Assembly (NCBI GenBank): GCA_021798935.1
Contig: JAJZBL010000001.1
Location: 62,001-126,000, forward strand
Length of the DNA: 64,000 nucleotides
From: Microcaldota archaeon
Lineage (GTDB): Archaea; Micrarchaeota; Micrarchaeia; Micrarchaeales; Micrarchaeaceae
Direction: 5' to 3'
In this document: piece by piece, positions 1 through 64,000 of the stretch
How positions within the stretch are numbered: the stretch's first letter is position 1
Layout of the letters: every line of letters starts with the position of its first letter
Program-made: the position numbers and the translations under genes
Notes under the pieces: generated by a model
Database searches by the model: none
Told to the model about the DNA's origin: nothing
Seen by the model: only the letters and a program-made list of their open reading frames with translations

Positions 1-115
1 CTGTTTGTTATTTTGTTAATTTAACATTTTGCAAATTTTTTAATAAAATAGGATTTTAGAAACATTTAAATATTTAGATTAAATAATTACTTTCATAGTC
101 TATTTGTAGTTTTGA

Positions 116-190
116 AGCGAGGTAGGGTAGTCTGGAGTGCCCGCCGGGCTCATAACCCGGAGGTCGATGGTTCAAATCCATCCCTCGCTA
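116..190 (+). tRNA. initiator tRNA-Met(CAT)
   Basis: AGCGAGG/CCTCGCT acceptor stem with A1:U72, GGG/CCC pairs flanking the CTCATAA anticodon loop, GGTTCAAATCC T arm. Confidence 0.93.
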
Positions 191-252
191 TAAATTTTCT
201 GTTTTTATATGTTGGACTAAGTGTTCTTATAATTACTTTTTATAAACAAATA

Positions 253-419
253 ACCCCACACTTCCGCTATTCCGTATTGTTTTGAAAAAGAAACATTTAA
301 AATAGTAGAATTGTAATTTAGTATTACAATTAAAAAATAAAATTTGTTTTATTTGTATATTTGTTTTTTTTTATTTGTATTATATATATTTAGTAAAGCT
401 AATAGCGGAAGTGTGGGGT
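253..419. repeat. 19-nt perfect inverted repeat (253-271 / 401-419) enclosing a second 9-bp inverted repeat (309-317 / 323-331)
   Basis: ACCCCACACTTCCGCTATT versus AATAGCGGAAGTGTGGGGT; inner AATTGTAAT-TTAGT-ATTACAATT. Confidence 0.85.
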
Positions 420-425
420 CTATCT

Positions 426-977
426 ATGGAAAGCAAAATTGACTATGCATCTATATGGAAATTGAGCATACAAGAAGATCAAACCAATGAACTTCAACCC
501 CTTAGTAAAGATTTCTACGAAAAAACTCTTTTATTGATCAATCAAATCAAGGATCCTGAAATTGGTCGTTCACCAAAATCAAATTCTCTTAAATTATTAA
601 ATAAATTATTCGAAAAACGTAAGCAAAAAATTGCAATATATGCTGCTTACAACAAACCTCTTCCTAATCCAGTACCAAAAGAAGAACAAGAACTCTACAT
701 TAAAATAATTACACTTCTTAAAAATATCACATTAAATAAAAACTCTTTACCATCAGAAAAGTCTTATGCACAAGAGTCTCCAAAAGAAGACATAATCAAA
801 CAACCAGATTATCCAAAAGAAGCAAAACAAGTTAAAGCTCTTCAAAATATGCCTGAAATATTATTGCCTTCTGGGAATAAAATAGGCCCTGCAAATAAAG
901 GTGATATTATAGATATAAATAACGACGAAGATATTAAATTTTTAATATCTAGCTCATTGTGCGAATATACTTCCTAA
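426..977 (+). CDS. GINS-like replication factor candidate / hypothetical protein
   Basis: ORF with first good ATG at 426; central R-K-Q-K-I-x-x-x-A and NKPLPNPVPKEEQELY segment loosely resembles archaeal GINS. Confidence 0.4.
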   Translation: MESKIDYASIWKLSIQEDQTNELQPLSKDFYEKTLLLINQIKDPEIGRSPKSNSLKLLNKLFEKRKQKIAIYAAYNKPLPNPVPKEEQELYIKIITLLKNITLNKNSLPSEKSYAQESPKEDIIKQPDYPKEAKQVKALQNMPEILLPSGNKIGPANKGDIIDINNDEDIKFLISSSLCEYTS

Positions 978-1184
978 AGTACCAAGTAACCAAAAGTATT
1001 TATAATTATATATAAATATATAAACAGGCACCATAACGTAAAGTTTAATAAATTTTCATTTAAATTTTTATTTGATAAAATTTTAAAAGTTTAAAATAAA
1101 TATGTTATTAATTAATAAAACCAACATCAACTATTTTAATTTTTTAAAATTAGCATTTATATTTATCTGTTAAATTGTGATAAT

Positions 1185-1466
1185 ATGAAAGTTCCAAAAG
1201 AAATCAGTACTTACTGCCCGAAATGCAACAAAGAAACTGTACATACTGTAAAGTTCTATACCCAAAAACCTAGAGGGGGTCTTAGTGTAGGAACTAGAAG
1301 AAGCGAAAGAAAAAGGAAAGGATATTTTGGAAAAGTAAAAGGTCAAGCTACCGTAAAGAAGGTTTCAAAAAGGCAAAAAGCAATATTGAAATGCAAAGTT
1401 TGTTCATATTCTGTTGATAGAGTTTTTGGAAACAGAACAAAGAAGAAACTAGAATACAAGATGTGA
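1185..1466 (+). CDS. rpl44e: 50S ribosomal protein L44e
   Basis: MKVPKEISTYCPKCNKETVHTV, two zinc-binding CxxC motifs. Confidence 0.95.
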   Translation: MKVPKEISTYCPKCNKETVHTVKFYTQKPRGGLSVGTRRSERKRKGYFGKVKGQATVKKVSKRQKAILKCKVCSYSVDRVFGNRTKKKLEYKM

Positions 1467-1472
1467 TAATTA

Positions 1473-2267
1473 ATGGATGAGCATACACCAAAATTTGGAG
1501 ACTTGGTTATAGGAGAGATATCTAAGATTTCTCCTTTTGGTGCATATTGCAAGCTTTTGGAATATAATAATCTGGAGACCTTCCTTCCACTTAGGGAAAT
1601 TTCTTCAGGTTGGATAAAAAATATACACGAGTTTTTACATATTAATCAAAGGGTAGTGTGCAAAGTAATATACATAGATAAATCAAAAGGAACTATCGAT
1701 GTATCTCTAAAGAAAGTCACTCCAAGGGACGCTAAAATAAAAATTAACAGCTATACTTTAGAAAAACGTTCTGAAGTCATAATTCAACAAGCATTAAAGA
1801 TGACTAACTTAGAGGGACAGAAAGATTCTATCATCAATTTAATTTTACACGAGTTTCAAAACTACACATCATTCTTATCAAAATTGTCTGATTCTGATGA
1901 ACCCATAAAAACTTCTTCGGTGCCTGTCCAATTACAAGAAGAAATACTAAAATTAATCAAGTCAAGCAGGAAGAAGAAGGAATATAAAGTGTCCTATATA
2001 TTAACTTTATCTACATATGATCCAAAAAGTAGCGTCGACAGCATCAAACAATCTCTGTCAGATGCAGAGTCCCAAACCGGATGCAATATATATTACATAA
2101 GTTCTCCAAGGTACCACATATCATCAGAAGCTGATAATTACCTAAATGCAGAAGAAAAAATAAAAAAAGCCTTATCTATAATCAAAAACGGACTGAAAGG
2201 TTTTGATATAGAAATAGAAAAAGAAAAGGTAAAGAAAGATAAAGAGGATATTATAAGCGAACTCTGA
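1473..2267 (+). CDS. translation initiation factor aIF2 subunit alpha
   Basis: N-terminal S1 domain GDLVIGEISKISPFGAYCKL, adjacent to L44e as in other archaea. Confidence 0.92.
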   Translation: MDEHTPKFGDLVIGEISKISPFGAYCKLLEYNNLETFLPLREISSGWIKNIHEFLHINQRVVCKVIYIDKSKGTIDVSLKKVTPRDAKIKINSYTLEKRSEVIIQQALKMTNLEGQKDSIINLILHEFQNYTSFLSKLSDSDEPIKTSSVPVQLQEEILKLIKSSRKKKEYKVSYILTLSTYDPKSSVDSIKQSLSDAESQTGCNIYYISSPRYHISSEADNYLNAEEKIKKALSIIKNGLKGFDIEIEKEKVKKDKEDIISEL

Positions 2268-2299
2268 AAGAATAAAAATATTAAATTTAAGTGAACCTT

Positions 2300-3067
2300 A
2301 TGAAAGATACTTTTATAAAATATAAAAAAGGCCTTAAGCTAAAATCTCCTATACTTATAGTGGGCTTGCCTGGTATAGGAGCTGTCGGAAAGCTCGTAGC
2401 TACCCAAATGATAAAAGAATTTAAAGGTAAAAGAATAGCAACGTTGTATTCTTCACACCTTCCTCCTAGAGTAATAATGCTCAAAAACGGAAAAATAAGG
2501 CTAGTTAGCAACAGATTCTATTTACTTAAAACAAAAACTAAAAATGACATTGTAATATTAACAGGAGAAGATCAAGCAGTTACACCTGAAGGACAATACG
2601 CAGTAAATAATGAGATTGTAAGTTTCTTCAAATCAAAGCTAAAAGGCAAGGAAATAATAACAGTTGGTGGATATAATATATCTGGAAATTACACAGATTC
2701 ACCAAGAGTGCTAGGCAATGCCTCATCCGAAAAAGTAATAAAAGAGTTTAAAAAGGTAGGTGTTGTATTCGGGGAATCAAGAGGCACAATATTTGGTGCA
2801 GCTGGCTTGATAGTCGCATTCTCAAAGATGCAAAAACTTGATAGTGTATGCATGATGGGAGAGTCCTCATTGATAGATATGGATCCCAATGCAGCAAAAG
2901 CAGTACTAAAGGTACTTTCTAAGAAATTCAACTTAAATATAGATATGAAGAAGATAGATTCAATGATAGAAGCGACTGCAAAGATGATAAAAGAACTTGA
3001 AAACCAAATGTCATCAAATGTACCACTTCCCCAAGAATCAAAAGAAAACTCCTCATATATACGTTGA
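2300..3067 (+). CDS. PAC2 family protein (proteasome assembly chaperone-like)
   Basis: SPILIVGLPGIGAVGKLVATQMI motif; conserved position after aIF2-alpha. Confidence 0.88.
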   Translation: MKDTFIKYKKGLKLKSPILIVGLPGIGAVGKLVATQMIKEFKGKRIATLYSSHLPPRVIMLKNGKIRLVSNRFYLLKTKTKNDIVILTGEDQAVTPEGQYAVNNEIVSFFKSKLKGKEIITVGGYNISGNYTDSPRVLGNASSEKVIKEFKKVGVVFGESRGTIFGAAGLIVAFSKMQKLDSVCMMGESSLIDMDPNAAKAVLKVLSKKFNLNIDMKKIDSMIEATAKMIKELENQMSSNVPLPQESKENSSYIR

Positions 3068-3111
3068 ATCTGAAAAATATTTTAATAATTTTATTGTAAT
3101 ATTATGCAGAT

Positions 3112-3199
3112 GCGCTAGTAATCTAGCCTGGTAGGATACTGGCTTCCCATATTAATTTGAAAAAAGCCAGAGGCCCGGGTCCAAATCCCGGCTGGCGCA
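3112..3199 (+). tRNA. tRNA-Gly(CCC), intron approx 3150-3164
   Basis: GCGCTAG/CTGGCGC acceptor, CTGGC/GCCAG anticodon stem, 22-nt anticodon loop implying a 15-nt intron at 37/38. Confidence 0.85.
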
Positions 3200-3261
3200 A
3201 ATTAAGAAATAGAGAATTAATTTAAATATTTTCTCATTAAATATACTGCATATTATGTTAT

Positions 3262-3349
3262 GGGCTTGTAGCTCAGCTTGGTCAGAGCGGCGGTCTTATA
3301 ATATAAATAAGAAAGCCGTAGGTCGAGAGTTCAAATCTCTCCAGGCCCA
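3262..3349 (+). tRNA. tRNA-Ile(TAT), intron approx 3301-3313
   Basis: GGGCTTG/CAGGCCC acceptor, A73, anticodon loop CTTATA + 13-nt insertion + A; GCGGT/GCCGT stem. Confidence 0.7.
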
Positions 3350-3483
3350 TAAATATAAAAATACAACACCTAATCCTTTTGTTATAATAAATCTAATATT
3401 TTTATAATAAGTAAAAGTAAATAAATAATACATAAAAATTATAAATCATCCATTTAAATTTAGATATTAAGTTAGTGATAATT

Positions 3484-4479
3484 ATGTCAGAAATGCCCCA
3501 GATTATTAAGGAAAAGATGACTCATCAAGGATATCATTTTGTCGGAAAGCACTCAGCTGTAAAAATATGTGAATATACAGCAAGCAGCATAGAAGGCAAG
3601 ACATTGTGCTACAAATATACATTTTATGGGATACACAGCTGGCAGTGCATACAATCAACACCTGCAATAGGTTGTGACCTAGGATGCAGGTTCTGCTGGA
3701 GATTAATACCTGAGGAAATTGGGGTAAATTGGAATGAGTTAAATGCGGTAGACAAATGGGACGATCCAGATTCCATAGTAGAGGGAATGATAAAAGAGCA
3801 GCAGAGGATAGTAAGCGGATATAAGTCAGGTGCAGATACCGATTTAAAGAAAAAGAGGTGGGAAGAAGCTAGAAGGCCAAGGCATGTTGCTTTAAGCCTT
3901 ACAGGTGAGCCAACCTTTTATCCTAAGATGAGTGGCCTTCTCAAAGCTTTCCACAAGAAAGGTATAAGTACATTCCTAGTTACAAATGGGACACTCCCTG
4001 AAGCTATTGCCAAGCTAGACCCTCTGCCCACACAGCTTTATATATCCGTAGAGGCCCCAGACAAAGAGACATACCAGAAGGTTACACGCCCTAAGATACC
4101 TGATGCATGGGAAAGGTATTTGAAGACACTTTCAATGCTGAAAACGCTTAAAACAAGAACAGTACTCAGAATGACTTTAGTAAAAGGTCTGAATATGGAT
4201 AACATAGAGGGTTATGCATCATTGGTAAAATTAGCTCAACCTAATTACGTAGAAGTGAAGGGATTTTCATTTATAGGAGGTGCAAGAGGAGAAAGCAGGG
4301 GCTTAAGCCTATCCAGTATGCCTTCGCATGAAGAAATAAAAGAGTATGCGCATAGGCTTGCAGAGCTGACAGGATATAAAGAGACTTCAGAGCACAAGCC
4401 AAGCAGGATAGTACTTCTATGCAAGGATGAAGAATCTGCGAAAAATAGGATAATCGATTTTAGCAAAATCAGTGCATAA
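3484..4479 (+). CDS. taw1: 4-demethylwyosine synthase (TYW1/Taw1), radical SAM
   Basis: CDLGCRFCWR radical SAM cluster, SLTGEPTFYPKM motif. Confidence 0.94.
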   Translation: MSEMPQIIKEKMTHQGYHFVGKHSAVKICEYTASSIEGKTLCYKYTFYGIHSWQCIQSTPAIGCDLGCRFCWRLIPEEIGVNWNELNAVDKWDDPDSIVEGMIKEQQRIVSGYKSGADTDLKKKRWEEARRPRHVALSLTGEPTFYPKMSGLLKAFHKKGISTFLVTNGTLPEAIAKLDPLPTQLYISVEAPDKETYQKVTRPKIPDAWERYLKTLSMLKTLKTRTVLRMTLVKGLNMDNIEGYASLVKLAQPNYVEVKGFSFIGGARGESRGLSLSSMPSHEEIKEYAHRLAELTGYKETSEHKPSRIVLLCKDEESAKNRIIDFSKISA

Positions 4480-4786
4480 TTCCTCTTATAATATGTTTTT
4501 CTGTTCCACATATGGTACATTTGTATACTATTTCATTGCCTTTTTTCAAAACTCTTACTTTAGCAGTTTTTCCAGGTAAAAGAAGATTATTGCATTTCCT
4601 GCAGAAGCTCTCTTTCATAATTTTGTCTAGTTTAATTCTATGATGCGAAGAGATCTTCCTCATTTCTGAGATACAATGAGCAGAATAATCCAAATCCTCT
4701 GCATTAAGCAAAGCAGTATCAAAGAGTATTTTAATCCTATTATTAGCTATTGTACTTAAATTTATAGGACTTTTATGCTTGTGCAT
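4469..4786 (-). CDS. rnp4: ribonuclease P protein component 4 (Rpp21)
   Basis: HHRIKLDKIMKESFCRKCNNLLLPGKTAKVRV...CTICG zinc ribbon. Confidence 0.88.
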   Translation of the reverse strand: MHKHKSPINLSTIANNRIKILFDTALLNAEDLDYSAHCISEMRKISSHHRIKLDKIMKESFCRKCNNLLLPGKTAKVRVLKKGNEIVYKCTICGTEKHIIRGIMH

Positions 4787-4798
4787 AAGATTACGCTT

Positions 4799-5323
4799 TT
4801 ATTCAATGTTCAGCTTTTCTAATATGGAGTCAAACAGTTCATTGCTTTTTGATGAATCTTTTACTGTTATTAGGTTTTCACTGACTTCTAAGTCTTTCTG
4901 TGAAGGTATTCCATGGAATAGTTTAACAAATCTGATTACCTCTGGATTGCTTTCAGTAGTTGCTATCTTCTTATTATTTATTATATTTGCCCTAGCAACT
5001 AATCCTACAGCATTTTCAAACGCAATTATCCATTTATTTGAGCTATTAAAAAGCATTATTAGATCCAGCAAAGGCCTAAATTCATATAATTTGTATTCAT
5101 CTATACCCTTTCCATCAACCAAAATTAATCCATCGAAATTATCTGAGTTTACAAGGTTGGTATTGAAATCGATATCAACTATATCACCATGCATGCCAGT
5201 GCAACTGTCCTTCGTATAACTGCTTATTTTATAATTGACATCCCATCTATCAAAAAACATCTTAATTGACTTTAAGGTTTCATCTCTGAAATCCTTAGGC
5301 TCTATAAATACAAGAAACTTCAT
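4799..5323 (-). CDS. DJ-1/PfpI-like protein, probably without the catalytic Cys
   Basis: DGLILVDGKG and KWIIAFENAVGLVARANIINNKKIATTES align with the PfpI elbow but FEN replaces CHG. Confidence 0.6.
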   Translation of the reverse strand: MKFLVFIEPKDFRDETLKSIKMFFDRWDVNYKISSYTKDSCTGMHGDIVDIDFNTNLVNSDNFDGLILVDGKGIDEYKLYEFRPLLDLIMLFNSSNKWIIAFENAVGLVARANIINNKKIATTESNPEVIRFVKLFHGIPSQKDLEVSENLITVKDSSKSNELFDSILEKLNIE

Positions 5324-5400
5324 GACTACACCAAATTTTCAATATTAAATTATTGCACTATAAATTTAATATATGCTTCTTTAATTTCAATTCTAAAATT

Positions 5401-5814
5401 TCAGTTTATGCTCCTTGATATACGCGATAGTTTATGGCCTTTAGCTTTAAGCTCTATCTCATAGAATCTGCCAAAAGCCATTTTGTAAACTTTGAAATTT
5501 CTCTGCAGTAACCTTTCTTCAAGCAAGTTTAGCATTTTGATTGCGTGATCTGGATCTGTCAAATCAGCAAACATGTGTGCATAGGGATTCAAAATCAACG
5601 TATAAACACCAAGCTTAGAAGATATAGTCTGTATCTCGTTCACTGCTTTATCTATTATATCAACATACTTGTCATTATCACTTTTTTCGAAGCTTATAAA
5701 GAAAAGTAGTGCATTTTTAACATCTAAGTTATCTGAAGTTTCTACCAATGTAGACCTGCCCTGATCTGCAGGTGCTGCTTTAAAATAATCGACATGCCAC
5801 ATCATAAATTTCAT
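5401..5814 (-). CDS. stand-alone archaeal ThrRS editing-domain-like protein (D-aminoacyl-tRNA deacylase fold)
   Basis: WHVDYFK, ALLFFISFEKSD, NPYAHMFADL, AFGRFYEIELKAKGHKLSRISR match the archaeal ThrRS N-terminal editing domain pattern; no catalytic ThrRS domain. Confidence 0.8.
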   Translation of the reverse strand: MKFMMWHVDYFKAAPADQGRSTLVETSDNLDVKNALLFFISFEKSDNDKYVDIIDKAVNEIQTISSKLGVYTLILNPYAHMFADLTDPDHAIKMLNLLEERLLQRNFKVYKMAFGRFYEIELKAKGHKLSRISRSIN

Positions 5815-5969
5815 AAAACTCATATATAATATGAAATGCAATATATAAATAAATTTTTTAAAATCTTTATTTTGTTGAACCTAATTATACTGCTTCTTCT
5901 AAGGTTTCTTTTATGAGGGCAAAGTAAAAATATCATCTTAAACATGCCTACAAATAGCTGAAGATTATT

Positions 5970-6899
5970 TTATTTTTTAGCTTGAACTCCATTATCCTTG
6001 CTATTGTCCTTATCTTTGTCTTTTGCCGCTTCCTCCTCTTTCATTATTCTAGATATAGCCATCAATGCGTATTCACTAAGCTTGTCTTTTATCTTTGGCT
6101 CATCATCCAAACTGCCATCTGCATATATGTCAACACCAAATGCCAATTGTGTTATATTCTTTATTTCTATAGAGACATTTTTGAGTGTGTCCTTGCTCGC
6201 CAATTCGTTGAAATAACTCTTGAATTTGCCGTAATCTATCTTTATATCTATTTCAACGTGGCTAAAAACTCTTATCTTACCTACTCTTTTTTTGTTGAAT
6301 ATAACCGCCTGGTTCATTATGCTGTTAGGTACCACTATAGGTGTTCCGTTATCCGCCAGCATCTCGGTATACATAATTCCTATTTTGTTAACAGTTCCCG
6401 TGAATCCAGGCACCATTACATCATGCTGATAAGTTGGTGCAATAAGGCCATACTGCCACGTTGATATTGTTACTTTTTCACCTATGGAAAAAGGCCTTGA
6501 TGCCATAAGCTCGAATCCCGCTATTAGATTGCCTATCGTACTTTGTGCTGCCAATCCAAGCACTATACCTAAGAATCCTGCTCCTACAAGTAAACCCATA
6601 ACATTGATCTGCAGCTCGTTAAGTATTACTATTAAAAGTACCGTATATGCGATAACTTCAAAAAGATCTCCCACTACCTTTGTTTCATTGTTCTTAGATT
6701 TGACTCTATCCTTTATAGTTTTTCCAATTATCTCTATTATTAGTATTCCTGCAACAGCTACTATCAATGCATGTATCCATATTAGGTCTACGTGGGAGTT
6801 TACAAAGAATTTAGAATACATTCCAAGTATGTAAGACACTAAGAATGCCAGTACTATTATAAGTATACCTATCAGCAACAAACGTCTGTAAATTTCCAA
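5970..6899 (-). CDS. MscS family mechanosensitive ion channel
   Basis: GLAAQSTIGNLIAGFELMASRPFSIGEKV; N-terminal TM helices. Confidence 0.92.
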   Translation of the reverse strand: MEIYRRLLLIGILIIVLAFLVSYILGMYSKFFVNSHVDLIWIHALIVAVAGILIIEIIGKTIKDRVKSKNNETKVVGDLFEVIAYTVLLIVILNELQINVMGLLVGAGFLGIVLGLAAQSTIGNLIAGFELMASRPFSIGEKVTISTWQYGLIAPTYQHDVMVPGFTGTVNKIGIMYTEMLADNGTPIVVPNSIMNQAVIFNKKRVGKIRVFSHVEIDIKIDYGKFKSYFNELASKDTLKNVSIEIKNITQLAFGVDIYADGSLDDEPKIKDKLSEYALMAISRIMKEEEAAKDKDKDNSKDNGVQAKK

Positions 6900-6921
6900 A
6901 ACTCACCACCAAAAATAAAAA

Positions 6922-7734
6922 TTACTCCATGTATGGAGCAAGATAATAAGAAACTTTAGCATCGCCTATTTTGTAATTTAACCTTATAGGCTGATCTGTT
7001 TTCATCTCTAAAGTAATTACCTCATTAGATGGGCAAGCACTTATCATCCTGCTCAGATAATCAAGATTAAAGGTTGCAGATGATACTTTTTTGGTATCAA
7101 TTTTTTGTATCTGCTCATTGTCTGTTTTGAATTCTTCCTCTAGTTCTCCTGCATCTCCTTTCGCAGAAACTAAAAATGTATTATCCTCAAGTTTGAATCC
7201 AACATAAGTAGATAGTTGTGCTGCATCCCTCAATATGCCCTTGAAATAATCACTCTTTATGCTTATCGATGAATCAAACTCTATCTTAGGCTCTGCATCG
7301 GTAGACTTCTTCACATCTATCATAGGCAGTATATAGCTCCTGTGGCCATTGCTGCTTAAGAATTCCAATATCATCTTATTGTCTTTATCCTTCATAGACA
7401 ATTGCTCTCCACTTCTTGCACTATTCAAAAGTTTGCTGAAATTGCTTAAATTTAAGCCTATGTAATAACCAGCAGATTTTTCCTCTTTATCTACCTTTTC
7501 ATCAGCAGAATCAGATGATTTTGATTTAGATTCTAACTTCGCAGCAGATACATCAAATTTTGAAAATATCTTGTTTGGCGCTTGGAAAGACACCATACTT
7601 ATGCCTGATGGATCCATAGCTTTTAAATTAATACCTTCTTTTGAAATATAAAATGAGCCCTCGTCAACCAAGCTGACAATTGAGTCAGTGCAATTCTTCC
7701 AGTACTTTGCGTCATCTATTTTTATGTCAAACAT
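6922..7734 (-). CDS. pcn: DNA polymerase sliding clamp PCNA
   Basis: EGINLKAMDPSGISMVSFQAP, LNYKIGDAKVSYYLAPYME. Confidence 0.95.
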   Translation of the reverse strand: MFDIKIDDAKYWKNCTDSIVSLVDEGSFYISKEGINLKAMDPSGISMVSFQAPNKIFSKFDVSAAKLESKSKSSDSADEKVDKEEKSAGYYIGLNLSNFSKLLNSARSGEQLSMKDKDNKMILEFLSSNGHRSYILPMIDVKKSTDAEPKIEFDSSISIKSDYFKGILRDAAQLSTYVGFKLEDNTFLVSAKGDAGELEEEFKTDNEQIQKIDTKKVSSATFNLDYLSRMISACPSNEVITLEMKTDQPIRLNYKIGDAKVSYYLAPYME

Positions 7735-7884
7735 ATTATCACTTATTAATTACCCCAAATAACTTTATAATGTTAAATATTAAAAGTATTTGTTTTTAGC
7801 CTGAAGCGATTTCTTCAATAACTTTAAAATCTTTATTTTGTTGAAACCTAAAGATTTTTTAAATGTAAAATTTATAAGATTAAT

Positions 7885-8679
7885 ATGCAATTTTCTAAAG
7901 CTTTAACATTGATGAAGAAGGATCTCAAAGAAACCTTCTCTAGCATATCGATATATGGGCCAATGCTGGGCATACCAATATTCTTCGCGATAATCCTACC
8001 TCTGATGACCTTTTATATAACTTTATATGCCGCACCCACGATAACGTCAAAGCTTTTGCCTACAACCATAAAAGTTTCATCATCTGTATTGTCAAGCAGT
8101 ATAAAAAGCATAAAATTTATGGAGTTCTTTTCTGTTAATGTACTTGGGCCTGTATTTTTGACAATGCCTATATTTACAGCATCAGTAATAGCAGCAGATA
8201 GTTTTGCGGGAGAAAAAGAGAGAGGGACATCAGAATCATTGCTTTCAACACCTATATCAAAATCAGAGTTACTTTCAGGGAAAATATTAGCTTCCTTTGT
8301 GCCAACAATACTATTGACTCTTGCGATATTTGGCATATATGGTGCGGTTACAGATTATTTTTCAATAGGTGTTTTTCACTTTGCGATACTGCCAACAATA
8401 CCATGGCTGTTGATGCTAGGGACTGCACCATTTTTGGCAACAGCTTCAATAGGCCTTGTCGTTCTGGTATCCTCACATGTCAAAGGAGTAAAAGAGGCGC
8501 AGCAGATAAGCACGCTGCTTGTATTGCCTATCCTAGTGTTGCCTTTTGCATCTATAATAGGATTAGCAGTGCTAAATGCAGAATTTTTAGTGTCTGCAAT
8601 TGTAATATTGGCAATATTAGATGTTATAATAATGTATCTTGGGATAAAAAGCTTCAGGAAAGAATCTATCCTGCAATAG
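7885..8679 (+). CDS. ABC-2 type transporter permease
   Basis: six TM segments, ADSFAGEKERGTSESLLSTPISKSELLSGK motif. Confidence 0.88.
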   Translation: MQFSKALTLMKKDLKETFSSISIYGPMLGIPIFFAIILPLMTFYITLYAAPTITSKLLPTTIKVSSSVLSSSIKSIKFMEFFSVNVLGPVFLTMPIFTASVIAADSFAGEKERGTSESLLSTPISKSELLSGKILASFVPTILLTLAIFGIYGAVTDYFSIGVFHFAILPTIPWLLMLGTAPFLATASIGLVVLVSSHVKGVKEAQQISTLLVLPILVLPFASIIGLAVLNAEFLVSAIVILAILDVIIMYLGIKSFRKESILQ

Positions 8680-10408
8680 ACTGAAATATTTTACCTAAAG
8701 TTTGAAGGTTGTCAAAGGAGATAATATGCACTTTATTTAGTTTTAAATGATCTTTATAATATCTATAACTTTTTTTATTTACTAAAACTATAACCACAGA
8801 ATAATGTTGTATCCTTTCCTCAATCATCTTCATTGAAGATTTTAAATCTTTTTTGCCTGTCTCATATTCTACAGCAATCCTTAATCCTTTATGATAAGCT
8901 ATTATGTCAGGTTTTCCCCTTCCCGTACCTTTGAAATTTCTCACGTTAATTGAATCTAAATAATTCATTATCTCTTTTACAGATATCTCGTGCTCCATGC
9001 TAAGGTTTGATTTATTTGCCATTATGTAGAGTTTTCCTTTATAGAGATATCTCTTTACAACACCTTTTTTAATTCCATAAGATATTGCTTCCAAAGGCAG
9101 ATGTAGCATCAAAGAGTTTAGTTCTATCGGATACTTAGCATATCTGCAAAGTGAATTGCTATAGCTTGTTGAATTTTCACCAAAAACAACATTTGAGAGT
9201 TCTTTATAACTTCTTCCTTTTACCTTGAAAAGTTCTTTAGAAACAGGATCGTTAACTATGAATTCATTTGTATTTAGCGAGCTTAATGCAGCTTTTATAG
9301 AATTATTTTTTTCATTTATTGATCCCGAAAATATATTTGAAAGATAATTAAGTTCAGTTGGCTCCTTTGATTGGAAGGATAAAATTAAGTTTGAGTTAGC
9401 TATAATTTGCTTATTCAACGATGATGATTCATGAGTAACTGCTATAATACCAAATCCATATTTCCTCCCTTCTTCGAAGAATTTTGATAGCACTTTCATG
9501 TATATATCTTCATCAAGGAGGGTGTCTGCCTCGTCTATCACAATATACAGTTTTATGCCTCCTTTAGAGTCTAATGAATGCATATGCTGGTAAATTCTAT
9601 TGAAAAGCTCATACAGGTAAATGAATCTTAGATTTTTATTATTCAATCTTGCAAGATTTATTCCATTAATTCCTTTAAGAAGGGATTTAATATCGAGTGA
9701 AGAATCATTTAGCGATTTTCTATTTATCAATTCAAATTTGTTTTTCATATTCTCTAAGGAGTAAATATCAGGCTTAGATTTTGAATTATCGATAAACGTA
9801 TTTATCTCTTTTATCAGATCATACATATTGGGTGTTATAGGCAATTCAGGAAGATCAAAATTTATTGCACCTTTATTCCTATAAACATATTTAAGTATAT
9901 TATTTAGCCGGTAAGATTGATGGCTTCCTAAGTTTAATACAGTTGAGAAAAGGTAAAACAATTCCGATATCCTGTCATTCACGCTAATGCCATCAAGGCC
10001 GAATGGGTTTATTCCACTATAATCTGGATCCAAGTAATTGCCACCAAGCAAAGATATCAAATCCTTGTGTTCACCATTAGGATCTAAAAGTAATAGAGGA
10101 ACCTTATCTTTCATTTGAGCGAGCAAGTCTTTCAGCAACGTGCTTTTTCCAGATCCACTTGCTCCGGAAATCAAAATATTGAGGTTCTTCTGCCTTTGCA
10201 TATCCAAAACAAACTGCCTGTTTACATCCTTCCAACCATATTCATAAATCAGATTGTTTTTTCCATAGAAATTAAAAGAAATCTTTTTGTACCTATACAA
10301 AGTACTTAACTTTCTGCCAAAATCCAAAGCAAAGCCAATTTCCGATTTTGCAGGAGGACTCCTGCAAAGTTTAAATCTAAGAATGTCGAAGAATTTTTTA
10401 TATCTCAT
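8666..10408 (-). CDS. HerA/VirB4-like P-loop ATPase with C-terminal PD-(D/E)XK-like nuclease domain
   Basis: Walker A SGASGSGKST, Walker B LYIVIDEAD, DPNGEH; C-terminus GRGKPDIIAYHKGLRIAVEYETGKK. Confidence 0.8.
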   Translation of the reverse strand: MRYKKFFDILRFKLCRSPPAKSEIGFALDFGRKLSTLYRYKKISFNFYGKNNLIYEYGWKDVNRQFVLDMQRQKNLNILISGASGSGKSTLLKDLLAQMKDKVPLLLLDPNGEHKDLISLLGGNYLDPDYSGINPFGLDGISVNDRISELFYLFSTVLNLGSHQSYRLNNILKYVYRNKGAINFDLPELPITPNMYDLIKEINTFIDNSKSKPDIYSLENMKNKFELINRKSLNDSSLDIKSLLKGINGINLARLNNKNLRFIYLYELFNRIYQHMHSLDSKGGIKLYIVIDEADTLLDEDIYMKVLSKFFEEGRKYGFGIIAVTHESSSLNKQIIANSNLILSFQSKEPTELNYLSNIFSGSINEKNNSIKAALSSLNTNEFIVNDPVSKELFKVKGRSYKELSNVVFGENSTSYSNSLCRYAKYPIELNSLMLHLPLEAISYGIKKGVVKRYLYKGKLYIMANKSNLSMEHEISVKEIMNYLDSINVRNFKGTGRGKPDIIAYHKGLRIAVEYETGKKDLKSSMKMIEERIQHYSVVIVLVNKKSYRYYKDHLKLNKVHIISFDNLQTLGKIFQSIAG

Positions 10409-10463
10409 TTACTCATCAAAAAGTGTATATTTAAATACTTTCTTTTTGAAAGATACCTATATT

Positions 10464-10589
10464 GCCAGGGTGGCGGAAACCGGTAACGCGCCGGTCTTGA
10501 GTTTTTAAAACATCAAGAGCTGATTAGTGATGCAAAACAGGCCAACCGGTGCCCGAAAGGGCTTTAGGGTTCAAATCCCTACCCTGGCG
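10464..10589 (+). tRNA. tRNA-Ser(TGA), intron approx 10502-10543
   Basis: GCCAGGG/CCCTGGC acceptor, G73, CCGGT/ACCGG stem with CTTGAG + 42-nt insertion, long variable arm GCCCGAAAGGGC. Confidence 0.88.
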
Positions 10590-10934
10590 CATATAAGTTA
10601 ATAATTCATATTACCTCTTAGATAAATTTAAAGACTGAAAAAGTTCAACTTAATTATAAAATCTAAAGGGTATATTAGGTAACTGACAAAGTAAAATTGT
10701 AGACTTTAAAAGAATTTGTATTACGATTGGAAAATATGAATATTAATTATTAAATTAACAAATTTCAAAGAAAAGCAGGTCACAGGCCAAATAAACTTTT
10801 ATTTAGTAACTATGAACCTTAATAACAAAGATTATTTTTCTTCTTTAATGTTTGTTTTGCAGTAAGTGTAATCGCTAAAGCTTAATCTAATTTATATCAA
10901 TCTGTGGCAAGGCCCACCTTTTAAAAATAAAAAA

Positions 10935-11495
10935 TTAAGGTGGTGAACTCAGATGCCCAATTATCGCAGCTATGCCTATGAACATTGCTGCTAACACTAC
11001 AAGCACAAGCAATGCTGCCAAGAAATAATAAACCTTCTTGTTATCCTTCTGCTTTAAGTAAATCAGAGGTGAGAAGAAACCAGATAATCCTGCAAAAAGG
11101 TAAAAGCCCAATGCAGATACCAAATCAGCCCCTGTCTCCAAATGATAAGCAACCATGCCATAGCTTTCTGCAAAAAGATAAATCCCAAGAAGGAACCCTA
11201 TTAGGGATATCGGCCTTACATCAATATTCTTGTAAATTGAAAATCCCCCTGCAATCATTATGATACCCAGCATAAGCATAGGGTCTCCAAAAAGCATATT
11301 GTATGCTCCAGGTAGTGGCCAAAAGAAGCTCATATAGAATCCGCTCAAGAAATCGAAAATTCCAAGCATGAATATAGGCCCTGCCAAGGAATCCATCTTT
11401 TTGCCTTTAACAATCCCTAAAAGATAATAAGCAATAAATGTAGCGCTCATCGCTACTGCCAAAAGCATCACTGCAAGTGAATCAACAAAAGCCAT
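10935..11495 (-). CDS. DUF981-like polytopic membrane protein
   Basis: GPIFMLGIFDFLSGFYMSFFWPLPGAYNMLFGDPMLMLG; multiple TM helices. Confidence 0.65.
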   Translation of the reverse strand: MAFVDSLAVMLLAVAMSATFIAYYLLGIVKGKKMDSLAGPIFMLGIFDFLSGFYMSFFWPLPGAYNMLFGDPMLMLGIIMIAGGFSIYKNIDVRPISLIGFLLGIYLFAESYGMVAYHLETGADLVSALGFYLFAGLSGFFSPLIYLKQKDNKKVYYFLAALLVLVVLAAMFIGIAAIIGHLSSPP

Positions 11496-11632
11496 ATTAT
11501 TACCATTTCTAGAATAGAATAAAATAGATATTCTTTTACATTTTTCTATTTTGCATATATGCAATAGCAAATATGGATTCACATAATTAAGTAAAGGCCA
11601 CTCAATTTTAGCATAATAAACAGGAATATAAA

Positions 11633-11980
11633 TTATAAATCTAGCATCTCAGTTATTACAGTTTTAATCTTCTTAACACTTATTTCATCAAGGCTTCCTA
11701 TTTTATTTCCTTTTATCCTATTGCAAGATATTGCCCTTAATTGGAATATAAGGGCTACACTATTTTCTTTGAGGTTTGTTATCTGATCCCTATTTATTTG
11801 TATGGTGTATGGAAGATTTAAACGGATTAACTTACTTGTAAGGGGTATAACTAAAGCTAACCCTAAATCATGCAAATCTTTGAATAAAATAGCAGGCCTT
11901 GAATAGCTTTGTTCGTGCCCTATGCCATTGCCAAAATCTATACTGTAAATTCCATATTCATCCATTAGCACACTATTCAA
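11633..11980 (-). CDS. MazF/PemK-like toxin
   Basis: GIYSIDFGNGIGHEQSYSRPAILFKD, SVALIFQLRAISCNRI; overlaps upstream gene. Confidence 0.8.
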   Translation of the reverse strand: MNSVLMDEYGIYSIDFGNGIGHEQSYSRPAILFKDLHDLGLALVIPLTSKLIRLNLPYTIQINRDQITNLKENSVALIFQLRAISCNRIKGNKIGSLDEISVKKIKTVITEMLDL

Positions 11981-12530
11981 ATTTTTTCAAAGATTCGTCA
12001 CTTATTCTATCCCAATCACTTATCTCATTTTCAAGAGAACTCATAAGTTCCTTTCTAAGCCTTTCAGTTAAGAAAAGTTTTTTTACAATATTCATGCCCC
12101 TCCAAATGTCATCCCATTTCAAATATTGTTTAAGTTCTTTCAATTTTGCTTCTGCTTGATTTTCATCAAATCCTTTATTCAAAAGATAAATTAAGCTTCC
12201 AATTATTTCCAGTTCAGTTAAACTTAGATTATTTAACAATAAGGATGCCTTCTCTATTTTATCTTTATCCTCACCAATTAATTTAAAATTTGTTTTACCT
12301 TCTATAAATTCGTCTTTAAAATTAAAATATTCTTTAGCCAATTCAGGTGAATAAGGCCCTTTTATATAGAAGTTAAAATCTTCATATAGTGGTTTTCCAA
12401 TCAAGCTTTGGATTATATATGCCAGTTTCTGTGCTTTTATTCTATCTTCAAATTTACTGCTGTCTATTTTAACATTTAAAATATTAAGGTATGCTATAAA
12501 TCTTTTAGTTTGATATTTCATAATCACCAC
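11973..12530 (-). CDS. Panacea/YwgA-like (DUF4065-type) protein, candidate antitoxin
   Basis: KAQKLAYIIQSLIGKPLYEDFNFYIKGPYSPELAKEYF; immediately upstream of and overlapping the MazF-like gene. Confidence 0.65.
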   Translation of the reverse strand: MVIMKYQTKRFIAYLNILNVKIDSSKFEDRIKAQKLAYIIQSLIGKPLYEDFNFYIKGPYSPELAKEYFNFKDEFIEGKTNFKLIGEDKDKIEKASLLLNNLSLTELEIIGSLIYLLNKGFDENQAEAKLKELKQYLKWDDIWRGMNIVKKLFLTERLRKELMSSLENEISDWDRISDESLKKFE

Positions 12531-12865
12531 TTATTATTTAATTGAAGTATCTTTGATAGCCATAATTTGGTTTTATTATATGCTTCTGAACCTTTTGTTT
12601 CTATGTAATATACAGCAATTTTCCTTTTATCGATTTTTGAATCTTCTATTCGTATGTAATGATGGTTACGTAGCCACAGCAGGTTTGGTGCAAGAGATCC
12701 ATCCTCTAGCCTTAATGCACTTTTTATATCTTGATATGATAAGCCGTCTTTTCCGTAGTAATCGAGCATGGCCAATGTACCTATCCTTGCATAAAGCAAC
12801 AGATGCCTATACTGCTTATCTAAATAAAGTTCAATATCATTTTTATCATCGATTATGTTAGCCAT
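12524..12865 (-). CDS. winged-helix DNA-binding protein
   Basis: ARIGTLAMLDYYGKDGLSYQDIKSALRLEDGSLAPNLLWLRNHHYIRIEDSKIDKRKIAVYYIETKGSEAY wHTH pattern; start taken at the ATG for MANIIDDK. Confidence 0.7.
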   Translation of the reverse strand: MANIIDDKNDIELYLDKQYRHLLLYARIGTLAMLDYYGKDGLSYQDIKSALRLEDGSLAPNLLWLRNHHYIRIEDSKIDKRKIAVYYIETKGSEAYNKTKLWLSKILQLNNKW

Positions 12866-13032
12866 TATAATGTTTTTAAAATGCAAATATTTATATTTTG
12901 TTATTTTATAAAATAATAACTTTGTAATTTCTAGGTAACCAATTATAGAAAAAATATTTATATTAAAACAACCAAAAGCAAAGATATAATATAAGTTCGT
13001 AATTTGCGGCATACATATTATGAGTGATAAAA

Positions 13033-13311
13033 ATGTCAAAAAGTAAAAAGAAGTTTACAAAGGATAATATAGGCAGAGTAAAGAGGAGCCCTGGGGTTTA
13101 CAAATTATATAAAAAGAGGGCAAAGAAGCCGACTTACATAGGTGAGTCAAAAGATCTCCATAGAAGATTGCTTGAGCACAAAAGTGATGAGAAATACTCA
13201 AAATTTGAAATTACTCACACAAAAACAGACAAGATGGCAAAAGCAACGGAAAGGAGGCTTATTAAAAAATATAATCCAAAAAGGAACATAAGGCTACGAA
13301 CCACTGCTTGA
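13033..13311 (+). CDS. stand-alone GIY-YIG domain protein
   Basis: GVYKLYKKRAKKPTYIGESKDLHRRLLEH. Confidence 0.85.
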   Translation: MSKSKKKFTKDNIGRVKRSPGVYKLYKKRAKKPTYIGESKDLHRRLLEHKSDEKYSKFEITHTKTDKMAKATERRLIKKYNPKRNIRLRTTA

Positions 13312-13815
13312 CAATTTTGCATTTCTATACTTCCTATAAAGATGTATTGATTCTCCTAAAAGCATTCCTGCACTGAAAGCAAGCAGTATATCTACTAGAG
13401 AATACCAAAACCCTATTCCAGAAAAGGCATTCGAAGCTGAATTGGCAAGTACCGACCCTGCAAGATCATTGGGGAGCATAAATTCTATAGCTATCCTTGC
13501 TACAAATGCAACTAGCCATATCACAAATATTTCAGTGGAGCGCCTGTACATAATCTTTCCATTTGAATAGAAGATGCTTGATTTGATACCAAAGACACTT
13601 CCTAATACATAACCAAGCAAGATAGCCAAAAAAGCAATTGCAATAAGGGCTAAATTAGGTGTAGAAGCGACAAGCAGCAATGACAGAACTATGTAAATTG
13701 CAGGATACCTAAATATCCTGACTACACTTGCCTTATATCCTTTCTTCTGCCTCCTAAGCCTAAGCAGCATTATAAGTACAATGAAAACGATCAAGTAAAT
13801 ATATTCCAATTCCAT
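13294..13815 (-). CDS. small integral membrane protein
   Basis: four to five hydrophobic segments; no firm family. Confidence 0.55.
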   Translation of the reverse strand: MELEYIYLIVFIVLIMLLRLRRQKKGYKASVVRIFRYPAIYIVLSLLLVASTPNLALIAIAFLAILLGYVLGSVFGIKSSIFYSNGKIMYRRSTEIFVIWLVAFVARIAIEFMLPNDLAGSVLANSASNAFSGIGFWYSLVDILLAFSAGMLLGESIHLYRKYRNAKLSSSGS

Positions 13816-13928
13816 TAAACAGCCTATGATAGTATTTAAGAGTAAAAGCTTATTCCATAATAAAATTCTTAAGCGACCTTACAGTATTTATTGCAATAAG
13901 ATATTTAATTTCTAAACCTGTAAAATAC

Positions 13929-14441
13929 ATGATGCAAATGCCTAAAGCTACAAAATCGGCAAATGGCAAGCCAATATGGATTGCTTTCGTAATCATAATA
14001 ATTATAATAGCATTGCTAGCTCTGCTGGCCCTGTTTTATAGAACTTCATCGAATATAGCACAAGGAAATGCAAACATAGTAGTTTATATAAAGACCCCTG
14101 ACACCTTTTTCTATTCATTGAAATTGAACATTTCCGGAAATGGTATATACAGATCCATAGGGATTAATCATTCATTTAACAGCTCTAATGAAAGTTACTT
14201 AATAAATTCTACTAAAAACAATTCTACCAGTATAATTCAGATGACATCAGAGTTCAAAGGTTTAAAGCCTTTTTCGAATTATAAAATAACTCTGCAGGGG
14301 GCTATGGGCCCAAGATGCTATCCAGGTGTACCATGCATATACGAGAAGCCAAACATACTTGAAATTATAAATGAAACAAAGACCGTAAAGACAGGGGCTG
14401 ATGGAACTACGACTTACATCACTATACTTAACCAATCATAA
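13929..14441 (+). CDS. membrane-anchored extracellular protein, hypothetical
   Basis: single N-terminal TM followed by Asn/Ser/Thr-rich segment. Confidence 0.5.
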   Translation: MMQMPKATKSANGKPIWIAFVIIIIIIALLALLALFYRTSSNIAQGNANIVVYIKTPDTFFYSLKLNISGNGIYRSIGINHSFNSSNESYLINSTKNNSTSIIQMTSEFKGLKPFSNYKITLQGAMGPRCYPGVPCIYEKPNILEIINETKTVKTGADGTTTYITILNQS

Positions 14442-14481
14442 GTTTTTAAATACAAATTAAGGTTTATTGAAGGTGTACATT

Positions 14482-15522
14482 ATGGAATTGAAATTTTCTA
14501 AAGATAACTTTGATATTGAAGCAACGGTAAAGGAAATGCTTTCCAAAACAAATAACATAATCAATATTACCCACAAAGAAGATTTTGATGGGATAGGTTC
14601 TGCAGCAATAATAAAGCATTACTTCGATATTCCTGATAGCAATATTATGTTTGGAGATTATAAGAACTCAACTATAAATGCGATATTTGAAAAAATAAAA
14701 AAGTTAAATTTGGACAAAATGACTGTGGTATTAACAGATTTAGGCTTAGATGAACCTTTGATACCTGCTTATCAAAGCATGATAAGCTACTTAAAAGATA
14801 GAAATTCCACTATAATCTGGCTGGACCATCACAATTGGGGCAACGAAACAATAAATAAAGTTGCAAAAATATGTGACTTTGCAGTTGTCGGGGACAATGA
14901 TCAACTATGTGGTGCAGAGTTGACATTTAAGTACCTTATAGAAGGCAGGTTTGATGAAGATTTTGGAAAAAAGATAGCTGCATTTGCACACAAGACCGAT
15001 TTCAATCTCCCAAATCAGGAAAGCTTCTTGGTGGATATCACAAAATATATAACTTATTCAAATTACCACAGCTCAAATGATTCCTTAATAGAATTGGTAA
15101 ACTTTGTATCAAAAAGCGATTTTAGCAACGAAAAGATAAAGGAGATAGCGGAATTTTATAACAAAGAGGAAAGCGAGAATATAAAGGAACTAAAGAGCAG
15201 CATTTTTGATTATAGAATAAACGAAAGCTATAAAATTGCCATAGGATTTGGAGGCAATATAAACAGTACTAGGGCGTGTTCTATAATAAGCGATTTGACA
15301 AATTCAGATATTTCAATTTTTGTAAATATACCTTTGGAAAAAATAAGCTTAAGGGGAAAAGGCAAGCTTGATTGCATAAAGCTCGCAAACAAAATGGGTG
15401 GTAATGGCCACTTCAATGCAGCAGGTGCCCCTCTTACAAAGGATATTAAATTGTCAAGCAAAGATGAAATGAAGAAGCAGGCAGACAAGATAGCAGAGAT
15501 GGCTAAAGAAGTTTACCCATAG
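14482..15522 (+). CDS. DHH/DHHA1 family phosphoesterase
   Basis: THKEDFDGIGSAA, LTDLGLD, WLDHHNW, MGGNGHFNAAGAP. Confidence 0.9.
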   Translation: MELKFSKDNFDIEATVKEMLSKTNNIINITHKEDFDGIGSAAIIKHYFDIPDSNIMFGDYKNSTINAIFEKIKKLNLDKMTVVLTDLGLDEPLIPAYQSMISYLKDRNSTIIWLDHHNWGNETINKVAKICDFAVVGDNDQLCGAELTFKYLIEGRFDEDFGKKIAAFAHKTDFNLPNQESFLVDITKYITYSNYHSSNDSLIELVNFVSKSDFSNEKIKEIAEFYNKEESENIKELKSSIFDYRINESYKIAIGFGGNINSTRACSIISDLTNSDISIFVNIPLEKISLRGKGKLDCIKLANKMGGNGHFNAAGAPLTKDIKLSSKDEMKKQADKIAEMAKEVYP

Positions 15523-15530
15523 GTGTCTTA

Positions 15531-16136
15531 TTGGAAAATTATTATAAAGAAGGCGAAGAGAAATTTGGTTTCCTATCTTCGAAACTATACCTGCTTGCTG
15601 AAAAGATCCCTGCTTTATCAAAATTTTACAGATTTGTAACGCAGGATTTAGAGAGCAAAACTTTCAAAAGCTTGCTTGATGTGGGTTTTGGTACTGGAAG
15701 CGTTATATACCAACTCTCAAAAAACAACAAACTTTATCTCTATGGTGTGGATCCATCTCCATATATGGTTAGCATAGCAAAGAAAAGAACCTACACCAAC
15801 CCTAATGTGACTTTTGCAGTTGGAAGCAGCACATATATCCCGTTTGACAAGAAATTTGATATCATAATAAGCTCATTATCTATGCATCATTGGAACGACA
15901 AGAAGGGTTCTCTAATTTATCTATCAAAGTTCTTAGAAGATGGAGGCGAAATTGATATATACGAATTTCTACTGTCAAAGGGCAAATCTTTGTCCGAACA
16001 TTTTGAGTATTATGCTGCAAAGAGCCACATGGTATCAAAAACCCAATTGGAAGCTTATGGAGAAGAAGCAGGGCTTAGTACAAATATAAAAGTTAAAGGG
16101 AACTTAATAAAAGCAACATACAAGTTGCAGCTATAG
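15531..16136 (+). CDS. class I SAM-dependent methyltransferase
   Basis: LLDVGFGTGSVIYQLSK, SSLSMHHW; TTG start. Confidence 0.85.
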   Translation: MENYYKEGEEKFGFLSSKLYLLAEKIPALSKFYRFVTQDLESKTFKSLLDVGFGTGSVIYQLSKNNKLYLYGVDPSPYMVSIAKKRTYTNPNVTFAVGSSTYIPFDKKFDIIISSLSMHHWNDKKGSLIYLSKFLEDGGEIDIYEFLLSKGKSLSEHFEYYAAKSHMVSKTQLEAYGEEAGLSTNIKVKGNLIKATYKLQL

Positions 16137-16622
16137 TCATAACTTATATCCAAATTTCCTAAGCAACTTATATCTAGCTTCCCTATCCTCATCAGTCTCT
16201 ATACCCTTAGTAGGCATACCATCAACAACCCCAACTATTGCTTTTCCTTGGTTTGTTTTGGCAATTATAACCTGAACAGGATTTGCAGTAGCACAATATA
16301 TATTAGATACTTCAGGGACTGCTTTTATGTTATTTACTATATTTATAGGAAATGCTTTTTTGAAGAATATCATGAAGCAATGTCCTGCGCCTAATTTGAG
16401 GGCATTTTCTTCAGCCAACTGCTTCAGTTCATCATCATTGCCCTCGCTCCTGACTAACTGCCTCCCACTTGCTTCACAAAATGCTAATCCAAAGGATACT
16501 TCAGGTGTAGATGACATCATAGCCTCGTATAGATCTTCAACCGTTTTTATGAACCCTGCCTGCCCTAAGATAAATTCTACATCCTCATCTTTTTTAATAT
16601 TTATTATCTCAAATTCTACCAT
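16137..16622 (-). CDS. adenosine-specific kinase family (DUF355)
   Basis: FGLAFCEASGRQLVRSEGND, GAGHCFMIFFKKAFPINIVN, IVGVVDG. Confidence 0.88.
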   Translation of the reverse strand: MVEFEIINIKKDEDVEFILGQAGFIKTVEDLYEAMMSSTPEVSFGLAFCEASGRQLVRSEGNDDELKQLAEENALKLGAGHCFMIFFKKAFPINIVNNIKAVPEVSNIYCATANPVQVIIAKTNQGKAIVGVVDGMPTKGIETDEDREARYKLLRKFGYKL

Positions 16623-16669
16623 AGTTCCACAAATAACATTCTGTTTAAATAAATATTTAATACAGAGGG

Positions 16670-17218
16670 TTACAAGCTAAATTTAAGCACTGCTAATTTT
16701 TCAAAAAACAAATTTTTTTCAAAAACTGCAGCATTCAGCCTTTTAGCATCATTATTATATGAATTTAAAGAACTTTCTAATAATAGAACATAATTCTCTT
16801 TAAGCAAATGCCCACCAACAGCATTTAAAAACCTATCTATAACCTGCCTTCCATTCAAACCTCCATCAAGGGCTTTATCAACTAAATTGTCGGATAAAAG
16901 GTAAGGAGGGTTGAATATAATAGTATTAAACTTTCCTTTTATATTGGAAAATAAATCTGTCAAAACAAACTGGCCTTTTAGATGGTTCAATAATACATTT
17001 GATTCAGCACATTTGAGTGCATTTGGATCTATATCCGCAAATGTAACTTTATTGCCCTTAAGTGCAGCTATAATTCCTAAATATCCGCTGCCCGTTCCTA
17101 AATCCAAAACCTTTCCAAAACTATACTTTTCTACATAGTCACCTAGAAGAAATGAATCATCGCTAGGGCAATATACCTCTTTACAGCATTCAATCCTGAA
17201 TTTGCCAAAATCAATCAT
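16670..17218 (-). CDS. HemK2/Mtq2-like protein-glutamine methyltransferase
   Basis: VYCPSDDSFLL, VLDLGTGSGYLGI, FNPPYL. Confidence 0.85.
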   Translation of the reverse strand: MIDFGKFRIECCKEVYCPSDDSFLLGDYVEKYSFGKVLDLGTGSGYLGIIAALKGNKVTFADIDPNALKCAESNVLLNHLKGQFVLTDLFSNIKGKFNTIIFNPPYLLSDNLVDKALDGGLNGRQVIDRFLNAVGGHLLKENYVLLLESSLNSYNNDAKRLNAAVFEKNLFFEKLAVLKFSL

Positions 17219-17290
17219 AAAAGCCAACCAATTAACAATAAAATTTGAAACTTATATTAATTATTGCTCTAATAATAAATTGGTGTGTAA

Positions 17291-17812
17291 ATGGATTCTG
17301 AAGAATTGAAAAATTATATAAGAGATGTGCCAGATTTTCCAAAGAGTGGTATAATATTCAAGGATATAACTCCTCTGCTTAAAGATAAAGTTGCCTTTTC
17401 CAATTCTATAAAGCTTCTTTCAAATCATATAAAGGATTTGGATTATGATTATATCGCAGGAATAGATTCAAGAGGTTTCATAATAAGTGCTGCATTGGCA
17501 AATGAGCTAAACTCCGGCTTGCTCTTAATAAGGAAAAAAGGAAAGCTGCCTTATCATACAGTGTCAATTGACTACCAATTGGAGTATGGAAAGGATTCAT
17601 TGGAGATACACGAAGATTCAATAAACAAAGGAGATAAGGTAATAATTGTTGATGATTTACTGGCTACAGGAGGGACTTCTGGAGCAGCAGCAAAATTAAT
17701 TGAAAAGTTAGGGGGCGAAGTATCAGAGTTGACTTTCTTGATAGAGCTTTCAGACCTTAAAGGAAAAGAGAAACTAAAAGATTATCCTGTATACTCGCTG
17801 ATAAAATACTAA
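17291..17812 (+). CDS. apt: adenine phosphoribosyltransferase
   Basis: IRDVPDFPKSGIIFKDITPLL, VIIVDDLLATGGTS. Confidence 0.94.
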   Translation: MDSEELKNYIRDVPDFPKSGIIFKDITPLLKDKVAFSNSIKLLSNHIKDLDYDYIAGIDSRGFIISAALANELNSGLLLIRKKGKLPYHTVSIDYQLEYGKDSLEIHEDSINKGDKVIIVDDLLATGGTSGAAAKLIEKLGGEVSELTFLIELSDLKGKEKLKDYPVYSLIKY

Positions 17813-17827
17813 AAAATAAAAAACAAA

Positions 17828-18103
17828 TCAACCTTTGGCCATTGATTTCAGCTTTATAGATTCTGCATTTATCTCCACTGTTGCGATGTACTTTTCATCA
17901 GCCATGCAGTTTTCAAGCAAAGCCTCGGAAAGCTTCTTTGACTCAACAAAGAGGTTCACCAGTTCAGCAATGCTTGCTGCAGTTGCCAAATCATTTTCCT
18001 TTAACTGCTTTGGATCCTTCAACGAATCTATAGAGTATTCACTGTTTTTCTTCACCAGAAGAAAATTTACAATTTTTTTGATACTCTCGTCTGTCTCTGC
18101 CAT
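17828..18103 (-). CDS. hypothetical protein
   Basis: 91 aa ORF in an otherwise unoccupied interval. Confidence 0.5.
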   Translation of the reverse strand: MAETDESIKKIVNFLLVKKNSEYSIDSLKDPKQLKENDLATAASIAELVNLFVESKKLSEALLENCMADEKYIATVEINAESIKLKSMAKG

Positions 18104-18307
18104 GCCTTTACCCCTAAGATAAGACTTTATCCAGTGACTTGCTTTGTATTGCGTTAAGTCAACGCATTACTCATTTGTTTATTAAAGTAAAATTATTTAT
18201 ACTTTATTACATAACAAAATTTTAGAAAAAGTAAAACAATTAGTACAGCTAAAATTTAAAAATCCATAATCCAAATAAAATATGCATGCCTTAACCCTAA
18301 GATATGC

Positions 18308-18331
18308 AGACCTGTGCAATTGCACAGGTCT
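18308..18331. repeat. 24-nt perfect palindrome
   Basis: AGACCTGTGCAATTGCACAGGTCT is its own reverse complement. Confidence 0.9.
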
Positions 18332-18338
18332 TGATGAT

Positions 18339-19379
18339 TCAATTTCCTCTGTTTGCTGTGTAACCTATGCTTTCACGAGCCAAATCTTTTATGTGGGATT
18401 CAGGTATATCAGAAGTATATTTATCAAACTTTTCTACACTTTCGTTAACTAGTTTTTGCATATCTTCATTGGATTTTTTTATGGAATTTAATTCATTGAA
18501 CTGATTTAGAACAAAATTGATCTCTTCCTTGCTTTTCTCAGCTGGCTTCTTTTTGTAAATCTCAGAAAGTTTGCTCAACACATCCGAAGACGCATCCTGA
18601 ACAGCATGCCAAAGTATTATAGTCTTTACGCCATCCCTCACATCAGTGCCTATAGATTTTCCTAACTGGTCTGTTGTTGAAGTGCAATCAAGTATGTCAT
18701 CTTTTATCTGGAAAGCCAACCCTGCAGGGGTTCCATATTCTTTTATTTCATCAATTGACTTTTCATCTGCATTAGCAACTATTGCACCTTGCTGCATTGG
18801 CCCATATACGCTGTAATAAGCAGATTTAGCATGTATAGATGTAAAATAATCTTCAGGTGTAAACTTTGTTATATCCTTAATATCAGATGTTAAATGCACA
18901 TCTCTATATTGTCCCTGATGAGTTACATTTATCATATCATAGAATTTGTCAAAATATCTCTTTTCTCTTCCTGGACCAAGCTTCTTGCAAGCATCATATA
19001 CAATTTTCCAATTTATCGATTGCAGGTTGCTTGCTGCATTTATTGCGTACCTGTCACCATAGATAAGGTGGGCTGAAGGGCCACCCCTCCTTAGGTTATT
19101 ATCATCCATCCAGTCATCTATCATAAGCAGCCAGTCTTCAGAAACCTGCTGTGATGCTGCCGGAAGCATCGCGTCCTCAATGTTCCCTCCATAAAGCAAA
19201 TCCCATAGAAGGACATATGAAGGCCTTCTATATTGCCCTTTTCTATCCGTATAGCACCTTACTGATTCAAAATAAGCAGAAGGTTCCCCATTAGGTAAGT
19301 ATCCTTCTATCAAGCTATAAACATCATCCTTGTAAAGGCTTATAAAGTCCTTAAAACTCTTAGTTTTGTTTACATCCAT
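18339..19379 (-). CDS. polyprenyl synthetase family protein (divergent)
   Basis: LMIDDWMDDNNLRRG first Asp-rich motif, FQIKDDILDC second Asp-rich motif. Confidence 0.85.
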   Translation of the reverse strand: MDVNKTKSFKDFISLYKDDVYSLIEGYLPNGEPSAYFESVRCYTDRKGQYRRPSYVLLWDLLYGGNIEDAMLPAASQQVSEDWLLMIDDWMDDNNLRRGGPSAHLIYGDRYAINAASNLQSINWKIVYDACKKLGPGREKRYFDKFYDMINVTHQGQYRDVHLTSDIKDITKFTPEDYFTSIHAKSAYYSVYGPMQQGAIVANADEKSIDEIKEYGTPAGLAFQIKDDILDCTSTTDQLGKSIGTDVRDGVKTIILWHAVQDASSDVLSKLSEIYKKKPAEKSKEEINFVLNQFNELNSIKKSNEDMQKLVNESVEKFDKYTSDIPESHIKDLARESIGYTANRGN

Positions 19380-19387
19380 ATAATCAC

Positions 19388-20464
19388 TCAGAAATTTCTG
19401 TTCAATATGAAATCTACCATTTCCCTAAGATGCCTCTTTCCCTGTGAATCTGGGAATTCCTTATCTACTGCATTCCAAGCATCATTTATCAACGAATCCG
19501 CTACTTTCTCAACGTAATGATCAGAATTGTATTTTATAAGTATATTAGCTGCTTCCTCCTTCAACTTAATATCAGAGCTATGAGACTTCAAAATTTCGAG
19601 CAGCCTCTTTTTATCCTTCTCATCTGCATTCTTTATTGCATGTGTCACAAGCAAAGTTATCTTTCCCTCTGTTATATCATCCCCTATTCCACCTTTGCTT
19701 TCTGATACATTGGATTTCTCTATGTTAAGAAGGTCATCTTTTATCTGGAATACAACACCAATAGTAGCACCGAATTTTCCAAGCAATTTGATCTGCTTAT
19801 CTGTTGCCCCTCCAATAATAGCTCCAAGTTCTGCTGCAAATCCAAGAAGTGCGCCAGTTTTGTCGAAGGCCATCCGCATGTAATTTTCTTCGCTTATGTT
19901 ATTTGGGTCTATAAGAAAATTATGCCATGCTAAATCTACACCCTGCCCTATGCCCAGCTTTAGCATATCCTCAATGTAAAGTTGCATTACTTTGATCTTC
20001 TGTTCATTCTGAAGCTTGCTGCTATCTATAAGAGCTTTCATTGGGAAATAGAACATAAAGTCTCCTAAGTTAAGTGCTATGTCTAATCCGTATTTTATAT
20101 GGACACAATCTGCATTTCTCCTTTTTATCGATCTGTCTTCTATGTCATCATGTATAAGCGTTGCAGTATGCAAAACCTCTGGGATTATAGAGAACTCTAT
20201 ATAATCATCAGGATTCTTATTGAACAGACTTATTACAAGTGATGTAAACACGGGCCTTAATCTTTTGCCTCCCTGTGATATTAGGTACCATGCAGGATCC
20301 ATTACACTCTTCTCTATAGCATCCTTGTCATAGTCATATCCCCCTCTTCCAAGCAACTTCTCTATATTCTGGTCCACATTTTTGTCGCTAAGAATTTCTT
20401 CAAGAAGCTTATTCACACGGCTTCCCTGCTCTTTCATATACAATATAAAATCGTCTTCAGCCAA
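19388..20464 (-). CDS. polyprenyl diphosphate synthase
   Basis: GGKRLRPVFTSL, LIHDDIEDRSIKRR, FQIKDDLLN. Confidence 0.93.
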   Translation of the reverse strand: MAEDDFILYMKEQGSRVNKLLEEILSDKNVDQNIEKLLGRGGYDYDKDAIEKSVMDPAWYLISQGGKRLRPVFTSLVISLFNKNPDDYIEFSIIPEVLHTATLIHDDIEDRSIKRRNADCVHIKYGLDIALNLGDFMFYFPMKALIDSSKLQNEQKIKVMQLYIEDMLKLGIGQGVDLAWHNFLIDPNNISEENYMRMAFDKTGALLGFAAELGAIIGGATDKQIKLLGKFGATIGVVFQIKDDLLNIEKSNVSESKGGIGDDITEGKITLLVTHAIKNADEKDKKRLLEILKSHSSDIKLKEEAANILIKYNSDHYVEKVADSLINDAWNAVDKEFPDSQGKRHLREMVDFILNRNF

Positions 20465-20607
20465 TCAATCACTAAATAAATTATAGTTATAAGGATAATA
20501 TAATTTAAATCAATTCACAAAAGTTACGTCAAAAGTCAAATACAAGTTAACCTCAATTATATGAATTTAAGGGTAATATTTATAAGGCTTATTGTAAGAA
20601 TATATAA

Positions 20608-20723
20608 TGCTAAACGGTAATAGGAGCATGGAAACGCCCGATCCCTTTCCGAACTCGGAAGCTAAGCATGCTAACGATATGTGTGTACTGCCTGCGGGTG
20701 GGAAAGCATATTGCTGTTTGGCA
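20608..20723 (+). rRNA. rrf: 5S ribosomal RNA
   Basis: TGCTAAACGG/CTGTTTGGCA terminal helix, GAAACGCCCGATCCCTTTCCGAACTCGGAAGCTAAGC core. Confidence 0.95.
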
Positions 20724-20744
20724 CTTATATTATAAGGTGAACTA

Positions 20745-22157
20745 TTGGATTCAAAGTCCAAGGCTGTTTATCAAAGTGATAGCGCCAATTATTTCTTAGA
20801 TTTAATCTCAAAGAAAACTTCTATTTATGATTTTTCAGAAACTTATATATCAAGCACAACCTCTAATGCATTTGATATACAAAATGGAATATTCAATGGA
20901 AATTTTAGTTCTTCTTCTACAGGTGCAAGGATAAGAGTATTAAATAAAGGATTATTCTATAATCTATCAACTAACCAGCTAACCAAAGATAACCTGATTT
21001 CAGAGATAAGAAAAATAAAAGGTATGCCTAAAGGCAATACTAAGTTGTCAAAAGAGAAAATAGTTAAGGGAACATATAAAGTAACTCCAAAAATTTTAAA
21101 TGCAAGCGAAGCAGAAAAATTTGCATACGATTTAGATTCTTATATAAAAGACCATAAAGAGGTTATTTACAGAGACATATCATTAGGATATGGAGAAGAA
21201 AAAAGCATGTTTGAAAATAGTGAAGGATCTAGCATAAACTCATATTATCCATCTGCAGGCCTCTCAATATATCTTCTTATAAAAGGCAAAAAGTCAACAA
21301 GAGAGCGGATGCTGGAATTTGGAGGGGTAGGTGGGCTGGAAGTACTGGATTATGAAAATATAACTAATAAGATTGGCGAGGAGATAAAAGGCCTTAAGGA
21401 AGTTGCAGATAAAGGTGTATCTTTGGCAGATTCCAAGATAAAATCTATAAAAAATATAGTAATTTCTCCAGAAATATCTGGGATTGCAGTACATGAAAGC
21501 ATAGGCCACCCTAACGAATCTGACAGAGTTTTTGGAAGAGAGCTAGCCCAAGCCGGCTCAAGCTATATAAATAAGGATAATTTAGGGATGAGGATAGGCA
21601 GCAATATCGTTAATATATTCGATTATCCATCCATAAAAGGAACTGTAGGATTCTATTATTACGATGACGAAGGGGTAAAAGCGGCTAAAAAGCAGATTGT
21701 AAAAAAAGGTATGCAGAATGAACTTCTACTGAATAGAGAGTATGCAGGCATGTTAGGCAAAAAAAGCAATGGATCCGCAAGGTCAAGCGGTTACGATGTC
21801 GAGCCCTTAGTAAGGATGTCAAATACCTATTTAGGCCCAGGTGATTCATCCTTTGAAGAATTAATCGCTGAGGCCAAGGACGGAATTTACGTGAAAAGCT
21901 TTAATGGATGGAATATAGATGATACGAGAAGCTTTTCTATGTATCAAGGGAATGAAGCTTACTTAATTAAAAGTGGAGAAATAAGCACCCCAGTTTTAAA
22001 TTACAGACTAGAAAAAAGTACTTTAGATTTCTGGAGATCTGTATCCCTATTATCAAAGAAAGTTGAGCTTTTCAATGGAGAATGTGGAAAAGGAGAGCCA
22101 TTGCAAGGAGTGCCAGTTACTATGGGAGGACCATATGCGTTGCTTAAATTCAGGTGA
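20745..22157 (+). CDS. tldD: TldD-like metalloprotease
   Basis: AVHESIGHPNESDRVFGRE; TTG start. Confidence 0.92.
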   Translation: MDSKSKAVYQSDSANYFLDLISKKTSIYDFSETYISSTTSNAFDIQNGIFNGNFSSSSTGARIRVLNKGLFYNLSTNQLTKDNLISEIRKIKGMPKGNTKLSKEKIVKGTYKVTPKILNASEAEKFAYDLDSYIKDHKEVIYRDISLGYGEEKSMFENSEGSSINSYYPSAGLSIYLLIKGKKSTRERMLEFGGVGGLEVLDYENITNKIGEEIKGLKEVADKGVSLADSKIKSIKNIVISPEISGIAVHESIGHPNESDRVFGRELAQAGSSYINKDNLGMRIGSNIVNIFDYPSIKGTVGFYYYDDEGVKAAKKQIVKKGMQNELLLNREYAGMLGKKSNGSARSSGYDVEPLVRMSNTYLGPGDSSFEELIAEAKDGIYVKSFNGWNIDDTRSFSMYQGNEAYLIKSGEISTPVLNYRLEKSTLDFWRSVSLLSKKVELFNGECGKGEPLQGVPVTMGGPYALLKFR

Positions 22158-22164
22158 ATCAAAG

Positions 22165-23508
22165 ATGCTGCAAAAAGACATTTTAAATTATTCCACTAAA
22201 TTGAAATTTGATGATATAGTTGTAGATGCTGTATCCGGAGAATCAACATACCTAAAAATAACTAATTCAAAAGTTGATTCGGTAGTTAATGATAATTCAA
22301 TAGATGGAAGCATATTTTTGTCAAAATCAAAGAGATTAATAGCTGAGGACCTTCCGGATCTATCAGAAAAATCTGTAAAGAAAGTTCTTAAAAAAGCTGC
22401 AAAAACGATAGGCAATCTGCCTCCCAAAAAGGATTACTATGGAATAGCAGAAGGGCCATTTAAATATAAAGGAAAAGCGAAGCCAGACCAAAGAATTTCG
22501 GAGTTTCAGATAGGAGATTTAGCGAATATAGCAGAAAGTATGATATCTGAATTAGATCACAAAAACCTTACAGATATTGCAGGGATGGTAACCCTAGAGA
22601 AGTTGAAAGATTCTTTGATAACGAATAAGGAAGTAAATGTTAATGGGTCTACAGCTTATATTAAGGTTACAGCACATATAAAAACAGCAGAAGGGATTTC
22701 ATATCAAGAAACTGCAGCGTTTTCATCATACAGTAAAATAAATATAAAGGGATTCTGCGACAATTTGTATTATACAGTATCTCAAATTAAGAGCAGAGGC
22801 AAAATAAAAAATGGCACATACGATTTAATATACAAGCCTTCTTCTGCATCAAATCTTCTCCAAGAAGTTACCTCAGCAGCTACTATATCTGAAGTTGAAG
22901 AGGGGAGCTTTCTAAAAGGCAAATTAGAACACAGGATAGCAAATGAAAATGTATCTATAATAGATTCAGGAATAGCCAAAGGCATGATAAGCTCAAGTTA
23001 TTATGATGATGAAGGATACCCAACCAGAGATAACTATGTGATAGAAAATGGAATGCTCAAAACATACCTGTATAATTGGTCTGAAGCAAAGAAGTACAAT
23101 ACACAGAGTACAGGTAATGCAGGATTGATAGAATCTGAGCCAAATACACTGATATTAAATTATAAGAACCCTGAGAAGTCGCTAGATTCATTAATATCAG
23201 AAATAGATAAAGGGATCCTAATAACAAATACTTGGTATACAAGATTCGACAATCATTCAACTGGTGATTTTTCAACTGTCCCACGGGACCTCGCTATCTA
23301 TATAGAGAGAGGTGAGCCTAAATTTGCGATAAACCAGATAGAGGGCACACAAACTGTCGGGATTAGAGTAAATGACAATATTATCAGGATGCTCAAAAAC
23401 CTAGAATCTGCTTCAAAATCTTCAGTTCAAGCAATTTCATGGGATGCAGAAGAGCCTGCGCTAGTTCCTGATATACTTGTAAAAGGAGTAAAGATTACAA
23501 CTCTATAA
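22165..23508 (+). CDS. tldE: TldE/PmbA-like protein
   Basis: adjacent to tldD, paralogous PmbA features (SSYYDDEGYPTRDNYVIENGMLKTYLYN). Confidence 0.88.
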   Translation: MLQKDILNYSTKLKFDDIVVDAVSGESTYLKITNSKVDSVVNDNSIDGSIFLSKSKRLIAEDLPDLSEKSVKKVLKKAAKTIGNLPPKKDYYGIAEGPFKYKGKAKPDQRISEFQIGDLANIAESMISELDHKNLTDIAGMVTLEKLKDSLITNKEVNVNGSTAYIKVTAHIKTAEGISYQETAAFSSYSKINIKGFCDNLYYTVSQIKSRGKIKNGTYDLIYKPSSASNLLQEVTSAATISEVEEGSFLKGKLEHRIANENVSIIDSGIAKGMISSSYYDDEGYPTRDNYVIENGMLKTYLYNWSEAKKYNTQSTGNAGLIESEPNTLILNYKNPEKSLDSLISEIDKGILITNTWYTRFDNHSTGDFSTVPRDLAIYIERGEPKFAINQIEGTQTVGIRVNDNIIRMLKNLESASKSSVQAISWDAEEPALVPDILVKGVKITTL

Positions 23509-23509
23509 C

Positions 23510-24487
23510 TTAGTTCTTATTTGCTTTCTTTTCCTTCTCCTTCTTTGAATCATTGTTTTCAGCTTTTACATCAAAATCTATTAACCCAGATAAGAGCTCT
23601 TTTGCGTTTGAAAATTTCAATGGCTTTATGCCTTTGCTCTTTGCATATTCTATCTGGTATTTTATATATGTATCATTTATCTTCGTATCTGGATTTACCT
23701 GCTTGCACTTCTCTATATAATCACTTATTACTTTAAAAGCATCATCAACGCTTAGCCCTTTTATATTTACCAGATAAGGTGCGAGTATCAAGTTTACTGT
23801 CCTATGCCTTACATCAGCTATGGGTGTTTCCAAAAGCTTCTCTATCCAAGCGGTGTTATTTTTTCCTTTTACAACGACTTTTGTCTCCTCCCTTATACCT
23901 TTGGAATAATCTATAACTTCCTTCGGAAGCTTAATCTTCTCATCATAGTTGAAGCTCTCTTTTATCAGATTATATGAGGCTCTTTCAAGCAAGCGCTTCA
24001 GCTTGTTGAAGCTTATTATTATGTATCCATTATGAAGCTGTTGATTCGATAGTGCAAAAAAGGGATCATTCGGTATATTGTGCAAGTAAACATTGAATCT
24101 TATCAAGAAATTATCATTTTGGTCTTTGTGCAAGGCTATTCCCAAAGAAGATGAAAGTTTAAATATATCCTGTTCAGAATCTTTTTCCATTGCCTGCAAC
24201 GCTCTCTTAGATTCCGAGACTGAAAACTTCTCAATATAATCTGGCCTTTTCAATGCCATAATCATCATTTTGGAGTATGCATAGCTTATTATCTCGTCAA
24301 GCTTTATAGAATCTATAAGTATATCATAATAAGGCAGATCATTCTTTATGTCTGATATAGCCCTTTCCTTGCCAAGTTCAAGGTACTTGAAATCTATTGA
24401 TGTCAAATTAAGTGAACTTATTATTTGCTTGGCGACATCGGTAAAAGGGTACCTATAAGCGAAGTTTAAGTCTTCTGAATTGTACAT
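23510..24487 (-). CDS. priL: DNA primase large subunit PriL, lacking Fe-S cysteines
   Basis: YRYPFTDVAK, N-terminal PriL pattern and C-terminal WIEKLLETPIADVRHRTVNLILAPYLVNIKGLS; single Cys in whole protein. Confidence 0.8.
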   Translation of the reverse strand: MYNSEDLNFAYRYPFTDVAKQIISSLNLTSIDFKYLELGKERAISDIKNDLPYYDILIDSIKLDEIISYAYSKMMIMALKRPDYIEKFSVSESKRALQAMEKDSEQDIFKLSSSLGIALHKDQNDNFLIRFNVYLHNIPNDPFFALSNQQLHNGYIIISFNKLKRLLERASYNLIKESFNYDEKIKLPKEVIDYSKGIREETKVVVKGKNNTAWIEKLLETPIADVRHRTVNLILAPYLVNIKGLSVDDAFKVISDYIEKCKQVNPDTKINDTYIKYQIEYAKSKGIKPLKFSNAKELLSGLIDFDVKAENNDSKKEKEKKANKN

Positions 24488-24547
24488 ACAAATATCTCTT
24501 AATTTGATATATATAAAAGAATTATCATATCTGTTTATTTTAGCTTT

Positions 24548-24814
24548 TTAATGTTTTTTCTTGCTTAATTTTGCTTCTGCAGTTTTTTCTTCGACTATCT
24601 TGTTTATCTTAGATCTGAATGCCAATATAATAATACCAATTATTATGAGAAGCAGACCAAATGCGATATCTTCCCTGAAATTGCTAGAAGTTATTTTATC
24701 TAAGTATATAAGGTAACCAGTATAAATCATGACAATTCCTGCAGCCATCCATCCAAACCCTGCAATTAAAACAGGATTGCTTTTTGGTTTAAGTTTAGCC
24801 TGTTCTTTTTCCAT
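24548..24814 (-). CDS. small two-TM membrane protein
   Basis: two hydrophobic helices. Confidence 0.5.
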   Translation of the reverse strand: MEKEQAKLKPKSNPVLIAGFGWMAAGIVMIYTGYLIYLDKITSSNFREDIAFGLLLIIIGIIILAFRSKINKIVEEKTAEAKLSKKKH

Positions 24815-24877
24815 ATTTATCTATAAGGTAATCAATAAATTTATAATTATCCCATCCTCAAATGGTAATATTTTATT

Positions 24878-24950
24878 GGGGTTGTACGCTAACCTGGTAG
24901 ACTGCTAGCTTCGGGAGCTAGTAATCCGAGTTCAAATCTCGGCAGCCCCA
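24878..24950 (+). tRNA. tRNA-Pro(CGG)
   Basis: GGGGTTG/CAGCCCC acceptor, CTAGC-TTCGGGA-GCTAG anticodon arm. Confidence 0.93.
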
Positions 24951-25100
24951 ACTTATGATAAAGAATATATAGAAAATTAAAGCCTAAAATATAACTATTT
25001 CTTTATTAAAATAAACGACTTTAACCAGTTTTGTTGAAAAAGCCAAATTTTGTTGATAACATCTGTTTTTTGTTGAAAAAGTAATTATACCGTGTCCTCT

Positions 25101-25176
25101 GCTCACGATAGTGAGCGAGGCGGGGTTATTTATGAGCGAATGCACGAAGAGGGGGTTAGGGGGTGAATTCGTGCAT
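25101..25176. other. GC-rich structured intergenic element with two hairpins
   Basis: GCTCAC-GATA-GTGAGC (25101-25116) and ATGCACGAA...TTCGTGCAT (25140-25176) in AT-rich surroundings. Confidence 0.6.
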
Positions 25177-25190
25177 GAAGCGAAACTAAA

Positions 25191-26045
25191 TTATAAAAGC
25201 CTTTGAAGTTTATTAAATAATGTTCCATAAATTGTAATGCTGCTTTTTTGTTTAAAATAATCCAATAGTAAATTAAGGGTTTTCCGTTGCGGAAATAAGG
25301 TTAAAACAATGTCATTAAATATTTCTTGATTTTCAAATAATCTTCTGAATATACGAGGATCTAAATCTTTTATTTCATCAAATGTTTGTTCTGGTTCTAA
25401 ATCAAAGTTTAACTCTGGTAGGTCAGGGATAGAATTTTTCCATTTTTGAAGATATACTAATATTTCATCCCATACATCTGAAATATTCATAAAGTCAAAT
25501 AATTCCTTACCATAGAATAAGTATAAATCGATACCATAATCATTCTGCATTTTAGGAAGTTCCAATTTATAATAGTTTTCATTTTTCCTTAAATCAGGAT
25601 CTACAAAATAGAATATTCCTATTAATTTTTGACCTTGATAATTATTCATCATCAAATTTAGTTTTTTTTCAAAATTACTTATCTGTCCCCTCTTCTTTGA
25701 TGAATCATGATCATCTCTCATTTTTTGTTCTATAAAATAGACTGCATTATTATCTTTAAAACACTGATCAATATCTAATTTTTTATCATTAAATTTTTTC
25801 TGTAAAATAGAATAGCCTAAAATTCTAAAATATTCCTCAAATAATAACTCAAAGGCATTACCCATTCTTATTTCATGCGATTGTAAAAGATTCTGTAATA
25901 ATTTACCTTTTGGTTTGGTTGGTCTGAATAACCCTATATACCTATTTGGTTCATTTGCAATAGTCTCTATAAGTTTCGGTTTCGAGTTCTCAAATATTTC
26001 CTTATTAAAAATATTTTCAAATTTGTTATAATCCATGATTGACAT
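25191..26045 (-). CDS. type II restriction endonuclease, HinfI-like
   Basis: follows CcrM/HinfI-type methylase; LDIDQCFKDNNAVYFIEQKMRDDHDSSKKRGQ PD-(D/E)XK-like core. Confidence 0.78.
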   Translation of the reverse strand: MSIMDYNKFENIFNKEIFENSKPKLIETIANEPNRYIGLFRPTKPKGKLLQNLLQSHEIRMGNAFELLFEEYFRILGYSILQKKFNDKKLDIDQCFKDNNAVYFIEQKMRDDHDSSKKRGQISNFEKKLNLMMNNYQGQKLIGIFYFVDPDLRKNENYYKLELPKMQNDYGIDLYLFYGKELFDFMNISDVWDEILVYLQKWKNSIPDLPELNFDLEPEQTFDEIKDLDPRIFRRLFENQEIFNDIVLTLFPQRKTLNLLLDYFKQKSSITIYGTLFNKLQRLL

Positions 26046-27140
26046 TTATATCTCCTTTAATAATTTCTGCCTAAAATCATTTATACTTATTAATATATTA
26101 CCTCTTTTAACATACCAAAAAGTCCATCCATTGTTTGCAGGTTTAGTTAATATCATAGCACTTATTTTATGTATAGATCCAAATTTACCCTCATATGATA
26201 AAGTTCCATTAGCCAACACTAATGCCCTGTATTTTTGATTTTCAGAGTATAAATATTCTCCAGCTTTAATATATCCATTTTCTATTAAGCTACCAAATGG
26301 TAATCTTTTAGGTTTAATTTCTAATGGGTAATCCAATAATTTCTGTTGATATGATGTAGTTTTGTTCAATCTCTCTTTACATGCATTGACATACAATTGT
26401 TCTTTTTCAATACCAATAAAAGCTCTGCCTAACTTCTTTGCTATTGCTAAAGTAGTTCCTGTTCCAGCAAAAGGATCTAATACTATGTCATTGGGTTTAG
26501 ATGTTGCGGTAATTATTCTATATAATAATGCCTCTGGTTTTTGAGTTGGGTGTAGTTTTTGCCCATTTATCTTTATTCTCTCATCTCCTTGACAAATAGG
26601 TATATACCAATCACTCCTCATCTGCAAATCATCATTATAAGATTTCATTGTTTTATAGTTAAATAAGTATTTTGATTCTTTATCTTTTGAAGCCCATATT
26701 AGAGTTTCGTGAGCATTGTTAAAGCGTGTCCCTTTAAAATTTGGCATAGGATTAGTTTTAATCCATATAATATCGTTTAATATCCAATATCCTAAATCTT
26801 GCATTATTTTACCAACCCTAAAAATATTGTGATATGAACCTATAACCCATATAGTTCCTGACCTTTTCAGAATCCTTTTACACTGACTTAACCAATTAAA
26901 AGTAAAATTATCATAATCTTGGAATGATTTAAATTTATCCCAATCTTCACTTACGCCATTAACTTTAGTTTCGTTTGGTCTATACAAATCATTTTCTAAT
27001 TGTAAGTTATAAGGCGGGTCTGCAAAAATTAGATCTATACTATCATTAGGTATTTGTTTCATAATTTCTATAGAGTCTCCTAAAATAACATTATTCAACA
27101 AATTTTCAAATTTTAAAACTGATTTTTGATCTTCTATCAT
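26046..27140 (-). CDS. beta-class N6-adenine DNA methyltransferase (HinfI/CcrM type, GANTC predicted) with C-terminal RAMA-like domain
   Basis: DLIFADPPYNLQL, TIWVIGSYHNIFRVG, NPMPNFKGTRFNNAHETLIWA, HPTQKPEALL, LDPFAGTGTT. Confidence 0.92.
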   Translation of the reverse strand: MIEDQKSVLKFENLLNNVILGDSIEIMKQIPNDSIDLIFADPPYNLQLENDLYRPNETKVNGVSEDWDKFKSFQDYDNFTFNWLSQCKRILKRSGTIWVIGSYHNIFRVGKIMQDLGYWILNDIIWIKTNPMPNFKGTRFNNAHETLIWASKDKESKYLFNYKTMKSYNDDLQMRSDWYIPICQGDERIKINGQKLHPTQKPEALLYRIITATSKPNDIVLDPFAGTGTTLAIAKKLGRAFIGIEKEQLYVNACKERLNKTTSYQQKLLDYPLEIKPKRLPFGSLIENGYIKAGEYLYSENQKYRALVLANGTLSYEGKFGSIHKISAMILTKPANNGWTFWYVKRGNILISINDFRQKLLKEI

Positions 27141-27144
27141 TTTA

Positions 27145-27423
27145 TCACTCCTTTATATCAAATCTGTTCTTTAATTCATTGTGAATTAACTTATTGTCTG
27201 GCATTAGCATTTGCACTTCTAATGTGTAATACCTGCCCTCTCTCTTTCTCACTATATTGAATAATCTTAGATTGATAGCAGCCAGAGCCATAGCTAACAA
27301 ACAACTCCGTGTTTTAATACTCGCACTCAGAAATAATCGGCTTATTTGTATAGCGTTAGCCACGCATTTTGCAATACTTTTATCGTAATACAAATTTATA
27401 TACTTATCTAAAAAATCCATCAT
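27145..27423 (-). CDS. hypothetical protein in R-M island
   Basis: ORF packed between wHTH gene and methylase. Confidence 0.5.
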   Translation of the reverse strand: MMDFLDKYINLYYDKSIAKCVANAIQISRLFLSASIKTRSCLLAMALAAINLRLFNIVRKREGRYYTLEVQMLMPDNKLIHNELKNRFDIKE

Positions 27424-27430
27424 ACCATCA

Positions 27431-27664
27431 TCAGCTTCTTCTTTCTTTTTCTATAATTTTTTGATCTACTGTAATCCACCAATAGATTCCTTTATTTAGT
27501 TCTCTGAATTCCAAAATGCCTTTTTCTTGCAGAATGTTTAGGTATTTCCTTGCAGTAATCCGTGATATACTTGTGCGCCTTGCTATCGTTTCAGTGGTAA
27601 GGGGTTTCTCTGCAGCATATAAAACGCTCAGAATATTTCTCTCGTGCAAATTAAATTTGGGCAT
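27431..27664 (-). CDS. winged-helix transcriptional regulator
   Basis: NILSVLYAAEKPLTTETIARRTSISRITARKYLNILQEKGIL. Confidence 0.8.
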   Translation of the reverse strand: MPKFNLHERNILSVLYAAEKPLTTETIARRTSISRITARKYLNILQEKGILEFRELNKGIYWWITVDQKIIEKERRS

Positions 27665-27668
27665 ACTC

Positions 27669-27950
27669 CTACCTTTCTAATTTTATTTCTAATTTAGGAT
27701 ACTTATCTCTTTCTTCTGGTAATGGCTTTACATAAATGAAAGTTGCATGCCATTCATCAGTAAGGCCTATTTCTTCAGCTATTTCTTTTGGTATCCTTAT
27801 CAAGAACTGCCTTCCGTCCCAAGTTAACTTTGTTGCTTTGGTAATTTGATATGGTTGTTTGTTAATTGCATTTCTAATTTCCTCCGGCAGATTAGAATAA
27901 TCAACTGATGGAAGTTTTTCATCCTTTTTAATATCATTTGATTTTACCAT
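27669..27950 (-). CDS. AbrB/SpoVT-like DNA-binding protein
   Basis: ITKATKLTWDGRQFLIRIPKEIAEEIGL. Confidence 0.65.
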   Translation of the reverse strand: MVKSNDIKKDEKLPSVDYSNLPEEIRNAINKQPYQITKATKLTWDGRQFLIRIPKEIAEEIGLTDEWHATFIYVKPLPEERDKYPKLEIKLER

Positions 27951-28258
27951 AATATCAATACATATTTTAAAATGAAAATATATTAAAATGTTTGTAATAT
28001 TTAATTAATTTCCTTTGAATTATAATAATAATTATAAACGTTATTGGCTAATTATACTATGAAAATATGTATATAAAGGTTGGATAAATATGATAAAAGA
28101 AATTGAAAGGATCTTGACATAAATTGGTGTTGCTACGATAGTCTATATTATACTCAAGATGATAAATGATTCGCCCTGCAAACCCATCATTTCAATAGTG
28201 GATTATGGGCATGAGAAGGCATATAAGAAGGGAAAACAAAATAGGAAGTGTGGAAACA

Positions 28259-28369
28259 ATGCGTGCCTGCAAGTTCAGGATCTATCCTGACACGAAGAGA
28301 CAGAAGGCAATAGACGACGCTATTTCCATGTCCCAGAGGCTTTACAACAAACCCCTGAGAAGACGATAA
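28259..28369 (+). pseudogene. TnpB (IS200/IS605-type OrfB) N-terminal remnant
   Basis: MRACKFRIYPDTKRQKAIDDAISMSQRLYNKPLRRR* matches the TnpB N-terminus then stops. Confidence 0.7.
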
Positions 28370-28484
28370 AAGCGCACAAATCAAATCCTTCCTCAAAATT
28401 CAGAAGATTCAAACTTTGTTTAGTCAAAAGACGAACTAAGTATTCGTCATTTAAATATTATGAATGTCAAAGTTTAGTGATTAA

Positions 28485-29087
28485 ATGTCGTTTGTAGTTG
28501 TAGATTTTGATGGGTGCTTAGTAAATGATGTCAGTGAATCATTTAATAAGTTCCTAAGGTCTTCGAATTCAAAAATAGAAAATGCATACAAAGAAGCTGT
28601 ATTCACTATAATAGACAATATACCTTTTGCATTCTCTAACGCTGCAAAGAAAATAGATTTTAAGAAGATGCTAAATCAAGAGGTTATAAAGGGATTGAAG
28701 GAACTACAAGAAAAAGGAATGGAAATAATAGTAAGGACCGCAAACATCAACCTTAAAGAAACCGATATTAAGGATATTGAGGAGGAACTTAAAAAAGAGG
28801 GCCTTAAAGTAAAAATTGAAAGAGCCAAGAATAATGAAAAATGCAAGCCGGAAAATGGAGAGAAACCCTCTTTAATAATTGATGATAACCCAAAAGTAAT
28901 ATTAAATGCAATAAAAAATGGCATAAATTCAATAATAATATTAACCGATTATAATAGAGTACAAGCTAATATATTAAGTAAGCTCAGTAATTATGTATCC
29001 ATATCAAAAATAGATGATATAGGAAAAAATTTAGAAAACTATAAATCTATAGTATCTATAAAAAATAGAAATTTATCTACTTCTTAA
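28485..29087 (+). CDS. HAD-like hydrolase
   Basis: FVVVDFDGCLVND, IIVRTANINL, PSLIIDDNPKVI. Confidence 0.75.
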   Translation: MSFVVVDFDGCLVNDVSESFNKFLRSSNSKIENAYKEAVFTIIDNIPFAFSNAAKKIDFKKMLNQEVIKGLKELQEKGMEIIVRTANINLKETDIKDIEEELKKEGLKVKIERAKNNEKCKPENGEKPSLIIDDNPKVILNAIKNGINSIIILTDYNRVQANILSKLSNYVSISKIDDIGKNLENYKSIVSIKNRNLSTS

Positions 29088-29169
29088 TTATTTTAATTTT
29101 ATAAGTTTTATATGTTTTATATAGTAATAGATGTTTAAAATTTATATAAAATAAACTTTTAAAATTTAA

Positions 29170-29440
29170 CCTTTAGGCTTAGTTGATAAAATAGATAGTT
29201 GGGATTCAACAAAACATGAAAAACTAAATGCAAGATCTGCTAGTCTGTTAACTTTGTTAAATAATATAAATGATATAATTAAAAATAAGGGGTAATAGAT
29301 ATAGCAGCTGGTTGAGGTATATTTGCAGCTTAAATATCAAAATATGCAAATAGAGTCATAGCTGTGGATAAATCAGATTTCTGCAATAAAAATTATGAAA
29401 AAGAATTTGTTTAAGCAAATTATCAGTAACCTCAGCTATG
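29170..29440 (+). pseudogene. decayed SAM-dependent methyltransferase
   Basis: frame reads VIDIAAG*GIFAA*ISKYANRVIAVDKSDFC after frame shift from LVDKIDSWDSTKHEKLNARSASLLTLLNNINDIIKNKG. Confidence 0.75.
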
Positions 29441-29519
29441 GAGAATTACAGATTTAAATTAATTAGAAGTTATAATTTTAAGTCCCATTACCTTTTAGTA
29501 TATAAGAAGGAATGATCTA

Positions 29520-30437
29520 ATGAAGTATAAGATATTAGGTGGTTCAAATACAAAATTTTCTGAAATAGGTCTTGGAACATGGAAATTTAACCCTAATTTA
29601 GAAGAAGCTTCAAAGACCGCTAAATATATGTTTGAAAATGGTGTTAACTTTTTAGATACTGCTGAGATGTATCAAAATGAATCTAGATTAGGAATTATGT
29701 TAAAAGAAATGAAAATTGAAGATGAACCTTTCATAGCTACAAAAGTGTCTCCAAATAATCTGCATTATAATGATATTATAAGATCTTGCAATGAAAGCTT
29801 ATCAAAATTAGGTGTCAAGCAAATAACCTTATACCAGATTCATTGGCCAAACCATAGGATAAATATAAGAGAAACGATCAATGCAATGGAGCACCTAGTC
29901 GAAGAAGGGAAAATAAGGTACATAGGTGTAAGCAATTTTGATCAAAAAGAATTGGAAGAAGCTCTTTCTTATTTGAAAAGTTATAAAATTGTATCAAATC
30001 AGGTAGAATATAGTGTCGCATTTAATGAAATAGAAAATTCAGGGCTTATGGATTTTTGTAATAAAAATAAAATATCAATAATTGCTTATAGCCCAATTGG
30101 CAGAGGTATGGTTGAAAATTATAAATATTTATACAACGAACTGCACGAAATAGGAATTAAATATAATGCAACTGCACTTCAAGTGGCATTAAAATACATT
30201 ATTTCTAATAAAAATGTTATAGCAATTCCTAAAGTATCATCTATTGAGCATGCAAAAGAAATATTAGGCACAGAAAAATTTGATATATCAAAGAGTGATA
30301 TAAATAGAATAAAAGATATAGCAGATAAAATAAAGAAGCCATTAGCAGGTAAAATATTGAATAAAATATTAAAGGCAAATGGCTGCTGGTCTGGGATAAT
30401 GGAAAGACATGAAAGATTAAGAATGGAGAGGGATTAG
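29520..30437 (+). CDS. aldo/keto reductase
   Basis: GLGTWKF, FLDTAEMYQNESRLG, YQIHWPNH, YIGVSNF. Confidence 0.94.
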   Translation: MKYKILGGSNTKFSEIGLGTWKFNPNLEEASKTAKYMFENGVNFLDTAEMYQNESRLGIMLKEMKIEDEPFIATKVSPNNLHYNDIIRSCNESLSKLGVKQITLYQIHWPNHRINIRETINAMEHLVEEGKIRYIGVSNFDQKELEEALSYLKSYKIVSNQVEYSVAFNEIENSGLMDFCNKNKISIIAYSPIGRGMVENYKYLYNELHEIGIKYNATALQVALKYIISNKNVIAIPKVSSIEHAKEILGTEKFDISKSDINRIKDIADKIKKPLAGKILNKILKANGCWSGIMERHERLRMERD

Positions 30438-30438
30438 A

Positions 30439-31059
30439 ATGAGTGAATTGAATCTGATAGTGTCATCCGAAAATCATAATCTTGTAACTTATATGAAAAA
30501 TAAATTCAATGCAAACATATTTTATCAAGAATTTGTTCCTGGCCATGGCGAATCAAATTCAGAAATGAAATCAAATTACTCAAATTTATTATCTATAAAT
30601 TCAGCGATACCTAAAGGCAGTAAAATAATGTATGCAAGGTCATATTCAGCATTTAGCAAAAAAGGTTGGAATTATATAAAAGAATCACTTAAAGGAAATG
30701 AGGTATCCATATCAACAGAGTCAATAATAAATAGCTTAACCAAAATAAAGGCGCATAAGGTATTTCTAATTAGCCCATACAATCAAAAGAGGCATGATTA
30801 TGAGATAAAATGGCTTGCAGGCTTCCATTTTGATACAATTGGATCTATAGCTTTAGGAAGAATTGGTGGCAAAGAGATAACAGAGGTTACAAAGCAAACT
30901 ATATTGGATTCAATAAAAATAGGCGAGAAATCATCAGCTGATGCAATATATGTAGCATGTACTTTACTTCCTGTAATGGAGCCTAAGGAAATAGAAAGTC
31001 AAATACCTGTAATTATACCTGTAAACTCAATGGCTAAAGAGTTAGGGCTAGAAATTTGA
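30439..31059 (+). CDS. Asp/Glu racemase superfamily (maleate isomerase-like)
   Basis: KVFLISPYNQKRHDYEIKWLAGFHFD, ADAIYVACTLLPV. Confidence 0.65.
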   Translation: MSELNLIVSSENHNLVTYMKNKFNANIFYQEFVPGHGESNSEMKSNYSNLLSINSAIPKGSKIMYARSYSAFSKKGWNYIKESLKGNEVSISTESIINSLTKIKAHKVFLISPYNQKRHDYEIKWLAGFHFDTIGSIALGRIGGKEITEVTKQTILDSIKIGEKSSADAIYVACTLLPVMEPKEIESQIPVIIPVNSMAKELGLEI

Positions 31060-31062
31060 TAA

Positions 31063-31854
31063 TTATTTCTTGTATAAACTTATGATGCTGCTTAATATAG
31101 AATCTAAATCTCTTAGCCAAAGTGCATAACTTTGCCCTTTTGGAAAATCCGTGAATCCATATGGATGGACTACTCGAGATAGATTGGAATAAACAAAGTA
31201 CAGGGAGTTTGGATTTATGCCTGCTATGAAGCTTGCCAATCCTATCAATGCACTCACTTTAGGCATTGCAAGAGTAAGGTAATCTGCCTTGCTTCCACAC
31301 TTGCACCTCAAATTTTTTAAACCATTAAAGTCTTTTATAGGAATCGAATAGAAAGGGAATTCAAGATGCTTGCTGCATACAGCTTTTCCAGCAAGAAATA
31401 TAGACTTAGAATCCAATTGCTTTATCGAAGGGTCTAATGATCTAATCCTACGCATTGCCTCTCCAAAGCTGCTAATAGTATAGCCTTTATTAACCATATT
31501 ATGCCAGTCCATATTCTTAAGTGCAATATCGTATTTCAGGGTAGTGCTTTCTATAAACTTGGATAAGCAACCTCTCTCTATTATAAATCTGCTGTTCTCC
31601 TCCGCAGACCTAAGGTTTCCTGCTACCGCCTCCCCTCTGCCAGAATTAATTGACCTTATTATATCATTGTAATAACTCAATCCCTTTAATAGATTCAGTT
31701 TAGGAAGTAAAATTTTATTATAAAATAAATTTGCCTCAGAATTGGGAATTGTATAAAGGCCCTTCCTCTTTATCAAATCCAATGTGCCTATGCCATTTGT
31801 TCTTGAAATAAACTCATCAAAATTTTCTAAATCCATAATAAAAGACCTAGCCAA
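31063..31854 (-). CDS. hypothetical protein with CxC...HP motifs
   Basis: 264 aa ORF; FVYSNLSRVVHPYGFTDFP. Confidence 0.55.
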   Translation of the reverse strand: MARSFIMDLENFDEFISRTNGIGTLDLIKRKGLYTIPNSEANLFYNKILLPKLNLLKGLSYYNDIIRSINSGRGEAVAGNLRSAEENSRFIIERGCLSKFIESTTLKYDIALKNMDWHNMVNKGYTISSFGEAMRRIRSLDPSIKQLDSKSIFLAGKAVCSKHLEFPFYSIPIKDFNGLKNLRCKCGSKADYLTLAMPKVSALIGLASFIAGINPNSLYFVYSNLSRVVHPYGFTDFPKGQSYALWLRDLDSILSSIISLYKK

Positions 31855-32749
31855 AGGATAGACTTTCTATAAGAGGCTCTATATAATCAACTCCTATTAC
31901 ATAACCCCCATTTCTTATAAGGTACGCTACAGTTTCATTTATATCTTTGTAATCTTTTATCTTTATCTTTATGAAATTTGGTGAAGTATTATTGACATTG
32001 TAAAGATTCGGTATATCCTTCACCTTATTAGAATCAAACCCATTTGCCAGCCTTATATTTATTATAGTATCCTTAAGTATTGTGCTGTAGATATTCGATG
32101 TAGTTGTAACATCGCTTATAGTACCTGCCCTGAGTACTATAAGCTCACTGTTGAATCTGCTTATTTCATCTAATTTTTGTGTCACAAATAGGACTATCCT
32201 TCCATTCTTTGAGTACTCCTGCATTATATCTCGCATCAATTGCGATGACCTTGAATCCAAAAATGCGGTAGGTTCATCTAAAAGCAATATATCTGGCTTA
32301 TTTATTAATGCCCTGCAAAATGCTATCTTTTGTTTAGTACCTCTGCTTAAGGTAGAAACTTTAGATTTAAGATACTTATCTGCATCAAACTTCTTTAAGA
32401 ATTCAGAAACATTTTCAAATATCTCTTTATCCTTAAGACCATATAGCCTGCCGAAGAACTTTAAGTTATCAATTACAGTAAGTTCATCATAAAGTGAATA
32501 ATTATCAGACAAGATAGACATTTTATTTCTTACACTATCATTAGTATAAGGATCCAATCCATTTACCATTACATATCCAGAATCTAATTTATAATGGCCA
32601 TCTATGCATTTTAGTAGAGTGCTTTTGCCCGCTCCATTCGGACCTAGTACAATATGCATCCCTCCTTTTAAATCAAGGCTTACATTGTGCAGTGCATGTA
32701 GGCTTCCAAAATTTTTAGATAAATCCTTTATCCTTATTTCATTTTCCAT
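31847..32749 (-). CDS. ABC transporter ATP-binding protein
   Basis: LGPNGAGKSTLL Walker A, LSRGTKQKIAFCRAL signature, DILLLDEPTAFLD Walker B. Confidence 0.94.
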   Translation of the reverse strand: MENEIRIKDLSKNFGSLHALHNVSLDLKGGMHIVLGPNGAGKSTLLKCIDGHYKLDSGYVMVNGLDPYTNDSVRNKMSILSDNYSLYDELTVIDNLKFFGRLYGLKDKEIFENVSEFLKKFDADKYLKSKVSTLSRGTKQKIAFCRALINKPDILLLDEPTAFLDSRSSQLMRDIMQEYSKNGRIVLFVTQKLDEISRFNSELIVLRAGTISDVTTTSNIYSTILKDTIINIRLANGFDSNKVKDIPNLYNVNNTSPNFIKIKIKDYKDINETVAYLIRNGGYVIGVDYIEPLIESLSFG

Positions 32750-32806
32750 AAATAGAAATAGAAAAAACAATTATAATAAATTAACTAAAAAACAAATAAC
32801 TATCCG

Positions 32807-33427
32807 TTAAGGTGTTGTAGGAAAAAAGGAACTTGAGGGAACACCATAAGCGGTAAGTGCAACAGCAAATATCCCTATAATTATTATCGCAGCTATAATA
32901 CCTAATATTATTCCTGGTAATAACCAAGCCAATACTGCTTTTCCTGTGCTAATATTCTGCTGTTCCCTGAATGATAACGTCAATACTATTATTGTCCAGA
33001 TTGCTATTATCAAATCAAATACATACCTTATGTATATCAATGCACCTGTTGCAGGCAAGAAGTACAAGAATGCTAATACAAGGATAGGCATTTCTCCAAA
33101 CATTACAGCGGTTGCAGTTTTAGATATATCTCCAGTAAATATCTTGAAAAGTATTTTATCGAAGAACTGATATATTGCTGCATTAATTATTATGCCTATA
33201 GGTAGCCCTATCCATAACATACCCACAATGCTTGCCAAAGCAATAGCTCCTTGAAGCGGAGACACTAAAAATCCTATAATACCATCTATTATAAGTGCTA
33301 TTATGCCTGGAAGTATTGATGCTTTGTAATAGAATCCAATTGCTTGGCCTAAATTCATATTCTGTGTATTGCTGCTTGGATGCATTGCGGCATTTATTCC
33401 TGCTTTAAAATCTCCTATCAAATCCAT
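32807..33427 (-). CDS. Yip1-like membrane protein
   Basis: multi-TM, Yip1-like layout. Confidence 0.55.
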   Translation of the reverse strand: MDLIGDFKAGINAAMHPSSNTQNMNLGQAIGFYYKASILPGIIALIIDGIIGFLVSPLQGAIALASIVGMLWIGLPIGIIINAAIYQFFDKILFKIFTGDISKTATAVMFGEMPILVLAFLYFLPATGALIYIRYVFDLIIAIWTIIVLTLSFREQQNISTGKAVLAWLLPGIILGIIAAIIIIGIFAVALTAYGVPSSSFFPTTP

Positions 33428-33494
33428 AAAATCAACATAACTTATATAAGTATAAATTTTTTAAATCTTACTCCTATAAAAAATAAAAATAAAT

Positions 33495-34064
33495 CTAAAT
33501 TTTATCTTTGCTTTTTACTTTATCATAAGCATTTTTGATTAAGTTATACTCATATTCCGTAAGAACTTCTTTTTTGAAATAGGGATTTGTTATTGAAAAT
33601 TCAGCTATCTCTTGCCTTTTAGGGGAGTTAAGAAGTGTATTATAAATTATATCTGATGGATCCTCATCAGTTATTGAGAGGCTAGCATCCAATATCCAAT
33701 CATCCATCTCTCTCTTATAATCCTCTAAAACGGATATGGTGTCAACTGCTAAAACAAATTTCTTTAACCCTTCAATCCTATTTAATGTATTTGGATCCTT
33801 TATATTATTGATATCTTCTAAATAGCCATCGTACATTTCATGTATTTTGCTTCGTTCCTCAACCAAATGGCTTATCATGAAAGTATATTTTTCATTCTCA
33901 TCTGATTTGTCCGGATCGGTGACTAAAGTTCCCTTGAAGTTAACTCTGCCTGCTTTTATCTCATCATAAAGCAAGCTTATTGCCCTATTTGCAAATTCAT
34001 ATTTTAGTTTAGTTAAAAGATCCTGTGCTTTTATCCAAGCAGGCATATTCTCATTTTCATCCAT
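33495..34064 (-). CDS. hypothetical protein
   Basis: ORF, no recognised family. Confidence 0.6.
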   Translation of the reverse strand: MDENENMPAWIKAQDLLTKLKYEFANRAISLLYDEIKAGRVNFKGTLVTDPDKSDENEKYTFMISHLVEERSKIHEMYDGYLEDINNIKDPNTLNRIEGLKKFVLAVDTISVLEDYKREMDDWILDASLSITDEDPSDIIYNTLLNSPKRQEIAEFSITNPYFKKEVLTEYEYNLIKNAYDKVKSKDKI

Positions 34065-34200
34065 ATAAATCACAAAAGATACAAGTATATAACTCAGAAA
34101 TTAATCCTATAAAATTGTATCGAATATAAAAATATAATACAGTAAAATTTATGCAGGTAAACTTTAATATAATAAATTTGATAATTATAATTGTGATAAA

Positions 34201-34791
34201 ATGAAAGACATAGAAGGAAAAAAAGTTTATGAAACACCAGATGAGATACTTGACAAATCACATACCGCTCTTATAGTATGGGACGTCCAGAATATGCTTG
34301 TAAATTCAATATTCAACAAAGAGGAATTTCTGAATAATGTTAATGCACTTATAAGCAAAGCAAGAGATGCAAAGATTCCTATTATTTATACAAAGATAAC
34401 CCCACTTCCTAAGAAATTCCAGCCAAAGCCAAGTTTAGCATCAAACAGAAGTTTTGAAGGAATGCCAAAGGATGCACTTGAGCTAGCAGTAAAACCTTCA
34501 GAAAATGAGGTGGTTATAAACAAGAATACTGCAAGCCTTTTCATAGGTACAAATGCAGAGATGCTTCTAAGGAATGCAGGCATAGAATCCTTAATATTTA
34601 CTGGTATTGCAACTGAGTATGGTGTAGAATCAAGTGCGAGGGAAGCGGTTAATAGAGGATTCTATGTGGTAGTTGCAAGTGATGCAGTATCATCGCAGGA
34701 TAAGGAAGCACATGAAAGGTCTTTATTGAATATGCAGAGATTAATAAAAGAAATGCCAACCTCTGAAATATTGAGTATACTTGAGAAATAA
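34201..34791 (+). CDS. isochorismatase-like cysteine hydrolase
   Basis: TALIVWDVQNMLVN, FTGIATEYGVESSAREAVNRGFYVVVASDA. Confidence 0.85.
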   Translation: MKDIEGKKVYETPDEILDKSHTALIVWDVQNMLVNSIFNKEEFLNNVNALISKARDAKIPIIYTKITPLPKKFQPKPSLASNRSFEGMPKDALELAVKPSENEVVINKNTASLFIGTNAEMLLRNAGIESLIFTGIATEYGVESSAREAVNRGFYVVVASDAVSSQDKEAHERSLLNMQRLIKEMPTSEILSILEK

Positions 34792-34795
34792 TTTA

Positions 34796-35356
34796 TCAAA
34801 ATCTTTCATATAATGCATAGCTTTTATTTTTATCAATTAATTTTCTTATTTTCTTGCTTATAATATTTTCAGAATGCTTCATCTGCTCTGGATTGTTTAA
34901 GAATTTATCAACCACCCATATTGTGCTGAACTGCTTTATCTCATTTACCATATTTTTATCAAGGCTCTTGTAAGTTTTATCTGGCATTATGAATATTAAA
35001 GCAAAATTAGTATACTCATTGCAAAACTTTTTCAATTTTCTTACATAACCTTTTTCAAAAGAAACATGAGGCTCCAGTATAACCTGTCTTTTCCCAACGA
35101 AGATGTCTGTTATAAAGTCTGGTTTGTAATTGCTATAAGTTGCAAATTCATAATAAGCGTCCCTGTGATTGTCAAGAAGTGCCTTTGAAACTGCCTCTTC
35201 CCTATAATCCTTTATGTAACCATCTAAATTGTTCCCCTCATTAATTCTCTTATGAATCTCGCGATTGTTTATCGAATGCTTATCGTCCTTGTATATGTCG
35301 ACCGGAAACACATAAAGGTACGAATCCTTATTATTTAACATATTTTTATATTTCAT
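34796..35356 (-). CDS. putative PD-(D/E)XK-like protein, paralog 1
   Basis: YKPDFITDIFVGKRQVILEPHVSF; shares core with the next gene. Confidence 0.5.
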   Translation of the reverse strand: MKYKNMLNNKDSYLYVFPVDIYKDDKHSINNREIHKRINEGNNLDGYIKDYREEAVSKALLDNHRDAYYEFATYSNYKPDFITDIFVGKRQVILEPHVSFEKGYVRKLKKFCNEYTNFALIFIMPDKTYKSLDKNMVNEIKQFSTIWVVDKFLNNPEQMKHSENIISKKIRKLIDKNKSYALYERF

Positions 35357-35429
35357 AATGTCCACACCCAAAATTAATATCTATCCGTACTATGATTGAT
35401 TATCGGATCCTGTAAATCCAAATTGCAAA

Positions 35430-36011
35430 TCAAGAATCCTTCTTAACTCTTAAATATGCTTTGTAATCAAGATCTCTCATACGCAGTTCATTAATCTTCT
35501 CTAATATTTGCATAGTTGATTCCTGCAAATTTTCCTTTTTATCGTTAAAGTCCTTAATTATCCATATTTTGCTAAATCTTTTAATCTCATTTATAGTATA
35601 ATTATCTAAATGCTTGTAGTTATTATTTGACATTATGAAAACCAAATAAAAATTATGGTAAAGCTTAGAGAACTCCTTCATCTTAGAAATGTAATGTTTA
35701 TTAAAATCTCCATGTGGCTCTAGTATCACTTGCCTTCCTTTGAAGTAAATGTCTGTTATAAAGTCTGGAAAATAGCTATTTTTCCCATTTATATAATATT
35801 GCATGTATTCATAATATGCATTAGCACCTGATAAAAGCAATGCATTTTTAACTGCTTCCTCCCTATAATTTTTAATATGTCCTCTTCCGATGCTCTTAAG
35901 GGAATAGTCATAAGAACCAGTATTATAAATAGACCGTTCATCCTCTTTATTTATGCGCACAAGAGAATCCCTAAGCTTGCCTTTTGGCTTAAACTCTTGT
36001 GTATCTTGCAT
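35430..36011 (-). CDS. putative PD-(D/E)XK-like protein, paralog 2
   Basis: YFPDFITDIYFKGRQVILEPHGDF; tandem paralog. Confidence 0.5.
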   Translation of the reverse strand: MQDTQEFKPKGKLRDSLVRINKEDERSIYNTGSYDYSLKSIGRGHIKNYREEAVKNALLLSGANAYYEYMQYYINGKNSYFPDFITDIYFKGRQVILEPHGDFNKHYISKMKEFSKLYHNFYLVFIMSNNNYKHLDNYTINEIKRFSKIWIIKDFNDKKENLQESTMQILEKINELRMRDLDYKAYLRVKKDS

Positions 36012-36040
36012 ATTAATTAAACGAAAAGAGATTATAAAAA

Positions 36041-36120
36041 CCTTTTGCAAGTATAGCAAAAGGGAATATATTTGCTAAATATAAGGCCCAATAATTGTTG
36101 CAAGGGAATGAACAATTATT
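36041..36120. repeat. two hairpins in a divergent promoter region
   Basis: CCTTTTGC-7-GCAAAAGG (36041-36063) and AATAATTGTT-11-AACAATTATT (36090-36120). Confidence 0.7.
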
Positions 36121-36192
36121 ACTATAAAATCCAATAAATTAGTGCAGTGAGAAGTATTTATATGTTGCATACTAATCCTATATAGTGAGATT

Positions 36193-37254
36193 ATGGTTCA
36201 AACCCAAAAGCCATCCGGAAGTGGTTCTGCAAACACTGTTCCAGATTATTATTATACATACAAAAGCAGCAAGAATATGGCTGCAAATTCAATATTGGCA
36301 ATTATAATAGGGATAATAATATCCATAATATTCTTTTTGATAATATATGCAGAAACCTCAAGTACCACCTCAGGCATTATAGCATTTGTAATAATCCTTA
36401 TCATATACCTGCTTATGAGTATAAAAGTGCTCCAAGAGTGGAAGAGAGCACCAATATTATCATTGGGAAAATACAAAGGTACTTATGGCCCTGGATTATT
36501 TTTCATAATACCTTTGATTCAGAAAATGCCTTACAAATTTGATCTTAGAACATTCTCTGCTACCTTCTCTGCAGAGAAAACACTGACACAAGATAACGTT
36601 GGAGTCGACGTAGATGCAATAATGTTTACAAGAATAGAGAATCCTGAGAAAACAGCATTACAAGTAAATGACATGCAGCAGTCTGTTTCATTAGCTGCAC
36701 AAACCGCTCTTAGAGATGTAATAGGTAAAGTAGAATTAAGCAAAATGATAGTGGGAAGAAGCGAGATAGCAGCACAGGTGAAAGCACTTATAGACCAAAG
36801 GGTATCCCCATGGGGTGTTGATGTAATATCTGTAGAAATAAGAGATGTAAAGATACCTGATGATCTTCAGGATGCAATGGCAAAGGTAGCTATAGCATCT
36901 AGGGAACGTGATGCAAGAGTTATACTTGCAGAATCAGAGAAACTTGCAGCGGTCAATATGGTAGCAGCAGCAAAAACCTATAATTCCAATATATATGCAA
37001 TGCAGTTAAGAGCACTTAACATGCTTTACGAGATAGGGATAAGCGGCAAAAACCATCTGATATTTATACCAACCGAATCAAGAGGGTTAGGAATACCAAC
37101 GCCTGTAGGTGTATTGGGAATAGATAAGCTTGCAGGAATAGGAGATATAGGGGATCAAAACTCATCTGCAAGCAGTTCAGACAAAGGCAATCCTACAGAT
37201 GGAAAAGTTAGCGGTTCAGATGCATCTAAGCAGAAAAAGAAAACTGATAGCTGA
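36193..37254 (+). CDS. SPFH/stomatin-like protein
   Basis: GLFFIIPLIQKMPYKFDLRTFS, WGVDVISVEIRDVKIPDDLQDAMAKVAIASRERDA. Confidence 0.92.
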   Translation: MVQTQKPSGSGSANTVPDYYYTYKSSKNMAANSILAIIIGIIISIIFFLIIYAETSSTTSGIIAFVIILIIYLLMSIKVLQEWKRAPILSLGKYKGTYGPGLFFIIPLIQKMPYKFDLRTFSATFSAEKTLTQDNVGVDVDAIMFTRIENPEKTALQVNDMQQSVSLAAQTALRDVIGKVELSKMIVGRSEIAAQVKALIDQRVSPWGVDVISVEIRDVKIPDDLQDAMAKVAIASRERDARVILAESEKLAAVNMVAAAKTYNSNIYAMQLRALNMLYEIGISGKNHLIFIPTESRGLGIPTPVGVLGIDKLAGIGDIGDQNSSASSSDKGNPTDGKVSGSDASKQKKKTDS

Positions 37255-37405
37255 CCGAAGTGAACGGGAAGCCCCATAGGTTTTAGCAGTTTAAGAAAAG
37301 CAAGCAGCAAGAAACGTATAATAATTTAAAACAGAAAAATAAAAATATACCAAAAGGCTGCTAAAGCTTATTGGTCATTTAGCAACTGCAATCATAGTGA
37401 TATAA

Positions 37406-37792
37406 ATGGAGGATAATGAATTTGAAAAATTGACTTTAGATTATCAAAAGGTAGAGGAGCAGCTCCAAAATTTAAGGATACAGCTGGAGCAGTATAAGCT
37501 TCAATTGAACGACCTTGCCCAAGCAAAATCAGAGGTAGAAAAGGCCACTGGAAAGGTGTACTCATCCATAGGTGGTGTAATAATAGAAACAAGCAAGGAT
37601 TCCGCACTCGCCGAGATAAAAGATAAAGAGGAATCCATAAACTTGCGTTCGTCCTTGCTTTCGAAGCAGATAAGCGAGTTAGAGAAGAAGGAAGCAGGAC
37701 TTAAAAGCCGTGCAGATGAACTTCTTAAAGAAGCAAAGGAGAATGAAAAGAAACAGGGTATGGGAGGAGTTAGCGTAAATATGCCAAAGTAA
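37406..37792 (+). CDS. pfdB: prefoldin beta subunit
   Basis: coiled coils flanking GKVYSSIGGVIIETSKDSALAEIKDKEESI. Confidence 0.85.
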   Translation: MEDNEFEKLTLDYQKVEEQLQNLRIQLEQYKLQLNDLAQAKSEVEKATGKVYSSIGGVIIETSKDSALAEIKDKEESINLRSSLLSKQISELEKKEAGLKSRADELLKEAKENEKKQGMGGVSVNMPK

Positions 37793-37811
37793 GTTCCTAA
37801 AGGTCGTAAAA

Positions 37812-39143
37812 ATGAAGATAGGCATTGTATCTGATATGCACTTAGGGTATAGCAGATTTGAAGAAGATGCTTATAGGCAAGCAAAATTTGCATTGTCAAA
37901 AGCAGCCTCAATGTCAGATGCCATACTTATGCCTGGAGACATATTTGATTTCAGGTTTCCGAAACCAAATATAATAGCGCAGGCAATAAAAATCCTCAGG
38001 CCACTTATGGAAAAGGAATGGCCCGCAAAAATAGACTCATTTAATGGTGCAAATAACATATATACATCAATCCCAATACTCGCGATTCCAGGTACACATG
38101 AAAGAACAGCGGTCGGGAAAGAAAATCCTTTAAATCTATTAAGCCTTGCAGGAATTGTGGCTGATATAAGTGAGGGTACTGCAATAATAAGCAAAGGCGA
38201 AGAAAAGGTTGCTATTTACGGATTAGGGGGAATATCTGATGATAGAGTTAAGGATAAGCTTAAAGAGCTTGACCCAAAACCTGTAAAAGGAATGTTCAAC
38301 ATATTCGTTATGCATCAATCTGTATACGAATTTATGCCATTCAGCACAGATTTTCTGAAGCTGGAGGATTTGCCTGAAGGATTTGATTTATACATAAATG
38401 GACACATACATAATAGGATTGAAGGTAAGGCTCATGGCAAGCTTTTCCTAATACCTGGAAGTACGGTGCTTACACAACTGAAGGAGTCAGAGCAGGAGCC
38501 TAAAGGTTTTATACTGTATGATACAGAATCAAATAGCCACCAATTTATAAACATACCATCGAGACCATTTATGATGAAAACATTAGAATTCAGCAAGTCT
38601 AGTTCTGATTATGTTTATAAAAAGTGCGATGGTGCTATAGATGACCTACTGAACAATTACAATAGCAGGCAGGATCTGCCAACAGAAGGTAGCCTAACAA
38701 AACCAATGAAGCCTATAATAAGGCTAGTCTTAGAGGGGACAATAGAGTCTGGAACTTCTGTATCAAGCTTGAATCTCCGTTCATTAATAAGCAAGTATAC
38801 TGATTCCGCCCATGTTGAAATAGATTCAAAGCTCTCAAGCGAGAGTTTAGAGGAGGAATTAAGCTTAGTAAGAAGCGGCCAATCTGATAATCTATCTATA
38901 AAGGATTTAGGGATGGAGCTGCTCAAAAAGAATTCTGAAACTCTTAATATTAAAAATTTAGATATAATCAGTCTTTTTGAAATGCTCGATGAAGATATTG
39001 CCCCTAGCAAAAAACAAGAGATATCAGAAAAAGTTATGAAATTATTCAGCGATAAAGAATCAAAAGACAAAGAACAATCGAGCAATTTGGATAAAGAATT
39101 TAAAACAGAGGATAAAGGAAAAGACCAAACAAAGCTTTTCTAA
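37812..39143 (+). CDS. mre11: Mre11-like metallophosphoesterase/nuclease
   Basis: MKIGIVSDMHLGYSRFEEDAYRQA, MPGDIFDF, FVMHQS, INGHIHNR. Confidence 0.85.
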   Translation: MKIGIVSDMHLGYSRFEEDAYRQAKFALSKAASMSDAILMPGDIFDFRFPKPNIIAQAIKILRPLMEKEWPAKIDSFNGANNIYTSIPILAIPGTHERTAVGKENPLNLLSLAGIVADISEGTAIISKGEEKVAIYGLGGISDDRVKDKLKELDPKPVKGMFNIFVMHQSVYEFMPFSTDFLKLEDLPEGFDLYINGHIHNRIEGKAHGKLFLIPGSTVLTQLKESEQEPKGFILYDTESNSHQFINIPSRPFMMKTLEFSKSSSDYVYKKCDGAIDDLLNNYNSRQDLPTEGSLTKPMKPIIRLVLEGTIESGTSVSSLNLRSLISKYTDSAHVEIDSKLSSESLEEELSLVRSGQSDNLSIKDLGMELLKKNSETLNIKNLDIISLFEMLDEDIAPSKKQEISEKVMKLFSDKESKDKEQSSNLDKEFKTEDKGKDQTKLF

Positions 39144-39152
39144 TTAAAGCAA

Positions 39153-39383
39153 TTACTCTTTCTTATTTGATATTCCTAAAGTTTTATTAAGCAATTCCTT
39201 ATTATTGATATCTATCTTCGTATTTAAGAATTCAAGATGCCTTATATTGCACCTCCTTGCTTTGGGCCTTTTGGATGTAACTATGCTTACAAAGCCGTCT
39301 TTATCTACTGAAGTAATTACTGCTGCGCTTCCTGCATCCCTGCCAAACTTCTTTACACATACTCTGCCTACTTCTACTAACAT
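39153..39383 (-). CDS. rpl14e: 50S ribosomal protein L14e
   Basis: VEVGRVCVKKFGRDAGSAAVI, KARRCNIRHLEFL. Confidence 0.88.
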   Translation of the reverse strand: MLVEVGRVCVKKFGRDAGSAAVITSVDKDGFVSIVTSKRPKARRCNIRHLEFLNTKIDINNKELLNKTLGISNKKE

Positions 39384-39432
39384 TTATATCATCTTTCAAA
39401 CTTTTAAACACGAATAGCAACTGCAGAAGAGA

Positions 39433-39756
39433 TCAATGTGAAACAAGTTGCAAAACAAAAGCCTTCTCTTTTATTCCTATATCATCAAGCTTCATGTCTC
39501 CCTGTTCAATGCGGCTTCTCATTGTGACTATTTTTGCTGTACAATTGGCACAAAGCACCCCACCAAACAGCCTGCTATTTGTTCTTCTGCTACGTCCTCC
39601 TTTGAGATCCTGATCTATTCCATTCAGCTCTACTCCACACAATCCGCAATGTGGAAGCGAATTTTTCTTTCTTTCATAATGTACAACTACCTTGCCAGTA
39701 CTTGTAACTCTTTTCAACTTTCTAAAACTGTGGGATCTATGCATTGGTTTTGGCAT
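39433..39756 (-). CDS. rpl34e: 50S ribosomal protein L34e
   Basis: MPKPMHRSHSFRKLKRVTSTGKVVVHYERKK, CGLCG...LCANC. Confidence 0.9.
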   Translation of the reverse strand: MPKPMHRSHSFRKLKRVTSTGKVVVHYERKKNSLPHCGLCGVELNGIDQDLKGGRSRRTNSRLFGGVLCANCTAKIVTMRSRIEQGDMKLDDIGIKEKAFVLQLVSH

Positions 39757-39822
39757 CTTTAACACCTTAATTAAATAGAATTGCAAACATAATTTAATTG
39801 TAACAATATATATTTATTTCCC

Positions 39823-40323
39823 TTAAATCTCATTTTTTATCCTTTCTTCAAGCTTTTTGATATTCTTTCTATCTCTTATTGACATGTATATTGCTACTAT
39901 AATACCTAATATAAAGATAGTTGCCCAAAATAAAGTATGGTAATTCAAGGGCATTATAAAGTTTACCGTAGCAGTTAAGTAATTTGGAGCTATTGCCTTA
40001 TATACGTAAGGCAGGATAAAGTAATAAATCGCTAAGAACAATATCAATGAGGGGATAGCAGATTTCATAGAGAAGCTCATATTCTCACCCATCAAAGGCA
40101 TCATCTCTTTCTGTTTGTTCATTAGATCCTCTTGTGAAGCATTATTCTTTACCATATCTTTCATTTCACCTTGGAACTTTTTCATTTTCATTTGGCTTCT
40201 ATACATCTTTTCTTCATCTATGAAGACCTTACGCTGCAAATATATACTTACGAATACATCTATAATCCCTATCGCTATAACGATTAATACTGCATACAGA
40301 GGCATAGCCACCAAATTTATCAC
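39823..40323 (-). CDS. DUF106/EMC3-like membrane insertase family
   Basis: N-terminal TM, MKMKKFQGEMKDM coiled coil, QKEMMPLMGENMSF, C-terminal TMs; adjacent to adkA. Confidence 0.8.
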   Translation of the reverse strand: MINLVAMPLYAVLIVIAIGIIDVFVSIYLQRKVFIDEEKMYRSQMKMKKFQGEMKDMVKNNASQEDLMNKQKEMMPLMGENMSFSMKSAIPSLILFLAIYYFILPYVYKAIAPNYLTATVNFIMPLNYHTLFWATIFILGIIVAIYMSIRDRKNIKKLEERIKNEI

Positions 40324-40904
40324 TACTGTTCCAAATCTATCAAATCCAATACCTGTTTCATCCTGCTTATTGATTCAGCAACTTTATTGTGCTGGTTATT
40401 TACCATATATACAGGTATATTCAAATAAGACATATAAAAGCTTAATGTTGAAATGTTGAATTCCCTTTGCACTTTGAGCATATACTCATCATCGGCTTCT
40501 CTTTTTCTTGTCTTATCAAGGCTTCTCCTATATAATATTTCTTCAGGAGAAGCATCTATATAAATTACACTTCTAACAAGTTTCATAAATTTTGATTCAT
40601 AAGGGAGCCCGGTTATAAATTTTCCCTCTCTTTCTATACTAGAATGCGTATCAACCAAAATTTTACCTTCCATGCCAATTATAATTTCAAATGTCCTATC
40701 TCTTATCTGATCTATCTCTTTTTCCTTTAAGTATCTTATCTTATCTCTATCAATATTTTCTTTATAAATTTCTTCTGTAGCTTTTTTCATTACTGTGCCT
40801 ACATTTACATATTTATAATCCTTGTAACCTTCAACGCCATCTAAAATGGTCGTTTTCCCACTGCCAGGTATGCCAAGAACCAATATTATTTTTTTATTTT
40901 CCAT
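40323..40904 (-). CDS. adkA: archaeal adenylate kinase
   Basis: ILVLGIPGSGKTTI, VNVGTVM, ILVDTHSSI. Confidence 0.88.
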   Translation of the reverse strand: MENKKIILVLGIPGSGKTTILDGVEGYKDYKYVNVGTVMKKATEEIYKENIDRDKIRYLKEKEIDQIRDRTFEIIIGMEGKILVDTHSSIEREGKFITGLPYESKFMKLVRSVIYIDASPEEILYRRSLDKTRKREADDEYMLKVQREFNISTLSFYMSYLNIPVYMVNNQHNKVAESISRMKQVLDLIDLEQ

Positions 40905-40965
40905 AATATCAAAGAAAATTAGCACACAAAAACTTAAAAAACTTCAAAAAATTAAAAATTTAAAT

Positions 40966-42621
40966 TTACTCCATTGGCTCTCCCATTCCTCCTTGTGGCA
41001 TTCCAGCGCCTCCAGGACCGCCTTTGCTCTTGGAGCTTATCATATCGTCTATCCTTAATATCATTTCTGCTGCTTCGCTTGCACTATATATTTCTTGTAC
41101 CTTCATTTTTGTAGGTTCTACAACTCCTGCTTCAAGCATGTTGTTGATAGCCCCTTTATAGACGTCTACACCATAAGATTTTCCTTCATTGTTTTTATGT
41201 TTGCTCCTTATCTGTACTATAGTATCTATAGGATCCATTCCTGCAGATTGTGCAAGGACCTCTGGTATCTGTTCAAGAGCATCTGCAAATTTCTGTATTG
41301 CAAGCTGCTCTCTGCCACCTATCTCACTTGCATAAGCTCTAAGCTGCTCAGCAACCTCTGTTTCGGTAGAGCCGCCCCCAACCACATATCTGCCATCTTC
41401 AATTGCAGTTGTTAGTGCGCCAAGAAGGTCAGTTATCGAACGTTCAACTTCATCTATAACCTGCTGTGATCCTCCCCTTATGAATATACTGACGCTTTTA
41501 GGGTCTTTGCATTTTTCTACAAATATCATCTGCTCTCCGCTGATCTTTCTCTCTTCTATTACACCTGCGAAACCAAGGTCGTTTGCATTCAAGTCATCAA
41601 GGCTTGTTACCATCTTGGCACCAGTGGCTTTTGCAAGTTTCTCCATATCACTTCTCTTTATCCTTCTTACCGCCATTATACCTGCTTTTGCCATATAATG
41701 CTGGGCGACATCGTCTATTCCTTTTTGGGTGAATACTACATTTGCACCGCTCTTTGAGATTCTATCTACCATTTCCTTGAGCATCTTTTCCTCCTGCTGT
41801 AAGAATGATTGCATCTGTTCAGGAGATGTTATCTCTATTCTGGCATCCGTCTCTGTTTTTTCTATTTCAAGAGCTACATCCAAAAGTGCTATCTTGCCAT
41901 CAGTTATCTTCTTAGGCATCTGAGGATGTGCGACTTCCTTATCTATGAGAACACCTTTTATAAGTTCGGTGTTTGCCACATTTGCTCCTGCTTTCTTCTC
42001 GACTTTTATGAAGTCCTTATCTACATAAATCTTACCTTCTGAGTCCTTAGTCATAACCTGCTTTATTGCATCTATTGCAATCTCTGTGATATGTTTCTTT
42101 GTTTCCTCATTTCCTATGTTCTTTGAACCTTCGGCAACCATTCCTATCTTTTCTAATGTTGCTGTATCATTAATGTCTATTTTTTTGGAAATTTTATTCA
42201 ATACTTCTTCAGCCTTTTCAGCTGCCATCTTGTATCCTCTTATTATTATGGTTGGGTGTATTCCTTGCTCTATCAAATCATCTGCACCTTTTAAGAAAGA
42301 TCCTGCCATTATAATAACGCTTGTAGTCCCATCTCCAACCTCAGTATCCTGTGTTTTAGCCACGTTAACCATTATCTTTGCCACTGGGTGTTCTACATTC
42401 ATTTCTTCTAAGATGGTTGCACCATCGTTAGTTATAGTAATATCTCCAAGATCACTGACAAGCATTTTGTCCATACCTTTTGGGCCTAATGTCGTTTTTA
42501 CTGCATTTGCCACTGCCACAGCAACTGCTATATTTGTTCTCTGTGCATCTCTTCCAACTAGCCTGTCTGATCCTTCAGGTAATAACAATACTCTTTGTCC
42601 ATTGAAATTATTTTCTGCCAT
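40966..42621 (-). CDS. thsA: thermosome subunit (group II chaperonin)
   Basis: GPKGMDKMLVSDLGDITITNDGATILEEM, VGDGTTS, GGG. Confidence 0.97.
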   Translation of the reverse strand: MAENNFNGQRVLLLPEGSDRLVGRDAQRTNIAVAVAVANAVKTTLGPKGMDKMLVSDLGDITITNDGATILEEMNVEHPVAKIMVNVAKTQDTEVGDGTTSVIIMAGSFLKGADDLIEQGIHPTIIIRGYKMAAEKAEEVLNKISKKIDINDTATLEKIGMVAEGSKNIGNEETKKHITEIAIDAIKQVMTKDSEGKIYVDKDFIKVEKKAGANVANTELIKGVLIDKEVAHPQMPKKITDGKIALLDVALEIEKTETDARIEITSPEQMQSFLQQEEKMLKEMVDRISKSGANVVFTQKGIDDVAQHYMAKAGIMAVRRIKRSDMEKLAKATGAKMVTSLDDLNANDLGFAGVIEERKISGEQMIFVEKCKDPKSVSIFIRGGSQQVIDEVERSITDLLGALTTAIEDGRYVVGGGSTETEVAEQLRAYASEIGGREQLAIQKFADALEQIPEVLAQSAGMDPIDTIVQIRSKHKNNEGKSYGVDVYKGAINNMLEAGVVEPTKMKVQEIYSASEAAEMILRIDDMISSKSKGGPGGAGMPQGGMGEPME

Positions 42622-42838
42622 TTATTCACCCATTATATATTAAAGCATTAGATAAAACTATAATACGTACAAAATAATATAGTACAAAAAAATATTTAAA
42701 CTTTCTTAAAATAGAAAGAAATGCTACTTTCTTTCCTTTTCTATTTAAATATGCATAAGTTATCTGCATTTTAGAATTTGATTTTATAAACTGAAATAAA
42801 CCAAATTTGTTAATTTTTATTAATCGATTATACAAAAA

Positions 42839-43645
42839 TCATTCTATCTTGAGGTTCTTTAATATTTCAGAATATTCTGCTTTTATCTTTTCATCGGATT
42901 CAACAGCTATTTTAGCGTTATCACCAAAATTGTTAAATTTTTCATCGTATTCTATAAAACCTAGGAATTTTGTATTGAGTTTCGAGACTACTCCCTTAGT
43001 TGATTCACTCTCTCCATTCTTTGACATATTCTCGATAACACCCAAAATTGGCACATTCAACCTTTTTGCCATTAAGCCAGACCTTATTGAATTTATACCT
43101 GCAATAACCTGTGGCGTTGTCACCATTATAAATCCATCTAAATCGATAAGTTGCATTATTGATAAGGGTGCATCTGATGTGCCTGGTGGCAAGTCTATTA
43201 TCAAATAATCAAGTTCACCCCACATTGTGTTTAATAAAAAGTCATCAATCATTTTTGCTATAATTGGACCCCTCCATATTATAGGTTTATCTATATCCCC
43301 TACAAGCATGCCTGTTGATGATATCTCTAATCCATCCTTGTGGTAAGTACTTATAGGAAGGTGTACTGCATTAATCTTCTCGGTTATGCCTAAGAATAGA
43401 GGTATATTCGGAGTATCTATATCTGCATCCAATAAACCTACTTTATAACCCATATCCCTTAAGGCATAAGCAAGATTTATTGAGATGGTAGTCTTTCCTA
43501 CTCCTCCTTTAGCGCTATAGACACCTATTTTATGGTGTATATTTTTCAGTTTTTTCTTTATTGCTTGTTTCTTGCTAAGCACTCCAGCAAATGAAGGATG
43601 TAAAGATATTGTTTTATCCTCTTGATTGTTTATCAAATCTGACAT
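42839..43645 (-). CDS. Mrp/NBP35 family ATPase
   Basis: IGVYSAKGGVGKTTISINLAYAL, DYLIIDLPPGTSDAPLS. Confidence 0.93.
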   Translation of the reverse strand: MSDLINNQEDKTISLHPSFAGVLSKKQAIKKKLKNIHHKIGVYSAKGGVGKTTISINLAYALRDMGYKVGLLDADIDTPNIPLFLGITEKINAVHLPISTYHKDGLEISSTGMLVGDIDKPIIWRGPIIAKMIDDFLLNTMWGELDYLIIDLPPGTSDAPLSIMQLIDLDGFIMVTTPQVIAGINSIRSGLMAKRLNVPILGVIENMSKNGESESTKGVVSKLNTKFLGFIEYDEKFNNFGDNAKIAVESDEKIKAEYSEILKNLKIE

Positions 43646-43805
43646 TTAATCATTATAAATTTTGGAACTAAATAATAAATTAAAGCCTACAAATTATTTA
43701 TATTTAAAGCAAAATTAGGTAAATATAACATTTATAAGTAGCAGTGCAATAAAAAGCAAATAAATATTAATATTAGTGCTTTAAAAAGTAATAACAGGTG
43801 TTATA

Positions 43806-44207
43806 ATGAAGATAAGTGATCTCAGAGCAGGAACTGGAAGTGTCAACATAACAGCAACAGTTGTTAGTAAAGAAGACCCACGTGAAGTTAGAACCAAATA
43901 TGGGAAGGAGCTTAAAGTGGCAAATGCAACCTTAAAAGACGAGACAGGCACAATAGCAATCTCACTTTGGGAAAACGATATAGATGCAGTAAACGTAGGA
44001 GACAAGGTAGAAATCTCAAATGGTTACGTAAATGAGTTTAAGGGAAATCTCCAATTATCTACAGGGAGAAATGGAAAAATCTCGGTAATCGGAAAAGGAG
44101 ATGAAGCAGCAGAATCCAGCGAATCAGATGAAATGAGTGATGATTCTTCTCCAGCAGAGACTGACGATTTGAACCCAGATTTGGGATCTGATGATACAGA
44201 TCTATAA
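43806..44207 (+). CDS. ssb: single OB-fold ssDNA-binding protein with acidic tail
   Basis: ISDLRAGTGSVNITATVVSKEDPREVRTKYGKELKVANATLKDETGTIAISLWENDI plus Asp/Ser-rich C-terminus. Confidence 0.88.
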   Translation: MKISDLRAGTGSVNITATVVSKEDPREVRTKYGKELKVANATLKDETGTIAISLWENDIDAVNVGDKVEISNGYVNEFKGNLQLSTGRNGKISVIGKGDEAAESSESDEMSDDSSPAETDDLNPDLGSDDTDL

Positions 44208-44292
44208 TCCTTTTAAGCTTTAGGAAAAGATCGTTATTAAATTCGATTAAGAATAACTGGGTGTTTGTTTTTATATTTTATAATTTGTGACT

Positions 44293-44312
44293 TTACTGCT
44301 CTAAAGCAGTAA
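44293..44312. terminator. 8-bp hairpin between convergent genes
   Basis: TTACTGCT-CTAA-AGCAGTAA. Confidence 0.35.
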
Positions 44313-44363
44313 TATATCTACAAGAAATAAAAGTAAACGTAATATCTAAACATAAATCAGCGA

Positions 44364-45476
44364 TTAAATTTTTTTCTTTATGCGCTGTTTGGCAGTATTT
44401 ATACTATCTACTAATCCTTCTTTTATTACATCTTTATTTGTCCAGTATCTAAAGGTGTAAATCAAGAAAACTCCTCCAATTATGACCCCAAACCAAAGAG
44501 TTGCAAACCGGAACATTATGGTAACTGCAGAACTTACATTTAGATTAAGAGAGAACAAAGCTGATATAAGCGCCACTAAAGATCCATCAGTAACTCCCAA
44601 GTTTCCAGGTATTCCTGTGATCATTCCAAATATTGTTGATGATGTTGCAATGAATATCGTCTCTATAACAGGTAAGGAAACTTTTATATGGGCAGCTAAA
44701 AGGGAGAAATAAAGGGCCGAAGCATTCAGGAATGCTGCTGGTACTGATACTAATATAGATATAGCGTAAGTTTTAGGTGTATTGAGTATACTTTGTGAAG
44801 CAAAATACTCATCTCCATATATATTAAAAAGTTTAAGAAATCTCTCATTTTTTACCATCTTCTTGATTAACCTATAAAACCAGCTATTCAATATGAACAA
44901 GTACGGTAGCAGCAGCAAAATATCTATTGCTAAAACCTCAATCACAAATTTATTGAAATAAAGTGCTGTGAATATCGCCAATATGCCTATTCCTATAAAA
45001 TCTGTAAATATATCCATTGTAACTATTGGAACTATTTTTGTAACCTTCTTTTTTGTAACTCTGTTTAAAGTATAAGCTGCCAAAACTCTACCTAACTTTC
45101 CTGGTGTCAAATCCATAGAATAAAGCGAAAGATAAATTGCCATGCTCTTTTTCTTTGGAACATCAATTCCGGTAACTTTAAGATAATAATTCCATTTTAT
45201 GAACCGTATAAGGTAACTAAATAAAACTGCAATAAAAGCAAGGGAATATAGATATAGGTTGGAATTTAGTATAATACCTGAGACTTTGCCAATCCCGCCT
45301 ATATAGGCAATTATAAAGAATATCAAAAAGCTAGCTAAAAATCCAGCTCCAACAAAATACATCAGTTTTTTCATCAAGCGCAGGTAGTCCTCTTCATCAA
45401 GACTTTGGATATGCAAGATAGTATACCAAATAGATTTTTTCTTTTTTGCATCTTTTCCATCTAAGTCTTCCATCAA
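44364..45476 (-). CDS. lysylphosphatidylglycerol synthase TM-like (UPF0104) flippase-type membrane protein
   Basis: SLYSMDLTPGKLGRVLAAYTLNRV, GIPGNLGVTDGSLVALIS. Confidence 0.82.
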   Translation of the reverse strand: MMEDLDGKDAKKKKSIWYTILHIQSLDEEDYLRLMKKLMYFVGAGFLASFLIFFIIAYIGGIGKVSGIILNSNLYLYSLAFIAVLFSYLIRFIKWNYYLKVTGIDVPKKKSMAIYLSLYSMDLTPGKLGRVLAAYTLNRVTKKKVTKIVPIVTMDIFTDFIGIGILAIFTALYFNKFVIEVLAIDILLLLPYLFILNSWFYRLIKKMVKNERFLKLFNIYGDEYFASQSILNTPKTYAISILVSVPAAFLNASALYFSLLAAHIKVSLPVIETIFIATSSTIFGMITGIPGNLGVTDGSLVALISALFSLNLNVSSAVTIMFRFATLWFGVIIGGVFLIYTFRYWTNKDVIKEGLVDSINTAKQRIKKKI

Positions 45477-45477
45477 A

Positions 45478-46629
45478 TCAAAACCTCAAACTACCCTCAA
45501 ATAATTCTTCGTATTCCTTTGCTATTTTATCCCAATTATGGTACTTAATCATTCTTTCCCTGCCTTTAATAAGCAATTCCTTATCAAATCCATTATCTAT
45601 TATTTTCTTTAATTCCAAGTATATTCTTCGTGAATTCTCACTTGGAAAGTAAATCCCACAGTTACCCATCATTTCTGGTATACCCCCTATACGTGTAGCC
45701 ATTGAAGGGATCTCACTGGATAATGCTTCTAACAATGCCATCCCTGCAGGTTCATAAAGTGAGGGGAATACAAATACATCTGCGGCATTGTAATAGTATG
45801 GCAAAAACTCTTCTGGTATCCCGCTTATAATTCTGAAGTTTTCATACATTCCATGCATTTTTGCAAATCTTGCGAACTTATTATAAAGGGGCCCATTCCC
45901 TATAAGTGTTAATTTTACATCGTAATTGTCTTTTAACAAATCAGAAACTGCCTTTATCAGATAAATTTGGCCTTTCTGTGTAACTAGCCTACCATTATTA
46001 AGGACATTTATGCCTGTTTCATAGTAATCTGATTTTATCCTTTTTACTATTTTATTATTTTTGCTTCTGGGCCTAAATTGCTTGAAATTAACACCATTAT
46101 ATATCACCCGTGACCTACTTATATCCTCTTTTGGTACTGTTGACTTAATTGCATCCTTTGATACTGCAGTTATTATATCTGAGTTATGTATTAGTTTCTT
46201 GCCCCAACCATAATCATAAAGATATCCAAAGTTGTCAGTAGCAGAATCTATATTTTTAGGGGTAGAGTTATGTATTGTTATAGCTATTTTTTTATTCATA
46301 TCCTTAATAGTCTTTAATGTTGAATAAAAATATTGGAACCTGTTGTTTATATGATATAAGTCAGCACCTACCTTCTTCAGTGTTTCATCTATGTTATGCA
46401 TGAAAACAAAAGGCATTGGCGCTTTCGGTATATATAAAAAATCAGATTTTAATCTAATAACTCTTATGCCCGATATTATATCTTCAAAATCTGTTCTGTA
46501 ATTTTTTGGTGCAGATGTCACCACAGTAACTTCATTCTTCTTAGCCAGCCTACGGTAAACTTCGAACAAAACTTTCTCTGTACCCCCTTTATATGGGTAG
46601 AAAAAAGGATTTAATACACAAATTTTCAC
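45478..46629 (-). CDS. glycosyltransferase (GT4-like)
   Basis: NPFFYPYKGGTEKVLFE, VFVFPSLYEPAGMALLEALSSEIPSMATRIGGIPEM. Confidence 0.93.
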   Translation of the reverse strand: MKICVLNPFFYPYKGGTEKVLFEVYRRLAKKNEVTVVTSAPKNYRTDFEDIISGIRVIRLKSDFLYIPKAPMPFVFMHNIDETLKKVGADLYHINNRFQYFYSTLKTIKDMNKKIAITIHNSTPKNIDSATDNFGYLYDYGWGKKLIHNSDIITAVSKDAIKSTVPKEDISRSRVIYNGVNFKQFRPRSKNNKIVKRIKSDYYETGINVLNNGRLVTQKGQIYLIKAVSDLLKDNYDVKLTLIGNGPLYNKFARFAKMHGMYENFRIISGIPEEFLPYYYNAADVFVFPSLYEPAGMALLEALSSEIPSMATRIGGIPEMMGNCGIYFPSENSRRIYLELKKIIDNGFDKELLIKGRERMIKYHNWDKIAKEYEELFEGSLRF

Positions 46630-46683
46630 TTTATCATCACTTTAGCAAAGACAAGAAGAAAAGCTATAACCGTAATACAGATA

Positions 46684-47544
46684 TCATTCTGCTTTCTCTA
46701 ATCTTAAGATTGAACTGACATAACCGCTTTTGCATACAGGTTCTGTGAAATTTGTGATTTCACATATCTGTGCAGTATAAATATTTGCTAGCCCTATTAT
46801 ATTCTTGGATTGTGTTGTGCTTGGATTGCTTAAGGAGTCTATTATCTCTGACCAGTTCATGTTGTCAATAATTGAAGGCAATATAAGTGATCCAACTTCA
46901 TATGAATAATTGCCAAAATCTATAAAAGGCATCCCACCTCTTGAATCTTGTGGTATAAGTGTGTTGTTTAAATCAAACTTTGAAAAAGTAAGATTTTCTA
47001 ATTTATTAGGGGTCTGCAAAGGTGTGTTAAATCTTGTTGCGATTCCAACCGCTTCAAAGGTTATATCATTGCTTGTATAAGAGGAACCATAAAAAGTGAA
47101 TGTTGGGGTGTTAGGATAAACGTCAGTAGATGATGATACCATGTATGATAGTTTGCTGAAATTTCCAAATCTCATCAATGCCACTATCAATCCCCATCTG
47201 CTGACTGCACAATATGGGCAAAATTGTGCCCCATAATATACCACGGTAGGTTTTCCATTTACCATTGTGATATCCGAGGTGGGCAGGTTAGTTTCAAATG
47301 GGAAAGTCTTTACATATAAGCCAACATCATTTGCAAGTGTGGTATTTTTAGCGATAAGCTGCAATTGTGATAAAGTTGCATTGCTTACTGAAGCATTAAC
47401 CTTAGAAAGCAAGTAGCTTGAATTAGTTCCTTTAGGGGAACTGCTGCTATAAAAATAGGCAGCTACAATTAAAATAATAACAATCAATATAATAATAGCT
47501 AAAGTTGGAGTCTTTAATCTATATTTCTGATTTTCTGATGCCAT
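46684..47544 (-). CDS. DUF929-like membrane-anchored thioredoxin-fold protein
   Basis: N-terminal [28 protein letters not shown]. Confidence 0.82.
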
Positions 47545-47576
47545 AATAATCTAATCTAAATAAACACTTATAAGCT

Positions 47577-48164
47577 TTACTCTTTTAATGCCAGTTTTGG
47601 AAATATCTTTTTGACAAGGTTGTTGAAGAAACTATTAATCTTGCTTTTAAAGTGTATCACTACATAATAAAGCACTATGCTCAGTGCCATCCCTGCCAAA
47701 ATGTCTGTAAAGTAATGCAACCCCAAGTAAACTCTGCCGAATAGAACCAAGAAAAGCCAGATTATATATAATACTCTTAGGTATTTGTATTTTGAAAGGA
47801 AGAAGCTCAACCCTGTAAGAACACTTGCATGGTTGCTTGGAAAAGAGAATGTTGATTGGCACGAAACTACATTTATCCAATTTAATTCAGATACATTGCA
47901 TGGGCGAGGTTCCCTGACAATTAATTTAATTGCATCGGAAACAAGGTAAAACACTATGCCTGCAACTATAAATGTATATACATTCATATCTTTTTTTGAA
48001 AAATATAGGTACAGAACAAGCAAAGGTATAACAATTAAGAAAGATTTTGCCAAAAGAGCCATAAAGGTGTTAAGGGCTGGGCTTGATATATCTTTCATAA
48101 ACTCAAAAGCCCACACATTAATGTTAATCTTATAAGGTTCAATCAATAATGATAATAAATTCAT
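47577..48164 (-). CDS. PAP2-family phosphatase
   Basis: KLIVREPRPC, SFPSNHAS, GRVYLGLHYFTDILAG. Confidence 0.92.
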   Translation of the reverse strand: MNLLSLLIEPYKININVWAFEFMKDISSPALNTFMALLAKSFLIVIPLLVLYLYFSKKDMNVYTFIVAGIVFYLVSDAIKLIVREPRPCNVSELNWINVVSCQSTFSFPSNHASVLTGLSFFLSKYKYLRVLYIIWLFLVLFGRVYLGLHYFTDILAGMALSIVLYYVVIHFKSKINSFFNNLVKKIFPKLALKE

Positions 48165-48278
48165 AGTTCTAACCTTGGTATTATAAAAATCTAAGTGTAT
48201 TAAATAGATATGCTGCAAATCTATATAAGTTTAAAAAATAGATTTTATAAATATTTGTCATAAAATAATACAACTATT

Positions 48279-48415
48279 GGGGTTATAGCATAACTTGGCA
48301 GTGCAGCAGACTCCAGATATTTATTAGGTATTGAGCGCAAAGCGATGATTAGAATCTGGAAATTTGATAATTATGAAGTAATCTGCCAATCGGGGTTCAA
48401 ATCCCCGTAACCCCA
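48279..48415 (+). tRNA. tRNA-Trp(CCA), 64-nt intron approx 48317-48380
   Basis: GGGGTTA/TAACCCC acceptor, GCAGA/TCTGC stem, CTCCAG then insertion, CGGGGTTCAAATCCCCG T arm. Confidence 0.9.
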
Positions 48416-48461
48416 AATTTATTTAAATTTATGCAGGAATAGATAAAAAATTGCAAATAAC

Positions 48462-48788
48462 TTAGAAATCACACAATTTTCCTTTTACTAGTTTTTCTAA
48501 CAATTCCTGATTATCATTTACTGCAGAGTAAACCGATTTTTTAACCTTGCATTTTGTGCATAAGTAATTCAATTTGAACCTTCCATTCCTATAATAAACT
48601 GCACTTACTGGTTTCATCAATCCCTTGCAGTTACAAGCTCTGTCACCAGGATTATTGTCAACATGCTTGCTCCAAAGGCACTTAGGGCAGTGGTCCGTAT
48701 ATCCATTGCCTTCTATGTATGCATTGCAGTGCTCGCAGTAAAAGTCCTCAACAGTTTTCTGAAATCTCTTAGTACCTAAATTTTCCAT
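48462..48788 (-). CDS. RNHCP domain zinc protein
   Basis: FYCEHCNAYIEGNGYTDHCPKCLWSKHVDNNPGDRACNCKGLMKPV. Confidence 0.85.
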   Translation of the reverse strand: MENLGTKRFQKTVEDFYCEHCNAYIEGNGYTDHCPKCLWSKHVDNNPGDRACNCKGLMKPVSAVYYRNGRFKLNYLCTKCKVKKSVYSAVNDNQELLEKLVKGKLCDF

Positions 48789-48838
48789 TGAAAAAACAAC
48801 ATATTAGAAATATTTAAACATTTCTAATTAAACCAATA

Positions 48839-51613
48839 ATGAATAGAGCTTGCATAGTGTTAGGAATGTCTGTTTATGATAACTTTATATCAAAGTATAA
48901 GAAATTTACACTTATACAGGAAAAGGCAATGCCAATAATAGCCGAAGGAAGCAATTGCCTAGTCATAGCTCCAACAGGTTCCGGCAAGACTGAGGCTGCA
49001 GTATTGCCTATTATTGATATGGCATCAAAGATAAAAGGCAGTGGAATAAAAGTGCTTTATATAACACCACTGCGGGCTCTTAACAGGGATATGCTTGGCA
49101 GGCTTAGGTGGCTTGCGGATTTAGCCGGCCTCACTATAGGGGTAAGGCATGGTGATACAACTAATTCTGAAAGGTCAAAGCAGGTACGCAGTGCTCCCGA
49201 TATTCTTGTAACAACCCCAGAGTCTTTGCAGAGCATGCTTCCCACTAAAGGGATGGGAATAAAGCTTGCTAATGTTAAATTTGTGATAATAGATGAAATT
49301 CACGAATTTTACTTCAACAAGAGAGGTGCACAGTTGTCAATAGGGCTCGAAAGGCTGGAGGAGAAGGCACCTAACTTCCAAAGAGTCGGATTAAGTGCAA
49401 CAGTAAAAGATCCTGATCTAGTCAAAAGGTATCTAGCTGGTTCTAGGGAATGCAAGGTGGCACAGATATCTGATGGCAGGGATTTTTTAATATCTATAAA
49501 GATGCCTGAAAAACCGAAGCACAATATGAGTCAAATGGTTGATAAATTTGGATTGGATGAGCCATCTGCAGCTAGATTGGAATGCATGGCCGATGAGATA
49601 AAAGAATCTGCATCCACCTTAATATTCGCAAATACAAGGCAGATTGTAGAAGCACTTGGAAGCAAACTTTTATACCTTGACAAAATAGACCCATTTGGAG
49701 GAATAGGGGTACATCACGGTTCATTGGACAAAGATGAGAGAATCGAAATAGAGGACCGTTTCAGAGAGAATAAGATAAAGAGCATAATAGCTACTAGTTC
49801 CCTTGAACTTGGGATTGATATAGGAAGCATCAATAAGGTTATACAATACGGTTCCCCAAGGCAATCATTAAGGTTAGCGCAGAGGGTAGGTAGATCAGGG
49901 CATTCAATCTTAAAAACCCCTGAAGGCACAATAATATCCACAGGAATTATAGATACTTTAGAGTCTATGGCTGTAATAGATAACCTAAAAGCAAAGGATC
50001 TTGAGAGTTTTGATGTCCAGAAAAATGCACTTGACGTGCTTGCAAACCAAATATGTGGGATAGTATTGGACAAGAACTCCTGTTCCATAGATGATATTTA
50101 TAGTATAGTGCGCAGATCTTATAATTACTCAAATTTAGAGAAAAGTGCATTGATAAACAACCTTAAATTTATGGATAGCATCAAGCTTATAGGATTTGAT
50201 GGTAAGACTGTAGTTGCTACAAGCAGGACTAGGATGTATTATTACGATCATTTAAGCGTTATACCAGATTCTCACAGGTACAGAGTTCGCAATGTAGCGA
50301 ACAACAAGATAATCTCTTCTTTAGATGAAGAGTTTGTATCAAATAATATAGATGAGAATTCCATCTTTATAACAAAAGGCCTCCCTTGGCGTGTTATAAG
50401 TATAGATAAGGACACGATAGTTGTTGAACCCTCCACAAATCTGGATGCAGCGATACCAGATTGGAGTGGAGAGGATATACCAGTCAGCTATTCTGTATCA
50501 TCCCGCATGCGTGATATAATAGGCAAGAACAGCTTGAGCAATTATATAGACAAGACAGTATACGAAAAAGTCGAAAGATTCTTAAAGAACCAATCAGATC
50601 ACTGGATGCCTTCTAAGAAAAAACTGGTAGTAGAGATATATGATAATTATACTATCCTTTACACATGGTTAGGTTCACTTGCAAATGACGCACTTTCAAG
50701 GCTAATTGCAAAGTACCTAACTATGAATGCAGGCCACAGCATCAATATAAAATCTTCTCCTTACTTAATTTTCTTTGATGTTTCCGATGAGATTGCAATA
50801 AAGAGTATGCTTTTAGGCATTAATCCTGAAAGTGTATACCAGAAGCTTAAAGAGTCTATAATAGAGACCGATTTTTTCAAATACAAATTTACAAGAGTAG
50901 CTAAAATTTTCGGCATAATAGACCGGGATGCAATATTAAGTAAGAGCCTTACAAAGCACATAATATCTACATTAATAGGGTCTCCAGTTTATGAAGAGAC
51001 TTTAAGAGAAATAATAGAAAATTATTTTGACATTAAGAATCTTACAGACTTCTTCAAACAGATACATGAAAGAAATCTCGAGTTAATAATTGAAAAGAAC
51101 AAAAAGCAGTCACCGCTCACAAAAGCAATCCTAAAATCAGCATATTACAACAAAGAGCTCATAATGCCCCTTATGCCAAATGACGAGTTGGTAAATTCCT
51201 TCTCTAAATATACCTTAGATAAAAAGGCTAACATTATCTGCACTTATTGTGGATTTGAATTCAAAAGAAATCTATCGGAAATAATCGATGAACCTAAGAT
51301 ACTTTGCCCTATGTGCCAAAGCCCTATGGTAACAATAAATATGGGCAGTTATATAAATGTAATAAAGAAAATAAAAGAAAAGAGAGAGTTGACAGAAACT
51401 GATAAAAGAGTTCGCAGGGAAATGATGGCTAATGCAGATTTAGTTTATTCATATGGCGGAAGGGCTGTGGCTGCATTGTCAACTTACGGTGTTGGCCACA
51501 GGACTGCAGCCAGAGCACTTCTAATGCAAAGAACCAGCAAAGAGAAATTTTTTGTAGATCTAATAGAGGCCCAAAAGCAATTTATAAAAAATAAAAAATA
51601 TTGGTCTTTATAA
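48839..51613 (+). CDS. Lhr-type superfamily 2 helicase
   Basis: IAPTGSGKTEAAVLP, IIDEIHEF, GLSATVKD, RVGRSGHS; C-terminal Zn motif CTYCG...CPMC. Confidence 0.93.
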   Translation: MNRACIVLGMSVYDNFISKYKKFTLIQEKAMPIIAEGSNCLVIAPTGSGKTEAAVLPIIDMASKIKGSGIKVLYITPLRALNRDMLGRLRWLADLAGLTIGVRHGDTTNSERSKQVRSAPDILVTTPESLQSMLPTKGMGIKLANVKFVIIDEIHEFYFNKRGAQLSIGLERLEEKAPNFQRVGLSATVKDPDLVKRYLAGSRECKVAQISDGRDFLISIKMPEKPKHNMSQMVDKFGLDEPSAARLECMADEIKESASTLIFANTRQIVEALGSKLLYLDKIDPFGGIGVHHGSLDKDERIEIEDRFRENKIKSIIATSSLELGIDIGSINKVIQYGSPRQSLRLAQRVGRSGHSILKTPEGTIISTGIIDTLESMAVIDNLKAKDLESFDVQKNALDVLANQICGIVLDKNSCSIDDIYSIVRRSYNYSNLEKSALINNLKFMDSIKLIGFDGKTVVATSRTRMYYYDHLSVIPDSHRYRVRNVANNKIISSLDEEFVSNNIDENSIFITKGLPWRVISIDKDTIVVEPSTNLDAAIPDWSGEDIPVSYSVSSRMRDIIGKNSLSNYIDKTVYEKVERFLKNQSDHWMPSKKKLVVEIYDNYTILYTWLGSLANDALSRLIAKYLTMNAGHSINIKSSPYLIFFDVSDEIAIKSMLLGINPESVYQKLKESIIETDFFKYKFTRVAKIFGIIDRDAILSKSLTKHIISTLIGSPVYEETLREIIENYFDIKNLTDFFKQIHERNLELIIEKNKKQSPLTKAILKSAYYNKELIMPLMPNDELVNSFSKYTLDKKANIICTYCGFEFKRNLSEIIDEPKILCPMCQSPMVTINMGSYINVIKKIKEKRELTETDKRVRREMMANADLVYSYGGRAVAALSTYGVGHRTAARALLMQRTSKEKFFVDLIEAQKQFIKNKKYWSL

Positions 51614-51623
51614 TAGTGATTTT

Positions 51624-52385
51624 ATGTTGTATCTTATAGGTGTGGGGTTGTCAAATTATGACATTACAATGGAGGGCTTGGAAGCATGCCGCAAGTGTTC
51701 ACACATATATGCAGAGGCTTATACAAGTAATCTGACAGAAGAGAAACTCAAGGACTTATCAAAGATTTTAGAAAAGAAAATAGATCAGTTGGGCCGTACA
51801 GATCTTGAAGAAAATGCTAAAACCTTAATAGATGCAGCTTCCAAAGAAGATATCGGCCTTTTAATCAATGGAGACCCTCTTGTAGCAACAACACATAAGA
51901 CCTTATTGATGGAAGCTGAAGCGTCTGGGGTCGATACAAAGGTCATACATTCAACTTCGATATTGTCAGTTTCAATAGGTGAAAGCGGCATTGATTTTTA
52001 TAGGGTAGGTGCTGTTTGCACAATAGCAGATTGGTCTGAGCATTATCACCCAATTTCATTTTACGAAACACTTAAAGGTAACATTGAAAGGAACTTGCAT
52101 TCAATCATACTTCTAGACTATGATTACAAAAGCCAAAGCACTTTACCAATAGAGAAAGCTGCATTTATAATGAGGGAGGCAGAAGAACATTACAAGAAAA
52201 AAATAATATTAGATTATACAAGATTTTTAGTGTTAAACAACGTAGGTACAGAAAACGGAAAGATAAAATTATTCACATTTTCAAAATTAAAAACTGCACA
52301 TATCCCAGGAATGAATACTATAATACTTCTTGCAAATCTGTCTGATCTTGAAAACGAATGGGTAAGCAAAATTGAAAAAGCATGA
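51624..52385 (+). CDS. dphB: diphthine synthase
   Basis: LYLIGVGLSNYDITMEGLEACRKCSHIYAEAYTS, LINGDPLVATTH. Confidence 0.94.
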   Translation: MLYLIGVGLSNYDITMEGLEACRKCSHIYAEAYTSNLTEEKLKDLSKILEKKIDQLGRTDLEENAKTLIDAASKEDIGLLINGDPLVATTHKTLLMEAEASGVDTKVIHSTSILSVSIGESGIDFYRVGAVCTIADWSEHYHPISFYETLKGNIERNLHSIILLDYDYKSQSTLPIEKAAFIMREAEEHYKKKIILDYTRFLVLNNVGTENGKIKLFTFSKLKTAHIPGMNTIILLANLSDLENEWVSKIEKA

Positions 52386-53562
52386 TAAAATGACCCTAAT
52401 CCTAAAGTATGATTCAAAGAGCCATTCTGCATATTCAACAGACCAGTCAACAATAGACATATTAAGGAATGGCTTTATAGGAGATTACAAGGAAGGCAAG
52501 TTAAGCTTAATTCCTGAAGAAGCTCTTTACTTGATGGATGTTAGGAATAGTGAATGTATAACTGCAAAGGGAAAGCACATAGATTTTGTTCAATTGGCTT
52601 ACAAGAATAGAAAATCTAAAAAATTTATGGCGCGTTATTTTACGTACAAAGATTGGAGGGATAGAGGACTAATAATAGTTCCTCCAAAACGCATAACAAA
52701 AGAGCCTGAAGAAAAAAGATCTCTAAATGTAAAGGTGTACCCAGCAGAAAAATTAAAGCTTGACAAATTTCATGCATATGGCATATTCTTCCCAGATGAT
52801 ATGGTTACTATAATAAAAGATGAATCGATAGGTAAGTACCTTTACGAGAAGCAATGGTTCGGACAATACGGGACTTACAAACTTGCAGACCATGGATCAT
52901 TGAACAAATTAGATATATATGAAACACTTTTCCTGATAGATTCAAAACGCCTATCGGTAGAAGGTTACAATAGGCAGGAAATCATAAAAGCAGGAGTAAG
53001 GATGAGAGATGATTTCCGAAAGTTGTATGCAGTTTATAAAGACTGGAGAAAAAGGGGTTATGTTGTAAAAACAGGTTTTAAATTTGGCACACATTTTAGA
53101 ATCTATTTCCCTGGAGCTAATCCAACCAATCAGAATTCTGAATGGGTACACTCACGGCATGTCCTACATGTTTTTCCAAGAAACAGCAAACTGCTTATAT
53201 CAGAATGGGCCAGAGCTATAAGAGTTGCACATTCAGTCAGGAAAACCTTCATATTGGCAATACCTGGCAAAAGTCGTGCAAAGACACTTGACATAGATTT
53301 TATACTTTACCATAGGGAAAAGGGGAAGATTGAAGACCCTAAGACCGTATATCCAAAATATAGCATGCTTTCACTCAGCGAAAATGAGTATATTGGGGGC
53401 AGCGAGTTATCTGCTATAATAAGCAAATCCCAATCGATGAATTTGGAGCTTATAATTGCCATAATGGATAGGGAAACGGCTGTTACCTACTACAAAGTAA
53501 GGAAAATAAATCTGCCTCTGAGCAGGTACGAATATTATGAGATAGATTGGATGCAGCCATGA
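52372..53562 (+). CDS. endA: tRNA-splicing endonuclease, ARMAN epsilon-2-like three-unit form
   Basis: 396 aa, repeated EALYLMD/ETLFLID and YKDWRxRG units; catalytic-type GTHFRIY, SRHVLHVF, AHSVRKTFILAI. Confidence 0.88.
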   Translation: MKKHDKMTLILKYDSKSHSAYSTDQSTIDILRNGFIGDYKEGKLSLIPEEALYLMDVRNSECITAKGKHIDFVQLAYKNRKSKKFMARYFTYKDWRDRGLIIVPPKRITKEPEEKRSLNVKVYPAEKLKLDKFHAYGIFFPDDMVTIIKDESIGKYLYEKQWFGQYGTYKLADHGSLNKLDIYETLFLIDSKRLSVEGYNRQEIIKAGVRMRDDFRKLYAVYKDWRKRGYVVKTGFKFGTHFRIYFPGANPTNQNSEWVHSRHVLHVFPRNSKLLISEWARAIRVAHSVRKTFILAIPGKSRAKTLDIDFILYHREKGKIEDPKTVYPKYSMLSLSENEYIGGSELSAIISKSQSMNLELIIAIMDRETAVTYYKVRKINLPLSRYEYYEIDWMQP

Positions 53563-53624
53563 CTATTGGCTAAATTGCAGTAAAAGCTTAAATATTATTT
53601 TAGCAAAAAGCAAACTGTGTCGAT

Positions 53625-54071
53625 ATGGTAACTTTGATAAAAAATGTCGCAGTATTAGGGGATAAGGATATTAAATCAGAGATAAAATTTGGCAAAGTTC
53701 TAGTTATAGAGGACAAGGAGGTTAAAGAATATTATGTAGGTTTTGAAAATCTGACATATTCAAAACTTTTTGGTGATAAAAGCATTTATAGCGAATCTTT
53801 AATGTTCCTAACACCTGATGAAAAAATAGACGGCAAGGTTTTTACAGTCAAAGTAATAGACAAGGAGAATTCAAGTAAATATGAATTTTTGATGACAGCA
53901 TCTTATCTGTTAACAGGTCGCCAGTATGAAGACGAAAAAGCAGTTAGGATATACGAGATGCTTAGAAATACTGATAGCGTAGGTATTTCAAAAGAAACTT
54001 CCAAAATAATGGAGGCTTATGATAATTCTACCTTGCTATTAAAGGAGAGTCTTTTTAGGCGTGCAAAATAA
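53625..54071 (+). CDS. hypothetical protein
   Basis: ORF, no family recognised. Confidence 0.6.
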   Translation: MVTLIKNVAVLGDKDIKSEIKFGKVLVIEDKEVKEYYVGFENLTYSKLFGDKSIYSESLMFLTPDEKIDGKVFTVKVIDKENSSKYEFLMTASYLLTGRQYEDEKAVRIYEMLRNTDSVGISKETSKIMEAYDNSTLLLKESLFRRAK

Positions 54072-54127
54072 AATTTGGATTTATCTCCGTTTGTATTTTG
54101 TTCTATCCTTATTTAGGAGTCCAAAAA

Positions 54128-55708
54128 TCAATTACTTTTGTGTTTTGTAATTGCCTGCATATATATTATTACCAATGATATAAACTGTCTCACAATAGGG
54201 ACAGCCTCGGTAAACTTTTTGATATTGTTTATATCCTGTTCTTCAGTTCCTCTGAAAATCGTTATAATAAGAGGGTACACAAGGGCAACTATCAATATGC
54301 TAGCCAATACCTGAAATAAGTAGCCAAATTGCAAAAATTGCAAAATGCCAAAGGCCAGAAATGCAGACACCAGTGCAGATGCTATCACTCTAAAGATCTT
54401 CCAGATATCAATGTTAAACTTAATATATTTGTGTGCACTTCTCAAAAACAAGAAATTGTTTATTACAGGAGCTACTAAAAATAAAAGTATGATCAAGCCT
54501 TCTCCTCCAAGCCAATATATAGCAAAAGGCATTATTGCTATTTCTATAATTGATAAAATAATATTATTTTTCATTATCTGCTTTACTTTGTTTATGCTCA
54601 TAAGCATTGTACTTGCAAGTGATGCTGAAAAATTTATCAGTACCCCTATGCTTATCAAGGAAATATAAAGAGGCGCAAGCTTATAAGTAGTTCCAAAAAT
54701 CAGATGCACTATAGGCGTAGAGAACATAGCGGTGTAGAATATAACAGGAGAAATAAATAATGCTGTGATGAACAATGAATAACTATACATCATACCTAAC
54801 TTGGACCTATTCCTCTTTGTACTTGAAGCAATAGCAAATGAGGACAACAAAGATAAGGATATTGAGCCTAATACAATATCAAATATGTAATTTATCTTGT
54901 AGGCAACACCAAAATTTCCCAATATTATAGTAGTAGTAAGCACACCCAATATTATAGTTGACAGGTTGCCTGCTATAGTATTGAATATATTAGATACAGC
55001 TATCGGCAATGAAAAATTGAATATCTGCTTTAAATCTGCTTTAGTTGGAAGTGCAAGTTTGTACACTTTTTTAAGTTTTAAGAAACCCAAAGTGACAAAG
55101 AATGATGAGAGGTATCCTACAACTAACCCTATTATAGGGCCAAGCACCCCTAATCCCAAGGCTATCAACCCGATGCTTAAAGCTCCTTGTACGAGAGCCT
55201 CTGTAAGAACTGAGATTGCCGCCTCTCTTCTATCCCCCAATCCAATTAAAATAGGATAAGATGCTCCGAACAACATAGAAGCCAGTATGGCAACAGATAC
55301 GAATTTCACTATATAATTGTATTCTGCCGTATGCAATGCATAATATGATATAGGCTCGCTGAATATAAAGGTTAATAATGACAGTAGCATTCCAACTGAA
55401 ATAAGTATTACGAACCCACTAGAGAGTATTGCACTAACCTTCTTTGGGTCCTCTCTATATTGCGATATAAATTTGTTGAAGGCACTGCCTATGCCAAAAT
55501 TTCCGATAGCATCAAATAAGCCTATTATAGCAGTAGCTAGTACATATATGCCATACACACTTGATCCAAGCATCCTTGCTATAAATATAAATGATATGCC
55601 CAATATAGCTACAGAAAGAACCTTACTTAACATTATGATGCTTGCCATCCCTGCAGTACTACTGCCAAGATTTGCAGCAGACATATCACTGGATTCGTTA
55701 TTCATCAA
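54128..55708 (-). CDS. polysaccharide flippase (Wzx/MATE-like)
   Basis: about 14 TM segments, IGNFGIGSAFNKFISQYREDPKKV. Confidence 0.88.
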   Translation of the reverse strand: MMNNESSDMSAANLGSSTAGMASIIMLSKVLSVAILGISFIFIARMLGSSVYGIYVLATAIIGLFDAIGNFGIGSAFNKFISQYREDPKKVSAILSSGFVILISVGMLLSLLTFIFSEPISYYALHTAEYNYIVKFVSVAILASMLFGASYPILIGLGDRREAAISVLTEALVQGALSIGLIALGLGVLGPIIGLVVGYLSSFFVTLGFLKLKKVYKLALPTKADLKQIFNFSLPIAVSNIFNTIAGNLSTIILGVLTTTIILGNFGVAYKINYIFDIVLGSISLSLLSSFAIASSTKRNRSKLGMMYSYSLFITALFISPVIFYTAMFSTPIVHLIFGTTYKLAPLYISLISIGVLINFSASLASTMLMSINKVKQIMKNNIILSIIEIAIMPFAIYWLGGEGLIILLFLVAPVINNFLFLRSAHKYIKFNIDIWKIFRVIASALVSAFLAFGILQFLQFGYLFQVLASILIVALVYPLIITIFRGTEEQDINNIKKFTEAVPIVRQFISLVIIYMQAITKHKSN

Positions 55709-55847
55709 GGCACCAATTTAGGCATTCGTATTAAATTAGACTTTACCTAATATGATTTTATATACATAAGTCTTATTATTTTAGTGCCTACAAGAATAAG
55801 TATCTAAACCTATTACTTAAACCCTTTGCATTTATAAATTTTATCAA

Positions 55848-58166
55848 TTGAATATTATTGCTATTACTAACGGGTGCAATATTTTGAACATAAAACTGAA
55901 TGATATATCAAGTAAAGTTAAGTCTCCTGCAGGGATTGCTACCTTTATCTATTTCATAGTAACCTTGATAATATTTTATCCGTTTATAACTCATCCATCC
56001 ACATTATCATCAGGAACAGGCGGTGATGCATACCAGAACTTATGGGATTTCTGGCATATTGGTTATTCTATAGCAAATTTAAAATCAATATACTATACAA
56101 AGATGCTCTTCTATCCAATAGGCGCAAATCTGATAACACAGACAATGTCCCCTTTTATGGGCCTTATAACATTGCCGTTCCAAGCAATAGGGTTGGTATT
56201 TTCTTACACAGCTGGACTTATAATAGGCTTTACCTTTACAGGGCTTGCAATGTTCCTGCTGGCTGATTATCTGGTCAAAAACAAATATGCAGCATTTTTT
56301 GCAGGATTCGTCTATGCATTCAGCGCATTTCACTTTGCACAAGGGCTAATGCATATTGATTATGTTAATTTAGGATTCATCCCTCTGACTCTTTATTTCT
56401 TATTCCGTATGATGGATAAGCCTTCATATAAGGAAGCACTATACCTATCAATAACATTTACCTTATTGTTATTCACAGAGTTTATTGAGCAGGTCATAAT
56501 GGTTATACTGGCTGCACTAATAATTTTAATATGGTATGGAATTTCGAAATCAAAGAGAAGCATGATTTTAAACAAGAGATTCTTTTATTCCATTGCTATA
56601 ACTATAGTGATATTTCTACTAATTAGTTCATTCTTTATAGTGCCTATGGTGCAGTTTCTTACCTCAAAAAGTGGATCAAGTTCATATAGCCTTGACAACA
56701 TACCACATAATGTAATATGGAGCGATAACATATTGGAGTTCTTTGTGCCTAGCTACTACAATGGGCTATTCAATAGATCTGGAAGCTTTTACAAGGCACT
56801 TTATTACTTTGATCCATCAGAGCACACAGCGTATATAGGTTATACTGTGATTGTACTTTCAATTTTTGCAATATACAAATATCGCAAAAATATGGCATTG
56901 TGGATTTTCATAGCATTAATATTCGGGTGGCTAGCTCTTGGTCCTTACATACAAGTGGGTACCACGTTGAATCCACATTCTATACTTCCCGTACCTGGGT
57001 TGACAGAAGTACCTGGTTTATTCCTCCTTTACCATCAAATACCATTGCTAAAAATTATAAGGGAGCCTGACAGGTTCTTTGTTGTGTTCAGCATAGCCAT
57101 AGCCATAATGGCTGCATTTGGAATAAAGGCGATATTTGAAACAAAATCATTTGAAAAAAGAAATAACAAGATATTCGCAATTGCCATATTGTCGATACTT
57201 TTCTTACTTGGAAGTGTAGGTTTACCTATAACTACAAGTTATATAAATGTAATATCTACCCATATAAGCCCCAATACATTTTATAGGAGCTTGGGGAACA
57301 GCACCAAAAACTTCTCCATACTAATATTACCGATTTTATCCAATCCCTACTCCAGTTCTCCTGCAGAATATCCAGGGCTTGCAACTTATCAATCTGCATT
57401 AGCAAAGAAACCTCTTATAGGAGGCTATGTAACCAGAAGCAATACAACTGAAAACGAAACACTAGAGGTAATACCATTAGTAAGCGAAGCCCAGAATTTA
57501 GAGGATACAGGAACATTTAAGTATTATTCCCCAATAGCAGAAAATTATACTAACCAAACACTTTTGACACTTTATAATTATCAAACTGCAATTGTAACAG
57601 TTAATAAAGCTGCATATAATCAAACTGAACTAGCATATCTAGAGAATTACCTTTATAACACATTTGGAAGCAAATCTATAGTCTATAATAGCAATAACAC
57701 AATAGCATTTTATACATTACCAACTTTATACCAATCAGTATATAGAAGCTATGTCTCTTATCCTATATTGAAATATTGGACTAATGAATCAATAAAAATA
57801 GATAATAAAACTGAGTTGATGTGGATTCCACTAAGCAAAGGCGAACTGATGGTATATGCCCCATACAAAAATGCAACAACTCTAAATGGCAGCATATATG
57901 TAAATAACTCAAGCATAAATAGCACCATCAATATAACTGCAGCCTCGTTGGTAAATAGCACAGTTCCATTACAGATAAATATCGAGAGTGGAAATGGAAA
58001 GGTGCTTTATAAAGGATCACTAAATATTACAGCAGGATTAAATTCCTACTATATAACTGTGCCTTTAGTATCTGGACCTTATGGAAATTATTTTGAGATA
58101 ACAGAATATGGGCTCAACGGAAAGCCGACAATAGGAATATCGAAGATAAGCATAAAAAGCAGATAA
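55848..58166 (+). CDS. GT-C-type membrane glycosyltransferase-like protein
   Basis: GGDAYQNLWDFWHIGYSI..YYTKMLFYPIGANL, multi-TM N-terminus, Asn-rich extracellular C-terminus. Confidence 0.75.
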   Translation: MNIIAITNGCNILNIKLNDISSKVKSPAGIATFIYFIVTLIIFYPFITHPSTLSSGTGGDAYQNLWDFWHIGYSIANLKSIYYTKMLFYPIGANLITQTMSPFMGLITLPFQAIGLVFSYTAGLIIGFTFTGLAMFLLADYLVKNKYAAFFAGFVYAFSAFHFAQGLMHIDYVNLGFIPLTLYFLFRMMDKPSYKEALYLSITFTLLLFTEFIEQVIMVILAALIILIWYGISKSKRSMILNKRFFYSIAITIVIFLLISSFFIVPMVQFLTSKSGSSSYSLDNIPHNVIWSDNILEFFVPSYYNGLFNRSGSFYKALYYFDPSEHTAYIGYTVIVLSIFAIYKYRKNMALWIFIALIFGWLALGPYIQVGTTLNPHSILPVPGLTEVPGLFLLYHQIPLLKIIREPDRFFVVFSIAIAIMAAFGIKAIFETKSFEKRNNKIFAIAILSILFLLGSVGLPITTSYINVISTHISPNTFYRSLGNSTKNFSILILPILSNPYSSSPAEYPGLATYQSALAKKPLIGGYVTRSNTTENETLEVIPLVSEAQNLEDTGTFKYYSPIAENYTNQTLLTLYNYQTAIVTVNKAAYNQTELAYLENYLYNTFGSKSIVYNSNNTIAFYTLPTLYQSVYRSYVSYPILKYWTNESIKIDNKTELMWIPLSKGELMVYAPYKNATTLNGSIYVNNSSINSTINITAASLVNSTVPLQINIESGNGKVLYKGSLNITAGLNSYYITVPLVSGPYGNYFEITEYGLNGKPTIGISKISIKSR

Positions 58167-58649
58167 TTATTTAGCTTCTAGCTTATTTTTAGTTATCTCT
58201 GATATAATAGGTAAATCAGTGGCAGTTATATCCCTTTTTTTTATTTCTCTAACACAATCAAAGAGACCTTCTTTTTCCAAAAGTCCCAGAATATCTTTGC
58301 TATTAGAAAAAATTAAAAATTCGCCATTTCCATCAGCGCCAATTTTTGATATCGCTTCCGTTATGCTTCTTGCACCCGATAAATAGATAAGCATCTCTAA
58401 GGGTATTGAACCTGCCTTGTTCGTTTTGCTCTTAAATGAAAGGCATGCATTCACGTAAGCAAATACAAGTTCAGGATAACTATCGGATAAAGAGAGTTTC
58501 AGTAACAAGGCAAATTGAAATTTCTTTATACCCTGTTTATTAAAATTATCGACCCGATCTAAGATCTTTGTAAATTCCGATTTAGGTTTGCAAAGCAAAA
58601 ATGTAAAGTCCTGCTTTAATAGAAAACTTATAAAATCAATATCCTTCAT
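58167..58649 (-). CDS. hypothetical protein
   Basis: ORF, no family recognised. Confidence 0.5.
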   Translation of the reverse strand: MKDIDFISFLLKQDFTFLLCKPKSEFTKILDRVDNFNKQGIKKFQFALLLKLSLSDSYPELVFAYVNACLSFKSKTNKAGSIPLEMLIYLSGARSITEAISKIGADGNGEFLIFSNSKDILGLLEKEGLFDCVREIKKRDITATDLPIISEITKNKLEAK

Positions 58650-58815
58650 AAAAACTCCTTAGCATATAAAGCAGAACAATAAATATGTATATAATTTTGT
58701 TTTATGCAAACCGCATATTGCTGAGATCTTGTAATTTTTCACAAAACATCATTCAAAGTAAAAATTGCATCAAATAAAAATAAAAACCTATACTCTAATA
58801 GGTTTTTGTGATAAC

Positions 58816-59190
58816 ATGGTAACAAAAGATAAGAAGGAATTTTACGAACCCAAATCAAATTTTGTAAAAACTGTAATAAAGTCATCTAGCTTCAGCAATA
58901 AAGACGACAGGAAAAAGGTAAACGACTTGCTTGTGCTTGAACGTTTTGTAAGTGAAGGGGCAAAAGATTTCCAATCATCAATTTACAAGAAGTCACTAGA
59001 GAGAATTTATTCTAACGAATACAAAGAGATAATCAAAGAACTTAAGCCTGAAGAATATAAGAAGATTCAGGAAGAGGAAGCTAGACAAAGGATTGAAAGA
59101 AAAAAATCCGATATAGAGTACCAAAAGGAAAATGCAGAAAGGGAGAATAGATATAAGGAATGGTGGCTTAGGAAAGGAGGAAATGAATAA
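58816..59190 (+). CDS. hypothetical charged protein
   Basis: ORF with coiled-coil-like Lys/Glu-rich C-terminus. Confidence 0.55.
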   Translation: MVTKDKKEFYEPKSNFVKTVIKSSSFSNKDDRKKVNDLLVLERFVSEGAKDFQSSIYKKSLERIYSNEYKEIIKELKPEEYKKIQEEEARQRIERKKSDIEYQKENAERENRYKEWWLRKGGNE

Positions 59191-59334
59191 TATCCTACAA
59201 AATAAGTTATCTATATTTTAGCATTTGCTGAAATTGCAGGCAAATTGTATTTTAATCTTTAATTTTCAAACTAACTAATTATATCTATATAAATTCTTGT
59301 AAAGATAATATAAGGTTTTCAGTGAAAAATTAGT

Positions 59335-59805
59335 ATGATAAACCCGTGCCAAAAACTTGAAAAATTGAAAGTGACTTATATGCAATTGAACAAATTAAAG
59401 TACTTATTATCGATTTTACTGATAATAGGCATAGTTGATGAAATATATGAATCCTATATATATTTTAGCCCAAAGGCACTAGTATGCCCTGATACTGGAA
59501 TAATAAACTGCGGAACAGTGCTATCTAGTCAGTACGCTACAATAATTGGGATACCTCTTGCGATTCTTGGATTAACTTGGGTAATAGTAGCCTTAGTAAT
59601 AACATTATACTCAAAGCTTCAGAAATCATTTGTGCCCTACCTTTGGATGGCATTTGGTGCATTAGGTGTAATCTACTCAATTACTGCCCAATACCTAATA
59701 GGGAAGATATGCATATACTGCACATTGCTTGATGGCATAATAATATCTAGCATAGTAATATTATATTACATTTTAAGAAATCCAAACATAGAAAGTGATA
59801 AATGA
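59335..59805 (+). CDS. VKOR family disulfide oxidoreductase
   Basis: CPDTGIINCGTVLSSQYATIIGIPLAILGL, KICIYCTLLD. Confidence 0.88.
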   Translation: MINPCQKLEKLKVTYMQLNKLKYLLSILLIIGIVDEIYESYIYFSPKALVCPDTGIINCGTVLSSQYATIIGIPLAILGLTWVIVALVITLYSKLQKSFVPYLWMAFGALGVIYSITAQYLIGKICIYCTLLDGIIISSIVILYYILRNPNIESDK

Positions 59806-60938
59806 TGAATATAAGGGATTCTATTTTTAAAGATATTGAAATATCTGATTTAGAGGAGGAAATAATAGATGATCCTAATTTTCAGAGGCTCAGGTACATA
59901 AAGCAAGGAGGATTTAGTTCACTTGTATTTCCAAGTGCTAGCGGAAGCAGGTTTGAGCACTCTGTAGGTACTATGAAGATAACAAAAGACATAACAAAGA
60001 ATATATTTGGTGAAGTAGACGAGGAACTATCTATTTGTGGGCTGCTTCACGATATAGGCCATGCACCTTTTTCTCATCAATCGGAGCCAATTGCAAAGAA
60101 ATACTTAGGCAAAAGCCATGAAGATCTAGGATATGAAATAATAAAGAACAGCAGCATATCAGATATAATATCCGCATCTACCTTTTCTTTGAAGAAAGTG
60201 CTAGAATATTTTTCAGGGAACGGCAAAGGGAAGCTAGTTACAGGGCCATTAGGTTCAGATAGGATAGATTATTTGCTTCACGATTCCTATAATACTGGTG
60301 TTGCTCTTGGCATAATCGACTATAGCAGGCTAGAGCACAACATGGCTTATGTAAATGGGAAGCCTGCGATTTACAGAAACGGAATAGTAAATGCCGAGTC
60401 CTTCTTTATAACAAGATACTTCATGTATGAATCCGTTTACATGCACCACACACTTGCAATAATCGAATCAATGTTCCTGAAGGCAGCAGATTCAGCGGTA
60501 GCAGATGGCTACATAGATGCACGTGAATTTGTAAAAATGAAAGATTATGAAGCACTTTATAAATTAAGCCAATACAAAGGATCAGATTTGATAGATAGAA
60601 TTCTAAAAAGAGATCTTTTCAAAAGGGCATTTTATGAAGATATAGGGCAGTCAGGATTCGGCGAAAGCCAATTATCAGAGCTTAATGAGTACCTGGAGTC
60701 AAGTGGAATACCTCACAATAATTACACATCAAAACTGATAAGCTTCAGTGGTGCTGATGACGATATAATAATAGTGGATAAGAAGAACGAGGAAGTAGGA
60801 AAGCTAAGTGAATATTCATACATATTCAACACACTCAGCAAATTATTAAGGGATCGTAAGATTTTGCTCGTAGCAAGTGATAAAAATTATAAAGATAAAA
60901 TCGGAAAGTTAGTAAAAGAATTTATAAATTCAAAATAA
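59802..60938 (+). CDS. HD-domain phosphohydrolase (dNTPase-like)
   Basis: SRFEHSVGTM, GLLHDIGHAPFSHQSE, SDRIDYLLHDSY. Confidence 0.93.
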   Translation: MMNIRDSIFKDIEISDLEEEIIDDPNFQRLRYIKQGGFSSLVFPSASGSRFEHSVGTMKITKDITKNIFGEVDEELSICGLLHDIGHAPFSHQSEPIAKKYLGKSHEDLGYEIIKNSSISDIISASTFSLKKVLEYFSGNGKGKLVTGPLGSDRIDYLLHDSYNTGVALGIIDYSRLEHNMAYVNGKPAIYRNGIVNAESFFITRYFMYESVYMHHTLAIIESMFLKAADSAVADGYIDAREFVKMKDYEALYKLSQYKGSDLIDRILKRDLFKRAFYEDIGQSGFGESQLSELNEYLESSGIPHNNYTSKLISFSGADDDIIIVDKKNEEVGKLSEYSYIFNTLSKLLRDRKILLVASDKNYKDKIGKLVKEFINSK

Positions 60939-61058
60939 ATGCTCTTTTACTATAAAATTAATTCAGTCTTATTAGTTTGCTATTTACTATTTGTTTTTTA
61001 TAAGTTTGTGTATAAATAGTTAATATATTTCCCTACCTTATATTAACGAGTTTTATTG

Positions 61059-61146
61059 GGCTCATAGCTCAGCTTGGTAGAGCGGCTGACTCTTAATCAG
61101 TAGGTCGGGGGTCCAAAATAATCTATGGAAATCCCCCTGAGCCCGT
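61059..61146 (+). tRNA. tRNA-Lys(CTT) with 14-nt T-loop intron (within 61110-61135)
   Basis: GGGCTCA/TGAGCCC acceptor, GCTGA-CTCTTAA-TCAGT anticodon arm, GGGGG-TCCAAAATAATCTATGGAAAT-CCCCC T arm with 21-nt loop. Confidence 0.9.
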
Positions 61147-61379
61147 TTTTATTTAACAAATGAGATATATAAGGCAGGGCAAATATGAATATAGATAAAG
61201 TTCTTGATTGCAATTTACTTTTTGCGCACATAAGTAGAAAACAAATAGCAACTATTATATAATATAAAGGATACATGAATAAATAGCAATAGATATTTAA
61301 AATTTAATTATTAATAAAATACTCAGAGTTAGTTGGATTTTTCTGTTTATGGGGAAGATTAAAAGAAAGAAGTGAATAA

Positions 61380-61946
61380 ATGGATATAGATATTTCTCAA
61401 AATAATGACAAAGTATTCGAGTTTACTCTGACCGGTGTTTCAAATGCCTTTGCAAATGCAGTCAGAAGGATAGCGATGAATGGCGTCAAATCGTTTGCAA
61501 TAGACAAAGTCACATTCTATGAAAATTCAAGTGCAATGTTTGATGAATACATAGCGCACAGGATAGGTCTGATACCTATAACCACCCCAAGCGGATACAA
61601 GGATACTGATGAGGTAATGTTTACCTTGGAAGCCGAAGGCCCTGCAACTGTATATTCAAAAGACCTTAAGACGACAGAACCTGCTGTAAAAGTGGCGATA
61701 GAAAATATACCTATCATGAAGCTTGCAGAGAAACAGAGGCTTAGGATTGATGGCAAAGCTGTACTCGGTTCTGCAATAAAACATGCAAAGTTCCAGCCAG
61801 GGCTAGTAACCTATGAGCAGATGAACGATCATTCATTTAAATTTTACATTGAATCTTTCGGGCAGATGCTACCAAAAGATATAATAATAAGAGCATTAGA
61901 CATATTAGAATATGAGGTAAAAGACATTTCCAAGATCTCTAAATAA
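61380..61946 (+). CDS. rpoD: DNA-directed RNA polymerase subunit D
   Basis: SNAFANAVRRIAMNGVKSFAIDKVTFYENSSAMFDEYIAHRIGLIPI. Confidence 0.95.
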   Translation: MDIDISQNNDKVFEFTLTGVSNAFANAVRRIAMNGVKSFAIDKVTFYENSSAMFDEYIAHRIGLIPITTPSGYKDTDEVMFTLEAEGPATVYSKDLKTTEPAVKVAIENIPIMKLAEKQRLRIDGKAVLGSAIKHAKFQPGLVTYEQMNDHSFKFYIESFGQMLPKDIIIRALDILEYEVKDISKISK

Positions 61947-61950
61947 CCTC

Positions 61951-62048
61951 GCAGGGGTGGCAGAGCTTGGTCAAATGCGCAGGACTAAGGATTAATTTTA
62001 GAAATCCTGTGTCTTAGGACTACGTGAGTTCAAATCTCACCCCCTGCA
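61951..62048 (+). tRNA. tRNA-Leu with anticodon-loop intron (anticodon TAG or TAA unresolved)
   Basis: GCAGGGG/CCCCTGC acceptor, A73, class II variable arm GTCTTAGGAC, CAGGA/TCCTG stem with 20-nt loop. Confidence 0.85.
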
Positions 62049-62065
62049 TTTATTAAGGTGAAAAT

Positions 62066-62407
62066 ATGAAAATTAATGTTGAAAGAGACGACATAAAAGA
62101 ATGGTTAGAAAGCACAAAAGGAGAGAAGGATCATAAAGAGCTCTGGGAGAAGATAAATAAGATGGTAAGTGTACCTAAAAGGAAGAGGATATTCGTAAAT
62201 TTATACAAGCTTAATAAATATACAAAGGAGGGGGATAATATAATTGTTCCTGGGAAAGTATTATCTTTAGGCAAGATTGATCATAAAGTAAATATAACAG
62301 CAATAGACTTTTCCGATAAAGCTAAGGAACAGCTTCAGAGAGCAGGATCAAAAATATATGATTTGAATGAATTCAAGAAATTCAAAAATGTAATTATTAT
62401 AAGGTAA
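62066..62407 (+). CDS. rpl18e: 50S ribosomal protein L18e
   Basis: VNLYKLNKYTKEGDNIIVPGKVLSLGKI. Confidence 0.93.
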   Translation: MKINVERDDIKEWLESTKGEKDHKELWEKINKMVSVPKRKRIFVNLYKLNKYTKEGDNIIVPGKVLSLGKIDHKVNITAIDFSDKAKEQLQRAGSKIYDLNEFKKFKNVIIIR

Positions 62408-62421
62408 AAAGGGTAATCAAT

Positions 62422-62859
62422 ATGGAAGGTTATAAGGTTATAGATGCTACAGGTCTTATATTAGGCCGCATGGCAGGAACTGTGGCCAAACAGTTATTAA
62501 AAGGTGACAATGTAATAGTAGTAAACGCCGAAAAAGCAGTTATAAGCGGGCATAAGAAAGATATAGTTGAGAAATACCGCACCAGGCTAAACCTTCAAGA
62601 AAAAGGCAATCCTGAACACTCTCCTTATTGGTCTAGGAGGTCGGATCTCTTAGTCAAAAGGGTAGTAAGAGGGATGCTTCCTTATAGCAGATTGACTGGC
62701 AGGCGGGCTTATAAAAATCTAAAAGTCTACATGGGCCTTCCAGAGGAATTTAAGGGCAATGAGATAGAAAAAATAGAGATGAAAGATCCAAAAAGCTTGT
62801 ATTCAGGTTATATAACAATAAAAGAGCTTTCAGAGTTGTTAGGTTATAATAAAGGTTGA
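62422..62859 (+). CDS. rpl13: 50S ribosomal protein L13
   Basis: VIDATGLILGRMAGTVAKQLLKGDNVIVVNAEKAVISG. Confidence 0.95.
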   Translation: MEGYKVIDATGLILGRMAGTVAKQLLKGDNVIVVNAEKAVISGHKKDIVEKYRTRLNLQEKGNPEHSPYWSRRSDLLVKRVVRGMLPYSRLTGRRAYKNLKVYMGLPEEFKGNEIEKIEMKDPKSLYSGYITIKELSELLGYNKG

Positions 62860-62864
62860 TAATT

Positions 62865-63338
62865 ATGCCAGAAGCAGTTAAAAAAACAGCAAGGCGCAAA
62901 TCTCCGAGTGTAAAGAGTTCAAAGAAAGAAGTAAAAGTGGTTATATCAAAAAGCAAAAGAAAAAGGAGTATAGCACGAGCGTCAGTGAAGAGTGGCAACG
63001 GTACAATAAGAATTAATAGAAAGCTTATAGATACTATAGAGCCAGCTTTTATAAAAGATGAGGTTCTAGCACCTATAAACTTTTCTGATATGACAAAGGA
63101 TCTTTGCGATAAGCTATCGATAAGTGTTAATGTACATGGAGGAGGAGTAAGTTCTCAAGCCCAAGCATGCGCTAGTGCAATAGCAAAGGCTATAGTAGAA
63201 TATTCAGGAAATGCTGAAATAAAGAGGGAATACCTTAATTACAATAGGAATCTATTGATAGATGATCCAAGGAGAGTTGAGCCTAAGAAATTCTTAGGTC
63301 CAAAAGCGAGAGCAAGATTCCAGACATCCTACAGATGA
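62865..63338 (+). CDS. rps9: 30S ribosomal protein S9
   Basis: VHGGGVSSQAQACASAIAKAIVEY; C-terminal KKFLGPKARARFQTSYR. Confidence 0.95.
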   Translation: MPEAVKKTARRKSPSVKSSKKEVKVVISKSKRKRSIARASVKSGNGTIRINRKLIDTIEPAFIKDEVLAPINFSDMTKDLCDKLSISVNVHGGGVSSQAQACASAIAKAIVEYSGNAEIKREYLNYNRNLLIDDPRRVEPKKFLGPKARARFQTSYR

Positions 63339-63386
63339 TTGTTCCTGCAGCCTAATGCTGCAGACTTCTGGATTTGAAAAATAAGT

Positions 63387-63596
63387 GTGATTACAATGTT
63401 GATGCCAATAAGATGCTTTACATGTGGGGCAGTAGTAGCTGACAAATGGGAAGAATATGACAAGAGAGTCAATAAAAATAATGAAGACCCTGGAAAAGTT
63501 CTTGACGATCTTGGAGTAAAAAGGTACTGCTGCAGGCGTATGTTTTTGAGCAATAATGATCTGCTTGAAGAGTTCATGGAAGCAAGCAGAAAATAA
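63387..63596 (+). CDS. rpoN: DNA-directed RNA polymerase subunit N
   Basis: [34 protein letters not shown]. Confidence 0.95.
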
Positions 63597-63614
63597 ATTT
63601 AAAATGGTGAATAG

Positions 63615-64000
63615 ATGTCTGAAGAAGAATTTAATATTGCAAGCCAAAATGATTATTTAGAATCAGGAATTCATATAGCAACAAAAGTTAAGACCCCTGG
63701 AACAAAAAAATTCATTTACAAGGTAAGAGAAGATGGCCTTTACCTATTTGATCTCAAAACCATAGATGAAAGAATAAAAGTAGCAGCTTCAATGCTATCC
63801 AAATATGATCCGAAGAAAATTGTAGTTACTGCCTCAAGGATATATGCAGTTGCAGCAGCACAGAAATTTTCAGAAATAATAAATGCTAACTTCATAAAAG
63901 GCAGAGTAACACCAGGCATATTTACAAATCCTTATAGAGAGAACTTTATGGAGCCTGCAGTATTGTTTGCAAGTGACACAAGGAATGAAAAGCAGGCAAT
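63615..64000 (+). CDS. rps2: 30S ribosomal protein S2 (truncated by window end)
   Basis: SGIHIATKVKTPGTKKFIYKVREDGLYLFDLKTIDERI, FIKGRVTPGIFTNP. Confidence 0.93.
   Translation, partial: MSEEEFNIASQNDYLESGIHIATKVKTPGTKKFIYKVREDGLYLFDLKTIDERIKVAASMLSKYDPKKIVVTASRIYAVAAAQKFSEIINANFIKGRVTPGIFTNPYRENFMEPAVLFASDTRNEKQA

Follow-up and report, generated by a model that had tools for sequence, protein, structure and literature searches.

A tRNA-Trp intron in Micrarchaeales with the features of a box C/D guide RNA for C34

The 64,000-nt stretch of DNA analysed here (the window) carries a tRNA-Trp gene interrupted by an intron within its anticodon loop (Table 1). The gene was recovered by the Rfam tRNA model RF00005 at 49.9 bits, with a large insertion within the anticodon loop; ARAGORN, run with bacterial settings, did not detect it because of the intron. 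A large ORF beside it (48839-51613, plus strand) has the look of an Lhr-type helicase when its translation is judged by eye. Re-reading of the sequence bore out the positions given in an earlier reading of the locus (the original prediction) for the intron, ATGATTA, the 12-nt spacer and the TTGA that follows it, together with the observation on which that reading was built: ATCTGGA is the exact complement of TCCAGAT, and the G facing C34 is the fifth nucleotide upstream of TTGA.

Table 1. Features of the tRNA-Trp gene and its intron, in positions of the window (BHB, bulge-helix-bulge).
Feature	Position	Strand	Details
tRNA-Trp gene	48279-48415	+	anticodon CCA 48313-48315
5' exon, tRNA positions 1-37	48279-48316	+	C34 = 48313; from sequence and RF00005
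BHB core helix, 5' strand, C32-A36	48311-48315	+	pairs with 48374-48378
Guide target UCCAG/AU (DNA TCCAGAT; slash, exon-intron junction)	48312-48318	+	crosses 5' exon-intron junction
Intron, 64 nt, with guide RNA inside, canonical site 37/38	48317-48380	+	from sequence; same site in parsed relatives
D box TTGA	48331-48334	+	NTGAGC in 111/119 distinct introns
Apical stem G48335-C48343, C48336-G48342, closing the C/D k-turn	48335-48343	+	32-sequence alignment
k-turn bulge GAU, standard 3 nt	48344-48346	+	follows from the GC/GC stem reading
C box ATGATTA	48345-48351	+	perfect ATGATGA is the commonest form, 57/119
Spacer between C box and D' box, 12 nt, GAATCTGGAAAT	48352-48363	+	
Guide ATCTGGA, 7 bp	48354-48360	+	pairs with U33-G37 and intron A1-U2; G48359 opposite C34
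D' box TTGA	48364-48367	+	exact N+5 spacing; degenerate among relatives
C'-like box ATGAAGT	48373-48379	+	5 nt past D'; overlaps BHB 3' strand
BHB core helix, 3' strand, UGAAG	48374-48378	+	A48376 opposite C34, mismatch
3' exon, A38 onward	48381-48415	+	from sequence and RF00005

The elements of the intron lie in the linear order D-C-guide34-D'-C'. The D and C boxes fit a box C/D k-turn, with the tandem pairs G48347.A48334 and A48348.G48333 followed by U48349.U48332, and the GC/GC apical stem was unchanged throughout the alignment of 32 sequences. The original prediction had placed the upstream TTGA correctly, but the CGC-AAA-GCG hairpin that it drew there gives way to the conserved GC/GC stem. 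It had also taken TTGA-hairpin-ATGATTA for an internal k-loop; with its GC stem this is the strong C/D k-turn, and the looser motif is TTGA-TAATT-ATGAAGT, the C'-like box of which was missing from that account. As was said at the time, the box motifs of the window sequence are off consensus; the C'-like ATGAAGT, too, differs from it at two of seven positions. No Rfam C/D family matched the intron above threshold (the highest, sR38, reached 18.8 bits where the gathering score is 50), but these families are guide-specific, so that the absence of a match does not define the class.

BLAST, run with the gene as query on 99 related genomes, recovered tRNA-Trp from most of them, and the intron lay at the identical site in 77/77 parsed loci. 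Full-length matches to a covariance model of the gene (E ~1e-24 to 1e-41) came from two families, both of one order, the remaining families of the class having shorter or different introns. In 12 Micrarchaeales genomes that lacked a strong model match, the pattern used found no intron-less tRNA-Trp. When one genome per GTDB species was scanned with a sequence pattern, 115 stretches matched, almost all titled Micrarchaeota among the matches listed, Ca. Micrarchaeum sp. A_DKE included; from records with bacterial titles no tRNA gene was parsed. Order-wide counts refer to 119 distinct introns, which are related sequences and hence non-independent.

The guide was present in all 119 introns, TGGA facing U33-A36 being invariant while the linkers vary freely, and the C34 loop was invariant among relatives. 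There are two guide types. In the GGAA type (n = 84, the window included) CTGGAA is invariant and the duplex has 7 bp only, with an invariant A opposite C32; in the GGAG type (n = 35) TGGAGC is invariant and the pairing reaches two nucleotides further toward the anticodon stem (C32, G31). The C box reads ATGATGA, ATGATTA or GTGATGA in 100/119 introns, and in the D box UGA is kept, while its first position holds U, A or G in place of C. A D'-like NNGA was found exactly at N+5 in 76/119 introns, versus at most 6/119 at any flanking offset tested. By type, NNGA occupied N+5 in 46/84 GGAA and 30/35 GGAG introns (flanking offsets +3 to +11: at most 6/84 and 5/35, respectively), and NTGA did so in 16/84 and 25/35; 38 of the 84 GGAA introns have no NNGA at N+5, and the consensus CTGA occurs in none of that type. 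Of all the evidence for the putative methylation guide, the register signal is the most specific. Box conservation had been proposed as a check on the original prediction, and boxes and guide proved to be kept across two families, with a position-specific D' register.

The guide pairs across the exon-intron junction, which fits the unspliced precursor as its target. The duplex reaches intron nucleotides 1-2 (100%/96% and 97%/89% paired), whereas mature position 39 would pair with the guide in just 5-9%; position 39 is C in most genomes, yet the guide has A there and pairs with intron A1 and U2 instead. A relative (L057) whose intron starts with AAC has the guide GTTCTGG, and f11 introns (family labels are anonymous labels from the search tool), which begin with TTC, have GAATTGG. 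In known Trp introns methylation must precede splicing (Grosjean et al. 2008; PMC2584109). The L057 intron, which is 85 nt long, also has an extra hairpin (CAGGTTT...AAACCTG) near its 5' end, the first strand of which resembles a position-39 guide and has no D box after it.

The splicing structure is built from another segment of the intron. Its core helix comprises C32-G48378, U33-A48377, the C34.A48376 mismatch, C35-G48375 and A36-U48374, and the outer helix is made by intron nucleotides 2-6. Both the GAAG at the intron 3' end and the C34.A mismatch are invariant in the GGAA type (84/84 each); the helix may keep this mismatch because A48376 is at the same time residue four of the C' box (RUGA). 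As the BHB forms without ATCTGGA, it leaves the guide complementarity unexplained and in fact excludes it; the original prediction had allowed that a BHB might fully account for this pairing, and it does not. For pre-tRNA-Trp, Bortolin et al. in 2003 reportedly found that the guide and BHB folds exclude each other, and in the description by Clouet d'Orval et al. in 2001 both duplexes are said to cross exon-intron junctions; the window intron agrees with both accounts. ARMAN-2 has a splicing endonuclease of the epsilon-2 type that can work on non-canonical motifs (PMC12397907, PMC4033280).

Nop5 and L7Ae-family proteins are encoded in the window's genome, and fibrillarin was found in 40/41 genomes searched, again including that of the window. 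Together with conservation, the N+5 register and the separate BHB segment, the presence of genes for these RNP proteins supports the original prediction of a C34 guide, and we consider it highly probable that the intron is a box C/D guide RNA in pre-tRNA-Trp that directs Cm34 before splicing. Of the two motifs, the D-stem-C k-turn (48331-48351) would be the stronger binding site for L7Ae and the D'/C' motif (48364-48379) the weaker one, and the L7Ae-bound intron would recruit Nop5-fibrillarin. The guide would pair, in cis or on another molecule, with U33-G37 and the first two intron nucleotides, leaving C34 five nucleotides from D', where it would be 2'-O-methylated (Cm34) prior to splicing. 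Because C32-A36 are needed by guide duplex and BHB alike, these are mutually exclusive and the two reactions would be sequential; we infer the order methylation, refolding to the BHB, cleavage and ligation.

An intron of the same genus as the window (L004, genome G001) has CAAA as its D' box, which makes efficient guiding in this genus the least certain step. The intron could thus be a relic, an ancestral C/D guide decaying in the family and no longer methylating C34 in the window's genus, and loss of the position-39 guide, a D' box degenerate in much of the GGAA type and a duplex that is short and always mismatched at position 32 would all suit such a history. We regard it as unlikely, since decay would not preserve a guide core and C box that are invariant or nearly so in 84 introns among randomised neighbouring linkers; A48376 of C' is also retained despite the cost of the BHB mismatch, and the D' box of the window itself is TTGA. 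The guide duplex is part of the structure of lowest energy that RNAfold gives for anticodon arm and intron together (-15.1 kcal/mol), so that intramolecular pairing may compensate for its shortness. Such pairing could also mean that ATCTGGA simply belongs to the splicing structure (the BHB or a hairpin of the pre-tRNA) and does not act as a guide. This is quite improbable, given that the BHB arises from the invariant GAAG at the intron 3' end and excludes the guide duplex, and that splicing predicts neither NNGA at N+5, nor an upstream D/C k-turn, nor the recurrence of the guide in stand-alone C/D RNAs (described below). The C/D RNA might serve mainly some other target (rRNA or another tRNA), with the C34 match secondary, and a second guide could lie upstream of the D box; but the sequence there varies, its pairing with tRNA-Trp does not exceed that of shuffles (mean longest match 3.87 versus 4.03), the C34 guide is the conserved one, and we give this possibility very little credence. 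Coincidence in an A+T-rich intron, to which the off-consensus boxes of this single sequence might point, has a negligible chance of being correct: among 200,000 dinucleotide shuffles of the window intron, 889 held any 7-nt complement including C34, 21 held a complement with NTGA at N+5 and none held these with an upstream C box, and conservation in two families already refutes it.

As a box C/D guide for C34, the intron finds its precedent, as the original prediction had said, in H. volcanii, where the intron guides Cm34/Um39 (PMC2584109, PMC7994747). Guides in tRNA-Trp introns have been described in H. volcanii and Pyrococcus (sR50) and listed for at least 29 archaea (PMC7994747, PMC2584109), and the archaeal tRNA-Trp intron, in which a box C/D RNA is nested, has a median length of 65 nt (PMC4090602). 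With 64 nt the window intron has the archaeal norm for tRNA-Trp introns, and the evidence supports its membership in this known group rather than the "minimal" or "compact" version first proposed. It shares with the 103-nt H. volcanii intron and sR50 the location in tRNA-Trp, the C/D motif and a putative C'/D' motif, C34 at N+5 and a guide that takes in intron nucleotides and would therefore have to act before splicing (PMC2584109, PMC7994747). Unlike the Haloferax intron, those of Micrarchaeales have no second guide for position 39 (0/119 in the window's order); compared with euryarchaeal Trp guides, their C' box overlaps the BHB strand and D' is degenerate. The C/D sRNA in the 66-nt tRNA-Met intron of N. 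equitans likewise has C/D elements with the D box upstream of C (PMC3491384), although host tRNA and target both differ; in the permuted N. equitans sRNA24/26, circular forms restore the usual box order (PMC3491384). The chemistry and the position, 34, are the same as for stand-alone C/D sRNAs directed at tRNA wobble positions (sR49, tRNA-Met), which unlike the intron are separate genes and are reported to be single-guide (PMC7994747).

Other Micrarchaeota families showed several arrangements of the intron. Introns of 80-114 nt with guides for both C34 and position 39, each at N+5, were found outside the window's order in f28, f11 and part of f17 (L221, L299, L305, L308, L310, L314) and match the Haloferax pair of targets (C34, 39). 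Boxes nearer to consensus (CTGA, ATGATGATG) mark these dual-guide introns and other outgroups within the class, which share the guide core and only in part add the position-39 guide. Introns of 38-63 nt in f10 and one f17 genome (L218, L220, L300, L303, L307) carry the C34 guide and, behind it, just one D-hairpin-C element, the hairpin being UUCG in L218 and L220; these single-motif introns are truly minimal guide versions, those of 38-50 nt occurring in sister families. Finally, f4, f6, f7 and f12 have short Trp introns without the guide.

Searching 74 genomes of f4, f6, f7, f9 and f12 with the pattern TGATGAN{1,12}YTGGAGNNNTGA yielded candidate stand-alone C/D RNAs at 37 places in 31/74 genomes, versus 2 with the reversed pattern (candidates fall within L368-L396, for example L373, L384, L389, L394 and L396, from f4, f6, f7 and f12). 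Over 23 distinct sRNA-intron combinations, the guides made 44 extra pairs into the intron of their own genome, whereas 20,000 re-assignments, in which kinship is ignored, gave 20 on average and never more than 36. The predicted stand-alone C34 guides thus appear to covary with the introns of their own genomes. At least 11 of the RNAs also carry the guide (G/A)CAGGTTT or a near variant, with position 39 at N+5 and the 3' junction spanned; in L396 this guide is GCAGGTAT where the intron ends in AT, not AA. In six stand-alone RNAs no Rfam C/D family scored above threshold (sR3 reached up to 25.6 bits versus 41), and matches to a stand-alone position-39 guide within the window were not in excess (11 versus 13 expected). 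Judging from these sequences, the guide seems to have been relocated in related families from the intron to a separate RNA gene. The tRNA-Trp guide has been published as always intronic (PMC2584109) and tRNA-targeting sRNAs as using only one guide (PMC7994747); the predicted Micrarchaeota RNAs, which in contrast to the sR49 type often hold C34 and position-39 guides for one tRNA, would break both statements.

Across Micrarchaeota, the C34 (and 39) guide is likely to be a relocating module, found as a dual-guide intron, a C34-only intron, a single-k-turn intron of 38-63 nt, and a stand-alone dual-guide sRNA that would target both junctions and coevolve with short introns. If this is true, it contradicts the always-intronic view and makes the origin of intron-encoded guides directly testable, these lineages being material for testing guide movement into or out of introns. 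The predicted self-guided tRNA methylation would also extend to a phylum of ultra-small archaea whose genomes are reduced, and in which k-turn, guide core and register appear to be the parts kept by selection. The families amount to a natural experiment, as an intron without the guide often goes with a separate guide RNA gene that tracks the target intron, which suggests that Cm34 on unspliced tRNA-Trp is under selection, despite the tolerance of Haloferax for deletion of the intron (PMC11408192). Among the stand-alone candidates, one lies ~60 nt downstream of the tRNA-Trp gene (genome G162), and two genomes have two or three copies of the C34 guide, located on different contigs in G103 (L376-L378) and 2.4 kb apart in G108 (L386, L387).
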